Shown here one piece after another: positions 1 to 32,170 of a DNA stretch of 32,170 bases. Source of the DNA: Halalkalicoccus subterraneus (GTDB taxonomy: Archaea > Halobacteriota > Halobacteria > Halobacteriales > Halalkalicoccaceae); NCBI RefSeq assembly GCF_003697815.1, contig NZ_RDQG01000052.1:1-32170 (forward strand). Direction: 5' to 3'. A program made the position numbers and the translations under genes. The first letter of the stretch is position 1, and each line of letters opens with the position of its first letter. The notes beneath the pieces are model-generated. The model was not told the origin of the DNA. It searched no databases and saw only the letters and a program-made list of their open reading frames with translations.

Positions 1-729
1 CTGGCGATCTACGATCCGCCGGGCGGGATCGGTGTGCGGATGGACGACGCGCTCCGGCAGGGCGACGAGATCGTCACGGATTACGACTCGATGATCGGGA
101 AGTTGATCGTCCACGCGAGTGACCGCGAGGAGTGTATCAGTCGGAGCCTGCGCGCGCTCCGGGAGTACGACATCGAGGGGGTCGTGACGGTGATCCCGTT
201 CCACCGGCTGATGCTCTCGGATAAGCGGTTCGTTTCGGGGACTCACACCACGAAGTACCTCGACGACGAGATGGACCGGAACCGAATCGAGGAGGCCCAG
301 AAACAGTGGGGGAGCGAAACCGACGGCGAGAGCGACGAGGAGGACGTCGTCCATCGGGAGTTCACCGTCGAGGTCAACGGCAAGCGCTTCGAGGTCGACC
401 TCGAAGAACGCGGCGTGCAGGCGGTTGCAGGCGGTGGCTCCGGAGGAAGTGGAGGCGCACAGCCCCCACAGCCTGCGGGTGAAAGCGACGCCGGATCCGA
501 AGAGGTCGCCGCCGAGGGCGAGGAAGTCACCGCCGAGATGCAAGGCACCATCCTCTCGGTCGAAGTCGAGGAGGGTGAGGAGGTCGCAAGCGGCGACGTG
601 CTCTGTGTGCTCGAGGCGATGAAGATGGAAAACGACGTGGTCGCCTCCTCGGGGGGGACCGTCGCACAGGTGCTCGTCAGCGAGGGCGAGAGCGTCGACA
701 TGGGCGATACGCTCGTCGTCATCGACTGA
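1..729 (+). CDS. Acetyl/propionyl-CoA carboxylase biotin carboxylase-BCCP subunit (5' truncated by window)
   Basis: This is the C-terminal 242 residues of a fused biotin carboxylase/biotin carboxyl carrier protein; the reading frame is open through the left edge, so the real start lies outside. The first ~95 residues match the end of a biotin carboxylase domain ([18 protein letters not shown], then the fh..l....F..GTHTTKYL segment). A Gly/Pro-rich linker follows around residues 143-161, then a lipoyl/biotinyl domain with the biotinylation motif EAMKMEN. The acceptor lysine is codon 622-624. The family carboxylates acyl-CoA with bicarbonate and ATP in the cytoplasm together with a carboxyltransferase subunit, which is not in this window. 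The stop codon directly abuts the birA start, so the enzyme and its modifying ligase are probably co-transcribed. Acetyl-CoA versus propionyl-CoA preference cannot be decided here. Confidence 0.95.
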
Positions 730-1653
730 ATGACGAGCAGGAAGGCGATCCTCGACGCGCTCGCCTCGGGACCCGTCTCCGGCCCCGCGCTGGCCGAGGA
801 GTTGGGTGTATCGCGCACCGCCGTCTGGAAGCAGGTCGAGGTGCTCCGTGAGTCGGGCTTCGACATAGAGACCACCGAGTCGGGCTATCGAATCGTCTCG
901 GTTCCCGATTTCTGCGGTCCGGCCGTCGAGTACGGTCTCGATACGCCCTACCGGGTCGAGTACCACGACGCCATCGCCAGTACGAACGCCCGCGCACGGG
1001 AGTTGGCGAAGGCGGGCGAGGACCGCGTCGTCGTGCTCGCGGACGAGCAGACTGCGGGACGGGGCCGTCTCGACCGGGCGTGGAACGCCCCGAGCGGCGG
1101 CGTCTACCTGAGTTTCGTCCTCCGACCCGAGCTGGCGCCCATGCAGGCGCCCCTCCTCACCCTCGCCGCCGCGGTCGCGACGACCCGGGCGCTGCGCGAG
1201 CCGGGCGTCGATGCAGGGATCAAGTGGCCCAACGACATCCTGCTCGAATCCACGGGCGAGAAACTCGTCGGGATCCTCACGGAGATGGAGGGCGAGGCCG
1301 ACCGGGTCTCGTGGGTCGTGTGTGGGATCGGCGTCAATGCGAACGTCGATAGCGAGGACCTACCCGAGGGCGCGACGAGCGTCCGCGAGCAGGTCGGCGA
1401 TATCGACCGGCGCGCCTTCACCCAGCGAGTCCTCGAAGGGTTCGATTCCCTGAGAACGAACCCCGACGCGATACTCGACGGGTGGCGCGAGGGCGCGATC
1501 ACGCTCGGCCAACGAGTCCGCGTCGAGACCGCCCAAGGTGAGGTCGTCGGCGAGGCCCTCGACATCGAATCACCCGGCCGGTTAGTGATCGAAACGGACG
1601 ACGGGACGGTTCGCGTCCACGCTGGGGACTGCGAGCACCTCCGACCGGTCTGA
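730..1653 (+). CDS. birA: Biotin--[acetyl-CoA-carboxylase] ligase with N-terminal HTH (BirA)
   Basis: A 307-residue bifunctional-type BirA. Residues ~1-55 form a winged helix (LAEELGVSRTAVWKQVEVL) of the kind used for biotin-responsive repression. The catalytic domain carries STNARAR near residue 84, the biotinyl-AMP loop GRGRLDR at 110-116, KWPNDI at 165-170 and GIGVNAN at 199-205, then a small C-terminal SH3-like domain. The protein activates biotin with ATP and attaches it to the BCCP lysine. The ATG follows the upstream TGA with no spacing, so it is translationally linked to the biotin carboxylase/BCCP gene, its obvious substrate. The HTH domain suggests autoregulation, but no operator is visible because the operon promoter lies outside the window. 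Confidence 0.95.
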   Translation: MTSRKAILDALASGPVSGPALAEELGVSRTAVWKQVEVLRESGFDIETTESGYRIVSVPDFCGPAVEYGLDTPYRVEYHDAIASTNARARELAKAGEDRVVVLADEQTAGRGRLDRAWNAPSGGVYLSFVLRPELAPMQAPLLTLAAAVATTRALREPGVDAGIKWPNDILLESTGEKLVGILTEMEGEADRVSWVVCGIGVNANVDSEDLPEGATSVREQVGDIDRRAFTQRVLEGFDSLRTNPDAILDGWREGAITLGQRVRVETAQGEVVGEALDIESPGRLVIETDDGTVRVHAGDCEHLRPV

Positions 1654-1654
1654 G

Positions 1655-2101
1655 TTATCCGACGTCCTCCTCGCGCACTCGGACGGTGAGGACGGGCACC
1701 GGCGAGCCCCGAACGACGCGCTCTGCGACGCTTCCTAGGAGGAGGCGGTCGATCCCGCCACGGCCGTGCGTGCCCATGACGATCAGGTCACAGCCCTGTT
1801 CGGTAGCGTAGCGGACGATCTCCTTCGAGGGCGTGCCCTCGATCAGTCCGGTTTCGATGGGGACGTCCTCCCGTTCGGCGATCTCGCGGACGCGTTCGAG
1901 CGCTTCCTTGCCGTCCTCGCGCAGCATGTCGCTGACGCCCTCCCAGGAGGTCTCCATCGGGAGGCTCGCGAAGTTCGCCGTGTTGACGACGAATACGGCG
2001 TGAATCGACGCTCCGTGGACGCTCGCGAGCGCCACGGCCTGTTCGATGGCGCGCTCGACGCCCGCCGACCCGTCCGTCGGAACGAGAATACGCTCGTACA
2101 T
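1655..2101 (-). CDS. Universal stress protein, UspA family
   Basis: A single-domain 148-residue USP. It opens with YERILVPTDGS and ends with the nucleotide-binding signature GTHGRGGIDRLLLGS (residues 110-124, G-2x-G-9x-G-S), which indicates an ATP-binding USP. Pfam-type USPs are cytoplasmic dimers in stress responses; the specific role is unknown. An in-frame ATG lies four codons upstream, but a TATA-like TTAATT centred ~27 nt upstream of 2101 fits leaderless transcription from the MYERI start, which I chose. That promoter overlaps the stop codon of the upstream amidohydrolase gene. The gene is convergent with birA, separated by a single base. Confidence 0.93.
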   Translation of the reverse strand: MYERILVPTDGSAGVERAIEQAVALASVHGASIHAVFVVNTANFASLPMETSWEGVSDMLREDGKEALERVREIAEREDVPIETGLIEGTPSKEIVRYATEQGCDLIVMGTHGRGGIDRLLLGSVAERVVRGSPVPVLTVRVREEDVG

Positions 2102-2124
2102 CGTGTAGCACATTCACATACTCG

Positions 2125-2131
2125 CTTAATT
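2125..2131 (-). promoter_or_regulatory. TATA-like box of the UspA gene
   Basis: On the minus strand AATTAAG is centred about 27 nt upstream of the ATG at 2101. This is the spacing expected for a haloarchaeal leaderless transcript. It overlaps the amidohydrolase stop codon (2126-2128). Confidence 0.5.
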
Positions 2132-3154
2132 GTGTTGCGCCGGATGGATCACGTTCAGCACGTCAGCAACCCCGGCACGACGCACGACTGCCCGGACAGG
2201 GTCACGTACTCCCGAAAGGTTGTCCGAATCGCCGTCGAGGACGAGCAGGCGCGCCTCACGGCCCTCCTCGATGGTGCCGGCGTCGATACCCGCTATTTCC
2301 GCACCCGCCCGGGTCGCCATCCGTAACACCTCGGGCGCGTCGAGGTCGGTGAATTTGGCGGCGAACTCCATCTCGCGGAACATCGACGGACTGTTGAGCA
2401 TCACGTTGTCGGTGCCGAGCGCGACGCTGGTTCGCTCCACGAGGTCCTCGATGGGCGGCAGGCCCACGTTCGTGACCAGGTTGGCGCGCGGACAGACCAC
2501 GACCGGAACCTCCTGCTTTTCGACCCGGTCGAGATGCTCGGCGCTCGCGTTGACCATGTGGACCAGATAGTCCGGTTCGAGGTCGAGTGCGGGGACGATG
2601 TCGTCGGTGCGGTTCTCGCCGGCGTGGATCCCGAAGGGTTTGCCCACCTCGCGGGCGGCATCGCGCTCGCGCGCGAAATCGTCGTCCGCCGCACCGCTGG
2701 CCCCGTAGCCGTCGCCGACCTCCAGTGCGGCGAGTTCGTCCCGCCCCATCGCGAAGGCATCGACCGGGAGTCCGTCGGCCGCTTCCCTGAGGACCGACAC
2801 CCCATCCGCGCCACCCTCGCGGAAGTCGAGGAAGCCGGTCACGCCGCCCGAGCGCATGAACTCGACCGAGCGCCGGATCGCGGCGACCATCTCATCGCGA
2901 TCGCTCTCCCGGAGCAGGCGGTGTTTCAGCCCGTCCGGCGGGGCAACGAGCTCTTCCAAGGTCAGTCCACGGCCCGCCTCCTTCGCGATGGAGTCCCCGA
3001 TGTGGGTGTGGGCGTTGACGAACGCGGGCGCGACGATCCGGTCGCTGGTGGTCGAAGCCTCCTCGATCGCTTCGATCCGCCCGTCCTCGTAGACGACCCG
3101 TCCTTCGATCGGTTCGAACTCGGGTCCGCGCAGGACGGTTCCTTCGACGATCAT
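2126..3154 (-). CDS. Amidohydrolase family protein (TRZ/ATZ/cytosine deaminase-like)
   Basis: A 342-residue metal-dependent hydrolase of the amidohydrolase superfamily. It shows the short N-terminal beta-sandwich followed by VAPAFVNAHTHIGD, with the HxH metal ligands at residues 49 and 51. Further metal ligands are H177 (GIHAGE), H199 (LVHM) and D249 (ALGTDN). The NAHTHIGD and LGTDN motifs place it with chlorohydrolases and nucleobase deaminases rather than urease-type enzymes. The substrate is not deducible, although deamination of a heterocycle is plausible. It lies 39 nt downstream of the HD-domain gene on the same strand. The gap contains a tRNA 3'-end-like sequence and no good TATA box at the expected distance, so it may be co-transcribed with the HD gene. 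Confidence 0.85.
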   Translation of the reverse strand: MIVEGTVLRGPEFEPIEGRVVYEDGRIEAIEEASTTSDRIVAPAFVNAHTHIGDSIAKEAGRGLTLEELVAPPDGLKHRLLRESDRDEMVAAIRRSVEFMRSGGVTGFLDFREGGADGVSVLREAADGLPVDAFAMGRDELAALEVGDGYGASGAADDDFARERDAAREVGKPFGIHAGENRTDDIVPALDLEPDYLVHMVNASAEHLDRVEKQEVPVVVCPRANLVTNVGLPPIEDLVERTSVALGTDNVMLNSPSMFREMEFAAKFTDLDAPEVLRMATRAGAEIAGIDAGTIEEGREARLLVLDGDSDNLSGVRDPVRAVVRRAGVADVLNVIHPAQHN

Positions 3155-3163
3155 ACGCGGTTC

Positions 3164-3191
3164 TGACGGTCGCGGGATTTGAACCCGCGGG
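3164..3191 (-). other. tRNA 3'-end-like fragment (T-arm plus acceptor strand)
   Basis: On the minus strand the gap between the HD and amidohydrolase genes reads GCGGG-TTCAAAT-CCCGC (3188 down to 3172). This is a perfect 5-bp T-stem with a canonical seven-base T-loop. It is followed by seven bases GACCGTC and an A at 3164, the layout of an acceptor 3' strand plus discriminator. No D-arm or anticodon arm precedes it; the HD gene coding sequence ends immediately upstream. It is therefore not a functional tRNA. It could be the duplicated tRNA end left by an integrative element, or chance. The same inverted repeat could also act as an intercistronic hairpin. Confidence 0.45.
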
Positions 3192-3193
3192 TT

Positions 3194-4426
3194 TTAGTTC
3201 CCGCCCGCACCGAACCGGTCCAGCGTGGTGTGCAGTCCGGGTCGCATATCGCTGATCAGCGTGCCGTCAGTATCGAGCCCCAGTACTGCCTCGGTCGCAT
3301 GGCCCACCCGGTCGGCGACGTCGTCGGGTGCGTAGACGCCGAAACGCCACTGGTTGAGCTGTGACTGCTGGAGGGTCCGTACCAAGGGCGACTGCTCGTC
3401 GAGACGGCGGGTCTCGCCGCCGACCACGACGCGGGTACTCGATTCGGTCATCGTCGGCGCGCCCGGCACGTCGAGGATCACCGCGTCGTCCTCGACGCTC
3501 GCCCGGTCGGCGATCCTTTGTTCATACTCGACGACCGCCTCGTGGTCGAGATCGAGCAGATCGCCCGGGACGTCGCGATACTCGGCCCAGACGGCCCGCT
3601 TGAACAGGTCCCGGCGGGCGAACCGTCGGGCGAGGCCCTCGGTGGTTTCGGTCGTCCGCAGCGCGACCAGCAGATCGTGGTCGTCCATTCTCCTGAGTTC
3701 TTCGGGGTCGGTCCCCGATTCGATCAGCCGCTCGGCACCCCGCCGCAGCATCGACTTGCTGATCCGGGCGACGTGGTGGCTGTACACCGTCGGGTTCATC
3801 AGCGCGCGGGCGACCAGCAGGCTCTCGGCGCTCTGGACGTTGCCCTCCGCGAGGACGAGCTCGCCGTCGACGAAGCGGAGTTCCCGGACCAACCGGCCGT
3901 GGTCGATCGTACCATACGGAACGCCGGTGTGGTGGGCGTCCCGCACGAGGTAATCCATCCGGTCGACGTCGAGTTCGCCCGAGACGAGCCCGCCGTACTG
4001 GCCCTCGCCGTGGATGAGTCCGGCGACCCGATCCGGCTCCAGGTCGTGCTCGCGGAGGATCCCGGGGATCGCCGAGTCGGCGAACACGTCGGCGACGTCC
4101 TCGTGGTACTTGCCGGTGTGACGTTCGATCACGTCCTCGACGTTGTGGCTGTAGGGGCCGTGGCCGACGTCGTGGAGGATCGCCGCGGCCCGCACCCGTT
4201 CTGCGGCCCGGCCCTCGATCCCGAGTTGGGAGAGCGCCTCGCAGGCGAGGTGATACACCCCCAGGGAATGCTCGAAGCGGGTGTGGTTCGCGGAGGGATA
4301 GACCAGCGAAACGGTGCCCAACTGCTTGATGTGACGCAGTCGTTGGACCTCGGGGGTATCGAGCAGCGCGCGGGCGACCCCGTCGACCTCGATGTGGTCG
4401 TGAACGCTGTCCTTGATCGTCTTCAT
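3194..4426 (-). CDS. HD-domain phosphohydrolase (COG1078/SAMHD-like)
   Basis: A 410-residue HD-superfamily protein. The N-terminus has RHIKQLGTVSLVYPSANHTRFEHSLGVYHL (first metal histidine H53 in the RFEHS motif). The HD doublet itself lies in AAILHDVGHGPYSH (H85-D86), and an ELDVDRMDYLVRDAHHTGV segment near residues 155-170 supplies the final aspartate. This arrangement is typical of the dNTPase/SAMHD1-related group of metal-dependent phosphohydrolases (COG1078). The likely role is hydrolysis of nucleotides or nucleotide-like phosphates in the cytoplasm; the substrate is not known. It ends with FGAGGN just before the tRNA-like fragment. Its own promoter is suggested by TTTAAG on the minus strand near 4450-4456. 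Confidence 0.9.
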   Translation of the reverse strand: MKTIKDSVHDHIEVDGVARALLDTPEVQRLRHIKQLGTVSLVYPSANHTRFEHSLGVYHLACEALSQLGIEGRAAERVRAAAILHDVGHGPYSHNVEDVIERHTGKYHEDVADVFADSAIPGILREHDLEPDRVAGLIHGEGQYGGLVSGELDVDRMDYLVRDAHHTGVPYGTIDHGRLVRELRFVDGELVLAEGNVQSAESLLVARALMNPTVYSHHVARISKSMLRRGAERLIESGTDPEELRRMDDHDLLVALRTTETTEGLARRFARRDLFKRAVWAEYRDVPGDLLDLDHEAVVEYEQRIADRASVEDDAVILDVPGAPTMTESSTRVVVGGETRRLDEQSPLVRTLQQSQLNQWRFGVYAPDDVADRVGHATEAVLGLDTDGTLISDMRPGLHTTLDRFGAGGN

Positions 4427-4449
4427 ACGCGCTCTGGGTCGTCGTCGGG

Positions 4450-4456
4450 CTTAAAC
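4450..4456 (-). promoter_or_regulatory. TATA-like box of the HD phosphohydrolase gene
   Basis: GTTTAAG on the minus strand is centred 27 nt upstream of the start codon at 4426, in the 37-nt gap after the amidase stop codon. It fits a leaderless transcript. Confidence 0.5.
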
Positions 4457-4463
4457 CGCCGGT

Positions 4464-5744
4464 CTACAGTGCGCTCGCGATCCCCTCGGCCCACGCGACC
4501 AGGCGCTCGTCGTCGCCGTAGCGCGCGACACACTGTAGGCCGAGCGGGAGTCCGTCGAGGTCGCCGGCGGGTAGCGCCATCGCGGGCTGCCCGCTGTGGG
4601 TCCACGGCAGGTTCATCACCGGGTCGCCAGTGTCGTCGATCCCTTCGGGGGCCGGTCCGGGCGCACCCGGACAGAGCCAGACGTCGATTCCCTCCCGATC
4701 CATCGTCCCCTCGACGGCCTCGCGGAGCGCGCCGCGTCCGGTTCGAGCATCACAGAGCTCCCCGACGCCGACGGCGTGACCCTCGCGGATCAGGTCGGCG
4801 GTCGCCTCGGCATAGTGCTCCTCGTACGCCGCGAAGCGCTCGCTGTGTGAGAGGGCAGTCTCGGCGGCGACCAATGCCTGATGGCGCTCGTTTACGTCCT
4901 CGATATCCGCCAACAGCTCTACCCGCCGAACGTCGTAGCCCGCCGCTTCCAACCGTGTAATCTGCTCGTCGAACGCCTCGCGGGCCGTCGGATCGGCCTG
5001 TTCGAGATACGGCCCCTCGGGGACTCCCAGCGTCGGTTCTCCGGAATTCTCGGGCCGCCAGTGTTCGTAGAGAACGCTCGCAGCGAGCTCCGCGCCCGCG
5101 ACGTCCTGCGTGAAGAATCCGACGTGGTCCACGGAGGGTGCAACCGGGAGCACCCCGCCGATAGGGATCCGTCCGTAGGTCGGCTTCAGGCCGACGATCC
5201 CGCAGAACGCGGCCGGGCGGATCACGGAGCCGATGGTCTGGGAGCCGAGTGCGAGCGGACAGAGCCCGGCGGCGACCGCCGCCGCAGAGCCGCTAGAGGA
5301 ACCGCCGGGCGTGTGATCGGTGTCGTGGGGGTTACGGGTCGGACCGGGCTCGAAGTAGGCGAACTCGGTCGTGACGGTCTTTCCCAGTACCAGCGCGCCG
5401 GCATCCCGCAGCGCGCGCACGCTTGTGGCTTCCGGGCCGGTCACCGCCTCGGAAGGGACCGTCGATCCCGCTTTCGTCTCGAACCCCTCGACGTTGAAGA
5501 TGTCCTTCACTCCGACGGGAACGCCGTACAGCGGCGGCCTCGTCGTCGGGTCGTCGAATCGCGCTTCGAGCGCCCGTGCCTCGCGGTCCAGCCGCCCCCA
5601 GCGATCGGGTTCGTCGAGCAGCGCCTCGATTCGGGGTTCGGCCTGCTCGGCGCGTCCTTCAAGCGTCCCGATGTACTCATCGGGGTCCGTCTCACCGGTT
5701 CGAAGCGACCTCGCGGCCGCGGCGAGCGGTTCGTCGTCGATCAT
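4464..5744 (-). CDS. Amidase signature family hydrolase
   Basis: A 426-residue amidase-signature enzyme. The Ser-cisSer-Lys machinery is visible: GVPVGVKDIF with Lys80, the PGGSSSGSAAAVAAG loop with serines at 149-151, and GSQTIGSVIRPAAF with the likely nucleophile Ser173. Such enzymes hydrolyse carboxamides in the cytoplasm. It resembles stand-alone amidases more than GatA: it is shorter than typical GatA and there is no gatB or gatC nearby. The substrate is unknown. The gene lies between the short-chain fatty acid transporter gene and the HD gene, all on the minus strand, with its own TATA-like sequence near 5769-5774. Confidence 0.9.
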   Translation of the reverse strand: MIDDEPLAAAARSLRTGETDPDEYIGTLEGRAEQAEPRIEALLDEPDRWGRLDREARALEARFDDPTTRPPLYGVPVGVKDIFNVEGFETKAGSTVPSEAVTGPEATSVRALRDAGALVLGKTVTTEFAYFEPGPTRNPHDTDHTPGGSSSGSAAAVAAGLCPLALGSQTIGSVIRPAAFCGIVGLKPTYGRIPIGGVLPVAPSVDHVGFFTQDVAGAELAASVLYEHWRPENSGEPTLGVPEGPYLEQADPTAREAFDEQITRLEAAGYDVRRVELLADIEDVNERHQALVAAETALSHSERFAAYEEHYAEATADLIREGHAVGVGELCDARTGRGALREAVEGTMDREGIDVWLCPGAPGPAPEGIDDTGDPVMNLPWTHSGQPAMALPAGDLDGLPLGLQCVARYGDDERLVAWAEGIASAL

Positions 5745-5768
5745 TCACGAACCGACGCAACGCCACCC

Positions 5769-5774
5769 CTTAAC
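5769..5774 (-). promoter_or_regulatory. TATA-like box of the amidase gene
   Basis: GTTAAG on the minus strand lies about 27 nt upstream of the amidase start at 5744, between the amidase and transporter genes. Confidence 0.45.
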
Positions 5775-5802
5775 CGTTGATGATTGCTACCACGGATCGG
5801 AA

Positions 5803-7197
5803 TCAGTACGGCAGGAAGTACAGCCCGATGGCGAAGACGGGGGTCAGGACGATCATGACGATCAGCGTGTAGCCGAGGATGTCGCGCGCCCGAACCTGCG
5901 TGATTCCGAGCAGGGGGATCGCCCAGAACGGCTGGAACATGTTCGTCCACATGTCGCCGGTGCCGTAGGCGATGATCGCTTGACCGGGTGGGACGCCGAG
6001 TTCGACCGCGGTTCCGCCGATAATACCGCCGATGATCGCCCATTCGCCGCCGCCGCTCGGGGCGAAGAAGTTCATGAAGCCGCCGAGGAGCCACGCGAGG
6101 ACCGGAAAGGTCGCCGGCGTCGCCAGATCCAACAGGAGTTCCGAGATCAGCGCCGAGAGCCCGGAGTTGTCGACGATCCCGAGGATTCCGGCGTAGAAGG
6201 GGAACTGGAGGATGATGCCCGCAGAGCTCTCGGTCGCGTTCCGGATCGCCCCCATGTAGGCGGTCGGCGTCCCGTAGAGGTAGAGGCCGAACGCGATGAA
6301 GGCGAAGTTGAAGACGTTGAGGTCGAGCGCCTCGCCGATTCCGGCGGTCGCGAAGTGCTGGACGACGTAGACCATCATCCCGGTCGCGACCACGTACGCG
6401 ATCAGGCGACTGTCGTTGAGTCGTTCTGCGGGTAGGGCCGTTCCGCCGTCGGTAGCGACCTCCCGCTCGCTTCGATCCTCGGTCCCGTCGTCGATCAGAC
6501 TCGGCGCGTACTCCTCGATCCCGACCGCGTTCTCCCGCGTCGGCGCGAGGAAGTACAGCAGTGGAACGACGGTCGCGAACACGAGGATCGCGAGGCCGAA
6601 CGCGTAGACCGTAAAGACGCTCTCGGAGAGCGGAACGACGCCGATGACGTCCTCGAAGACGTGGCCCTCGGTCGCCGAGAGCAGGCCGGCGCTGGTCGAG
6701 GGACCGACGTGCCAGATGACCTGACTCGTATAACCCGCCGCACACAGGAGCGGGTAGTGGAACGTCTTCCCCCGGCGATAGCCCGCCCGGGCGACGAAGA
6801 CGGCGAAGATGGCCCCGATGATCAGGCCGACCCCCCAGTGGAAGTAGCCCGCAAGCATCGCGACCGCCGCGACGAGCGCCGCCGCCTGTGCGCCGTCGCT
6901 CGGGACCGAGGCGATCCGGTCCAACAGTCCGCTGACCTGCTTCGAGTCGGCGACCGCGTAGCCGGTGACGAGGACGAGGACCATCTGCATCGCGAACTCC
7001 AACAGCTCCCAGAAGCCGTCGTACCAGTTGATGACGTTCTGGAACGCCCCATCGGCCGTGAACACGACCGCCGCCGCGTACGCGATCAGCGTGAGTACGA
7101 TCGCGAAGATGAACGGACTCGGTACCCACCGCTCGGACCAGTTGGCTACACCCTGTCCGAACCGTTGTAGCCCTCCTTGTGAATCGCTAGCAGACAT
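5803..7197 (-). CDS. atoE: Short-chain fatty acid transporter (AtoE family)
   Basis: A 464-residue polytopic membrane protein. It has the AtoE-family N-terminus FGQGVANWSERWVPSPFIFAIVLT, repeated hydrophobic segments through its length, and family-like blocks such as GYFHWGVGLIIGAIFA, the FPFYAGILGIV region and FFAPSGGGEWAIIGGI. The family is thought to take up short-chain fatty acids such as acetoacetate or butyrate. An in-frame upstream ATG at 7215 would add MTRIGC. I prefer the ATG at 7197, which gives a normal N-terminus (MSASDSQGG) and has a weak TATA-like GGCTATGAA about 27 nt upstream. No CoA-transferase or thiolase gene is adjacent, so substrate assignment rests on the family only. 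Confidence 0.88.
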   Translation of the reverse strand: MSASDSQGGLQRFGQGVANWSERWVPSPFIFAIVLTLIAYAAAVVFTADGAFQNVINWYDGFWELLEFAMQMVLVLVTGYAVADSKQVSGLLDRIASVPSDGAQAAALVAAVAMLAGYFHWGVGLIIGAIFAVFVARAGYRRGKTFHYPLLCAAGYTSQVIWHVGPSTSAGLLSATEGHVFEDVIGVVPLSESVFTVYAFGLAILVFATVVPLLYFLAPTRENAVGIEEYAPSLIDDGTEDRSEREVATDGGTALPAERLNDSRLIAYVVATGMMVYVVQHFATAGIGEALDLNVFNFAFIAFGLYLYGTPTAYMGAIRNATESSAGIILQFPFYAGILGIVDNSGLSALISELLLDLATPATFPVLAWLLGGFMNFFAPSGGGEWAIIGGIIGGTAVELGVPPGQAIIAYGTGDMWTNMFQPFWAIPLLGITQVRARDILGYTLIVMIVLTPVFAIGLYFLPY

Positions 7198-7274
7198 GCA
7201 GCCGATGCGAGTCACGCAGGGTTCATAGCCGTTTTGTTTCGACCGGCGGTACGCCGGCAGCTAGTCGCCGAGCG

Positions 7275-7523
7275 TCACGAGCCGTCGCGCAGCGTCCAGT
7301 ACTGTGTCCGCAAGTAGACGATTCCGAAGTAGAGCAACACCAGTGGGGGAAGCACTTCGAACAGGAGCCCGCCGGCCAGCGTGGAGCCGACGACCGCCAA
7401 CCGAACGATCCAGACGAGGCCGAGAACTACGGCGAGCGCTGCGAGGAGCGCTCGCGCGATCACGCCACCCGTTCCGGGTCGGCTCGCGGGCCCGTTCGTT
7501 CGTCTCCCCTCGCCGGCGACCAT
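7275..7523 (-). CDS. Small two-helix membrane protein, unknown function
   Basis: An 82-residue protein starting MVAGEGRRTNG. After a short basic, Gly-rich head it has two hydrophobic stretches: the IARALLAALAVVLGLVWIVR region, and the GGLLFEVLPPLVLLYFGIVY region. It ends in a short polar tail, LRTQYWTLRDGS. It resembles small haloarchaeal membrane proteins of unknown function. An upstream in-frame ATG at 7547 exists. The ATG at 7523 is preferred because AATTAGG lies about 27 nt before it on the minus strand. No function can be assigned. Confidence 0.65.
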   Translation of the reverse strand: MVAGEGRRTNGPASRPGTGGVIARALLAALAVVLGLVWIVRLAVVGSTLAGGLLFEVLPPLVLLYFGIVYLRTQYWTLRDGS

Positions 7524-7569
7524 GCCCCAGAGAGCTATCCCTAACACCTAATTCGCTTCGTTTCGTCGG

Positions 7570-7839
7570 CTACGACTCGATCTTCGCGACGATCTGGCGG
7601 GCCTGCTGCTTGGCTTTTCCCTCGCCGACGTGCTTGTCGATCAGGACGGAGGTCACCTCCCAGTCGTCGCTTCCCTCGACTCTCCCCGTGCGGACCTCGC
7701 TGCCCTCCGAGACGGACTCGGCCGGTTCCGTCGCCCAGTCGGGGGTCCGGATCTCGTCGTAGCGGTCGGGATCGCGAAACCGGACGTGGACGTACTCCTC
7801 GTCCGTTTCGACCAGTTCGATGTCGGGCGTATCTGTCAT
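7570..7839 (-). CDS. Small conserved haloarchaeal protein, unknown function
   Basis: An 89-residue, soluble, acidic protein beginning MTDTPDIELVETDEEYVHVRFRDP. It contains a compact alternating beta-like N-terminal half and a C-terminal helix (VGEGKAKQQARQIVAKI). The pattern suggests a small alpha+beta domain, but I do not recognise a named family. The start at 7839 is supported by CTTTAGT on the minus strand at 7863-7869, giving leaderless spacing. It is divergent from cofD across a 106-bp gap that holds one promoter for each direction. Confidence 0.7.
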   Translation of the reverse strand: MTDTPDIELVETDEEYVHVRFRDPDRYDEIRTPDWATEPAESVSEGSEVRTGRVEGSDDWEVTSVLIDKHVGEGKAKQQARQIVAKIES

Positions 7840-7862
7840 ACGAAACGAGAGCACTGTCGGCG

Positions 7863-7869
7863 ACTAAAG
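7863..7869 (-). promoter_or_regulatory. TATA-like box of the small conserved gene
   Basis: CTTTAGT on the minus strand is centred 27 nt upstream of the start at 7839, in the divergent gap shared with cofD. Confidence 0.45.
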
Positions 7870-7914
7870 CGCCGAGGGTGCTTGCGCAGGCTCGCCTGCC
7901 GGTCGAGAGCGAGC

Positions 7915-7922
7915 GTTTAAGG
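7915..7922 (+). promoter_or_regulatory. TATA-like box of the cofD operon
   Basis: GTTTAAGG is centred ~28 nt before the cofD ATG at 7946. It is the only promoter-like element seen ahead of the four-gene operon. Confidence 0.55.
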
Positions 7923-7945
7923 CAGGTCCTCTACCTATCTCGCGT

Positions 7946-8932
7946 ATGGTCACGTTTCTCTCCGGGGGGACCGGGACGCCGAAGCTCCTCTCCGGCACAG
8001 AGGACGTCTTTTCGCCCGAGGAAACGACGGTGATCGCGAACACGGGTGACGACATCGAACTCGGCGGGCTGTTCGTCTCGCCGGACGTTGATACCGTGCT
8101 GTTCGAGCGTGGCGGCGCCCTCGACCGCGAGACGTGGTGGGGAATGGAGGGCGACACCCACGAGACCGACGAGTTCCTCTTCGAACTCGCCGAGAGCGCG
8201 GGGTTGGAGGACGGCCCGCGCTACCTTTCCGACGAACGCCAGACCGCCGGCAGGGAGATCGCTCGCTGGCGGCGCTTCTCGGGGATCGCGGAGTTCATGA
8301 CGATCGGCGACAAGGATCGGGCGGTCCACATCACCCGGACGAGCCTGCTCGACGAGGGCCACACCCTTACGGAGGTCACCCGTACCCTCGCCGATGCCTT
8401 CGGACTGGAGATCGACCTCGTCCCGATGAGCGACGACCCGCTCGCGACGATCGTCCACACCCCTGACGGACCCATGCACTTCCAGGAGTTCTGGGTCGCG
8501 CGTCGGGGCGAGCCGACCATCGAGGACGTGGAGTTCCGCGGCGAGGCGTGCTCGACGCCGGCGGTCCGTGAGGCTCTCGGGGACCGAGTCGTGATTGGCC
8601 CCTCGAACCCGGTCACCAGTATCGGCCCGATCCGCGCGGTCGAGGGGGTCGAGGAGGCGCTTGTCGAAGCGCCGGTGGTCGCGGTCTCCCCGTTCGTCGA
8701 GAACCGGGTCTTTTCGGGGCCCGCGGGCGACCTGCTGGCCGCGACGGGCTATGAGCCCTCGACGGCGGGCGTCGCCGAGGCCTATCCCTTCGTCGACGCG
8801 TTCGTACTGGATTCGGCGGACGGAACCGACCTGAATCGACCAGTTGTCCACACCGACACGGCGATGGACTCGCCAGAGGACGGGGTCCGCGTGGCGCGGG
8901 CGGTCGACGAGGCGCTCTCGGAGGTGACCTGA
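7946..8932 (+). CDS. cofD: 2-phospho-L-lactate transferase (CofD), coenzyme F420 biosynthesis
   Basis: A 328-residue CofD homologue. The N-terminal phosphate-binding signature [15 protein letters not shown] (GGTGTPK at residues 7-13) and the NTGDD segment near residues 32-36 are diagnostic. [13 protein letters not shown] and the conserved [15 protein letters not shown] block follow in the C-terminal half. The enzyme transfers an activated phospholactyl-type group from a guanosine-diphosphate donor to the deazaflavin Fo, giving F420-0. It is the first gene of an operon whose four cistrons overlap by 1, 4 and 4 nt. That suggests the downstream unassigned genes act in cofactor metabolism too. 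Confidence 0.95.
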
Positions 8933-9666
8933 TGCGCGTGGTCGCCGCGAGCCTGAGCGGGCAGTCGGACGCCGAGTGGGCACGCCGGGCGAGCGAGTAC
9001 GTCGATCGTGCGATCCTCGGTGGGGTCGCGCTCGACGAACCATCGAGGGAGGCCGCCCGCGAGCTGGTCGCGCGGGGCCGCGAGGAGTTCCTGCCTACCG
9101 ATCCCCTCGGGTTCGTCAACGACCAGCTCGCGGCGCTCTCGAGGGACGGGATCGGGACGGGGTTCAACGTCCGGAGCACCTCGCCCGGGCCGGTCCGGGC
9201 GGCGGCAGAGATCTGCCGGAATCACGACGCGATCCCCGAGATCAACGCCCACTGTCGGCAGGCAGAGTTGTGCCGGGTGGGCTGTGGCGAGGCGTTGCTT
9301 CGAGATACCGACCGGCTCTCCGAGCAGGTCCGTGCGGCGGCCGAGACGGGCGCGCGGGTGAGCGTGAAGGTGCGAGCGGAGGTTCCGGGCGTCGATCTCG
9401 TGGAGACCGCACGGGCGATCGAGGACGCCGGGGCGGCGATCGTCCACGTCGACGCGATGGACTCCGAGCCGGTGATTCGTGAGGTAAACGAGGTGAGCGA
9501 CCTGTTCGTGATCGCGAACAACGAGGTGCGAGGGCGAGAAAGCGCCCACGAGTACTTCGCTCTCGGCGCCGACGCGGTGAGCGTCGGCCGGCCGAGCGAC
9601 GATCCACGAGTGCTCGCTCGCGTGCGCGAGGCGGTCGACGCCTGGGATCGGGAGGCGAGCGCATGA
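8932..9666 (+). CDS. Dus-like TIM-barrel flavoprotein (NifR3-related, no RNA-binding domain)
   Basis: A 244-residue TIM-barrel protein related to tRNA-dihydrouridine synthases. Dus-type landmarks are present: EINAHCRQAELCRVGCGEALL (residues 103-123) aligns with the NxGCP..GaaLl active-site loop and keeps the cysteine at 108. VSVKVRAE matches the vKxRxG lysine strand, and IANNEVRG...GADAVSVGRPS matches the phosphate-binding end of the barrel. At 244 residues it lacks room for the C-terminal helical tRNA-binding domain of true Dus enzymes. Two extra cysteines (114, 118) lie in the same loop. It overlaps cofD by one base (TGATG) and the next gene by four. A role as an FMN-dependent reductase in cofactor synthesis is an inference; a tRNA-modifying role is not excluded. 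Confidence 0.82.
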   Translation: MRVVAASLSGQSDAEWARRASEYVDRAILGGVALDEPSREAARELVARGREEFLPTDPLGFVNDQLAALSRDGIGTGFNVRSTSPGPVRAAAEICRNHDAIPEINAHCRQAELCRVGCGEALLRDTDRLSEQVRAAAETGARVSVKVRAEVPGVDLVETARAIEDAGAAIVHVDAMDSEPVIREVNEVSDLFVIANNEVRGRESAHEYFALGADAVSVGRPSDDPRVLARVREAVDAWDREASA

Positions 9667-10490
9667 GGCCCGCCGAGAACGCCCAGCTCGCGCTGTTGCT
9701 CGAAGTCTCGGGAACGCCCAAGCCGGGCAACGTCGACCGCGATCGCGACCTCGATGACCTGCGCTACGAACAGTTCCTCTCGGGCGCGGTCGGCGCGGGC
9801 GCGGGGCTGCGAGCCGCGGAGTCAGGCCCCGTCGGCGAGACCTTCGAGCGCGCCGTACAGGGGATGGTCGATCCGCACGGCGAGAACACCCAGTTCGGGG
9901 CGCTCCTCTTGCTCACGCCGTTGGTTCGGGCAGCAAACGAGGAGAATCTCTCACCGGCGGGCGTCGACAGCGTCGTCAAGGACACCACCGTCACGGACGC
10001 CGCGGCGTTCTACCGGGCGTTCGAGCACTGTTCGGTGTTCGTCTCCGATCCGCCCGCCGACGCGGGCGAACTCGACGTTCGACGCGGCGCGGCGGCGGTT
10101 CCGGCCGTCGAAGAACGGGACCTCTCCCTGTACGAGGTCATGGCGCTGGGCGAGGACGAGGACGACGTGGCCCGCGAGTGGACGGGCGGGTTCGAGCGCT
10201 CGTTTCGGGTGGCGAGTCGGATCGGGGAGCTCCCGGGATCGCTCTCGGATCGGACGGCGGCGGTCTTCTGCGAGCAGTTGGCCGAACACCCCGACACGCT
10301 GGTGGCGAAGAAACACGGGTCCGAAACGGCCGAGTGGGCAAGCAAGGAGATCGCCGAGCACCTCGGCGACATCGACATGCTCATCTCGCTCGCTAACTCG
10401 TTCGTCCGGCGTGGGATCAACCCCGGGACTACGGCGGATATCGTCGCCGCCGGCCTCTTCATCGCGCTCGAACGGGGTGTCGAGGTGTGA
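9663..10490 (+). CDS. CitG/MdcB-like protein (triphosphoribosyl-dephospho-CoA synthase family, COG1767)
   Basis: A 275-residue, mostly helical protein. It shows the CitG-like VSGTPKPGNVDRDRDLDDL opening (PGxVD motif) and the GENTQFGALLLLTPLV block, equivalent to the NTHKG region of CitG. The acidic/Lys pair region TLVAKKHG is also present. In bacteria the family attaches a phosphoribosyl group from ATP to dephospho-CoA for citrate or malonate lyase. No such lyase is present here and none is expected, so the family name probably misdescribes its job. Its place between a Dus-like protein and a DUF447-like protein, behind cofD, points to cofactor biosynthesis. From memory, COG1767 and DUF447 relatives also cluster with tetrahydromethanopterin genes in methylotrophs. 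ATGA overlap with the gene before, GTGA with the gene after. Confidence 0.8.
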   Translation: MRPAENAQLALLLEVSGTPKPGNVDRDRDLDDLRYEQFLSGAVGAGAGLRAAESGPVGETFERAVQGMVDPHGENTQFGALLLLTPLVRAANEENLSPAGVDSVVKDTTVTDAAAFYRAFEHCSVFVSDPPADAGELDVRRGAAAVPAVEERDLSLYEVMALGEDEDDVAREWTGGFERSFRVASRIGELPGSLSDRTAAVFCEQLAEHPDTLVAKKHGSETAEWASKEIAEHLGDIDMLISLANSFVRRGINPGTTADIVAAGLFIALERGVEV

Positions 10491-11113
10491 GCGGCGAGGG
10501 TGGTGAGGACGGGGACGGAAACGCGAGCGATAGCGGCTGGCCGGTCGACCTCGACGGCGTGGTCGAGTCGGTCGCCGCCACGCTGGGCCCAAACGACCGG
10601 TGGAACTTCGCCGCTCTCGGCCTCTTTCCGGACGAACCGGTCACCGCCCGGACGTGGGGTAACACCCGTACCAGACGGAACTTCCACCGCGAGGGCGAGG
10701 GGTACGTCCAGTTCACGCGCGATCCCGTCGCGTTCGTCGAGGCGGCCTGTTCGATCCACGAGCGCGACGACCCCGTTCTCCCCTCGGCGGACGCGTGGGT
10801 TCGCGTCGAGGTGGGGCGGGTCGAGATGGGCGAATCGGGCGGCACGCAGTGGGAGAGGTGGGCACTCACGCCCGTCGAGTCGGGCGTGGAACGCCGAGTG
10901 GTGCCGACGATTTCGCGGGGTCGTGGCGCCGTGATCGAGGGGGCCGTCGCGGCCTCGCGTCTCGACGTGCCGAGCTACGACACCGCCGACCTGCTCGATC
11001 GACTCGCCTACTTCGAGGGGGTCGTCGAGCGCTGTGGAAGCGAGCGCGACCGGGTAGCCTTCGACCGGCTCACGGAACACTCGGGCTGGAAGCGTCGAAA
11101 CGAATCCTTTTAG
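10487..11113 (+). CDS. DUF447-like protein (predicted FMN-binding split barrel)
   Basis: A 208-residue protein with a GTG start inside the preceding stop region (GTGA overlap). After a low-complexity acidic head it reads WNFAALGLFPDEPVTARTWGNTRTRRNF, then QFTRDPVAFVEAACS. This is the layout of DUF447/COG2457 proteins, for which an FMN-binding split-barrel fold has been described in a methanogen member. The C-terminal part, RGRGAVIEGAVAASRLDVP, also fits. It closes the cofD operon. The rps17e promoter (CTTTTAGG) overlaps its last codons and stop. Function unknown; the operon context argues for a role with the CitG-like and Dus-like proteins. Confidence 0.7.
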   Translation: MSGEGGEDGDGNASDSGWPVDLDGVVESVAATLGPNDRWNFAALGLFPDEPVTARTWGNTRTRRNFHREGEGYVQFTRDPVAFVEAACSIHERDDPVLPSADAWVRVEVGRVEMGESGGTQWERWALTPVESGVERRVVPTISRGRGAVIEGAVAASRLDVPSYDTADLLDRLAYFEGVVERCGSERDRVAFDRLTEHSGWKRRNESF

Positions 11114-11114
11114 G
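11107..11114 (+). promoter_or_regulatory. TATA-like box of rps17e
   Basis: CTTTTAGG is centred ~28 nt upstream of the rps17e ATG at 11138 and overlaps the stop codon of the preceding gene. rps17e can therefore be transcribed separately from the cofactor operon. Confidence 0.55.
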
Positions 11115-11137
11115 CCGACACGCAAGTAACGCGGGGT

Positions 11138-11332
11138 ATGGCAATCAAACCGGCCTACGTCAAGAAGACGGGGACGCTCCTCATGGAGCGCTATCCGGAA
11201 GCCTTCGGCAGCGACTTCGATCACAACAAGAACAGCGTCCGCGAACTCACCAACATCGAGTCCAAGGGTGTCCGCAACCGGATCGCAGGCTACGTCACCC
11301 GCAAACACGACCAGCAGCAGGCCGCCCAGTAG
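11138..11332 (+). CDS. rps17e: 30S ribosomal protein S17e
   Basis: A 64-residue protein reading MAIKPAYVKKTGTLLMERYP, followed by FDHNKNSVRELTNIESKGVRNRIAGYVTRK. This is a full-length match to the archaeal/eukaryal ribosomal protein S17e, a basic component of the small subunit. Its length is normal for archaea. It lies just upstream of asd on the same strand, but a 137-nt gap with its own TATA-like box means asd can be transcribed independently. Confidence 0.97.
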   Translation: MAIKPAYVKKTGTLLMERYPEAFGSDFDHNKNSVRELTNIESKGVRNRIAGYVTRKHDQQQAAQ

Positions 11333-11438
11333 AACTTCTTCCGAGCCGTCGTCTCGCCCGCGAGCGCCCGCTTCGGGGAGCGGTCGCGACAGCGTTTGCC
11401 CGTATCACAATTGGAATCCGAACTCCCGTATCCAAACC

Positions 11439-11445
11439 GTTTTGA
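11439..11445 (+). promoter_or_regulatory. TATA-like box of asd
   Basis: GTTTTGA lies about 27 nt upstream of the asd ATG at 11470, in the 137-nt gap after rps17e. The gap holds no gene. Confidence 0.35.
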
Positions 11446-11469
11446 ACGCCCTGTACCCTATCCTCGCTA

Positions 11470-12504
11470 ATGACTCACACTGTCGGTATCCTCGGTGCGA
11501 CCGGTGCGGTCGGACAGCGACTCATCCAACTGCTCGATCCCCACCTTGATTTCGAGATCGAAGCGCTCACCGCGAGCTCCGAGAGCGCGGGCAAACCCTA
11601 CCGGAAGGCCGCGAAATGGCGCATCAGCACGCCCATCCCCGAGAGCGTGGCCGACATCACGGTCGCCGAAACCGATCCCGACGCGATCGATAACGACATC
11701 GACCTGCTGTTCTCCTCGCTTCCCTCCGCGGTCGGCGAGCGCGTCGAGAGCGACTTCTGTGAGGCGGGCTACCTCGTCTCCTCGAACTCCTCGAACCAGC
11801 GCATGGCCGAGGACGTTCCACTGGTGATCCCCGAGGTCAACGCCGACCACCTCGGACTCCTCGAAGTGCAGCGCGACGAGCGGGGCTGGGACGGCGCGAT
11901 GGTGAAAAACCCCAACTGCTCGACGATCACGATGGTCCCCACGCTCGCCGCACTCGACGAGTTCGGACTCTCGAGAGTCCACGTCGCGACCCTGCAGGCC
12001 GTCTCGGGGGCGGGCTACGACGGCGTCACCTCGATGGAGATCATCGACAACGCCATCCCGCACATCGGCGGCGAGGAGGAGAAGATGGAAAGCGAGTCCA
12101 AGAAGCTGCTCGGCGGGTTCGACGGGGCGGAGCTGTCGATGCACGACGCCGCTGTGTCGGCCTCCTGTAACCGGATTCCCACGCTGGACGGCCACCTCGA
12201 GAACGTCTGGGTCGAGGCCGAGGAGGACATGACCGCCGAGGACGCCCGCGAGGCGATGGAGTCCTACGAGTCGGCTGACCTCCCGAGTTCGCCCGACCCC
12301 CTGATCCGGGTGTTCGAGGAGCCAGAGCGCCCCCAGCCCCGCCTCGACCGCGAGCGCGAGAACGGCATGCAGATCTGCGCGGGCGGCCTGCGTGAGAGCG
12401 AGAGCGGCCTGCAGTACAACTGTCTGGCCCACAACACGCTTCGCGGCGCGGCCGGCGCGAGCGTGCTGAACGGCGAGTTGCTCGCGAAGGAAGGATACCT
12501 GTAG
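11470..12504 (+). CDS. asd: Aspartate-semialdehyde dehydrogenase
   Basis: A 344-residue enzyme that reduces aspartyl-4-phosphate with NADPH to aspartate semialdehyde, the branch point to lysine, threonine and methionine. The NADP-binding loop is VGILGATGAVGQRL (residues 5-18) and the catalytic cysteine is C150 in VKNPNCSTITM. A conserved QAVSGAGYDG block and the SCNRIPTLDGHLENVWVE segment with the catalytic histidine follow. The length and motifs match the archaeal/fungal type of ASADH. A 7-bp stem-loop follows directly after the stop codon. Confidence 0.96.
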   Translation: MTHTVGILGATGAVGQRLIQLLDPHLDFEIEALTASSESAGKPYRKAAKWRISTPIPESVADITVAETDPDAIDNDIDLLFSSLPSAVGERVESDFCEAGYLVSSNSSNQRMAEDVPLVIPEVNADHLGLLEVQRDERGWDGAMVKNPNCSTITMVPTLAALDEFGLSRVHVATLQAVSGAGYDGVTSMEIIDNAIPHIGGEEEKMESESKKLLGGFDGAELSMHDAAVSASCNRIPTLDGHLENVWVEAEEDMTAEDAREAMESYESADLPSSPDPLIRVFEEPERPQPRLDRERENGMQICAGGLRESESGLQYNCLAHNTLRGAAGASVLNGELLAKEGYL

Positions 12505-12505
12505 A

Positions 12506-12525
12506 CGCTATTCTGGCGAATAGCG
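12506..12525 (+). terminator. Stem-loop after asd
   Basis: CGCTATT-CTGGCG-AATAGCG forms a perfect 7-bp stem two bases after the asd stop codon. There is no U-tract, so it may protect or process the 3' end rather than act as an intrinsic terminator. A second hairpin, GTTCGGG-CGG-CCCGAAC, follows at 12532-12548. Confidence 0.45.
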
Positions 12526-12531
12526 GGATGC

Positions 12532-12548
12532 GTTCGGGCGGCCCGAAC
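12532..12548. repeat. Second stem-loop in the asd-marR gap
   Basis: GTTCGGG-CGG-CCCGAAC, a perfect 7-bp inverted repeat with a 3-nt loop, seven bases after the first hairpin. Between 12505 and 12743 no gene is supported; the stretch holds two hairpins, a palindrome and the marR promoter. Confidence 0.5.
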
Positions 12549-12578
12549 CGGATGGTCGACTCGTTCGAGCGTGATTGA

Positions 12579-12590
12579 CCGGTATACCGG
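12579..12590. promoter_or_regulatory. Perfect 12-bp palindrome upstream of marR
   Basis: CCGGTATACCGG is a perfect palindrome 154 nt upstream of the MarR start. It could be a protein-binding site, but it is too far from the mapped-looking promoter to be the main operator. Confidence 0.3.
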
Positions 12591-12713
12591 CCGAGCGTCG
12601 GTCGTACTCGGCCACTTATCCGATCTCCTCCTCACTCGAGCGATACCAGTCACGTCGATGTCGATGTTCAGTGTACCGATCTCTCCCGACCCGACCGCGA
12701 TCAGGAACCCGCC

Positions 12714-12734
12714 GATTAAGTTGCACCAGCAACT
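12714..12734 (+). promoter_or_regulatory. marR promoter with overlapping inverted-repeat operator
   Basis: A TATA-like GATTAAG (12714-12720) is centred ~27 nt before the MarR ATG at 12744, giving a leaderless transcript. Overlapping its end is AGTTGC-ACCA-GCAACT (12719-12734), an inverted repeat with 6-bp arms between the TATA box and the expected start of transcription. A dimeric winged-helix repressor bound there would block transcription, so this is a good candidate autoregulatory site. Confidence 0.55.
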
Positions 12735-12743
12735 ACTTGCCGT

Positions 12744-13181
12744 ATGGACACGAACGAGCGACTCGCGTGGCACGTCTCGTTGGCCGGCCGCGCGCTGAGC
12801 GCGCGCATTCAGCGCCGTTTCGCGGAGTACGGTCTCGGCCACGGCGAGTACCGGGTGTTGTTCGCGCTGTACGAGGAGGAGGGACTGACCCAGACCGACA
12901 TCGTCGAGGACCATCACCTCGATAAGTCGGTCGTCGCCCGCGTCACGAGCCGGCTCGAGGAGAAGGACTACGTCGAGCGTCGTCCGGATCCCGAGGACCG
13001 GCGGCGCAAGCGACTGTTCCTCACCCCGTCCGCCGAGGAGATCCGACCGGCCGTCGAGTCGATCAAGGAGGAGGTGAACGCGGAGGTGACCCGCGGCCTC
13101 GACGAGAGGGAGGTCGAGTCGCTCGTGGCCGGCCTGCGGACCGTCGCAGGGAACCTCGGGGCCGAACTGGAGGACGAGTGA
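12744..13181 (+). CDS. MarR-family transcriptional regulator
   Basis: A 145-residue winged-helix protein with the MarR layout. An N-terminal dimerisation helix (LAWHVSLAGRALSARIQRRF) leads into a wHTH around residues 35-100 (LTQTDIVEDHHLDKSVVARVTSRLEEKDYVERRPDPEDRRRKRLFLT). The DxRRRKR wing is typical, and a C-terminal helix completes the dimer interface. MarR proteins repress efflux or detoxification genes and release DNA on binding small molecules. It overlaps the MFS gene by one base (TGATG), so it very probably controls that transporter and itself through the inverted repeat at 12719-12734. Confidence 0.93.
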   Translation: MDTNERLAWHVSLAGRALSARIQRRFAEYGLGHGEYRVLFALYEEEGLTQTDIVEDHHLDKSVVARVTSRLEEKDYVERRPDPEDRRRKRLFLTPSAEEIRPAVESIKEEVNAEVTRGLDEREVESLVAGLRTVAGNLGAELEDE

Positions 13182-14389
13182 TGGGCGTCGAAAACGAAAA
13201 AGCGGCCGGCGCGAGCGACCTTCGACGGCCCGAGGTCGCGCTGTGGGTGGTCATCGCGTCGGCGACGCTGACGGTGATGGCCGGGGCCATCCTCGGGCCG
13301 GTCGTCAATCAGATCCAGTCCGGTCTGGGGGTCCCCCAGTCCCAAGCCGGGCTGATCATCACGACCCACGGCCTCTTCATCGTCCTGACCAGCCCTATCG
13401 CCGGCACGATCATCGACCGGATCGGGCCGCGCCGGCCGTACATCGCCGGGCTGTTCGTCTACGGCGTCGCCGGTGCAGCAGGCCTCGTCGTCGAGTCGTT
13501 CCCGCTGTTGCTCGCCTCGCGGGCGGTGCTCGGCGTCGGCGTCGCGTTCGTCTACACCGGCGTGACGGTGCTCATCTACAACCTCTTTTCCGACGAGCGC
13601 AAGGACCGCGCGATGGGACTTCGCGGGAGCGCCAACAGCCTCGGCGGCGCGGTCTGGCCGGTCGTCGGCGGCGCGCTCGGGACGCTGTCGTGGCAGGCTC
13701 CCTTCGCGGTCTACGGGCTGGCGCTTCCGCTGGGGGTGCTCGCGTACCTCACGGTTCCCGAGACCGCACTCAACGGCGAAAACCCCGTCCAATCGAGCGA
13801 TGAGGGCGGTCTCGCCGGGCTGCTCTCCGTGTTCACGTCGCGGCCGATCATCCTGTTGGTTTACGGGCTCTATTTCGTCGCGAACCTCCTGTTGTACGCC
13901 TACACCGTCTACTACCCCGCGCTCCTGGCGGCGTTCGGGGTCGAATCCTCGCTGGTCATCAGCCTCTATCTCGCGGCGCTCGGCGTCGCCGGCGGGACGA
14001 GCGCGTACTTCTACGAGCGGATCAAGCGACGCTTTGACTACCGCCGGATCACGCTCGCGGCGCTCGCGCTGTGGACGGTCGCCTTCCTCGTCGCGACGGT
14101 GGCAGACGGGCGTTTCGTCGCCATCCTCCCGGTCGCGCTGTTCGGGCTGGGCCAGGGGCTCGTCTTCCCGACCGTGTTGCTCTGGATCGAGGAACTGGCC
14201 CCTGACGACCGGAAGGGCCAGTACAGCTCCTACGTCGCGATGTTCGGCTATATCGGCCAGTTCCTCTCGCCGGTGGTACTCGGACCCGTCTCGGGTGCGG
14301 CGGGCGTTCACGCCGTTTTCGGCGTCGCGGGAGCGTTCGTCGGCGTCGCGGCGCTGGGCGTGGCGATCGCCCGCCTCCGGCGCCGCTGA
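13181..14389 (+). CDS. MFS transporter, probable drug/metabolite exporter
   Basis: A 402-residue major facilitator with about 12 hydrophobic segments. The loop after the second segment reads SPIAGTIIDRIGPRRPYIAG, the MFS motif A (G...D..G.R). VFVYTGVTVLIYNLFSDERKDRAMGLRGSANSLGGAVWP matches the DHA-type export signature, and a long cytoplasmic loop around residues 190-215 separates the halves. I start at the ATG at 13181; a GTG three bases upstream is less likely. The overlap with the MarR gene predicts a regulated exporter. The substrate is unknown. It converges with the hydroxyacid dehydrogenase, leaving only 8 bp between stop codons. Confidence 0.9.
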   Translation: MGVENEKAAGASDLRRPEVALWVVIASATLTVMAGAILGPVVNQIQSGLGVPQSQAGLIITTHGLFIVLTSPIAGTIIDRIGPRRPYIAGLFVYGVAGAAGLVVESFPLLLASRAVLGVGVAFVYTGVTVLIYNLFSDERKDRAMGLRGSANSLGGAVWPVVGGALGTLSWQAPFAVYGLALPLGVLAYLTVPETALNGENPVQSSDEGGLAGLLSVFTSRPIILLVYGLYFVANLLLYAYTVYYPALLAAFGVESSLVISLYLAALGVAGGTSAYFYERIKRRFDYRRITLAALALWTVAFLVATVADGRFVAILPVALFGLGQGLVFPTVLLWIEELAPDDRKGQYSSYVAMFGYIGQFLSPVVLGPVSGAAGVHAVFGVAGAFVGVAALGVAIARLRRR

Positions 14390-14397
14390 TACGCGGT

Positions 14398-15354
14398 TCA
14401 GACGACCTGATTCTTCAGTCCCGACTCGCCCGCGTCGATGCGCTCGACGTTCTCGGCGACGATGTCGGCCAGCCGCTCGTAGTATCTCGGGGTATGGCCG
14501 GCGTTGTGGGGCGTGATCTGGACGTTCCCGAAGTCCCACAGCGGGTGGTCCTCCGGGAGCGGTTCGGGGTCAGTCACGTCGAGCGCCGCGCCCCGAAGCT
14601 TGTTGCGCCGTAGCGCCGAGACGAGCGCGTCGGTCTCGACGACCGGGCCACGCGCGATGTTCACCAATAGAGCGTCCTCGGGCAGCGTAACGAACTCCTC
14701 CTCGCCGATCAGCCCGCGGGTGGTGTCGGTCAGCGGGCAGGCGAGCACCAGGACGTCGGTGCGCGAAAGCGCCTCGTGGAGCGCCCTCTCCTCGAAGCCG
14801 ATCACCTCGTCGGTGGGTCCGCCCTTCTCGGGGGTGTAGCGCACGCCGATGGTGTCGACGCCGAACCCATCGAGGCGCTCGACGATCGCCTCGCCGATCG
14901 CACCCAGCCCGACGACCGTGACGGTCGATCCCATGAACTCGTCGGTCTGGTAGTGGCGCCACTCGTGGGCGTCTTGCTGGTCGCGTCCTTTGAGAAAGTC
15001 CCGCGAGAAGGCGAGAATCGAGCCGATGACCTGCTCGGCGATGTTCGGGCCGTGAACCCCTGCGGCGTTCGTCACCCGGACGCCCGCCTCTTCTAGAGAA
15101 CCCATCGGGAGATGACCAGTCCCGGCGTACGCACACGCGAAGTGGTCGAGGTTCTCGGCGTGGCTCAACAGTTCCTCGTCGATCCCCATGCCGACGGTGA
15201 TCCGCGCGTCGGCGATCAGTTCTCGTTCCCCGTCGGGTGTCTCTGCGACCCGGATCTCGTGGTCGGGCAGTCGCTCTCGGATCTCGCGAGCGAGATCGGA
15301 AACGGGCATTCCGTGGGTTCCCCGTCGGAGGACGAGGATGGGTTCGCTGGACAT
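14398..15354 (-). CDS. D-isomer-specific 2-hydroxyacid dehydrogenase family protein
   Basis: A 318-residue NAD(P)-dependent dehydrogenase. The Rossmann loop is VVGLGAIGEA (GLGAIG at 149-154). The catalytic triad is visible as R235 (VNIARGPVV), E264 (TDPEPLP) and H283 (TPHNAGHTP). The family reversibly reduces 2-keto acids to D-2-hydroxyacids, and relatives in haloarchaea act on a broad range of keto acids. The exact substrate, such as glyoxylate or a branched keto acid, is not resolvable. A CTAAGT element about 26 nt upstream overlaps the end of the amidohydrolase gene, so it can be expressed separately or by read-through. Confidence 0.93.
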   Translation of the reverse strand: MSSEPILVLRRGTHGMPVSDLAREIRERLPDHEIRVAETPDGERELIADARITVGMGIDEELLSHAENLDHFACAYAGTGHLPMGSLEEAGVRVTNAAGVHGPNIAEQVIGSILAFSRDFLKGRDQQDAHEWRHYQTDEFMGSTVTVVGLGAIGEAIVERLDGFGVDTIGVRYTPEKGGPTDEVIGFEERALHEALSRTDVLVLACPLTDTTRGLIGEEEFVTLPEDALLVNIARGPVVETDALVSALRRNKLRGAALDVTDPEPLPEDHPLWDFGNVQITPHNAGHTPRYYERLADIVAENVERIDAGESGLKNQVV

Positions 15355-15379
15355 GGTTCGTCGGTCACGGCGACGTGAC

Positions 15380-16537
15380 TTAGTTCTCCCCGATGGGCTC
15401 GCCGTCGACGAACACCCGATCGGGGCTCGTCGCGATCTCGAAGGGCTCGCCGTCCCAGATCACGAGGTCCGCGTCGGTTCCCTGTTCAAGGGTACCGACC
15501 CGGTCGCTGATCCCGAGGATCTCGGCGGGGTTTCTCGTCACGGTCGCGAGCGCTGCCTCCTCGGGCAGTCCCTCGCGCATCGCGAGGCCTACACAGACGT
15601 CGAGGTGTTTCTGTGGGAGGACGGGCGCGTCGGTCTGGATCGCGACCTTCACGCCGGCCTTGTGGAGAATACCGGGGGTTTCGAAGGTGATGTTCGAGAG
15701 TTCGTACTTCGCGCCGCTGTAGAGGCTCGGGCCGACGACGGCGGGCACGCCCCGCTTTGCGAACTCCTCGGCGATCAGGTGCCCCTCGGTCGCGTGCTCG
15801 ATCGAGAGCTCCTCGATGCCGAACTCCTCGACGATTCGAAAGACGGTCATGATGTCGTCGGCGCGGTGGGCGTGGACTCGCAGAGGCAGGTCGTCCTCGA
15901 TGACTCGCGAGAGGTTATCCATACCGAGATCCCGCTCGAAGGGCTCGTCGTTTTCGTGGACAGCGTCCCTACGTTCGAGGTAGTCCTCGGCGTTCATTAG
16001 TGCCTGTCTGAGCGTCGCCGCAACGCCGGACCGGGTGACCGGCGCGCGATCACGGTCCTTACCGTGGACACGTTTCGGGTTCTCGCCGAAGGCGGCCTTC
16101 ATGCCGTCCTCGCGAATGAGCATCGAGTCGGCGGTCTCTCCATGAGTTTTCATCGAGCAGATGATGCCACCCACTACGTTCGCGCTTCCCATGCGCGCGC
16201 TGACGGTCGTCACGCCGCCACGACAGGCGTGATGGAGCTCCTCGTCGCCGGGGTGAAAGCCGTCCAGAACGTTGACCTCGGGGGTCACGGGATCCGAGAC
16301 CTCGTTGTGGTCCGCGTCCTCGGGCTCGCCCCACTCGCTGACGCCGGCGTGGCTGTGGGCGTCGACCAGCCCGGGCGTCACCGGCTTTCCGCCGGCGTCG
16401 ATCTCCGTCGTCCCCTCGGGAATCTCGATGTCAGTTCCGACAGCCGTGATCTCGCCCTCCTCGACGAGCACGGTCCCGCTCTCGATGGTTCCCGCCTCAG
16501 AGAGGGTTCGAACGTTCCCGTTGGTGATCGCGTACAT
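15380..16537 (-). CDS. Amidohydrolase family protein (imidazolonepropionase-like)
   Basis: A 385-residue metal hydrolase. It begins MYAITNGNVRTLSEAGTI with a beta-sandwich, then TPGLVDAHSHAGV (HxH metal ligands) and a CRGGVTTVSARMGSANVVGG segment. Further motifs are SMKTHG with a possible bridging lysine, RVHAHRADD, SIEHATEG and AIQTDAPVLP with the final aspartate. The C-terminus returns to the sandwich (GTDADLVIWDGEPFE). These features fit the imidazolonepropionase-like group of amidohydrolases; the substrate is unknown. The same frame stays open far upstream, but that stretch is antisense to the flavoprotein gene. The start at 16537 has an ATATT TATA-like sequence about 30 nt before it. Confidence 0.88.
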   Translation of the reverse strand: MYAITNGNVRTLSEAGTIESGTVLVEEGEITAVGTDIEIPEGTTEIDAGGKPVTPGLVDAHSHAGVSEWGEPEDADHNEVSDPVTPEVNVLDGFHPGDEELHHACRGGVTTVSARMGSANVVGGIICSMKTHGETADSMLIREDGMKAAFGENPKRVHGKDRDRAPVTRSGVAATLRQALMNAEDYLERRDAVHENDEPFERDLGMDNLSRVIEDDLPLRVHAHRADDIMTVFRIVEEFGIEELSIEHATEGHLIAEEFAKRGVPAVVGPSLYSGAKYELSNITFETPGILHKAGVKVAIQTDAPVLPQKHLDVCVGLAMREGLPEEAALATVTRNPAEILGISDRVGTLEQGTDADLVIWDGEPFEIATSPDRVFVDGEPIGEN

Positions 16538-16563
16538 GGTACCTCCTTCGGGGAGTCCGCGAT

Positions 16564-16571
16564 CAATATTT
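16564..16571 (-). promoter_or_regulatory. TATA-like box of the imidazolonepropionase-like gene
   Basis: AAATATTG on the minus strand lies about 30 nt upstream of the start at 16537. It sits in the 102-bp divergent gap shared with the flavoprotein gene. Confidence 0.5.
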
Positions 16572-16610
16572 CGGTTCGAAGTACGTTCTCGACTCGTCCG
16601 CTTCAGGGGG

Positions 16611-16616
16611 TTTAAG
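16611..16616 (+). promoter_or_regulatory. TATA-like box of the flavoprotein gene
   Basis: TTTAAG is centred 27 nt upstream of the ATG at 16640, at leaderless spacing. It also supports that ATG over the TTG six bases earlier. Confidence 0.55.
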
Positions 16617-16639
16617 AGAGTGCGAAAGCCCGTTTGAGT

Positions 16640-18007
16640 ATGGAGCGCGTTGACGTTGCGATAGTCGGCGGCGGCCCCGGCGGGATGTCCGCCGCCGAAG
16701 AGGCCGTAAAGCGCGATGCGCGAACCCTCGTCGTCGAGAAGGGCGTTCCGCGCGCGGACCGCGCCGAGTTGGGTCCCGACTCGACGGACGCCGCGGGGAT
16801 GCTCGATTACTGGGTCGACCTCATGGAGATCCCCTTCGAGGAGATCCCCGACGAGATCGTCCTGCGCGAACTCGAGGGAACCGAGTTCGTCGGCCCCACG
16901 GAACGCTGTACGATGTACTCGACGGGGATCGACTCCTCGTATCCGAAGTTCGGATTCACCTTCGACCGGCCCCGAATGGACGACTGGCTGCGCGAGCGCG
17001 CGGAGGACGCGGGCGCCGAATACCGCGTCGGCACCGCAGTGAAGAACGTCGAGAGCGACCTCTCCTCGGGTCATACCCACCACCTGACGCTGGGCGACGG
17101 CACCGAGGTCGAGGCCGAGCACCTCGTGCTCGCGGACGGCCCCCAGCGAAACGTCACCATTCCGGTTCTCGACCAGTTCGTTTCTGGGGGATCGATGGGC
17201 GATCACATGGGCACGCACGCAAACCACATCGCCTATCAGGAACACCGCCGATTTCCCGAGGAGCTGTTCGACGAGGGGTTGCTGAAGTTCTGGTGGGGCC
17301 ACATCCCGGGTCGTACCGCCTACCCGTGGGTGTTTCCCAACGACGGCACCGTCGCCCGCGTCGGCCTGACGATGCCCATCGGGATGAGTCTGGAAGAGGT
17401 CGAGAACCCCGAGGACTACCCGCTGCTCGAACCGGACGACGAGCGCCTGCCCGCCGGACGGGAGTACCTTCGGCGATTGCTCGAACAAGAGTACGGCGAC
17501 CGCTACGACGTCGAGGAGGACTTCCCGCTCGTCGAGGACCGGGGAAAACGCGGCGGCACCGAGGCCTACCCGATCTCCTCGACCCGGCCGATCGACTCGC
17601 CCACCAAGGCGGGGATCGCCGTCGTCGGCGGGGCGATGGGGACGACCTCGGCGTTCCACGAGGGGGGCTATCACCTCGCGGTTCGCTCGGGGAAGATCGC
17701 GGGTCGACTCGCCGCGATCGGCGATCTGGGGAGCTACAACGACACGTGGAAGGGCCGGATCGGCGAGGAGATCCTGCGCAACGTCTCGATGGCCGAGATG
17801 GTCAAAGGGTACACGCCCGCCGACTGGGACCGGACCTTCCGGGTCGCCGGCCGGATGCTCGCAGACAGCGGGGGGTACGACATGTTTCACCGGAAGTTCG
17901 GTGCCGGGCTCGGTGCGACCAGACTCCTCCTGGAGTACCGGAAGGCCCGCTTCGGGTTCCGCGACGGACGGTACGTCCAGTTTCACGAGTCCGAGTACAC
18001 ACTATGA
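16640..18007 (+). CDS. FAD-dependent oxidoreductase, geranylgeranyl reductase family
   Basis: A 455-residue flavoprotein. The N-terminal dinucleotide-binding motif is VDVAIVGGGPGGMSAAEEA (GGGPGG at 10-15), with a glutamate at the end of the second strand (LVVEKG). FTFDRPRMDDWLRERAEDAGAEYR and the GIAVVGGAMGTTSAFHEGGYHLAVRSGKIAG block near residues 325-355 are the GGR/FixC-type FAD-contact regions. Family members saturate isoprenoid chains of archaeal lipids or quinones, or act as ETF-quinone-like dehydrogenases. This one is longer and more divergent than the usual digeranylgeranyl-glycerophospholipid reductase, so it may be a paralogue acting on another prenyl substrate. Confidence 0.82.
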   Translation: MERVDVAIVGGGPGGMSAAEEAVKRDARTLVVEKGVPRADRAELGPDSTDAAGMLDYWVDLMEIPFEEIPDEIVLRELEGTEFVGPTERCTMYSTGIDSSYPKFGFTFDRPRMDDWLRERAEDAGAEYRVGTAVKNVESDLSSGHTHHLTLGDGTEVEAEHLVLADGPQRNVTIPVLDQFVSGGSMGDHMGTHANHIAYQEHRRFPEELFDEGLLKFWWGHIPGRTAYPWVFPNDGTVARVGLTMPIGMSLEEVENPEDYPLLEPDDERLPAGREYLRRLLEQEYGDRYDVEEDFPLVEDRGKRGGTEAYPISSTRPIDSPTKAGIAVVGGAMGTTSAFHEGGYHLAVRSGKIAGRLAAIGDLGSYNDTWKGRIGEEILRNVSMAEMVKGYTPADWDRTFRVAGRMLADSGGYDMFHRKFGAGLGATRLLLEYRKARFGFRDGRYVQFHESEYTL

Positions 18008-18039
18008 CTCACGGGAGTAGCGTCGGTTCCCCTCCGTTC

Positions 18040-19287
18040 TCACGGCACGGGAAAGGCCCGCAACTCGCGCGGCGGGAGGAGGTAGTTGCCGCGGCGGCGG
18101 ACGGTGAGGTACTGGAGGATCCCGTTGTTGGTGATCGATCCGACCGCGGTTTCCTCGGCGACGTTCGCACCCGTCATCGCCTCGCGAACCCGGACGAACT
18201 CGTCGATGTCCCGCTGGAGCGAGAGGAAGTGTAGGCCGGGACGGTCGTCGTCGGTGGTGTTGAAATCGCGGCGAAGGAGGAGCGGCTCGCCGTCATCACG
18301 GGCACGGGCGGCCTTCTGAGCGTGGCCGATCACGCCGTACTCGCGGGCGTCCTCGGCGGTATTCGCGATACGCTCCGCGGTGAGCCCGTTCGACTCGTCC
18401 AGTTTCTCGCCGTACTCGCCGACGCGATCCTCCTCGGCATGCCGGTAGCTGAACAGCTTTGCGACCCGCTGGAACTGTGAGTCCTGTCCGTACCACTGCT
18501 GAAGGTCGATCGCGAGCGACTCGACGTGTCGGGTGGTGCCCCCGGCGAACGGCCCCTCCTCGATCGTCACGCGGTCCTCGGTGGCTTGGCTCTCCTCGAA
18601 CCCCGATCGAAACCCCATGAAGAAGGGCGCCTCCTCGTGGATCGGTTCGGAATCGGGCACGCCCGGCGTGTCCTGATGTTCGGCGGGCAGTCCGGGTCCG
18701 ACGAAGCCGGTGAGGCGCTCGCGGTCGTCGATGAGGTCACCGATGTTCGCCTCCACCTCGATTCCGTTTACCGTCTCGACCTCGCCCAAGAGCGCCTCTT
18801 CGGCGGCGAGCACCGCCCGGGAGTGGTCGCTCGCGAGGTGGACTTGGAGATCGCCGTCCTCGAAGTCGGGCTGCTCGAACTCGGTGAGCGCTTCGGGGTC
18901 GGCCAATCCGTCCCAGCCGACCCGCTCGAAGTACGCGGGGGTGTAGCCGACCGTAACGAGCAGTCCCTCGTGGCTCCACTCGTAGGCGCGTTCGAGGGTT
19001 TCGAGCGCGCGCTCGAACCGTCCGCGGTCCTCCTCGGTCGGGTCGCGAGCGAGGGTGAGCGACAGGAGGACGTGGTGGCGCGCGGGGACGATGTTCTCGT
19101 TGTCGTCGCCCGACAGGACGGCGTTCCATGCGTGCTGGCGGTCGGGGACGGAGCCGGGATCGCCGGTCGGAATCTCGACGTTCGACTCCTCGTCGAGACA
19201 GGCCGAAAGAGCGGCGGTCCCGCCGACTGCGACGAGACCTTTCAGGTATTCGCGTCGCGAGAGCGCGCCTCGGTCGGGGAGGGTCAT
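18040..19287 (-). CDS. DyP-type peroxidase-like Tat lipoprotein
   Basis: A 415-residue secreted protein. The N-terminus has a twin-arginine motif (SRREYLKG, R11-R12), a hydrophobic stretch and a lipobox LSAC with Cys30, indicating a membrane-anchored extracytoplasmic lipoprotein. The C-terminal half resembles DyP/EfeB peroxidases: HVESLAIDLQQWY, then GVIGHAQKAARARDD with a candidate heme-ligating His322, LLLRRDF, and GLHFLSLQRDIDEFVRVREAM. The usual GxxDG motif with its catalytic aspartate is replaced by GFVGPG (194-199). It may therefore be an altered peroxidase or a heme-binding protein. It stands alone with a TATTT element about 30 nt upstream. The EfeB-like iron role is only one possibility. 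Confidence 0.7.
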   Translation of the reverse strand: MTLPDRGALSRREYLKGLVAVGGTAALSACLDEESNVEIPTGDPGSVPDRQHAWNAVLSGDDNENIVPARHHVLLSLTLARDPTEEDRGRFERALETLERAYEWSHEGLLVTVGYTPAYFERVGWDGLADPEALTEFEQPDFEDGDLQVHLASDHSRAVLAAEEALLGEVETVNGIEVEANIGDLIDDRERLTGFVGPGLPAEHQDTPGVPDSEPIHEEAPFFMGFRSGFEESQATEDRVTIEEGPFAGGTTRHVESLAIDLQQWYGQDSQFQRVAKLFSYRHAEEDRVGEYGEKLDESNGLTAERIANTAEDAREYGVIGHAQKAARARDDGEPLLLRRDFNTTDDDRPGLHFLSLQRDIDEFVRVREAMTGANVAEETAVGSITNNGILQYLTVRRRGNYLLPPRELRAFPVP

Positions 19288-19313
19288 TCGGGGTCGGAGC
19301 TAGGGTTCCGACG

Positions 19314-19323
19314 GGCAAATACC
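19314..19323 (-). promoter_or_regulatory. TATA-like box of the DyP-like gene
   Basis: GGGTATTTGC on the minus strand lies about 30 nt upstream of the start at 19287. Confidence 0.45.
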
Positions 19324-19433
19324 CTGTCCTCGCGACTGCCCGGCGTCCAGTCGCAGGGCTTAATCGCTCCGGTTCCGTATGGTCGCGTGCACACCTCAAG
19401 TCCCCGGCGGAGTTGTCCCACTCGGGAGCGATG

Positions 19434-19663
19434 ATCGCACGGCGAACCCGGGTGTGCGATATTCGCGCGGTCCCAACGGGACCGCGAAGCGCGAGGCGGC
19501 TCTGCCGCCGAGCGTGCGGTACGGTTTGCGGTTGCGGTTCACGAGGCTCCGTTGAGCGCCTCACACCCGCCGGCTGACGCCGGTTCGTTTCGTGGTTTCG
19601 AGGAAACCACGCTTTGCCCGGCGGTTTCACCGCCGAGGTATTCGGTCGCGCGTCAGTGCGACC
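19434..19663. repeat. Array of eight consecutive inverted repeats in a 589-bp non-coding gap
   Basis: Between the divergent DyP-like and esterase genes (19288-19876) I find no convincing gene. About 230 bp of it is packed with stem-loops of different sequence. Arms are 19434-40/19454-60 (7 bp), 19466-74/19478-86 (9 bp, 3-nt loop), 19495-500/19504-09 (6 bp), 19543-49/19554-62 (7 bp with a 2-nt bulge), 19570-74/19579-83 (5 bp), 19591-98/19604-11 (8 bp), 19619-25/19629-35 (7 bp) and 19644-49/19658-63 (6 bp). The stems differ, so this is not a tandem repeat. It may be a structured RNA, a remnant of a mobile element, or a haloarchaeal intergenic hairpin cluster. Flanks 19288-19433 and 19664-19876 contain only promoter-like elements. 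Confidence 0.6.
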
Positions 19664-19843
19664 CGCCTGGCACGAGGGTTTCCCGGTCGACACGGCACGC
19701 CGCCTTGGGATGAGACCGGTCGTTAGTGTTCCGGGCGATATTTTCGTCTGCAACGACCGGCGGATGTCGATCCGGTAGTGCTCTCAACGGGTTCGATCAC
19801 CTGTCCGTGCGTTTCGGGCGCCATATCGCCGGCCGGAGCACAA

Positions 19844-19851
19844 GCGGTTTT
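19844..19851 (+). promoter_or_regulatory. TATA-like box of the esterase gene
   Basis: GCGGTTTT lies just under 30 nt upstream of the ATG at 19877. It supports this start over an in-frame ATG 99 nt earlier. Confidence 0.4.
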
Positions 19852-19876
19852 GCGACCATCGCCCAAACCATCAGTA

Positions 19877-20812
19877 ATGCAAGCTCGCGAGATCGACCCG
19901 CAGGCGAAATCGGCAGTCGAACGGCAGGACCGTTTTCCCCTCCCGCACAGCCGTCGCGGAGTGAAGCTCCTCCGGCTCGTCAGCCGGCCGGCAACGTGGA
20001 TCGGGAACCGGAACCCGCCGCCGGTCGGTGCGACCGTCGAGCGAACGGTCCCCGGTCCCGCCGGCGAACTCGACGCCCGTCTCTACCTCCCGGACGGGGA
20101 CGGACCGTTTCACACGGTCGTGTTCTTCCACGGCGGCGGCTTCGTCTTCGGGAGCATCGACACGCACGACTGGCTCTGTCGGCACCTCACGCGCGAAAGC
20201 GAGTGTGCAGTCCTCTCGGTCGATTACCGCCTCGCCCCCGAGCACCCGTTTCCCGCGGCCGTCGAGGACGCCTACGCCGCCCTCGAGTGGGCGGACGCGA
20301 ACCCGGACGCCGTCCACGGGACCGGCTCCGTCGCACTTGCGGGCGATTCCGCCGGCGGGGCGCTCGCCGCCGTCGCCGCCCTGATGGCCGCCGAGCGCGA
20401 CGGACCCGACGTCGCCCATCAGTCGCTTCTCTACCCCGGAGTCGGCGTCGAGGAGGGCCAGCGCTCGGTCAAGGACAACGCCGGTATCGTCCTCGACGAG
20501 GCAGACCTGCGGTGGTTCCGCGAGTGTTACTACGCGAGAGAGATCCACGAGCGCAACCCGTACGCCGACCCGACGAACGCCTGCGACGTCTCCGGGGTCG
20601 CCCCCGCGACGGTCGTCACCGCTGGGTTCGATCCGCTCCGTGACGGCGGGAAACGATACGCCGAACAGCTCGTTCACGACGGTGTCCCCACACGCTACAG
20701 GAACTACGAGGACATGGTCCACGGCTTCATGACGCTGCGGGAGGTCGACCGGGCCCGTGAGGCCATCGCGGACGTCGGCGACGACCTCCGGGACGCACTC
20801 GGAACGAACTGA
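19877..20812 (+). CDS. Alpha/beta hydrolase, hormone-sensitive-lipase family esterase
   Basis: A 311-residue carboxylesterase of the HSL (family IV) type. The oxyanion-hole motif is HGGGFVFGS (residues 85-93) and the nucleophile elbow is AGDSAGGALA with Ser158. DYRLAPEHPFPAAVEDAYAAL is the conserved segment between them. The acid is D252 in TAGFDPLRD and the base H282 in DMVHGFM. It has no signal peptide, so it is a cytoplasmic esterase or lipase acting on short to medium acyl esters. Family-IV enzymes are common in haloarchaea; the natural substrate is unknown. Confidence 0.92.
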   Translation: MQAREIDPQAKSAVERQDRFPLPHSRRGVKLLRLVSRPATWIGNRNPPPVGATVERTVPGPAGELDARLYLPDGDGPFHTVVFFHGGGFVFGSIDTHDWLCRHLTRESECAVLSVDYRLAPEHPFPAAVEDAYAALEWADANPDAVHGTGSVALAGDSAGGALAAVAALMAAERDGPDVAHQSLLYPGVGVEEGQRSVKDNAGIVLDEADLRWFRECYYAREIHERNPYADPTNACDVSGVAPATVVTAGFDPLRDGGKRYAEQLVHDGVPTRYRNYEDMVHGFMTLREVDRAREAIADVGDDLRDALGTN

Positions 20813-20872
20813 CCGAGCGCGGCCGGGCCACCGGTTCACTCATGAACGACCGGCACGTACGCTGGGGTAACC

Positions 20873-21037
20873 ATGGCCGACCGACTCGGACCAAACATGG
20901 AGGACGTCCGCGGGATCGTCGAGGAGTTCTTCTACGACGACGGGATGCTCGGGACGGTGCTCGCGTTCGCGCTCGTGTTCGGCATGGCGGCGCTGGTAGT
21001 TCTATCGATGGTTCTGCTCGCCGGATTGCTCGCGTAA
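20873..21037 (+). CDS. 54-residue single-pass membrane miniprotein
   Basis: An ATG at 20873 opens a 54-codon frame. The product begins MADRLGPNMEDVRGIVEEFFYDDG (given here as MADRLGPNMEDV, then RGIVEEFFYDDG) and continues as an uninterrupted hydrophobic segment of about 30 residues, MLGTVLAFALVFGMAA followed by LVVLSMVLLAGLLA. An acidic amphipathic head with a C-terminal transmembrane tail is a plausible small membrane protein and not a usual chance product. It sits 60 nt after the esterase and 42 nt before hisD on the same strand. Function unknown. No homologue family is recognised, and there is no strong TATA box, so it may be co-transcribed with the esterase. Confidence 0.6.
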   Translation: MADRLGPNMEDVRGIVEEFFYDDGMLGTVLAFALVFGMAALVVLSMVLLAGLLA

Positions 21038-21050
21038 CGCGATGGAAACT

Positions 21051-21057
21051 GCTTTTC
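21051..21057 (+). promoter_or_regulatory. TATA-like box of hisD
   Basis: GCTTTTC lies about 26 nt upstream of the hisD ATG at 21080, just after the miniprotein stop codon. Confidence 0.35.
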
Positions 21058-21079
21058 GCCTCACGGTCGAAGGGCGGGT

Positions 21080-22393
21080 ATGAACGTCCAGTCCATCGCC
21101 GATCTCGGTCCGGCGCGTCGCCGAGCGCTGTTCGAGCGCGACGCCGGTATCGAGGCGGTTCGAACCGACGTCCGTGAGATCGTCGAGCGCGTCCACGAGG
21201 AGGGCGACGTCGCGGTTCGCGAGTTCTGCCGGAAGTTCGACGACGTCGACGTGGGTAACCTCGAGATCACCGACGCCACGGAGCGCGCCTACGGGGAAAT
21301 CGACGAGCGAACCCGCGAGGCGATCGAGACCGCCGCCGGGAACGTTCGAGAGTTTCACGAGCGCCAACTCCCCGAAGACTGGCGCGAGGAGTTCGGTGAG
21401 GGCCGCGAGCTGGGACGGCGATTTCGCCCCCTCGAACGCGTCGGCGTCTACGTCCCCGGGGGTGCGGCGGCCTACCCCTCGAGCGCGCTGATGGGGGTGA
21501 TCCCCGCGAAAGTGGCGGACGTCGAGACCGTCTGTGTCGCGACCCCGCCCGCCGAGGAGCTCAATCCCGTGACGCTGGCGGCGATCCACGCGGCGGGCGC
21601 CGACGAGGTCTACAGCGTCGGGGGCGCCCAGGCGATCGGGGCGCTCGCCTACGGGACGGAGTCGGTCACGCAGGTCCAGAAGGTCGTCGGGCCCGGGAAC
21701 CGCTGGGTCACGGCCGCCAAGGCCGAAGTCCGGGGCGACTGCGAGATCGACTTTTTAGCAGGTCCGAGCGAGGTCCTCGTGCTCGCCGACGAAACGGCTG
21801 ATCCGGGGTTCGTCGCGAGCGACCTGCTCGCACAGGCCGAACACGACGAGAACGCCTCGGTGGTCGCGGTCGCGACCGACGACGAGGTCGCGGAGACGAT
21901 CGCACGCGAGGTCGACGAGCGAGCGGCCGACCGCGAGCGCGAGGGGACGATCCGCGCGGCGCTCGACGGCGACGCAAGCGGCGTCTTTGCGGCCCGGTCG
22001 ATGAGCGAGGCGATCGCCTTCGCCGAGGCGTACGCCGCGGAACACCTCTCGATTCAGGCCGACGAGGACGTGTCGATCCTCGATCGGATCGACAGCGCGG
22101 GCAGCGTCTTCCTTGGCCCGTACACTCCGGTCGCGGCGGGCGACTACGCCAGTGGGACGAATCACGTCCTGCCGACCAACGGGCTTGCACGGCTGACCGG
22201 CGGGCTGTCGGTCGAACAGTTCCTCCGGGCGAGCACGGTCCAGCGCCTCTCGCCTGCGGGACTCGATTCGCTCTCCGATACGATCGATACCCTCGCGCGC
22301 GCGGAGGGATTTGAGGCCCACGCCGAGAGCGTCGCCGTCAGGCTGCGCGAGCGCCGTGAGGACGACGACGAACGACTCCGGGGCCGGGAGTGA
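21080..22393 (+). CDS. hisD: Histidinol dehydrogenase
   Basis: A 437-residue enzyme that performs the last two oxidations of histidine biosynthesis, L-histidinol to L-histidine with two NAD+. The signature blocks are clear: RRFRPLERVGVYVPGGAAAYPSS, VGGAQAIGALAYGT, KVVGPGNRWVTAAKAEVRG, DFLAGPSEVLVLADETADP, the Zn-site segments LAQAEHDENAS and AYAAEHLSIQ, and NHVLPTNGLARLTGGLSVEQFLR. The length is normal for the family. No other his genes are in the window, in line with scattered his genes in haloarchaea. Confidence 0.97.
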   Translation: MNVQSIADLGPARRRALFERDAGIEAVRTDVREIVERVHEEGDVAVREFCRKFDDVDVGNLEITDATERAYGEIDERTREAIETAAGNVREFHERQLPEDWREEFGEGRELGRRFRPLERVGVYVPGGAAAYPSSALMGVIPAKVADVETVCVATPPAEELNPVTLAAIHAAGADEVYSVGGAQAIGALAYGTESVTQVQKVVGPGNRWVTAAKAEVRGDCEIDFLAGPSEVLVLADETADPGFVASDLLAQAEHDENASVVAVATDDEVAETIAREVDERAADREREGTIRAALDGDASGVFAARSMSEAIAFAEAYAAEHLSIQADEDVSILDRIDSAGSVFLGPYTPVAAGDYASGTNHVLPTNGLARLTGGLSVEQFLRASTVQRLSPAGLDSLSDTIDTLARAEGFEAHAESVAVRLRERREDDDERLRGRE

Positions 22394-22545
22394 GTCGTCA
22401 ACCGTTCGAGGGTGGCGCTTCCGCCATCACACCGTTTACGATGGCCCAACAGGAAGCGGACTGCCGGTCCTGCTGACGGACGCCTCGGCCGACCGCGGGG
22501 GACGGCGGAAGCAAACGTTTTGTGCGGCGGGCGACAGCCGGTAGC

Positions 22546-22905
22546 ATGGACGACGAGGACAGGGAGGGGTTGCTCATCCTCGGTATGATCCTCACGCTGT
22601 CGATCGTTCTTCCCTTGTTGATCCTCGAAGCGCCGTGGCTACTCGCGCTGGCGATGGTGCTCGTGGCGGGCTACTGGTGGCAGACGGGCACGAATCCGGT
22701 GACGGCGACGCTGGACGCGATTCGAGGCGAGCGCGAAGACGAGTCGCGGCCGGTCGCAGAGCCCGCCGACCCGCTCTCGGCGCTCCGGGAACGCTACGCA
22801 CGCGGCGAGATCGGCGACGAGGAGTTCGAACGCCGACTCGACCGACTGCTCGCGACCGAACCCGAGGAACTGCATCGCGAACGCGAGCGTGAGTACGAAC
22901 GGTAG
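22546..22905 (+). CDS. SHOCT-domain small membrane protein
   Basis: A 119-residue protein starting MDDEDREGLLILGMIL. Two adjacent hydrophobic segments occupy residues ~8-50 (ILGMILTLSIVLPLLILEA and WLLALAMVLVAGYWW). After a charged linker the C-terminus carries a SHOCT motif, DPLSALRERYARGEIGDEEFERRLDRLL, a short helical hairpin often found at protein ends next to membrane anchors. SHOCT modules are thought to mediate oligomerisation. An in-frame start 24 nt upstream is possible, but a TTTTGT box about 26 nt before 22546 supports the ATG. The specific role is unknown. Confidence 0.82.
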   Translation: MDDEDREGLLILGMILTLSIVLPLLILEAPWLLALAMVLVAGYWWQTGTNPVTATLDAIRGEREDESRPVAEPADPLSALRERYARGEIGDEEFERRLDRLLATEPEELHREREREYER

Positions 22906-22922
22906 TGTGAATCGGCGTCACA

Positions 22923-22928
22923 GTTAAC
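22923..22928 (+). promoter_or_regulatory. TATA-like box of the IscA-type gene
   Basis: GTTAAC is centred 27 nt upstream of the ATG at 22953. Confidence 0.45.
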
Positions 22929-22952
22929 CGCCTCGGCGATAGACGATAGGAC

Positions 22953-23315
22953 ATGAGCACCGAGACCGCGAGTACCACGGATCCGGAGATCCAGGTTTCC
23001 CCGACCGCCGCCGAGCAGGCCATCGACTTACTCGAGGGCGAGGGACTGGACACCGACATCGCGGGCCTGCGCCTGTTCGTCCAGCAGGGCGGCTGTGCGG
23101 GCCTCTCCTATGGGATGCGCTTCGACGACGAGCCCGAGGACGACGACACCGTCTACGAGCACCACGACCTGCGGGTGTTCGTCGATCCGGCGAGCATGCG
23201 CTACATCGAGGGCAGCGAGCTGGACTTCGAGGGCGGCCTGCAGGGTGCGGGCTTCCACGTCGAGAACCCAAACGTCGTCAGCGAATGTGGCTGCGGGGAG
23301 TCCTTCCGTACGTAA
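22953..23315 (+). CDS. HesB/IscA/ErpA-type iron-sulfur cluster protein
   Basis: A 120-residue A-type Fe-S carrier. The three conserved cysteines are present: C48 in QQGGCAGLSYGM, and C112/C114 in SECGCGESF near the C-terminus. The body shows the family's VTPxAAEQ-like start (VSPTAAEQAIDLL), DLRVFVDPASMRYIEGSELDF and GAGFHVENPN. Such proteins accept and pass on [2Fe-2S] or [4Fe-4S] clusters in the cytoplasm. No other Fe-S assembly genes are adjacent. A long imperfect hairpin lies just after the stop codon. Confidence 0.94.
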   Translation: MSTETASTTDPEIQVSPTAAEQAIDLLEGEGLDTDIAGLRLFVQQGGCAGLSYGMRFDDEPEDDDTVYEHHDLRVFVDPASMRYIEGSELDFEGGLQGAGFHVENPNVVSECGCGESFRT

Positions 23316-23330
23316 CGAGAGCCACCGCGA

Positions 23331-23360
23331 GATCCGCGGGAACGCAGTTCCCGCGGGATC
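23331..23360. terminator. Long stem-loop after the IscA-type gene
   Basis: GATCC-GCGGGAAC (loop GCA) GTTCCCGC-G-GGATC forms a 13-bp stem with one bulged G, starting 15 nt after the stop codon. There is no T-tract. It lies between convergent genes and could serve as a 3'-end structure. Confidence 0.5.
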
Positions 23361-23448
23361 CCAGAGCCCTCCGATTTTCGAAGACAGTCAGAACCGTATC
23401 GTAGGCGCTCGATCAATCTCGTTTTTGAGTGAACCAGTCGTTCCCCGT

Positions 23449-23477
23449 TCGCTTCGCGGCCAGCGGCCGCGAAGCGA
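23449..23477. terminator. Perfect 13-bp stem-loop between convergent IscA-type and dodecin genes
   Basis: TCGCTTCGCGGCC (loop AGC) GGCCGCGAAGCGA is a perfect 13-bp inverted repeat with a 3-nt loop. It could be a bidirectional transcript-end structure for the converging genes. The 212-bp gap holds no gene. Confidence 0.5.
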
Positions 23478-23527
23478 GGACACCGCTGGCAGTACTGTCC
23501 CGTGAAAGCGCGTTCCGAAAACGGGTC

Positions 23528-23728
23528 TCAGTCCTCGACTTCGAAGGCGACCTCCATCGTCGCCTGGTACTCGGGTTCGTCGACGTTCTTGAGTTCGACG
23601 CCGAGCTCCTCGACCTCCGCCCAGTAGACGTTCTCGAGGGTGTTCTGGGCGCGCGCGATCGCGTCGTCGGCGGCGTCGTCGAAGCTCTCGGTGCTCGTCC
23701 CGATCAGCGTGACCTTTTTGAATACCAT
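23528..23728 (-). CDS. Dodecin (flavin-storage protein)
   Basis: A 66-residue protein, [20 protein letters not shown] followed by [26 protein letters not shown], matching dodecins over the full length. The beta-alpha-beta-beta subunit assembles into a hollow dodecamer. Trp36 is the tryptophan that stacks on the bound flavin in the Halobacterium protein. Dodecins bind riboflavin or its breakdown product lumichrome and buffer free flavin in the cytoplasm. A TTAAG box about 30 nt upstream (23756-23761) suggests its own leaderless transcript. Confidence 0.95.
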
Positions 23729-23755
23729 CGCACCGTCCCCTTCCCCTGCTACCCA

Positions 23756-23761
23756 CTTAAC
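23756..23761 (-). promoter_or_regulatory. TATA-like box of the dodecin gene
   Basis: GTTAAG on the minus strand lies about 30 nt upstream of the dodecin start at 23728. Confidence 0.45.
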
Positions 23762-23805
23762 TCCCGGGCCGGGCGGTATCGCCCGACGGCGCGGAAGCGA
23801 GGCGA

Positions 23806-24648
23806 TCAGAGCCGTGACCGGAACGCTCCGGTGATCCGCGGCGCCGCGCGCGTCGCGAAGTCGCGCCAGCGATCCGCGCCGCGCACGCCGAGCCAGTAGC
23901 TCAGCACCGCGAGCCCGGTTCCGGCGGTCACGTCGGTCAGCCAGTGGATCCCCAGGTACATCGTCGAGAGTACGATGCTGACGGCGACGACGGCCGCGAT
24001 CGCGAGCCAGCGTGGATACGCGTCGCGGGTTCGCCACGCGAAAAGCAGGACCGTCATCGAAAGGGAGGTGTGAAGCGAGGGGAAGACGTTCGTGTTCGTG
24101 TTGACGGCGCTGGTCAACAGGCGCGAGGAGGGATAGACGTTGTACATGAGCTGCTGGGCGACGTCGAGGTTTCGCGGCCCGTAGGCGACGAACAGCAGGT
24201 AACAGACCAGGCCGATCGCGTAGTTCGCAGTGTAGGCGATCGTGATCTCGTGTAGCGGTCGCTGTTCGGAGAGCGCGAGGTACGCGAGCAGTGGGAAGAC
24301 GAGCAGGAAGACGTAGCCGTAGACGTAGATCGCCGAGAAGTATATCGTCAGTTCGGCGGTCTGGAACGTCTGGATCCACGCGACGAAGTCCCCCTCGAGC
24401 CGGTAGATCCGGTCGGTGATCTGGAACCCGAACAGCCACGAGAGCTGCTGGGCGGCTCGACGGGTGAGGCTGTTCACGATCAGGACGGCGATCAACAGCG
24501 CGAGCCCCGGTGCGGCGAGCCCGAGGCGCGGTCGGAGATCGGCGACGAGTTCGCGAAGCTGCTGGCGGCTGATGCAGACGGCCGTCGTGAAGGCGAGCAG
24601 GAGGCTCACGACCGCCACGACGGACAGGAGGACCGTTGGAAGTGCCAT
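23806..24648 (-). CDS. PAP2/Aur1-like membrane phosphatase or phosphotransferase
   Basis: A 280-residue protein with about six hydrophobic segments. The C-terminal half carries the type-2 phosphatidic acid phosphatase motifs: FPSLHTS (PSLH at 190-193) and [13 protein letters not shown] with the nucleophilic His235 and Asp239. The classical KxxxxxxRP motif 1 is not evident; YGPRN near 156-160 stands in its usual place, as in Aur1/IPT1-like members. The likely activity is dephosphorylation or head-group exchange on lipid phosphates at the outer membrane face. It starts 9 nt after the solute-binding lipoprotein, so the two are probably co-transcribed. An AT-rich element inside the upstream gene could give it an extra promoter. 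Confidence 0.85.
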
Positions 24649-24657
24649 TGAAGCGCC

Positions 24658-26424
24658 TCAGCGTACGACCAGTTCTCCGCTCTCGTTATATATATACCCT
24701 GCTTCACGGAACAGCTCGCGGGCCCGCTCCTCCTCGACGGCGCCGGTCCCGCTCACGCCGGCGAAACCGGCCTCGTGTCCGGCCTGCCACTCGCCGCTCG
24801 ATCCGGCGGTGATGGGGCTGAACGCGGGTGTCGCGTATCCCTCGAAGGCGTCGGTCCGGAGGTACTCCCTGTCGAGCAGTCGCGATATCGCCTGTCTGAA
24901 CCGGGGGTTCGAAAGCGGCGCGTTCCGCACGTCGAACCCGACGTGGTAGAACGCGCTCACGTCCTCGAACCCGAGTTCGATCTCGCTCGCCGAGCGCGCG
25001 CGCTCGATCTCGGTCGGCGTCAGCCCGCCCGCGCTCGCATCGAGCTGGCCGGCCTGAATCGCCTCGACGACGTTCGCCTGCGAGGGCGAGCAGGCGAACA
25101 CGAGCCGTTCGTAGGGCGGGCCACCCGCGAAGGCGGACAGCGGGTCGTCCTCGGGCAGGTCGACGAGGAAGTGGTCGTCGTTACGAACGAACTCCAGGCG
25201 TGTGTTGGGCTCGACCGAGTCGAACCGGAGCGGTCCCGACCCTACCGGTTGCATGTTGTCGTGGACGACCGCCTCGGTGACGCCGTCGAAGTCGAAGCCC
25301 GCGATCGACGTGAGGTCGGTGCGTTCCTCCCAGACGTGTCTCGGGAGGACGGGGACCGTAAGCGCGTGGAGTCCGACCTCGGGTGCGGCGTCGATCTCGA
25401 ACTCGATCGTTCGGTCGTCCGTCGCTTCGACTCGCTCGACGAGCGTGCTCTGGGACCGAAAGCAGGGGGCCGGAACCGACGGCTCTTCCTCGGTAGCGGT
25501 GGTATCCCACAACAGGCGGTAGGTGAACGCGACGTCGGCCGCACGCAACGGCTCGCCGTCGTGCCAGGCGAGGTCCTCGCGGAGGGTCACTCGGAGCCGG
25601 TCGTCGTCCCAGGACCACTCGCGTGCCAGCCACGGTTCGACGTCGGTTTCGATCCGGCGGCCGAGGGAATCGTACAACAACCCCACGACGACCCAGCGGT
25701 CGCGGAACTCGACAGCTAAGGGGTTTAGGTTCCGCGTGATCCGTCCGTTGGAGGTGCCTACATGGAGCGTTTCGGCGTCCCGATCCCCGATCGCGTCCGG
25801 GTTTTTCGCCCGGAGACCGAGGTACCCCAGCGGCGATTCGAGGGATCGATGCTCCCACCTGTCGTATCGGTCGGGACGAATCGCCCGTGGCTCTTCGGGG
25901 TAGGCGACGACCGAGAAGGGGGCCTCCGTTCGGAACGTCTCGACCAGCGAGTCGAGAATACGGGTTCGCGTACCGTCGGTCGCGTCGCGCTGGGAGTCGA
26001 GGAGGTCGTCTACGCCCGGAACGTTGACGTACCCGAAGGGGTTCTGCCAGCCGGGTTCCTCGCTGAAACGCGAGTGGAGCAGTTCGTACAACACGTCGGG
26101 GTCGCCGTACCCGGGGTGCTGGCCGACGTAGAGGTCGAACTCGCCGTTGAGGAGGACGTTTCGCCAGAGCCGTTCGGTGGTCACCGGCTGGAGGGAGACG
26201 TCGATTCCGGCGGTACCGAGGTTATCCGCTAGATGGCGGGCGATACGGACGGGAACGCTGTCCTCGTCGGCGGGGACGCTCGCGATCGAGAGCGAGATCT
26301 GATCGGGCGTGTCGCGGTCGACCGAGGCCTGAAAGCGGTTGAGACAGCCGGCGCTTCCGGTGAGTACGCCGGCCGCTCCGGCAAGCACGGTTCGGCGATC
26401 GGTTAGGCTTCCCGGTACACTCAC
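24658..26424 (-). CDS. ABC transporter solute-binding lipoprotein, family 5 (peptide/oligopeptide type)
   Basis: A 588-residue extracytoplasmic binding protein. The N-terminus has a twin-arginine motif (DRRTVLAG, R10-R11) and a lipobox GSAGC with Cys27, so it is a Tat-exported, lipid-anchored lipoprotein. The body carries family-5 SBP features: the [22 protein letters not shown] segment, [19 protein letters not shown], and a C-terminal [15 protein letters not shown]...[10 protein letters not shown] block. Members bind peptides, nickel or other oligomeric solutes for ABC importers. No permease or ATPase gene is adjacent, so the partner is elsewhere or absent. A GTG start at 26424 is used. An N-terminal portion of ~200 residues precedes the classic motifs, and its resemblance to the same fold is unclear. 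Confidence 0.87.
24686..24696 (-). promoter_or_regulatory. AT-only run at the end of the SBP gene, possible internal promoter
   Basis: TATATATATAA on the minus strand encodes Tyr-Ile-Tyr-Asn (with a rare ATA codon) near the SBP C-terminus. It lies ~42 nt upstream of the PAP2 start. In this GC-rich context it is a strong TATA-box candidate for a short-leader PAP2 transcript. Confidence 0.4.
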
Positions 26425-26470
26425 AATACGGCCAGTACGACACTCGGACCTATCAACGTTCCGTCGTGCC

Positions 26471-26782
26471 TCAGGCGGTCATCGAAGGGGCGTGAACGAC
26501 GTCATAGTCGTCCGAATCGTCGACGGAGATCACCGCCCACTCGTAATCGGGCTTGAGGTCCGAGAGCCGCCGGACGAGCGCTTCGGCGCTCTCCCGATAG
26601 GTGACGAAACAGCGAAGCGATCCCGAATTCGGGATCGTCTCCTCGGCTGCAGTCGCGGTTACGTGTACGACCTTCCACTCGCGTTCGGCGCGGAACTCGG
26701 TGCCGTCTCCCGAGAGGGTGTAACCGAGTTCGTTGAAGATCGACCGGGCCTGCTCGATGGGTGGTATGCTAACAGGTCCCAT
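26471..26782 (-). CDS. Small conserved haloarchaeal protein, unknown function
   Basis: A 103-residue soluble protein, MGPVSIPPIEQARSIFNELG then YTLSGDGTEFRAEREWKVVHVTA, with an acidic C-terminal half (LKPDYEWAVISVDDSDDYDVVHAP). The alternating strands and helices suggest a small alpha+beta fold. It looks like a haloarchaea-restricted DUF, but I cannot name the family with confidence. A CTTTATG element at 26806-26812 supports the start at 26782. It is followed by the SBP gene (46 nt downstream), which has its own weak promoter. Confidence 0.72.
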   Translation of the reverse strand: MGPVSIPPIEQARSIFNELGYTLSGDGTEFRAEREWKVVHVTATAAEETIPNSGSLRCFVTYRESAEALVRRLSDLKPDYEWAVISVDDSDDYDVVHAPSMTA

Positions 26783-26805
26783 TCAGTAATCACTATGCCG
26801 ACCAC

Positions 26806-26812
26806 ACACATA
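26806..26812 (-). promoter_or_regulatory. TATA-like box of the 103-residue protein gene
   Basis: CTTTATG on the minus strand is centred 27 nt upstream of the start at 26782. Confidence 0.45.
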
Positions 26813-26823
26813 AAGCTTCACCC

Positions 26824-27060
26824 TCATTCGTGGGCCGCGTCCCACTCGGTGGGCTTTCGCTGGTTGGGACAGTCGTTACAGACGATCCGTCCCATGGTAT
26901 CCATCGCGGTGTTCGAACTCTCACAGTTCCCGCAGAGATAGCCCCAGCGGTGCTCCCGGTCCGGCGTTCGGTAGAGGACGTAAAACGGACCGTCCGAACC
27001 CCGTTCGGCCTCGTCGCGCGCGACGTAAACCGGTCCGTCGCCCGTCGCCAGTCGTTCCAT
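26824..27060 (-). CDS. Small zinc-ribbon protein (DUF5816-like)
   Basis: A 78-residue protein with two Cys-x2-Cys knuckles, CGNC at 43-46 and CNDC at 61-64, separated by SSNTAMDTMGRIV. This is a classic single zinc ribbon. The head, GPVYVARDEAERGSDGPFYVLY, and the tail, RKPTEWDAAHE, are of the kind conserved among haloarchaeal DUF5816 proteins; that family name is from memory. Such proteins probably bind nucleic acid or another protein; no function is known. It precedes the 103-residue protein gene by 41 nt on the same strand. Confidence 0.78.
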   Translation of the reverse strand: MERLATGDGPVYVARDEAERGSDGPFYVLYRTPDREHRWGYLCGNCESSNTAMDTMGRIVCNDCPNQRKPTEWDAAHE

Positions 27061-27158
27061 GCCCCTGATCAGTCCGCGACCGGTATGAGGGTTACCCTAA
27101 ACGGACTCTCCGCGGGCTACGGTCGCCACCGGACGCAATCAGCTGCCCGAAACCAGCG

Positions 27159-27194
27159 AACAGATGGAGTATTCTTCCCGTCACGTCATCTGTT
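27159..27194. promoter_or_regulatory. Spaced inverted repeat upstream of the deacetylase gene
   Basis: AACAGATG (27159-27166) and CATCTGTT (27187-27194) form 8-bp arms 20 nt apart, 44-79 nt upstream of the deacetylase ATG and just ahead of a TATA-like TAATGATAGG (27207-27216). This could be a regulator-binding site. The surrounding gap (27061-27237) is noticeably AT-rich and holds no gene. Confidence 0.35.
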
Positions 27195-27237
27195 TAATGG
27201 GTTCACAATAATGATAGGTAACGCACATATCCGAGGT

Positions 27238-28296
27238 ATGACTGAACCATCCCGCCGTGCGTTTCTCGCGACCGGCGCCGTCATCGCGACCGGTTTCGCG
27301 GGCTGTCTCGGGAGTTCCGATCAGGAAGACGACCCACCCGAAAACGACACCGAGACGGACACCGACGAGAACGAGACGCCCCCGAACGAGGAGTTGGAGG
27401 TACGGGAACCTCTCGAACCGCCGGAGGGCGGTGCGGTCGTTTTCGTCTACGACGACGGCCCCATGGAGGATTACACGCAGGCGCTGCCCGCCCATCAGGC
27501 GTTCGATGCGCCCGCGACAGTAGGGATCGTCAGCTCATGGGTCGGCCGCGATGATTACCAGAACAACGGCTGTATGGACGTCACCCATCTCGAGGAGCTC
27601 GTCGATGCCGGCTGGGAGATCGCCTCCCACACGATCGAACACACCCCGGTTGGCACGCTCGCGCTCGTCGAGGACGCGGAACCGAGCGATGAACGGGTAT
27701 ATCCCAAGGAGATCCGCCATGGGTATAACCGCGGCAAGACCGTCGAACTGACAGACGGCACGCAGTCGATTCGCCGGGTCGTCACCGATTACGGCAGCGA
27801 CGGGGTCGGTAGATATATCGAACTCGACGAGCCGCTCGGGGAGGCGTGTGCGGCCGGCGACACCGTCGTACGGTACCCCGAAGAGGCCATCGAGGAGATG
27901 TTCAGGGGGTCAAAGCGCGAGCTCGAGGCCATGGGATTCGAGATCAGTACCTTCCTCGCGCCGTACGACAACTTCGACGACTACTCGCGGGAGTTCGCTC
28001 CGGAGTACTACGATGGGATCGCGAACGCCGACCACGGTTCGCGGATCAACGACCGCGAGGAGTTCGATCCCTTCCGGACGAAACGGGACTACTTCATCGA
28101 GTTCACTGACTCCGACAGCGTGAAAGCCGACCTCGACGAGATCGCCGACAGGGGCGCACTCGGCATACTCGGCGCCCACACGTTCAAAGAGGAGGTCTCC
28201 GAAGAGCGGATCGGCGAAACCCTTGGCTGGATCGACGAACGTGGTATCGAGGTGCTGACGCTCCGTGAGGCGATCGAACTGTACGCGAACGCGTGA
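27238..28296 (+). CDS. Polysaccharide deacetylase-like Tat lipoprotein
   Basis: A 352-residue exported protein. The N-terminus has a Tat motif (SRRAFLAT) and lipobox GFAGC with Cys23, then a Thr/Asp/Glu-rich, probably exposed spacer at ~27-55. The NodB homology domain shows VFVYDDGP (metal Asp73 region) and ASHTIEH with His131 and His135. Motif 3 is represented by TFLAPYDNF near 239-245, and the C-terminal LGILGAHTF and VLTLREAIEL segments follow. About 75 residues between motifs 2 and 3 (~140-215) form an insertion not found in minimal NodB domains. The likely activity is metal-dependent removal of N- or O-acetyl groups from a cell-surface or environmental glycan; the substrate is unknown. 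Confidence 0.85.
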   Translation: MTEPSRRAFLATGAVIATGFAGCLGSSDQEDDPPENDTETDTDENETPPNEELEVREPLEPPEGGAVVFVYDDGPMEDYTQALPAHQAFDAPATVGIVSSWVGRDDYQNNGCMDVTHLEELVDAGWEIASHTIEHTPVGTLALVEDAEPSDERVYPKEIRHGYNRGKTVELTDGTQSIRRVVTDYGSDGVGRYIELDEPLGEACAAGDTVVRYPEEAIEEMFRGSKRELEAMGFEISTFLAPYDNFDDYSREFAPEYYDGIANADHGSRINDREEFDPFRTKRDYFIEFTDSDSVKADLDEIADRGALGILGAHTFKEEVSEERIGETLGWIDERGIEVLTLREAIELYANA

Positions 28297-28341
28297 TCGG
28301 GACCGGAGCGATTATCTTCGGCCTCGCGGTACGGCCGGTGG

Positions 28342-29703
28342 ATGGGTCCCCGAATCCTGCAGTACTCCGACGTCGAGAACGCCTACGACGAGCCGGACCG
28401 GATCGGCCGTCTCGCCGGCTTGATCGGGCAACTGCGCGACGAGCGAACGATCGTCGTCGGGACCGGTGACGACACTGCACCGGGGGTGCTCTCGCTGGTC
28501 ACTGGCGGCCGACAGGCCCTGGATTTCTTCGACCGAATCGAACCGGACCTCGAAACGTTCGGCAACCACGACTTCGATCACGGGTACGCGGCGACGCGCG
28601 ACGTGGTCCGGCGATCGCCCCAGACATGGGTGAGCGCGAACGTCTTTCACGAGGGCGAGCGCTTCGGAAACGCGGCGGGCGTCGTTCCGACGGCGGTCGT
28701 CGAACGTGCAGGGGTTCGCGTCGGATTTTTCGGTGTGCTCGACCCGGCGACCCCTTCGATCAACCCGAAGGCGAGCGATCTGGTCCTCGAGGACCCGATC
28801 GAGGTCGCCGAACGGGCGGTCACCGCACTCCACAGCGAGGGCGTCGACCACGTGGTCGCGCTCTCACATCTCGGGGCCGGCGACGACACGCTGGCCCGCG
28901 CGGTCGACGTCGACGCGGTGTTGGGCGGGCACGTCCACGCCGAACGCCTCGACCGGGTCGACGGGACCCTCTGTACGCGCCCCGGCGCGAACGGAACGGC
29001 ACTGATCGAGGTCGACCTCGGCGAGGAAGTGCGGGGAACGCGCCACCGTACCGAGACGGGGCCGCGCGACGAGGCGGTCGCGGCGACGCTTCGCGAGCGG
29101 ATGCGTCGGGCGGGGCTCGACGAAGTGGTCGGCGTGGTCGACGAACCGATCGAGCGTACGGAGGAGGTCACTGTCAGTGGGGAGTGTCGGATCGGCAACT
29201 GGGTCGCCGACGCCTACCGCTGGGCCGCAGACACCGACGTCGCGCTTCACAACGCCGGCGGGATCCGCTCGGGGCCGCCCTTGGCGGGTGAGGTGACGCT
29301 GGCCGACTGCATCGGCGTCGTCCCGTTCGACGGCCCCCTGACGGTCGGGTCGGTGACCGGCGCGGAGTTGAAGACGCTGCTCTCGCAGGCGATCGACGCC
29401 GACGTGGGGTTCGGCGAGCCCGACTGGTGGCACGCCCACGTCAGCGGTCTGCGTGTCGCCCTCGACGGCAGCCGGGTCGAATCGGTGCGAGTCGATGGTG
29501 CTCCAGTCGACCCCGACGCGGAGTACTCGATCGCGGCGAGCCGATACCTCTTCGAGACCGACCACGAGTTCCCCGCGCTGACGACGGCCCACAGGCGAGG
29601 GACGATCGACGTCCAGTACGAGGTGCTTGCGGAGTACGCCCGTCGGGTCGGTATCGGTCCCACACTAGACGGACGCCTCCAGCGATCAAAAGGGAAAACT
29701 TGA
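28342..29703 (+). CDS. 5'-nucleotidase / UshA-like metallophosphoesterase (cytoplasmic)
   Basis: A 453-residue, two-domain enzyme. The N-terminal metallophosphoesterase domain has GTGDDTAPGVLSL (42-51), TFGNHDFDHG (73-82), LSHLG (175-178) and GGHVH (195-199). The C-terminal domain has the nucleotidase blocks GECRIGNWVADAYRW, ALHNAGGIRSG, VVPFDGPLTVGSVTGAEL and YSIAASRYL. The first metal motif reads YSDVEN where UshA has DxH, so one ligand is Glu12 or is supplied differently. It has no signal peptide, unlike secreted UshA. The likely activity is hydrolysis of nucleoside monophosphates or related phosphoesters. A GATTATCTT element about 26 nt upstream supports the ATG at 28342. Confidence 0.88.
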   Translation: MGPRILQYSDVENAYDEPDRIGRLAGLIGQLRDERTIVVGTGDDTAPGVLSLVTGGRQALDFFDRIEPDLETFGNHDFDHGYAATRDVVRRSPQTWVSANVFHEGERFGNAAGVVPTAVVERAGVRVGFFGVLDPATPSINPKASDLVLEDPIEVAERAVTALHSEGVDHVVALSHLGAGDDTLARAVDVDAVLGGHVHAERLDRVDGTLCTRPGANGTALIEVDLGEEVRGTRHRTETGPRDEAVAATLRERMRRAGLDEVVGVVDEPIERTEEVTVSGECRIGNWVADAYRWAADTDVALHNAGGIRSGPPLAGEVTLADCIGVVPFDGPLTVGSVTGAELKTLLSQAIDADVGFGEPDWWHAHVSGLRVALDGSRVESVRVDGAPVDPDAEYSIAASRYLFETDHEFPALTTAHRRGTIDVQYEVLAEYARRVGIGPTLDGRLQRSKGKT

Positions 29704-29729
29704 CACCGACTCGACGGTGATTCACTCGT

Positions 29730-30131
29730 GTGACTCGCGTCATCGTTCCCGTTCGGTACCCGCTTACGACCCGTTCGAAGCGCACCTTCGAGCGGGCGAT
29801 GCGGGTCGCCGAGGACGACGACGCGGACCTGACCGTCCTGCACGTCAACCTCTATCAGAACGGCCACCCGATCACGCGCACGGACCTCAAACGCGTCGTC
29901 GAATCGGAGTTCGGACGGCTCCCGAACGTGCGGTACGTCGTCCGGTCGGGGTTCCTCGTCGAGGAGACGATCCTCGACGAGATCGCCGCCGAGGACGCCG
30001 ATATCGTCGTCATCGGGCACCGACAGGCCTCGCGTTGGAAGCGCCTGATCGGGCGTCTCACACGCGATCCCGACATCGAGACGTTTCTGAAAAACCGCCT
30101 CGACTGCACCGTGATCACGGTCGGCGACTGA
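29730..30131 (+). CDS. UspA-like small stress protein
   Basis: A 133-residue Usp-fold protein with a GTG start. It reads TRVIVPVRYPLTTRSKRTFERAMRVAEDDDADLTVLHVN, then AEDADIVVIGHRQASRWKRLIGRLTRDPDIETFLKNRLDCTVITV. The strand-helix order and the VIGHR segment match the family. The glycine-rich ATP loop (G2xG9xGS) is absent, so it is probably a non-nucleotide-binding USP. It sits 26 nt after the nucleotidase on the same strand. Its 3' end overlaps the convergent MscS gene by 17 nt. Confidence 0.8.
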   Translation: MTRVIVPVRYPLTTRSKRTFERAMRVAEDDDADLTVLHVNLYQNGHPITRTDLKRVVESEFGRLPNVRYVVRSGFLVEETILDEIAAEDADIVVIGHRQASRWKRLIGRLTRDPDIETFLKNRLDCTVITVGD

Positions 30132-31062
30132 CGTCCGGGTCGGTATCGTCCGTTCTGTTGACTGCCACGTCCATCTCGCCGCTGGTCTCGTCGAAGACGA
30201 CGTGCGTGTGCGGATACGGGATCTCGACGTCCGCGTCCTTTAGTTCCTCCCAGATGCGCTCTTGGATCTCCGATTGGACCTTCCCGGTGTAGTACGGCGT
30301 GCGAACCCAGTAGCGGAGACTGACCGCGACGCCGTGGTCTCCGTACTCGCGGATCTGGCAGGTCGGGCGGGCGGGGTAGCGCGCGTTGCCCACGCGGATG
30401 GTCGGCCCGCCGGCGATGACGCCGTCGGTCTGCCGGGCGGCCCGAACCGCGAGCCGGCGGGCCTCCGCGAGGTCGCCCTCGTAGGTGACGCTCATATCGA
30501 TCGTCATCCGGGTCCGTTCGTCCTCGGCGGTGTAGTTGATCACGTCCCGCTCCCTGATGGTGTTGTTCGGGATCACCAGCACGGAGTTGTCCTCGGTAAG
30601 GAGTTTCGTGTAGCGAAGCGTGATGTCCTCGATGAACCCCCGCTGTTGGGCGTCGACGATCTCGACCATGTCGCCGATCTCGTAGGGCTGGTCGGCCAGC
30701 ACGAACAGCCCGCCGACGTAGTTACCGATGACGGGCGCGAGGATCACACCGATCACCGCCGAGAGGACGGTCACCGAGAGGAGGATATCGCTGAGGCCGA
30801 TCCCCAACGGGAGGACGCCGGCGGCCACGACGGCCGAAAACAGGATGATTCCGAGCTTGATCGTCCGGAGGACGGTCCGCGAGAGGCTCTCGCGCTCGAA
30901 GCGCTGGGCGACCGGCCGGCCGAGCAGCCGGACGGCGATCCCCGAGACGTACCAGCCGATGGCGAGGATCGACCCCGCGATCAGGAGCTGTCCAGTCAGT
31001 GAGGTAACGAGCCACTGGAAGAACCCCTCGACGGTCTCGGCGATCGTCGGCCCGATCTCCAT
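30115..31062 (-). CDS. Small-conductance mechanosensitive channel family protein (MscS)
   Basis: A 315-residue channel of the MscS type. Hydrophobic segments lie at ~20-45 and ~65-110, the last being the pore-lining helix region (LLSVTVLSAVIGVILAPVIGNYVGGLFVLAD). The beta domain follows with QPYEIGDMVEI, GFIEDITLRYTKLLTEDNSVLVIPNNTI and the C-terminal VSLRYWVRTPYY region. The N-terminal Met at 31062 is supported by CCTTT about 26 nt upstream on the minus strand; the frame stays open further upstream only as antisense to the PAC2 gene. Such channels release solutes on hypo-osmotic shock, which matters in a halophile. Its last 17 nt overlap the convergent UspA gene. Confidence 0.93.
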   Translation of the reverse strand: MEIGPTIAETVEGFFQWLVTSLTGQLLIAGSILAIGWYVSGIAVRLLGRPVAQRFERESLSRTVLRTIKLGIILFSAVVAAGVLPLGIGLSDILLSVTVLSAVIGVILAPVIGNYVGGLFVLADQPYEIGDMVEIVDAQQRGFIEDITLRYTKLLTEDNSVLVIPNNTIRERDVINYTAEDERTRMTIDMSVTYEGDLAEARRLAVRAARQTDGVIAGGPTIRVGNARYPARPTCQIREYGDHGVAVSLRYWVRTPYYTGKVQSEIQERIWEELKDADVEIPYPHTHVVFDETSGEMDVAVNRTDDTDPDVSRRP

Positions 31063-31118
31063 CGTCGGTAGTTCGTCGGGGCCGCGCCAAAGGGTTGTCG
31101 TCTGACGAACGCCACCAA

Positions 31119-31128
31119 CGGCTAAGGG
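31119..31128 (+). promoter_or_regulatory. TATA-like box of the PAC2 gene
   Basis: ACGGCTAAGG lies about 27 nt upstream of the ATG at 31150, in the 87-bp gap shared with the divergent MscS gene. Confidence 0.4.
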
Positions 31129-31149
31129 TACGACCGTCGTAGTTCGCCC

Positions 31150-31896
31150 ATGGCTCCGAACCATGGCGACGCGTCGTTTCACGTCTCCCACGAAGCGGGA
31201 ACCGAGACGGGACACACCCTGCTGGTCGGCCTCTCGCAGTTCGGGTTGGCAGGGCTGACCGCCGTCGATTACCTCACCACCCAGCTCGAACTCGAGGCGA
31301 CCGGCCACATCACCGCCGAGGCGCTCCCCTCGATCACCCCCTTTACCGAAGGACGCCCGCGCCACCACACCCGGCTGTACTCGCGGGCCGATCTCGATTT
31401 CACCGTTCTCGTCGGCGAACTGTTCGTCCCCGTTCAGGCGGCCGATTCGTTCAGCAGGGCGATCCTCGAGTGGACCGAGGAGAACGCCGTCAGCGAGGTC
31501 GTCGTGCTCTCGGGAATCCCGATCGCCCACGGTCCGGAGGGCCACCGCACCTACTACATCGCCACCGAGGACTACTACGACGACCGCCTCGACGGCGCGG
31601 GGGTCGACGCGATGGGGATGGGCTTTCTCGACGGCGTCAACGCCAGCCTCGTCGAGCGCGGCATGACGACCGACCTCGGCGTCGGCGTGTTCGTCACGCC
31701 GGTCCACGCACAGGTCCCCGACGTGGAGGCCGCCCTGCGCTTGCTGTCGACGCTGAAGGAGGTCCACGACATCGCCCTCGACACCGGTCCGTTGGAGGAG
31801 TTCGCAAACGAGGTCAGAGAGCACTACGCACAGCTCTCCGAGCGCCTCGAAACCGCCGAAACCCACGAGCGGCCCGACGACCGGATGTTCATGTAA
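31150..31896 (+). CDS. PAC2 family protein (proteasome assembly chaperone-like)
   Basis: A 248-residue soluble protein. It opens with [19 protein letters not shown], then carries [23 protein letters not shown], and later [23 protein letters not shown] and [16 protein letters not shown]. This is the layout of PAC2 proteins, archaeal relatives of eukaryotic proteasome assembly chaperones. A C-terminal helical region ([26 protein letters not shown]) is likely coiled. The archaeal members have no firmly proven role. No proteasome gene is adjacent. Confidence 0.88.
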
Positions 31897-31963
31897 CTGG
31901 GTTTCGAAACGGCGTGCTACTCGAATCCGGATACGTAATAACGCCCGGGCGAAAAGGCGAGGC

Positions 31964-32170
31964 ATGGTCAGCCCCGATCTTCGCGCGACGCTCGAAGCCG
32001 TCGGCGAGCAGTTCAACCTCGGCGAGTACGAGATCGACGCCTACCTCACCGTGCTCGAACACGGCCAGCTCACCGCGAGCGAGATCGCCGATCGGACCGA
32101 CATCCCCCAGCCGCGGGTCTACGACACGGTCCGCAGCCTCTCGGATCGCGGGCTGGTCGAACTGCGCGAG
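31964..32170 (+). CDS. TrmB-family transcriptional regulator (3' truncated by window)
   Basis: The first 69 residues of a winged-helix regulator, [20 protein letters not shown] then [49 protein letters not shown]. The N-terminal TrmB HTH ([39 protein letters not shown]) is unmistakable. TrmB proteins control sugar metabolism and related genes; the ligand domain lies beyond the right edge. A TAATAACG sequence about 27 nt upstream is a weak TATA candidate. Confidence 0.92.

Follow-up and report, generated by a model that had tools for sequence, protein, structure and literature searches.

The CitG-like and DUF447 proteins encoded in a four-gene locus of Halalkalicoccus subterraneus are proposed, with moderate confidence, to form one unit with an unlinked MptG homologue in haloarchaea; this unit would make a ribosylated arylamine as the side chain of a compound of methanopterin type. 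Genomic comparison links the three proteins through gene order, co-occurrence, co-loss and motif conservation, and each reaction proposed for them is one that we infer. The other two genes of the locus, cofD and dusL, are separable from this unit.

Organisation of the locus

The four genes are located on the plus strand of the window, the 32,170-nucleotide stretch of DNA that was analysed. They are present as open frames: cofD (7946–8932), dusL (8932–9666), the citG-like gene (9663–10490) and duf447 (10487–11113). The junctions were read directly. The genes cofD and dusL overlap by 1 nt (TGATG), dusL and citG by 4 nt (ATGA), and citG and duf447 by 4 nt (GTGA), with GTG as the start codon of duf447; the overlaps of 1, 4 and 4 nt within 7946–11113 reported in the initial annotation are thus confirmed. 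On the same strand follow rps17e (11138–11332), recognised by its translation (MAIKPAYVKKTGTLLMERYPEAF...) and by synteny and kept as the downstream neighbour in haloarchaea, and asd (11470–12504), the conserved right flank, which encodes an aspartate-semialdehyde dehydrogenase according to TIGR00978 (403 bits, cut-off 301) and synteny. The sequence TTTTAG about 27–30 nt 5′ of the ATG makes it likely that rps17e has its own promoter. A single scan of genome contigs found only two close relatives.

Putative gene products

The product of cofD matches the equivalog model TIGR01819 with 365.8 bits (cut-off 257.45) and is identified as the 2-phospho-L-lactate transferase of F420 biosynthesis; the cofD gene of Haloferax volcanii is HVO_2479. 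The dusL gene encodes a TIM barrel protein of 244 aa, which scores 31 bits with PF01207 and, with TIGR00736 (MJ0144 family), 125.7 bits against a cut-off of 218.7; it is a relative of the latter family rather than an equivalog. Its signatures EINAHCRQ and HVDAMD agree with the definition of the archaeal Dus subfamily, in which NXHC[K/R] and HXD replace NXGCP and HXR (PMC3674756). The protein has N-x-H-C-R, H-x-D and K-x-R in common with this already described subfamily, from which it differs in its length of just 244 aa, and it looks like a member, that is, a putative dihydrouridine synthase. Internal stops were flagged in dusL of G021 and G086; the called frame is complete (242 aa), and most likely only the terminal stop was flagged.

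The CitG-like protein passes the gathering score of PF01874 with 209 bits. The residues K20, P21, G22, D25, D32, N75, T76, G79, D211, P254, G255, A258 and D259 are invariant with E. coli CitG, and the conserved KPG, NT and NPG.AD motifs are present in the alignment; solved structures exist for CitG relatives. Family membership and the catalytic-type residues shared with bacterial CitG/MdcB would suit a classical CitG, which produces 2′-(5″-triphosphoribosyl)-3′-dephospho-CoA for the acyl-carrier protein of citrate or malonate lyase. However, the protein reaches only 21.9 and 17.5 bits with the CitG/MdcB equivalog models TIGR03125 and TIGR03132 (cut-offs 272 and 282), and it goes with DUF447 and MptG, whereas E. 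coli CitG has citX/citDEF as its partner genes. A classical identity is very unlikely and was discarded on the failed equivalog models. The name is an annotation trap: the curated models do not make this protein a triphosphoribosyl-dephospho-CoA synthase.

The product of duf447 matches PF04289 (DUF447_N) with 74 bits and PF20766 (DUF447_C) with 57.7 bits, both above cut-off. Structures of relatives have been solved (2iml, 2ptf, 2nr4), and 15 invariant alignment columns are retained across the phylum. In the literature we found no function assigned to DUF447 or to archaeal COG1767. A link between DUF447 and Pyrodictium cannulae (PMC13140500) is a passing assertion in that source; it conflicts with the DUF447 distribution observed here and was set aside.

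Conservation and co-loss of citG, duf447 and mptG

The haloarchaeal gene string is cofD–dusL–citG–duf447–rps17e–asd, with cofD at its head. The initial annotation had named a neighbourhood confined to close relatives as an argument against its own model; instead, the order is deeply conserved across the phylum. Apart from the window's own locus (L022), 59 loci from within the phylum, haloarchaeal and non-haloarchaeal (L004–L063, retrieved by DUF447 only), were compared. The citG gene lies immediately 5′ of duf447 in 57 of them, so this arrangement is not due to chance, and dusL precedes citG wherever the short locus extends that far. The exceptions are L023, with no citG found within the locus stretch examined, and L033, with cofD–duf447 and no citG.

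The genome of H. subterraneus also encodes an MptG homologue (β-RFAP synthase, TIGR00144) on contig C33 (12116–13066, minus strand), scoring 160.6 bits against the subfamily cut-off of 113.5. This protein, absent from the initial annotation, is likely to be the real partner of CitG and DUF447. CitG is absent from exactly three of 253 haloarchaeal genomes, all of which also lack DUF447. MptG is absent from five of the 253, and all three CitG-less genomes are among these five (hypergeometric 3.7e-6, phylogeny ignored). On the tree, the co-loss of the three genes corresponds to two independent events, and the loss of citG–duf447 is a clean excision with the flanking genes kept. Among the control genomes, MptG and DUF447 match in the same four archaea and CitG in these plus E. 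coli; the patterns of CofD, Mch and MfnB differ from this one. The correspondence has exceptions. The draft assemblies G338 and G460 keep CitG and DUF447 with MptG not detected, and family f2 keeps DUF447 without CitG, MptG also being kept in its genome G026. We count these cases, as well as the differences between haloarchaeal and methanogen MptG given below, against the methanopterin-type reading.

The initial annotation had assigned all four genes to one shared cofactor pathway, possibly that of F420. The tight overlaps with cofD in haloarchaea are consistent with this, as is the position of cofD near citG–duf447 in L081 and L072. However, all three haloarchaeal genomes without CitG, DUF447 and MptG retain cofD, with dusL beside it, so a single pathway for the four genes is unsupported, and CofD, although co-transcribed, is separable from CitG and DUF447 and not functionally tied to them. 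Sulfolobus acidocaldarius has CitG and DUF447 and no CofD match. An F420 role for CitG and DUF447 is unlikely, because cofD persists after the loss of both and the bacterial clusters described below showed no cofD with the models used; that all four genes make or modify one cofactor is quite improbable. What stands of the original proposal is its pterin-type option, the best fit for CitG and DUF447. The dusL gene was rejected as a member of the unit, since it is kept without CitG and was not found in G012, G018 and G019, all of which have CitG, DUF447 and MptG. Mch was rejected as well, since the three CitG-less genomes retain it.

Related methanopterin gene clusters

On three bacterial megaplasmids, citG and duf447 are located inside a methanopterin/methylofuran C1 cluster with mptG, mch and fae. 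The genes mptG, mch, citG and fae form a run in bacterial H4MPT clusters with duf447 nearby, which substantiates the link of COG1767 and DUF447 to the H4MPT clusters of methylotrophs that the initial annotation had named. No cofD or dusL was detected in the bacterial citG–duf447–mptG clusters with the models used. The methylotroph H4MPT/methylofuran cluster has the homologues of mptG, citG and duf447 together with mch (order in PMC3615186) and adds fae, fhc and mfn genes; by its position, orf7 of this cluster belongs to the CitG family, and orf20 is probably DUF447. Haloarchaea, by contrast, have unlinked mptG and mch genes and lack MfnB, and their citG–duf447 pair is accompanied by cofD and the archaeal Dus gene.

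The order dusL–citG–duf447 is found across the phylum, followed in two non-haloarchaeal loci by a dihydromethanopterin reductase gene (TIGR02700). This methanogen-side string, dusL/marker 9–citG–duf447(–dmrX), has the gene order of haloarchaea, and its orthologous proteins share 35–42% (CitG) and 21–31% (DUF447) identity with the haloarchaeal ones. It differs in the C-terminal methanogenesis-marker-9 domain of its Dus protein, which the 244-aa dusL product of H. subterraneus lacks, in the reductase gene and, mostly, in having no cofD in front.

Since duf447 adjoins mfnB in the bacterial clusters, with an MfnF-type gene near, the citG–duf447 pair might be thought to serve methanofuran or methylofuran synthesis. 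Methanofuran is an unlikely product in haloarchaea because the furan-forming enzyme MfnB is absent from all 22 haloarchaea; it is present in four of five non-haloarchaeal members of the phylum and, among the control genomes, in M. jannaschii and M. acetivorans only. No MfnB match was obtained in H. volcanii or S. acidocaldarius, both of which encode CitG and DUF447. A methanofuran role in haloarchaea is thus nearly refuted, and we give this reading a minimal probability. The two genes could also be carried within a housekeeping string (rps17e, asd) with which they share transcription and not function. Such a reading accords with the haloarchaeal gene string and with the behaviour of cofD and dusL as separable genes, but it is unlikely, as citG and duf447 stay adjacent where the flanking genes differ, recur in bacterial H4MPT clusters and are lost together with the distant mptG.

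Proposed biosynthetic role

In the methanopterin-type pathway that we favour, MptG would convert PRPP and p-aminobenzoate into β-RFA-P with loss of CO2. The DUF447 protein is proposed to be an FMN oxidoreductase that works alongside MptG and CitG; it may catalyze a reduction on the β-RFA-P branch, perhaps opening the ribofuranose into its ribitol form. For the CitG-like protein we propose the role of an ATP-dependent α-ribosyl(tri)phosphate transferase of the side chain, which would transfer α-ribosyl-5-(tri)phosphate from ATP to the ribitol with release of adenine. The citG–duf447 transcript would also carry the genes for CofD (F420) and archaeal Dus, whose functions are separable.

In the haloarchaeal MptG homologue, the PRPP loops of the RFAP synthase MptG (TIGR00144) are conserved, as is the Arg that binds pABA (R26 equivalent). 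It differs from the methanogen enzyme in an Asn at the D19 position and in other pocket sites; among the positions fixed differently are Y26, F145, E197 and N238, where methanogens have D, K, P and G. The D19N variant of the methanogen enzyme has some activity left in vitro (PMC6787355). The mptG homologue of H. volcanii, HVO_2628, has been judged unlikely to be an RFAP synthase (PMC8305020), which counts against the methanopterin-type reading. The neighbours of haloarchaeal mptG (IlvD, TFS-type zinc ribbon, KaiC-like, UspA-like and unknown proteins) are uninformative as to function. The differently fixed sites, and folate as the described C1 carrier of haloarchaea (PMC8305020), would fit a variant in which trio and chemistry types are the same but the haloarchaeal acceptor has drifted, giving a ribosylated aryl metabolite and not a pterin cofactor. 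The conserved R26 and PRPP loops speak against it, and several differences from the methanogens (GF, RSG and GQSSWGP) are common to MptG of bacterial H4MPT clusters; we consider a drifted acceptor less than likely, though worth keeping in view.

The accepted view is that haloarchaea replaced methanopterin by folate, and we know of no haloarchaeal compound of the methanopterin-like ribosylated arylamine kind. Their description as tetrahydrofolate users in which methanopterin-specific enzymes are absent (PMC8305020) counts against a methanopterin-type product. MptG, CitG and DUF447 are nearly universal in haloarchaea, and MptG goes too when CitG and DUF447 are lost; this retention and co-loss contradict the claimed absence and point to an unrecognised compound. 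We tentatively suggest, as a possibility of rather limited probability, that a methanopterin-like compound not described before is made beside folate in nearly every haloarchaeon, through MptG, DUF447 and CitG, and that in any organism making methanopterin CitG and DUF447 would perform two of the side-chain steps that have no assigned enzyme. A review from 2011 (PMC3087415) listed three named methanopterin genes and an estimated seven unknown ones, with the non-pterin part requiring nine steps or more. Should CitG and DUF447 account for two of the missing genes, the open steps become directly testable in the genetically easy Haloferax and Methylorubrum.

Organization and conservation of the gene string

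The genes cofD (7946-8932; its product passes the equivalog cut-off), dusL, a short Dus-like gene (8932-9666), citG, encoding a strong PF01874 member (9663-10490), and duf447, with a GTG start (10487-11113), lie on the + strand of the window and overlap by 1, 4 and 4 nt, as the initial annotation had claimed. They are followed by the genes encoding ribosomal protein S17e (rps17e) and aspartate-semialdehyde dehydrogenase (asd). The four proteins share 75-84% identity with those of locus L002 from Halalkalicoccus paucihalophilus, the nearest named relative. In both species cofD is preceded by a PF02667 short-chain fatty acid transporter gene (5803-7215 in the window, - strand) and, on the strand opposite to cofD, a gene for a 94-aa conserved protein without family match (7570-7854).

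Searches with DUF447 alone detected the protein in 37 of 40 relatives and in 285 of 296 genomes of the phylum. The citG gene lies immediately 5′ of duf447 in 57 of the 59 loci fetched by DUF447 (own locus excluded), and dusL is mostly found 5′ of citG where the locus extends far enough, in haloarchaea and non-haloarchaeal members alike. The gene order is thus kept across the phylum and is not confined to close relatives. In two non-haloarchaeal loci, L076 and L081, duf447 is followed by a gene for dihydromethanopterin reductase (TIGR02700, above cut-off). In L081 a Fic-domain gene separates cofD from citG-duf447-dmrX (6933-8844), in a 1.0 Mb genome without a dusL match; outside haloarchaea, cofD was seen near citG-duf447 in this locus and in L072. 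A 987 kb replicon of Natrinema thermotolerans filed as a plasmid (CP031304.1) carries cofD-dusL-...-citG-duf447-rps17e-asd (L145:255-7522), dusL and citG being separated there by three inserted genes. The presence of rps17e and asd suggests that this replicon is chromosomal in character.

Natural losses separate the genes

The survey covered 253 haloarchaeal genomes with a completeness of 93% or more. Three of them lack CitG (G021 and G086 of one genus, G139 of another), and five, including these three, lack MptG, the beta-RFAP synthase (TIGR00144). Within the phylum sample, in which DUF447 was searched, no haloarchaea other than these three lack DUF447. In the tree of cofD and dusL (+asd), G139 groups with G035 and G110 (support 100) and G021/G086 with G344 (support 95). 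Since all these sister genomes carry CitG, DUF447 and MptG, the trio has been lost together twice, independently. The excision is clean: cofD, dusL, rps17e and asd are still in place, and CofD and Mch are retained in all three genomes. In G139 the place of citG-duf447, between dusL and rps17e, is taken by a deoxyhypusine synthase-like gene, by our own reading of its translation (L132:3764-4957). The reverse pattern, no dusL match but CitG, DUF447 and MptG all present, occurs in G012, G018 and G019.

The joint loss of citG and duf447 is possibly one event because the genes are adjacent. The independent evidence comes from the loss of mptG, because this gene is distant from the pair (about 180 kb in G035). 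The hypergeometric probability of the CitG/MptG co-loss is 3.7e-6 with phylogeny ignored, and a crude event-level figure is 2e-4. Exceptions are G338 and G460, draft assemblies of 170 and 70 contigs with CitG and DUF447 and without MptG, and family f2, whose small genomes (about 70% complete) have cofD-duf447 and no citG.

Among the named control genomes, the matches to MptG and to DUF447 fall in an identical set of four archaea; CitG matches these and E. coli as well. In one member of the set, Sulfolobus acidocaldarius, CofD, Mch and the methanofuran enzyme MfnB all gave no match; the Sulfolobales have a folate analogue that shares features with methanopterin (PMC3261824). MfnB was found in none of the 22 haloarchaea tested. 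These patterns indicate that the distribution of the trio follows the arylamine-riboside branch of methanopterin-type pterins, and not F420 or methanofuran. The initial annotation had tentatively read the operon as one cofactor pathway of F420, pterin or pyridine type. This reading holds in part: as a new result, the operon is separated into CitG and DUF447 together with the unlinked MptG, CofD, and the archaeal Dus. It implies that haloarchaea, though described as folate users, keep a methanopterin-type side-chain module.

Bacterial C1 clusters

A link of COG1767 and DUF447 to tetrahydromethanopterin (H4MPT) clusters of methylotrophs, stated in the initial annotation, is borne out by a bacterial C1 cluster containing both. 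Using tblastn of plasmid records, DUF447 was located on Rhizobium, Paraburkholderia and Caballeronia megaplasmids; gene calling on three of these placed mptG and citG in a single run, with duf447 close by. According to family scans, the Caballeronia run encodes MptG, an unnamed gene product, an ATP-grasp protein, Mch, an MptN/RimK-type ligase, CitG and formaldehyde-activating enzyme, and further on a DUF6513 protein, DUF447, MfnB-type, MfnF-type, MfnD-like and Fhc-type proteins including Ftr. This locus is the archaeal-like C1 cluster already known. In Methylosinus the genes are published in the order mch-orf5-orf7-fae and orf19-orf20-afpA-orf21-orf22 (PMC3615186); judged by position, the CitG gene is probably orf7 and, with less certainty, that of DUF447 is orf20.

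Proposed roles of the encoded proteins

RFAP synthase forms a C-riboside from pABA and PRPP (PMC6787355). Enzymes specific to methanopterin synthesis have been described as absent from haloarchaea, and the Haloferax volcanii MptG homologue HVO_2628, which shares 31% and 26% identity with characterised enzymes, was judged likely not to make RFAP (PMC8305020). In our alignment haloarchaeal MptG keeps two loops, HxGLGSGT (the phosphate loop) and R-G/A-x-SG-x-G, as well as the counterpart of R26, an arginine that governs pABA affinity according to mutagenesis; the D19 position is occupied by Asn, and the D19N variant retains some activity with an about threefold higher KM (PMC6787355). Unlike the methanogen enzymes, it has GF after RLH, RSG instead of TSG, and GQSSWGP, features common to the MptGs of bacterial H4MPT clusters. 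For these reasons RFAP synthase activity is plausible, the main caveat being a shifted pocket. One haloarchaeon, G436, has a second MptG (L137:9550-10554; G436:C1:131130-131960), which at 288 bits is much closer to the family model. Its region contains a phage-type integrase, a Ham1-like gene and a nucleotide-kinase-like gene, and this copy looks acquired.

Methanopterin next requires two steps: the ribofuranose is opened reductively to ribitol, and the ribitol receives a ribose 5-phosphate in alpha linkage. In the CitG reaction, adenine is released from ATP and the 5-triphosphoribosyl group is attached in alpha linkage to a ribose hydroxyl. The CitG-like protein reaches at most about 22 bits with the CitG/MdcB models, which have cut-offs of at least 272, and therefore should not be named triphosphoribosyl-dephospho-CoA synthase; the residues it has in common with E. 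coli CitG are invariant in the alignment. We propose that it would catalyze the alpha-ribosyl step on ribitol, the CitG reaction being of the right type. The solved structures of the DUF447 family (2iml, 2ptf, 2nr4 and 3b5m) are of predicted FMN-binding proteins, and a reduction on the arylamine-riboside branch would be a natural guess for this protein. Both reactions are inferred, that of DUF447 less strongly. About seven unknown methanopterin proteins have been listed (PMC3087415).

The Dus-like protein carries the archaeal Dus signature (as defined in PMC3674756) and on this basis is best treated as having a separate function. Most of its non-haloarchaeal counterparts have a C-terminal extension, a methanogenesis-marker-9 domain (TIGR03277) in both proteins scanned. 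In family f32 (L075:4027-4980) the Dus half of this fusion is degenerate, with no HCRQ cysteine motif, and the marker-9 half is intact, so the latter may be the working part there.
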